Assembly (NCBI GenBank): GCA_946885905.1
Contig: CAMPHL010000051.1
Coordinates: forward strand, 1 to 9,776
Source: an uncultured Pseudomonadota bacterium
GTDB lineage: Bacteria > Pseudomonadota > Gammaproteobacteria > Burkholderiales > Usitatibacteraceae
Direction of reading: 5' to 3'
Length of the DNA: 9,776 bases
Shown here: in pieces, positions 1-9,776 of the stretch
Layout: every line of letters begins with the position of its first letter
How positions within the stretch are numbered: position 1 is the stretch's first letter
Position numbers and translations under genes: made by a program
Notes under the pieces: generated by a model
What the model was told of the DNA's origin: nothing
Databases searched by the model: none
What the model saw: only the letters and a program-made list of their open reading frames with translations

Positions 1-20
1 TTGATGTCGATGTCGGCCAT
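1..20 (-). CDS. Possible 5' end of a further minus-strand gene (partial)
   Basis: Reading leftward on the minus strand, an ATG at 20-18 opens a frame starting M-A-D-I-D-I that runs off the left edge of the window. It follows the Bug-type binding protein gene on the same strand after a 76-base gap, so it would fit as the next gene downstream. The bases before the ATG contain only a weak G-rich Shine-Dalgarno candidate (GGCGGG). Six codons are too few to identify a family or even to be sure that this is a gene. Confidence 0.25.
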
Positions 21-33
21 GTTCCCGCCAAGG

Positions 34-68
34 GGCCAGTGAGCGGCAACGCGACCGCTGCACTGGCC
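34..68 (-). terminator. Strong GC hairpin after the binding-protein gene; candidate terminator or attenuator
   Basis: The left arm at 34-46 (GGCCAGTGAGCGG) pairs with the right arm at 55-68 (CCGCTGCACTGGCC), leaving a single unpaired base in the right arm and an 8-base loop (47-54). It begins about 28 bases after the stop codon of the Bug-type gene and ends about 13 bases before the possible start codon at 20. No clear T-run follows on either strand, so it is not a textbook intrinsic terminator. It could instead be an attenuator, an mRNA-stabilising 3' hairpin, or an imperfect palindromic operator. The pairing is plain in the sequence; its role is inferred. Confidence 0.4.
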
Positions 69-96
69 TCGCGTGTCCTTGTTGCTTTCCGAACGT

Positions 97-1074
97 TCAG
101 TTGTCGATCTTGATTTTCGCGTCGCGCACCACCTTGCCCCAGCGCTCGATCTCGGCGCGCTGGAACCGGGCGAACTCCGCGGGCGGCATGGCAGGAGCGG
201 TCGCGCCCTGCGAGTCCCACAGCTTCTTGATGTCGGGCATCGCCAGGATCTTCACCACCTCGGCATAGAGCTTGTCGACGACCGGCTTGGGCGTGCCCTT
301 CGGCACCCACATCGCGTACCAGCTCGTGACATCGAAGTCCTGGATGCCCAGCTCCTGCAGGGTCGGCGTGTCCGGCAGCATCGGGTTGCGCGTGCCGCTC
401 GAGACGGCGAGCGGCTTCAACTTGCCCGCCTTGATCTGGTTGGCCGAAGTGCCCATGCCGTCGAAGGCCATGTCCACGTTGCCGGCCAGCAGGTCCTGCA
501 TCATCGGCCCCGCGCCCTTGTACGGCACGTGCACGATGTCGGTGCCGGTGCGCATCTTGTAGAGCTCGCCGATCAGGTGGTGCGAGGTGCCGTTGCCGGC
601 GGAGCCGAAATTGAGCTTGCCCGGGTTGGCCTTCAGGTACTTGAGCAGGTCGTCGTACTTGTTGATGCCCGCATGCTTCGGGTGGACCACGATCACGTTG
701 GGTACCGCGGCCACGATGGTGACCGGCTCGAAGTCCTTCTCGATCCCGTAAGTGAGCTTGGTGTAGAGCGACTCGGCGATCGCGTGGTGGATCGCGCCCA
801 TGAAGATGGTGTAGCCGTCGCCAGGCTGGCGCGCGGCCGCGGCCGCGCCCACGGTGCCGCCGGCCCCGCCCATGTTCTCGACGTAGAAGCTCTGCCCGAA
901 GGCCTGCGTGAGCTTGGCCGCGATGGGACGCGCGAACGTGTCCACGCCGCCGCCGGCCGGGAAGGGGTTGATGACGCGGATGGACTTGTTGGGCCAGTCC
1001 TGGGCCTGCACGCCCAGGGCTGCTGCCGCGAATGCGACGGCCGTGATCGCGCGCGCGACCAGTCTGCTACGCAT
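97..1074 (-). CDS. Bug/TctC-family periplasmic solute-binding protein (orphan TTT-type receptor)
   Basis: This is a 325-residue periplasmic receptor, the usual length for the Bug (TctC-like) family of tripartite tricarboxylate transporter binding proteins, which capture small carboxylates and related ligands. Residues 1-24 form a signal peptide (basic MRSRLVAR, alanine-rich core, cleavage near VQA|QD). Family landmarks are PFPAGGGVD at 37-45, with Asp45 in the ligand loop; a GGAGGTVGA loop at 69-77; GSAGNGTSHH at 157-166; and VPYKGAGP at 183-190. The ATG start is backed by AGGAGG eight bases upstream (1083-1088). It lies 81 bases downstream of the TRAP large permease gene on the same strand and is probably cotranscribed with it. 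No TctA/TctB membrane genes are nearby, which is common for Bug proteins in Betaproteobacteria. It might work with membrane components encoded elsewhere or act as a sensor. The ligand cannot be read from the sequence; the neighbours suggest a malonate-like carboxylate. Confidence 0.93.
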   Translation of the reverse strand: MRSRLVARAITAVAFAAAALGVQAQDWPNKSIRVINPFPAGGGVDTFARPIAAKLTQAFGQSFYVENMGGAGGTVGAAAAARQPGDGYTIFMGAIHHAIAESLYTKLTYGIEKDFEPVTIVAAVPNVIVVHPKHAGINKYDDLLKYLKANPGKLNFGSAGNGTSHHLIGELYKMRTGTDIVHVPYKGAGPMMQDLLAGNVDMAFDGMGTSANQIKAGKLKPLAVSSGTRNPMLPDTPTLQELGIQDFDVTSWYAMWVPKGTPKPVVDKLYAEVVKILAMPDIKKLWDSQGATAPAMPPAEFARFQRAEIERWGKVVRDAKIKIDN

Positions 1075-1082
1075 GGCGCACT

Positions 1083-1088
1083 CCTCCT
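1083..1088 (-). promoter_or_regulatory. Ribosome binding site of the Bug-type gene
   Basis: A perfect AGGAGG, extended by further purines on both sides, lies eight bases before the ATG at 1074-1072. This strong site supports the chosen start. It also suggests that the gene is translated independently of the permease gene upstream. Confidence 0.8.
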
Positions 1089-1155
1089 CTGTTATGGACT
1101 TCTTCTGGGCGCCTATTCTGCGACAAACTTTCCGCGCCGTGGTCCCCGATTGCCC

Positions 1156-2484
1156 TTATCCGGGTCCCATGAGCTTGTCCGGGAGCCAGGTCGCGATTCC
1201 CGGGAAGAAGCTCATGAGCACCATGAAGGCCAGCATGAGGAAGACGAACGGCATCGAGCCGCGCAGGATCGTGGGCAGCGAGACCTGCGGCGCCACGCCG
1301 CGCAGCACGTAGAGGTTCAGGCCCACCGGCGGGGTGATGAGCCCCACCTCCATGTTGATGGTGAGCAGGACCGCGAACCAGATGAGGTCGAAGTTGTTGG
1401 CCTCGAGCACCGGCGTGAGGATCGGCATCAGCATCAGGATGATGGCCACCGGCGGCAGGAAGCATCCGAGGATCAGCATGAAGAGGTTGATGAAGAACAT
1501 CAGCACCCAGCGGTTCAGGTTCAGGCCCACCAGCCACTCCGCCGCCGTCTGCGAGACGTAGAGCAGCGACATCATGTAGGAGAAGAGCGCCGCGGCCGCG
1601 ATGATCATGAGGATCATGCTCGACTCGCGCACCGTGTCGCGGAAGACCAGCCATTGGTCCCGCGGCCGCCAGGCGCGGTAGATCAGGATCACGAGGACCA
1701 GCGCCAGGAACGCGCCGATGGCGGCGATCTCGGAGGGGGTGGCGAGCCCGCCATACATGAAGTAGGCGATCGCCGAGATGAGCACCAGGAAGGGAACCAC
1801 GCGCAGCAGGCCCTCGCTCTTCTGCCGCAGCGTGAAGCGCTCATCCACCGCTTCGCCGCCGCCCGCGAGCAGGGCGCGGTTGGACAGGATGGTCGCCGCC
1901 CAGGCATAAGCCGCGAACAGCAGCACCAGCAGCGCGCCGGGGACGACCCCGGCGAGGAAGAGCCGCCCGATCGAGGTTTCGGTGGCGATCCCGTAGAGGA
2001 TCATCGTGATCGAGGGCGGGATGAGGATGCCGAGCGTGCCGCCCGCGCAGATGGCGCCGGTGGCGAGCGAGGGCGGGACGCCGCGCCGGATCATCTCGGG
2101 CACGCCCGCCTTGCCGATCGCGGCCGCGGTCGCTGGCGAGGAACCGCACACCGCCGAGAACATTCCGCAGGCGAGGATGTTGGCGATGACGAGGCCCCCG
2201 GGCAGGCGCGCGAGCCACCGGTACATGGACTCGTAGATGTCCTTGCCCGCGGCGGTCACGCCGATGGAGGCGCCCAAGAGCACGAAAAGCGGGATGGTGA
2301 GCAACGCGAACGAGTTCAGCTCGTCCATGAACTGCGTGGCGATGATCTGCAGGCTCGAAGGCCCCTTGAAGGCCACCAGGAAGACCACCGAGACCAGCGT
2401 GAGACCCCACGCGATCGGGAAGCCCGAGAAGAGTACCGCCGTGGTCACGACCACGATCAGAAGGCCGATCTGGATCTCGTTCAC
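1156..2484 (-). CDS. dctM: TRAP transporter large permease (DctM family)
   Basis: This is a 442-residue inner-membrane protein, the normal DctM length. It forms the translocation channel of the TRAP transporter and couples substrate uptake to an ion (usually sodium) gradient. It is hydrophobic throughout, with about a dozen predicted membrane segments. DctM signatures include LLTIPLFVLLGA at 61-72, the GSSPATAAAIGKAG region at 114-127, GILIPPSITMILYG at 152-165, and the matching second-half hairpin NMEVGLITPPVGLNLY at 377-392. The start is a GTG at 2484-2482 that begins one base after the dctQ stop codon (TGA-C-GTG), and no strong Shine-Dalgarno site is visible. Translation is therefore probably coupled to dctQ. 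Together with dctQ and dctP it makes a complete tripartite system. The sequence shows no damage. Confidence 0.96.
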   Translation of the reverse strand: MNEIQIGLLIVVVTTAVLFSGFPIAWGLTLVSVVFLVAFKGPSSLQIIATQFMDELNSFALLTIPLFVLLGASIGVTAAGKDIYESMYRWLARLPGGLVIANILACGMFSAVCGSSPATAAAIGKAGVPEMIRRGVPPSLATGAICAGGTLGILIPPSITMILYGIATETSIGRLFLAGVVPGALLVLLFAAYAWAATILSNRALLAGGGEAVDERFTLRQKSEGLLRVVPFLVLISAIAYFMYGGLATPSEIAAIGAFLALVLVILIYRAWRPRDQWLVFRDTVRESSMILMIIAAAALFSYMMSLLYVSQTAAEWLVGLNLNRWVLMFFINLFMLILGCFLPPVAIILMLMPILTPVLEANNFDLIWFAVLLTINMEVGLITPPVGLNLYVLRGVAPQVSLPTILRGSMPFVFLMLAFMVLMSFFPGIATWLPDKLMGPG

Positions 2485-2485
2485 G

Positions 2486-3010
2486 TCAGGCGCCCTGTCC
2501 GGAAACGGCGCCGCTTTCCGCGGCGGGCTTTTCCCGCAGCATCTCCGCGACGTACTGCAGCGCGGTCAGCCCGAGTCCGAGCGGCATCAAGGCGAAGAAC
2601 GGCCACCGGGGCGGGTCCCACGAGGACCCGCTGGTCTCGCCGCTGCGCATGGCGTGCAGCGTGAGCTCGAGCCCCTCCCAGGCGAGATAGATGCACACGG
2701 CAGTGCCCAGCACCGCGAGGACGCGTTCGAGCACCACCCGGTGCCGCGCCGGCAGGACATGGGCCAGGAGGTCTACGCCGATATGCCCCTTCGTCTTGAG
2801 GCAATAGGGCGATCCGACCAGCACGCAGCCGACGATCAGGTAGGTGGCTAGCTCGATCTCCCAGTAGGTCGAGTGCCCCGTCGCGCGCCACACCACCATG
2901 TAGCAGACGATCAGCATCGCGGCCGCCAGGCATACGGCGGCCACCACCGCGAGCGCGGTGGACAGTCCGTCGACCGCGCGCACGAAGCGCGCGGCCCGGG
3001 ACGGCGTCAT
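2486..3010 (-). CDS. dctQ: TRAP transporter small permease (DctQ family)
   Basis: This is a 174-residue four-helix membrane protein, typical of DctQ, which binds the large permease and is needed for transport. Hydrophobic segments lie near residues 15-37, 50-68, 90-110 and 134-155. The family-typical stretch YLIVGCVLVGSPYCLKTKGH, followed by IGVDLL, marks the second helix and its loop. The ATG at 3010-3008 overlaps the dctP stop codon by four bases (ATGA), so the two are translationally coupled; dctM starts one base after its own stop. DctQ proteins diverge quickly, so the call rests on hydropathy, size and position between dctP and dctM as much as on motifs. Confidence 0.93.
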   Translation of the reverse strand: MTPSRAARFVRAVDGLSTALAVVAAVCLAAAMLIVCYMVVWRATGHSTYWEIELATYLIVGCVLVGSPYCLKTKGHIGVDLLAHVLPARHRVVLERVLAVLGTAVCIYLAWEGLELTLHAMRSGETSGSSWDPPRWPFFALMPLGLGLTALQYVAEMLREKPAAESGAVSGQGA

Positions 3011-4002
3011 TTGATGCTGGTGAGGGTTTCGAGCAGGTCTTTCGCCTCGGGCGACTTGGCGGCGAATTCAGGCCACGAGGTCTTCTTCGCGAGCGCGATC
3101 CAGGCGTCGAAGTCCTCCTTGCTGAGGGGGGCGGTCTGCGCGCCGGCCTTCTTGTAGGCCTCGATCATGCGGTCCACCGCCTCGCGCTGCGAGTTGGCGA
3201 ACCACTTGTCGGAAACATCGGCGGCTTCCTCGAAGATCTTCTTCTGCGCGGGCGTGAGCTTGTCCCATGCGGCCTTCGACATGACCAGCGGCTGCATGAG
3301 CCACCACAGCGTGTACTTGCCGCCCACGGTGGCGTACTTGGTCTGCTCGTAGATGCGCATGGAGACGAAGGTCTCGGCCGAGGTGAGCGTCGAGGTGAGC
3401 ACCCCGGACTGCAGCGACGGGTAGATCTCGGTCGACGGGATGTTGATGACCGAGGCGCCCGCGGCCTTGAGCATCGTCTCGAACGTGGGATCGGCCGCGC
3501 GCATCTTCTCGCCCTTCACGGTGTCGGGCCCGGCGATCATCTTCACCTTGGAAGCGAAGGCCCCCGGCGTCCACCACCAGGTGACGATGTGGATGTTGTG
3601 CTTGTGCGCGAGGTTCTGCAGCTTCTCGCGGAAGGCCGTGTTCTTGAGCTTCATCGCGTAGTCGAGGTCCGAGATCGTCCCCGGCATGATCGTGATGGAG
3701 AACTCCGGGATCTTGCCCGCCGCGTACGACATCGGGAACACGGCCATCTCCAGGGTTCCCGCCTGCAAGGCGTCCAGCTGCGCGACCGGCTTGATGTTGA
3801 GCGAGCTGCCCGGGTAGATGCGGAACTTGAGGCTCTTGTCGCGCTTCCCGACCTCCTCGACGAAGAGCCTCGTGGCCTTGTCCCGCCCGTCCGTGTTGGC
3901 CTTGAACTGGTGCGAGATCTTGATTTCCTGTGCGGTGGCGCAAAGGGCCACCGCCGTGCAGGCCGTGAATGCGGCCAGCGCGTTGCCGAAACGCGAAAAC
4001 AT
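3007..4002 (-). CDS. dctP: TRAP transporter periplasmic solute-binding protein (DctP family)
   Basis: This is a 331-residue periplasmic receptor that delivers substrate to DctQM. Residues 1-24 form a signal peptide (MFSRFGNALAAF..., cleavage near ATA|QE). The mature protein begins EIKISHQF, followed by the DctP-type pattern of an early beta strand, a FRIYPGSSL strand at 60-68, and AVFPMSYAAG at 87-96. GEKMRAADP at 164-172 contains Arg168, which aligns with the conserved arginine that salt-bridges the substrate carboxylate in this family; the ligand is therefore probably an organic acid. The start was placed at 4002 because AGGAGG stands five bases before it; an in-frame ATG at 4056 would put that ribosome site inside the coding region and spoil the signal peptide. 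The gene begins 66 bases after the aminotransferase stop codon and overlaps dctQ by four bases. MatB on the opposite flank makes malonate a reasonable candidate ligand, unproven here. Confidence 0.94.
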   Translation of the reverse strand: MFSRFGNALAAFTACTAVALCATAQEIKISHQFKANTDGRDKATRLFVEEVGKRDKSLKFRIYPGSSLNIKPVAQLDALQAGTLEMAVFPMSYAAGKIPEFSITIMPGTISDLDYAMKLKNTAFREKLQNLAHKHNIHIVTWWWTPGAFASKVKMIAGPDTVKGEKMRAADPTFETMLKAAGASVINIPSTEIYPSLQSGVLTSTLTSAETFVSMRIYEQTKYATVGGKYTLWWLMQPLVMSKAAWDKLTPAQKKIFEEAADVSDKWFANSQREAVDRMIEAYKKAGAQTAPLSKEDFDAWIALAKKTSWPEFAAKSPEAKDLLETLTSIK

Positions 4003-4007
4003 GTATT

Positions 4008-4013
4008 CCTCCT
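4008..4013 (-). promoter_or_regulatory. Ribosome binding site that fixes the dctP start
   Basis: A perfect AGGAGG lies five bases before the ATG at 4002-4000, and the hydrophobic signal peptide follows directly. This decides between the two in-frame ATG codons, 4056 and 4002, in favour of the second. Confidence 0.85.
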
Positions 4014-4068
4014 CGTAGTTAGGTCTCGGACGACCGTCTGTGCGGCCGTTCGACATTGCTCCCCGGCT

Positions 4069-5262
4069 TCAGGCCGCCTGGCGGACCCCCCCGGCCTTCC
4101 CCGCCTGTGCGGCGAGGTACTCCATTGCCGCGGCCACGCCGCCCTTCTTGTGCGGCACGCCCGCCACCTGCAATCCCATCTCTACTCCCGCAAGGGTACC
4201 TGCCAACGCGAGGTCGTTGAAGTCCCCGAGATGACCGATGCGGAAAACCTTACCTTTGAGCTTGGTAAGCCCCATGCCGAGCGACATGTCGAAGTGCTCG
4301 AGCACGGCGGCGCGCAGCTTGTCCGCGTCGTGGCCCGGCGGCATGACGATCGCGGTGAGCGAAGAGCTGTACTCCTCCGGGTCGGCGGCCAGGACCTCGA
4401 GTCCCCACGCACGCACGGCCCGGCGAGTGGCCTCGGCATGGCGGTCGTGGCGGGCGAAGACGTTCTCGAGGCCTTCCTCCTCGAGCATCGCGATCGCTTC
4501 GCGCAAGCCGTAGAGGAGGTTGGTGGACGGCGTGTAGGGGAACCAGCCGTCGGCATTCGCCGGGATCATCTCCGACCAGTCCCAGAAGGAACGCGGCAGC
4601 TGCGCCGACTTGCCCGCCGCGAGCGCCTTGTCGGAGGTCGCGTTGAAGGACAGTCCCGGCGGCAGCATGAGGCCCTTCTGCGAGCCGCCAACCGTCACGT
4701 CCACGCCCCACTCGTCGTGGCGGTAGTCGATCGAGGCGAGGGAGGAGATCGTGTCGACCATGAGCAGCGCCGGATGCTTCGCGTTGTCGATCGCGCGGCG
4801 CACGAGCGGTATCCGCGTGGTCACGCCGGTCGAGGTCTCGTTGTGGACCACGCATACGGCCTTGATCGAGTGGCCCGTGTCGGCCTTCAGGCGCTTCTCG
4901 ATCTCGGGGTGGTCGGCCCCGTGGCGCCAGTCGCCCGGGATGATCTCGACCCTGAGCCCGAGCTTGGTGGCCATCTTCGACCACAGGGTCGCGAAATGGC
5001 CGGTTTCGGACATGAGGACGTGGTCGCCGGGCGAGAGCGTGTTGGCGAGGGCCGCTTCCCAGGCGCCCGTGCCAGAGGCGGGATAGATCACTACCGGGTG
5101 GCGCGTCCTGAAGATGCGCTTCATGCCCTCGAGGCAGGCCTTCGCGAGGACCTGGAATTCGGGGCCGCGATGGTCGATCGTGGGACGATCGATCGCGCGC
5201 AGGACGCGGTCCGGAACGTTGGTCGGGCCGGGGATCTGAAGAAAATGGCGGCCGGCTGGCAT
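4069..5262 (-). CDS. sgaA: Class V PLP-dependent aminotransferase, serine-glyoxylate aminotransferase type
   Basis: This is a 397-residue cytosolic aminotransferase closely resembling serine-glyoxylate aminotransferase (serine + glyoxylate to hydroxypyruvate + glycine), the serine-cycle enzyme of methylotrophs; the length matches. The N-terminal signature PGPTNVPDRV is at 11-20, DHRGPEF at 30-36, and the cofactor phosphate loop SGTGAWE at 63-69. Asp170 (in LLMVD) should contact the pyridine nitrogen, and Lys196 in GGSQKGLMLPPGLSF is the Schiff-base lysine. YGLREAIAMLEEEGLENV is at 251-268, and Arg341 in RIGHLGD should bind the substrate carboxylate. The start at 5262 has GAGGAG seven bases upstream. 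It is the first minus-strand gene, facing the FAD/Fe-S dehydrogenase, and lies 66 bases before dctP. Related alternatives are alanine-glyoxylate or aspartate-glyoxylate (BhcA-type) aminotransferase; no other beta-hydroxyaspartate cycle gene is in the window. The fold is sure; the amino donor is inferred. Confidence 0.92.
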   Translation of the reverse strand: MPAGRHFLQIPGPTNVPDRVLRAIDRPTIDHRGPEFQVLAKACLEGMKRIFRTRHPVVIYPASGTGAWEAALANTLSPGDHVLMSETGHFATLWSKMATKLGLRVEIIPGDWRHGADHPEIEKRLKADTGHSIKAVCVVHNETSTGVTTRIPLVRRAIDNAKHPALLMVDTISSLASIDYRHDEWGVDVTVGGSQKGLMLPPGLSFNATSDKALAAGKSAQLPRSFWDWSEMIPANADGWFPYTPSTNLLYGLREAIAMLEEEGLENVFARHDRHAEATRRAVRAWGLEVLAADPEEYSSSLTAIVMPPGHDADKLRAAVLEHFDMSLGMGLTKLKGKVFRIGHLGDFNDLALAGTLAGVEMGLQVAGVPHKKGGVAAAMEYLAAQAGKAGGVRQAA

Positions 5263-5345
5263 GGCGATGCTCCTCGTGAACGGCGAATACGGCCATAATG
5301 CCGCAGCCCTGCTCGGATGTGTCGCACGACCCGGTACAAACCCCA
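5263..5345. promoter_or_regulatory. Divergent intergenic control region
   Basis: These 83 bases separate the aminotransferase (leftward) from the FAD/Fe-S dehydrogenase (rightward) and must hold the promoters of both units, unless one is read from farther away. On the plus strand CATAAT at 5294-5299 resembles a -10 box (5 of 6) but has no convincing -35 partner. On the minus strand the same spot reads as CATTAT before the complementary C, a poorer -10, with GCGACA about 19 bases upstream as a weak -35. No clear operator palindrome was seen. A shared activator or an alternative sigma factor is possible. The minus-strand ribosome site GAGGAG lies at 5270-5275. Confidence 0.45.
5270..5275 (-). 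promoter_or_regulatory. Ribosome binding site that fixes the aminotransferase start
   Basis: GAGGAG lies seven bases before the ATG at 5262-5260, and the conserved aminotransferase N-terminus follows at once. The in-frame opening farther upstream, to 5523, encodes only arginine-rich sequence unlike the family. Confidence 0.75.
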
Positions 5346-8231
5346 ATGACCTCGCAACTCTCGAGCCCGGTGCGCTTCGCGCGCGGCGGCGAAGGCAGCC
5401 GCTTGGCCCGCAGGCTCGCGCGCGAAGTCGACGGCGAGGTCCTCTTCGACGCCGCGAGCCGCGGGCGCTATTCGACCGATGCGTCGATCTACCAGGTGAC
5501 GCCGGTCGGCGTCGTGGTGCCACGCAACGTCGAGGCCGCGATCGTCGCGATGCAGCTCGCGATCGAAGAGGGAGTGGCGGTCCTGCCGCGCGGCGCGGGC
5601 ACGTCCCAATGCGGACAGACGGTGGGCGAGGCGCTCATCGTCGACGACAGCCGGTTCCTCAACCGGGTGCACGCGGTGGATGCCGCCGCGCAACGCGCGG
5701 TGGTCGAGCCCGGCGTGGTGCTCGACACGTTGAACGCGCAGTTGAAGCCCCTCGGGCTCTGGTATCCGGTCGACGTGTCCACCTCGGCGCAGGCGACGCT
5801 GGGCGGAATGGCGGGCAACAACTCGTGCGGCTCGCGCTCGCTCGCCTACGGCAACATGGTCGATCGCGTCGAGGGGATCGACGCGTGGTTGCCGGATGGG
5901 ACGCGCGGGCGTTTCGGCATCGAAGGCGCGATGGACAACCCGCGCATCCGCAGCCTTGCGGCCCGCGCGAAGGCGCTCTGGGAGCGCGAGCGCGACGAGA
6001 TCATCGCGCGCACGCCCAGGACCGCGCGCAACGTCGCGGGCTACAACCTCTCGCGGCTGGCGCCCGAAGGCTTCAATCTCGCGAAGCTCTTGGTGGGCAG
6101 CGAGGGCACGCTCGCGTGGTTCGAGCGCATCCACCTGCGCCTCGCCGAGCTGCCGAGGCACAAGGCGCTCGGCGTGGCGCATTTCCCCCGCTTCTACGAC
6201 GCGATGGATTGCGCCCAGCACATCGTGAAGCTGGGGCCCTGCGCCGTGGAGCTGGTGGACCGCACGATGCTCGACCTCGCGCTCTCGAACCCGGCCTTCG
6301 CGCCGACCGTGCGCGAGTTCGTGACGGGCGAGCCCGATGCGATCCTGCTGGTGGAGTTCGCGGGCGAAGACGCCGGTGGCCAGGAGAAAGGCGCCAGGCA
6401 GCTCGCACAGCTCATGGGCGATCTCGGCTTTCCCGATTCCGTGGTGGTCGTGCCGCCGGCGCGGCAGGCGGCGCTGTGGAACGTCCGCAAGGCGGGCCTG
6501 AACATCATGATGTCGATGAAGGGCGACGGGAAGCCCGTGTCCTTCATCGAGGACTGCGCGGTGCCGCTGGAGCACCTGGCCGAGTACACATCGCAGCTCA
6601 CGGAGGTCTTCCGCAAGCACGGCACCGAAGGCACGTGGTATGCGCACGCATCCGTCGGGTGCCTGCACGTAAGGCCCGTGCTCAACATGAAGGGCGACGG
6701 CGCGATGCGCATGCGCGCGATCGCGGAGGAGGCGGCCGAGCTCGTGCGCCGCTACAAGGGCGCGTATTCGGGCGAGCATGGCGACGGCCTCGTACGCTCG
6801 GAGTGGATCGCGCCCTTCTTCGGTCCCCGCCTCACGGCCGCGCTCGCCGAGATCAAGTCGTGGTTCGATCCCGATGGCGTCATGAACCCCGGCAAGATCG
6901 TGAACCCCCCGAGGCAGGACGATCGCTCGCTGTTTCGTTATCCGCCCGGCTATGGCCCCAGGGCCCGGCCGGCGGCGCTCGACTGGAGCGAGTGGGGCGG
7001 CTTCGCGGGCGCGGTCGAGATGTGCAACAACAACGGGCACTGCCGCAAGTTCGACGCCGGCACGATGTGCCCGAGCTACCGCGCCACCGGCAACGAACGC
7101 GACCTCACGCGTGGGCGGGCCAACACGCTGCGCCTTGCGCTCTCCGGCCAGATCGAGGGCGAGGACTACGCGGGCCCGGCCGTGCGCGAGGCGCTCGAGC
7201 TTTGCGTCTCCTGCAAGGGCTGCCGGCGCGAATGCCCCACGGGCGTGGACATGGCGCGCATGAAGGTCGAGGTGACCGCGGAGCACAAGCGGCGCGAGGG
7301 CTTCACGTTGCGCGACCGGCTGGTCGGGATGCTTCCGGGCTACGCGCCGTGGGCGGCACGCCTCCAGCCGCTCACCGACCTCGCGACGAAGATGGGCGGC
7401 GGCGCGCTGCTGGAATTTCTCGCGGGCTTCGATCGCCGCCGGCCGTTGCCGCGATTTCGCGGCCCGTGGCGCGCAAGGCCATCGCGGCCCGATGGCCGTC
7501 CGGTCGTGCTCTTCGCCGACACGTTCAACACCTGGTTCGAGCCCGAGAACCTCGAGGCCGCGCAAAGGGTGCTCGAGGCGACGGGCCACGAGGTTCGATC
7601 CGCGACGGGCCCGGCCGGCGCGCGGCTGTGCTGCGGCCGCACCTACCTCACGAGCGGGATGGTCGAAGCTGCACGGGCCGAGGCGAAGAAGACGCTGGAT
7701 GCGCTCGCACCGCACCTCGACGCCGGCACGCCGATCGTGGGCCTCGAACCCTCGTGCGTGTTCACCTTCCGCGACGAGTACCCGGCGCTGCTGCCCGGCG
7801 ACGCGCGCGTGCAGCGCCTCGCCAGGGCCACGCTGGTCGATGGATACCTCGCCGCCGAGATCGCCGCGTCGCGCGTCGCTGCGCCCTGGAAAGCGAAACC
7901 GGGGCCGGATCCGAAGGCCGCGGTGCTGGTCCATGGCCATTGCCACCAGAAAGCGTTCGGGACGTTCGAGGCCACCGTGGCGCTCCTGCGCACGCTGCCG
8001 GGCGCGAAGGTCGAGCCGATCGAATCGTCGTGCTGCGGCATGGCGGGCTCCTTCGGCCACGAGCATTACGATGTCTCCATGAAGATGGCCGAGATCGCCC
8101 TGCTGCCCGCCGTGCGCTCCGCCCCGCGGGCGGCGCTCGCGGCGGCAGGCACGAGTTGCCGGCAGCAGATCACCCACGGCACCGGCCGGCCCGCCGTGCA
8201 CCCCATCGTCCTGCTAGCGGAGTCCCTGTGA
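5346..8231 (+). CDS. FAD-linked 2-hydroxyacid dehydrogenase fused to Fe-S / cysteine-rich CCG domains (YdiJ/GlcDF-like)
   Basis: This is a 961-residue flavoprotein joining a GlcD/D-lactate-dehydrogenase-like half to a GlpC/GlcF-like iron-sulfur half. The family (about 1000 residues, including E. coli YdiJ) oxidises D-2-hydroxyacids such as D-lactate, D-2-hydroxyglutarate or glycolate and passes electrons to the respiratory chain. The FAD-binding domain (about 40-260) shows PRGAGTS at 81-87, GNNSCG at 157-162 and GSEGTLA at 251-257. The FAD-oxidase C-terminal domain (about 265-520) shows HVRP at 441-444, GEHGDG at 476-481 and DPDGVMNPGKI at 508-518. Iron-sulfur ligands are Cys560, 566 and 575, then CxxCxxCxxxCP at 620-631. 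Two CCG-type domains follow (CCG at 762-764 and 896-898, Cys804, HGHCHQKA at 863-870). The ATG at 5346 was chosen as nearest the domain start, but neither it nor an in-frame ATG at 5298 has a clear Shine-Dalgarno. The stop codon overlaps the next GTG start. The substrate is not determined; glycolate or a malonate-related hydroxyacid would fit the neighbours. Confidence 0.92.
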   Translation: MTSQLSSPVRFARGGEGSRLARRLAREVDGEVLFDAASRGRYSTDASIYQVTPVGVVVPRNVEAAIVAMQLAIEEGVAVLPRGAGTSQCGQTVGEALIVDDSRFLNRVHAVDAAAQRAVVEPGVVLDTLNAQLKPLGLWYPVDVSTSAQATLGGMAGNNSCGSRSLAYGNMVDRVEGIDAWLPDGTRGRFGIEGAMDNPRIRSLAARAKALWERERDEIIARTPRTARNVAGYNLSRLAPEGFNLAKLLVGSEGTLAWFERIHLRLAELPRHKALGVAHFPRFYDAMDCAQHIVKLGPCAVELVDRTMLDLALSNPAFAPTVREFVTGEPDAILLVEFAGEDAGGQEKGARQLAQLMGDLGFPDSVVVVPPARQAALWNVRKAGLNIMMSMKGDGKPVSFIEDCAVPLEHLAEYTSQLTEVFRKHGTEGTWYAHASVGCLHVRPVLNMKGDGAMRMRAIAEEAAELVRRYKGAYSGEHGDGLVRSEWIAPFFGPRLTAALAEIKSWFDPDGVMNPGKIVNPPRQDDRSLFRYPPGYGPRARPAALDWSEWGGFAGAVEMCNNNGHCRKFDAGTMCPSYRATGNERDLTRGRANTLRLALSGQIEGEDYAGPAVREALELCVSCKGCRRECPTGVDMARMKVEVTAEHKRREGFTLRDRLVGMLPGYAPWAARLQPLTDLATKMGGGALLEFLAGFDRRRPLPRFRGPWRARPSRPDGRPVVLFADTFNTWFEPENLEAAQRVLEATGHEVRSATGPAGARLCCGRTYLTSGMVEAARAEAKKTLDALAPHLDAGTPIVGLEPSCVFTFRDEYPALLPGDARVQRLARATLVDGYLAAEIAASRVAAPWKAKPGPDPKAAVLVHGHCHQKAFGTFEATVALLRTLPGAKVEPIESSCCGMAGSFGHEHYDVSMKMAEIALLPAVRSAPRAALAAAGTSCRQQITHGTGRPAVHPIVLLAESL
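8219..8222 (+). promoter_or_regulatory. Ribosome binding site of the fused carboxyltransferase gene
   Basis: GGAG lies five bases before the GTG at 8228-8230, inside the last codons of the dehydrogenase gene. It supports a GTG start that overlaps the upstream stop codon by four bases (GTGA) and hence coupled translation. Confidence 0.65.
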
Positions 8232-9469
8232 GCAACCCCGCCGCGCTCCTGGAAGCGCTCAAGAAGGCCGTCGCGTTCGAGCCCCACAAGGATCGCGTCG
8301 GCAACCTTTCCTGGGGCAAGGGCACGCTCGACGCAAAGCCCGTTCGCCTGGCGCTGGTCGAGAACCGCTTCGCGAGCGGCGCGATCGGCGCGGCCGAAGC
8401 CGAGCGGTTGGGCGCGCTCTTCAAGATCGCCGCGCGCGAAAAGGCGCCGATGATCCTGCACCTGGATTCTGCGGGCGCGAAGATCTCCGAGGGATTGAAG
8501 GCGCTGGGCGCATTCCGCGCCGTCTACCGCGCCGGCCTCGAGGCGGTCGAAAGCGGCGCGCACATGGCCGCGGTCCTGGGCGCCAACTGCTTCGGCGGCT
8601 CGAGCATGCTGGCGCACCTCGCGCCACGCCGGCTCTTCAGCCCGCAGACCAAGCTCGCGATGTCCGGGCCCGCGATCCTCGCGGCCGCCGCGGGTATGGA
8701 CGCGCTCGACGAGATGTTCCGTGCGATGGCGGATGCGGCGCTGATGGCAGGCGCCCGCGCCAAGGCCTCGCCGGCGAACGTCGTATGGGCTCCCGGAGTG
8801 GACGTGGGCGCCTGGCTGCGCGAGACCTTCGCCGATGCGACCGAGCCCCGGGCACGCCACGCCGCGCTCGCCGCGCGCATCGCCAAGGAGCCCGCGATGG
8901 TGCCCGAGGAGGTGCGACGCAAGGACCTGGAGAGGATCTACGATGGCGCCTACGAAGCCAAGGAAGCCAAGGGGCTGCTCTTCGGCCGCGGGAAGCGCGG
9001 GGACGCCGAGGAGGCGATCATCGGGCTGGTGGGCCGAAAGCCCGTGGGCGCGGCGCGCGCGTGGCGCTTCGCCGAGCTCGCGTGGAAGCTCGTGGACCAT
9101 CCGCCCGCGCGGGTGGAGGTCTACCTCGACTGCGCCTCGCACGCCCCCAGGCTGGAAGACGAGCGCATGGTGCTGTCCGAGTTCATCGCGGGGATGAGCC
9201 GTCCGCTCGCGGCGCTGCGCCTCAGGGGCTCGCACGTGGGGCTCACGATCCTCACGCAGGCGGGCGGCGGCGTCTACGTCGCCCTGGCCGGCCCCGCATC
9301 TCGCGTCACCAGCGTCCACGAGGCCGACATCCAGGTGCTGCCCGGTGCGGCCGTGGCCGCGATACTCGGGGGGGAGAACATCGACGCCACGCCGGGTTTC
9401 GACGCCTACCGCGAGGCGGGCGTGGCCGAAGAGGAGCTCAGGATCGGGCTGGTGAAGGGGCACTCGTGA
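8228..9469 (+). CDS. Fused MdcD/MdcE-like carboxyltransferase (biotin-independent malonate decarboxylase beta-gamma type)
   Basis: This 413-residue protein has two crotonase-like carboxyltransferase halves. The first (about 40-190) resembles the malonate decarboxylase beta subunit MdcD: ENRFASGAIGAAEAERLG at 45-62, LHLDSAGAKISEG at 77-89, the glycine-rich oxyanion-type segment GANCFGGSSM at 118-127, and LAMSGPAIL at 143-151. The second (about 250-400) resembles the gamma subunit MdcE: YLDCASHAPRLEDE at 299-312, GSHVGLTILTQAGGGVYVAL at 334-353, and LPGAAVAAILG at 371-381. Classical MdcD and MdcE are separate chains of roughly 290 and 240 residues that decarboxylate malonyl-ACP; here they are one shorter chain. 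The GTG start lies within the preceding stop (GTGA overlap), with GGAG five bases before it, and the stop overlaps the matB start in the same way. With MatB next door it may decarboxylate malonyl-CoA directly. The family resemblance is recalled from motifs, not from a search; another acyl-CoA carboxyltransferase role remains possible. Confidence 0.8.
   Translation: MSNPAALLEALKKAVAFEPHKDRVGNLSWGKGTLDAKPVRLALVENRFASGAIGAAEAERLGALFKIAAREKAPMILHLDSAGAKISEGLKALGAFRAVYRAGLEAVESGAHMAAVLGANCFGGSSMLAHLAPRRLFSPQTKLAMSGPAILAAAAGMDALDEMFRAMADAALMAGARAKASPANVVWAPGVDVGAWLRETFADATEPRARHAALAARIAKEPAMVPEEVRRKDLERIYDGAYEAKEAKGLLFGRGKRGDAEEAIIGLVGRKPVGAARAWRFAELAWKLVDHPPARVEVYLDCASHAPRLEDERMVLSEFIAGMSRPLAALRLRGSHVGLTILTQAGGGVYVALAGPASRVTSVHEADIQVLPGAAVAAILGGENIDATPGFDAYREAGVAEEELRIGLVKGHS
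9455..9460 (+). promoter_or_regulatory. Ribosome binding site of matB
   Basis: AAGGGG lies five bases before the GTG at 9466-9468, within the last codons of the carboxyltransferase gene. Together with the GTGA overlap it fixes the matB start. Confidence 0.65.
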
Positions 9470-9776
9470 ACGAGAACCTTTACGCGCTGTTCGAATCGCG
9501 CTTTCCGGCCGACAGGAGCCAGCCGCTGCTCATCCTGCCGGAGGGCGGCGGGATCACTTATGCGCAGGCCCACGAAGGCGCCGGCCGCTATGCGGCGCTG
9601 TTCGCCGGCCTCGGCCTCGCGCCGGGCGACCGGGTCGCGGTGCAGGTCGAGAAATCGACCGAGGCGCTGCTGCTCTACCTCGGCTGCCTGAGGGCCGGCC
9701 TCGCCTATCTGCCGCTCAACAGCGCCTACCAGCAGGGCGAAATCGGCTACTTCCTCGAAAATGCCGAGCCGCGCGC
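9466..9776 (+). CDS. matB: Malonyl-CoA synthetase MatB, N-terminal part (cut by window edge)
   Basis: Only the first 103 codons are present of what should be a protein of about 500 residues in the ANL (AMP-forming acyl-CoA synthetase) superfamily. MatB activates malonate with ATP and CoA to malonyl-CoA, AMP and pyrophosphate in the cytosol. The N-terminus NLYALFESRFPADRSQP (residues 3-19), ITYAQ near 30, GLAPGDRVAVQVEKSTEALL from about 50, and the segment CLRAGLAYLPLNSAYQ followed by EIGYFLENAEPR match the characteristic opening of bacterial MatB proteins; the QVEKS stretch and PLN-AY motif are especially typical. The GTG start overlaps the upstream stop by four bases and has AAGGGG before it. 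The adenylation motifs and catalytic lysine lie beyond the window, so completeness cannot be checked. A methylmalonyl- or other dicarboxyl-CoA ligase is the main alternative. Confidence 0.88.
   Translation, partial: MNENLYALFESRFPADRSQPLLILPEGGGITYAQAHEGAGRYAALFAGLGLAPGDRVAVQVEKSTEALLLYLGCLRAGLAYLPLNSAYQQGEIGYFLENAEPR

What the first reader, a model, noticed from the sequence alone, without database searches (positions are those of the whole stretch)
8228..9776. Compact MdcD-MdcE fusion coupled to MatB: a possible ACP-independent, biotin-free malonyl-CoA decarboxylase
Two malonate pathways are well known: MatB + MatA (free malonyl-CoA, decarboxylated by a GNAT-fold MatA), and the Mdc complex (MdcA/C/D/E, malonyl bound to an ACP with a special prosthetic group). 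This locus mixes them: a single 413-residue chain with MdcD-like and MdcE-like halves lies directly before matB, with overlapping start/stop codons, in the slot where matA would be. No MdcA, MdcC, MdcB or MdcG is seen in the window. The sequence shows the fusion, the motifs and the coupling; that it decarboxylates malonyl-CoA directly is inference. It would be a simplified hybrid route that, to my knowledge, is not well described.
Basis: partly seen in the sequence, partly recalled or inferred. Interest (0 to 1): 0.75.

Follow-up and report, generated by a model that had tools for sequence, protein, structure and literature searches.

The report
Single-chain malonate decarboxylase paired with MatB
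A bacterium carries a compact one-piece relative of a two-part malonate-decarboxylating enzyme, wired next to the gene that activates malonate; in some relatives the two are fused into one protein, which hints at a little-noticed third way for bacteria to use malonate.

Summary
Window 8228-9469 (+) encodes a 413-residue chain with MdcD-like and MdcE-like halves, overlapping by 4 bases the FAD/Fe-S gene before it and matB after it. It is a divergent single-chain MdcD-MdcE relative. Leaving out a distant group of 7, matB lies downstream in 51 of 52 relatives' loci readable past the gene; eight database proteins, two of them matching genomes read here, carry both as one chain. Of 399 genomes, all 44 with the gene have MatB; 33 lack MatA, and 32 of these lack MdcA over cut-off. 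This supports decarboxylation of free malonyl-CoA made by MatB, without ACP or biotin, as MdcD-MdcE does in vitro (PMC5534430). Against it here: matA directly follows matB in 8 of 10 loci of the window's type, though not in L002, highest in full-length identity; and MdcE Gln100 and Ser142 are not kept. Activity is inferred. New variant of a known kind; not found in print in the searches named.

The parts
8228..9469 (+). single-chain MdcD-MdcE-like protein, 413 aa (called FUS in this report)
8228..8881 (+). MdcD-like N-half (residues 1-218); A84 and G124 at the oxyanion-hole positions by alignment
8882..9466 (+). MdcE-like C-half (residues 219-413); H305 at the place of MdcE Gln100, conserved E312 and G347
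9466..9776 (+). matB (malonyl-CoA synthetase), first 103 codons, cut by the window end
   Evidence: PRK07514 positions 1-103, E 1.3e-32; full-length neighbours in L002 and L003 score 788 and 803 bits against a cut-off of 558
5346..8231 (+). FAD-binding and Fe-S oxidoreductase (D-2-hydroxyacid dehydrogenase type), overlaps FUS by 4 bases; in-frame alternative ATG at 5298
4069..5262 (-). class V aminotransferase; closest solved relative named serine-glyoxylate aminotransferase, closest NCBIfam model BhcA (below cut-off); start chosen by eye
3007..4056 (-). TRAP transporter binding protein DctP
2486..3010 (-). TRAP transporter small permease DctQ
1156..2484 (-). TRAP transporter large permease DctM
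97..1074 (-). TctC-type tricarboxylate-transport binding protein

Best explanation
FUS is a single-chain, divergent MdcD-MdcE-type decarboxylase that works with MatB. MatB makes malonyl-CoA from malonate, ATP and CoA (inferred from family). FUS binds the free CoA thioester in its MdcD-like half, stabilises the enolate in the oxyanion hole (A84 and G124 backbone, inferred from alignment), and expels CO2 with the help of the MdcE-like half (H305, or Gln in other members), giving acetyl-CoA. No MdcA, MdcC, special prosthetic group or biotin is needed. Shown: the fusion, its family, its coupling to matB, co-occurrence and gene fusions with MatB, and frequent absence of detectable MatA and MdcA. 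Inferred: the reaction, the substrate and the residue roles.
For: MatB is directly coupled: outside a distant group of 7 loci, 51 of 52 loci (48 genomes) readable past FUS have a MatB homologue (44-100% identical to that of L003) downstream on the same strand; 21 abut or overlap. Single-ORF FUS-MatB: L091 (941 aa) and L107 (952 aa); eight database proteins of 912-950 aa carry PF01039 and/or PF06833 plus PF00501 and PF13193, two of them matching these two genomes. All 44 FUS genomes of 399 have MatB (43 full-length; in G344 both genes are cut by contig ends); among 104 MatB genomes the counts are 10 FUS and MatA, 33 FUS only, 38 MatA only, 23 neither, Fisher p 1.2e-4, not corrected for kinship. 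Of the 33 FUS-only genomes, 32 have no MdcA over cut-off, G007 has a broken one. L061 has TRAP dctPQM-FUS-matB in a row, though its genome G056 also has MatA elsewhere. C-halves: 40 of 41 hit malonate_gamma, 4 hit AccA_sub. Residue 305 is H in 35 and Q in 17 of 52, MdcE having Gln100 there. Purified MdcD-MdcE decarboxylates malonyl-CoA, kcat 2.3 per s, K0.5 100 uM (PMC5534430, section read).
Against: matA sits directly after matB in 8 of 10 readable loci of the window's type and probably on the contigs of three further FUS homologues of 60-62% identity, by equal contig length, so FUS would be redundant there. MdcE Ser142, whose change to Ala costs about tenfold, is Gly in the window by alignment, and Gln100 is His. 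The Mdc family scores are far below cut-off. 23 of 104 MatB genomes have neither MatA nor FUS, so MatB does not always have such a partner. In six small genomes (and a contig-edge fragment in a seventh) FUS sits in another cluster and matB elsewhere. One further locus, L083, has FUS without matB.
Confidence: 0.55

Rival explanations
1. Same fold and chemistry, other substrate: FUS decarboxylates a substituted malonyl-CoA that MatB also makes (methylmalonyl-CoA to propionyl-CoA, or hydroxymalonyl-CoA to glycolyl-CoA), while MatA, where present, handles malonyl-CoA. In the window type, glycolyl-CoA would feed the glycolate-oxidase-like and serine-glyoxylate-aminotransferase-like neighbours.
For: Explains coexistence with MatA (8 of 10 window-type loci). 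Neighbours resemble D-lactate/glycolate oxidases and serine-glyoxylate aminotransferase and recur next to FUS in this clade. Catalytic positions differ from MdcE. MatB tolerance for substituted malonates is recalled, not tested here.
Against: Other clades have FUS-matB without those neighbours. FUS and MatA tend to exclude each other across MatB genomes. No sequence evidence for a larger pocket was looked for.
Confidence: 0.2
2. FUS is an accessory of MatB rather than a decarboxylase: a thioesterase or editing partner that removes excess malonyl-CoA, or a structural or regulatory subunit.
For: Tight pairing and fusion with MatB would fit a subunit as well as a next-step enzyme; MdcE Ser142 is not kept; MatA often follows.
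Against: The glycine at the oxyanion-hole position, G124, is invariant in 52 of 52 plus 6 of 6 in the distant group, E312 likewise; both halves of an active site are kept; 32 of 44 FUS genomes in the 399-genome sample show neither MatA nor MdcA over cut-off.
Confidence: 0.15
3. FUS is a carboxyltransferase subunit of a biotin-dependent acyl-CoA carboxylase or decarboxylase.
For: The whole-protein profile scores PccB-type chains slightly above MdcD in the PDB (61 against 51 bits, N-half region), the C-half profile alone is weak and slightly prefers AccA (22.5 bits) to MdcE (17.4 bits), and the fold is shared.
Against: NCBIfam models of the C-half favour MdcE (40 of 41 members against 4 of 41 for AccA_sub). 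No biotin-carrier motif in the 633 proteins called in 46 loci (a loose pattern). The loop residue is H or Q, as in MdcE (DVPSQ), not the Phe of PccB (DVPGF, printed; matched by motif). Relatives closer to Mdc score both Mdc models higher.
Confidence: 0.05
4. FUS is the decarboxylase of an ordinary Mdc complex whose other genes lie just beyond the window.
For: G257 carries an mdc-type gene cluster, but about 0.94 Mb from its FUS.
Against: No MdcA over cut-off in 43 of 46 genomes nor in 13 of 13 more; no mdcD/mdcE-type gene other than FUS beside FUS was seen in the loci read.
Confidence: 0.03

Closest known systems
MdcD-MdcE of the biotin-independent malonate decarboxylase (PDB 5VIP, 5VIT, 5VJ1)
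   Same: The halves are best recognised by the malonate_beta and malonate_gamma models; fold of each half; oxyanion-hole Gly; Gln/His at the Gln100 place; the known pair also decarboxylates free malonyl-CoA in vitro (PMC5534430).
   Different: One chain of about 413 residues instead of two; scores far below the equivalog cut-offs; Ser142 not kept; no MdcA, MdcB, MdcC or MdcG in the window; tied to MatB instead.
MatA (malonyl-CoA decarboxylase, PF05292) with MatB
   Same: Same partner MatB, same presumed reaction; a TRAP transporter also occurs beside some FUS-matB pairs.
   Different: No Pfam match in common (FUS hits PF01039/PF06833); MatA lies behind matB in 8 of 10 window-type loci and is absent from 33 of 44 FUS genomes in the 399-genome sample.
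MatB (malonyl-CoA synthetase, PRK07514)
   Same: The neighbour is a clear MatB: full-length copies from two relatives exceed the model's cut-off.
   Different: Here coupled or fused to a carboxyltransferase-fold protein.
Biotin-dependent carboxyltransferases and decarboxylases (PccB, MmdA, transcarboxylase 12S, AccA/AccD)
   Different: About 100 residues shorter than PccB-type chains; no biotin partner found; MdcE-type C-half by family models and loop residue.

Membership tests
Biotin-independent malonate decarboxylase (Mdc) | Subunit scores above the curated malonate_beta / malonate_gamma cut-offs | tested here: not met
   52.6 against 278 bits and 39.5 against 237 bits
Biotin-independent malonate decarboxylase (Mdc) | MdcD and MdcE as the best-matching families of the two halves | tested here: met
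   PRK07189/malonate_beta best for the N-half, malonate_gamma the only NCBIfam hit of the window's C-half; against PDB sequences PccB and AccA chains score slightly higher than MdcD and MdcE
Biotin-independent malonate decarboxylase (Mdc) | MdcA transferase present in the genome | tested here: inconclusive
   the window's own genome is not held; in relatives no PF16957 match over cut-off in 43 of 46 and 13 of 13 genomes; full-length only in G257, broken in G007, marginal in G159
Biotin-independent malonate decarboxylase (Mdc) | MdcE residues Gln100 and Ser142 | tested here: not met
   by alignment His305 and Gly346/347 in the window; Gln at 305 in 17 of 52 members, Ser at 346 in 2 of 51
Biotin-independent malonate decarboxylase (Mdc) | Decarboxylation of a malonyl thioester | not testable with these tools
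   needs an enzyme assay
MatA-type malonyl-CoA decarboxylase | PF05292 match | tested here: not met
   FUS hits only PF01039 and PF06833 at E <= 1e-3
Biotin-dependent carboxyltransferase / decarboxylase | Biotin carrier or biotin carboxylase in the locus | tested here: not met
   none among the eight window genes scanned; no E[AVS]MK-type motif in 633 proteins called in 46 loci, a loose test; the genome at large was not searched
Biotin-dependent carboxyltransferase / decarboxylase | Carboxyltransferase fold | tested here: met
MatB (partner) | PRK07514 above cut-off | tested here: inconclusive
   the window copy is only 103 codons, best model PRK07514 but 113 of 558 bits; full-length neighbours in L002 and L003 score 788 and 803 bits

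The most novel reading that the evidence does not exclude
A third bacterial route for malonate: MatB plus a single-chain MdcD-MdcE-type decarboxylase acting on free malonyl-CoA. In 32 of 44 carrying genomes of a 399-genome sample it is the only candidate malonyl-CoA decarboxylase detected (no MatA, no MdcA over cut-off), and in some genomes it is fused into one bifunctional malonyl-CoA synthetase-decarboxylase that would turn malonate into acetyl-CoA on one polypeptide.
Probability: 0.5. Interest if true: 0.65.

Novelty: new variant of a known kind. Interest (0 to 1): 0.55.

Why it matters
Malonate use is usually read from matA or mdc genes. If this is right, genomes with matB but without matA or mdcA can be wrongly read as lacking a malonyl-CoA decarboxylase, many proteins now named hypothetical protein or malonate decarboxylase beta subunit get a function, and the natural FUS-MatB fusion gives a ready test object. 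It also suggests that the MdcD-MdcE core can work in cells without its special acyl carrier.

Tried and rejected
Window's own genome: none held. A single-sequence scan of genome contigs found no relative; the alignment scan gave 10 loci. Plasmids: no match. A second order draw repeated handles of the first and reached no closer genome. So the DNA after the window's matB stays unknown.

Contig-length matching between the FUS and MatA protein lists gave three same-source matches above 8 kb (14,792, 18,400 and 8,816 bases).

Considered and rejected: PccB-type biotin enzyme; ordinary Mdc complex; FUS as a frame artefact (conserved in hundreds of homologues). The tartronate/glycolate idea is kept as a rival only. 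The FUSED flags printed are 4-base overlaps except in L091 and L107. In one search the FUS set was compiled by hand: six of the 50 matches (G119, G178, G185, G276, G323, G369) were left out as partial MdcD/AccD-like; only G323 was fetched, and it holds a 423-aa chain closer to Mdc. Four of 61 loci were dropped from the residue alignment (L054, L110, L111, L130: broken or cut).

Full report
What is there. The window holds, left to right, a TctC binding protein, a DctMQP TRAP transporter and a class V aminotransferase on the minus strand, then on the plus strand a FAD/Fe-S oxidoreductase, the 413-residue protein in question (FUS) and the first 103 codons of matB. Start and stop codons overlap by four bases at both FUS borders.

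Active site. The paper on the Pseudomonas enzyme (PMC5534430; abstract and sections 4, 6, 12 and 13 read) places the oxyanion hole at MdcD Val121 and Gly162 and likely malonyl contacts at MdcE Gln100, Tyr102 and Ser142. By counting along the alignments, these correspond to FUS A84, G124, H305, P307 and G346/G347. G124 is invariant (52 of 52, plus 6 of 6 in the distant group). Residue 305 is His in 35 and Gln in 17 of 52, the window included. E312 is invariant. Position 346 is Gly 39, Ala 10, Ser 2; position 347 is Gly in all 51 that have a letter. PccB has Phe at the 305 place by motif (DVPGF printed, DVPSQ of MdcE). These assignments are inferences from alignment.

Link to MatB. FUS homologues were placed in 61 loci. 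Seven belong to a distant group in small genomes; two end inside FUS. Of the remaining 52 (48 genomes), 51 have a MatB homologue downstream on the same strand: 2 as a single ORF, 21 abutting or overlapping, 24 within 200 bases (L110 taken) and 4 further off (in L054 because the FUS frame is broken). One (L083, a second copy in G319) has none within the 3 kb held. L091 (941 aa) and L107 (952 aa) are FUS-MatB in one ORF, with MatB parts of 712 and 720 bits against a cut-off of 558. A region-restricted database search, which scores at most about 8,000 candidates, found eight such fusions of 912-950 residues; two of them match these two genomes by identity or contig length.

Co-occurrence. In 399 genomes of the order of G003 (record titled Burkholderiales), MatB was found in 104, MatA in 92 and FUS in 44 (six partial Mdc/Acc-like matches left out by hand). 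All 44 FUS genomes have MatB, counting G344, where both genes are cut by contig ends. Among the 104, 10 have FUS and MatA, 33 FUS only, 38 MatA only and 23 neither (Fisher p 1.2e-4, no correction for kinship). Of the 33 FUS-only genomes, 32 show no MdcA over cut-off and G007 a broken one. In an overlapping set of 46 genomes (44 with FUS), MatA is in 20, one of them a short partial match, and MdcA over cut-off in 3, only G257 with a full-length match. Completeness of the genomes was not given by the tool, so absences are soft.

The locus type of the window. The window's upstream gene and divergent aminotransferase recur in its clade, often with the TRAP genes. Of 12 loci with the FAD/Fe-S gene just before FUS, 10 can be read past matB: 8 have matA 6-50 bases behind matB, 2 (L002, L053) do not, and their genomes show no MatA at all. 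L005, L110 and L112, where the gene before FUS is not visible, also have matA behind matB. The tree puts the window in a 26-row clade with both L002 and L007, one without and one with matA. Three further homologues probably share a contig with matA.

How it most likely works. MatB charges malonate to malonyl-CoA; FUS decarboxylates it to acetyl-CoA on the free CoA ester. Purified MdcD-MdcE doing this in vitro is the strongest precedent. Where MatA is also present, FUS may serve another malonate analogue, another condition, or be redundant; this is open. Elsewhere, an M20-type hydrolase gene is near FUS-matB in 15 of the 46 loci, in 12 of them together with branched-chain-amino-acid-type ABC permeases; L061 has a TRAP transporter right before FUS, with MatA elsewhere in its genome. 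A TRAP transporter for malonate is reported in Sinorhizobium (title seen in the reference list of PMC5237526, of which I saw passages only).

Known or new. Full-text searches listed no paper that, by title and abstract start, describes a single-chain MdcD-MdcE with MatB; apart from PMC5534430 (sections) and PMC5237526 (passages) the listed papers were not opened, and the library lacks most subscription journals. Public annotations call some members malonate decarboxylase beta subunit. I rate it a new variant of a known kind.

Noticed in passing
L118, L124-L128 (small genomes G312, G253, G192, G026, G117, G283): A FUS homologue at 25-28% identity sits in a cluster with a Liv-type ABC transporter. 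In five of these six loci (all but the short L124) there is also another AMP-forming CoA ligase (25-27% to MatB), a flavodoxin and an HTH plus shikimate-kinase-domain regulator (domains tested in L118 only; BoxR-like is recalled). These genomes have a MatB elsewhere and no MatA.
   Followed up: partly
L148 5644-6915 (-): In G323 a 423-aa single-chain MdcD-MdcE, closer to Mdc and above the Pfam MdcE cut-off, lies divergently beside matB, with TRAP genes nearby.
   Followed up: partly
L091 9109-11934 (+) and L107 8923-11781 (+): FUS and MatB in one natural ORF of 941 and 952 residues; both genomes (G348, G125) also carry a separate FUS-matB pair (L065, L063).
   Followed up: yes
L057-L060, L063-L066, L120-L123 and others: An M20 (ArgE/DapE-type) hydrolase gene is near FUS-matB in 15 of 46 loci, in 12 with branched-chain-type ABC permeases; it could release malonate from N-malonyl compounds (speculation). 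In L151 the hydrolase precedes matB with no FUS between.
   Followed up: partly
L054 (G077): The FUS frame is broken by a stop in mid-gene in a genome that has a MatA elsewhere; the in-frame stops reported for G227 and G411 lie at the very end of the match.
   Followed up: partly
L080 (G257): One genome carries an mdc-type cluster (MdcA and MdcD over cut-off, MdcE just under; other mdc genes named by eye) as well as FUS-matB-matA, so three candidate malonate routes together.
   Followed up: partly
L136 8566-9417, and by eye L138, L141: Some matB genes of genomes without MatA or FUS have a single-domain enoyl-CoA hydratase-type gene next to them (PF00378 tested in L136 only), a possible further decarboxylase candidate.
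   Followed up: no
window 4069-8231: A divergent serine-glyoxylate-type aminotransferase and a glycolate-oxidase-like FAD/Fe-S gene beside a malonate module: a recurring but unexplained pairing.
   Followed up: partly
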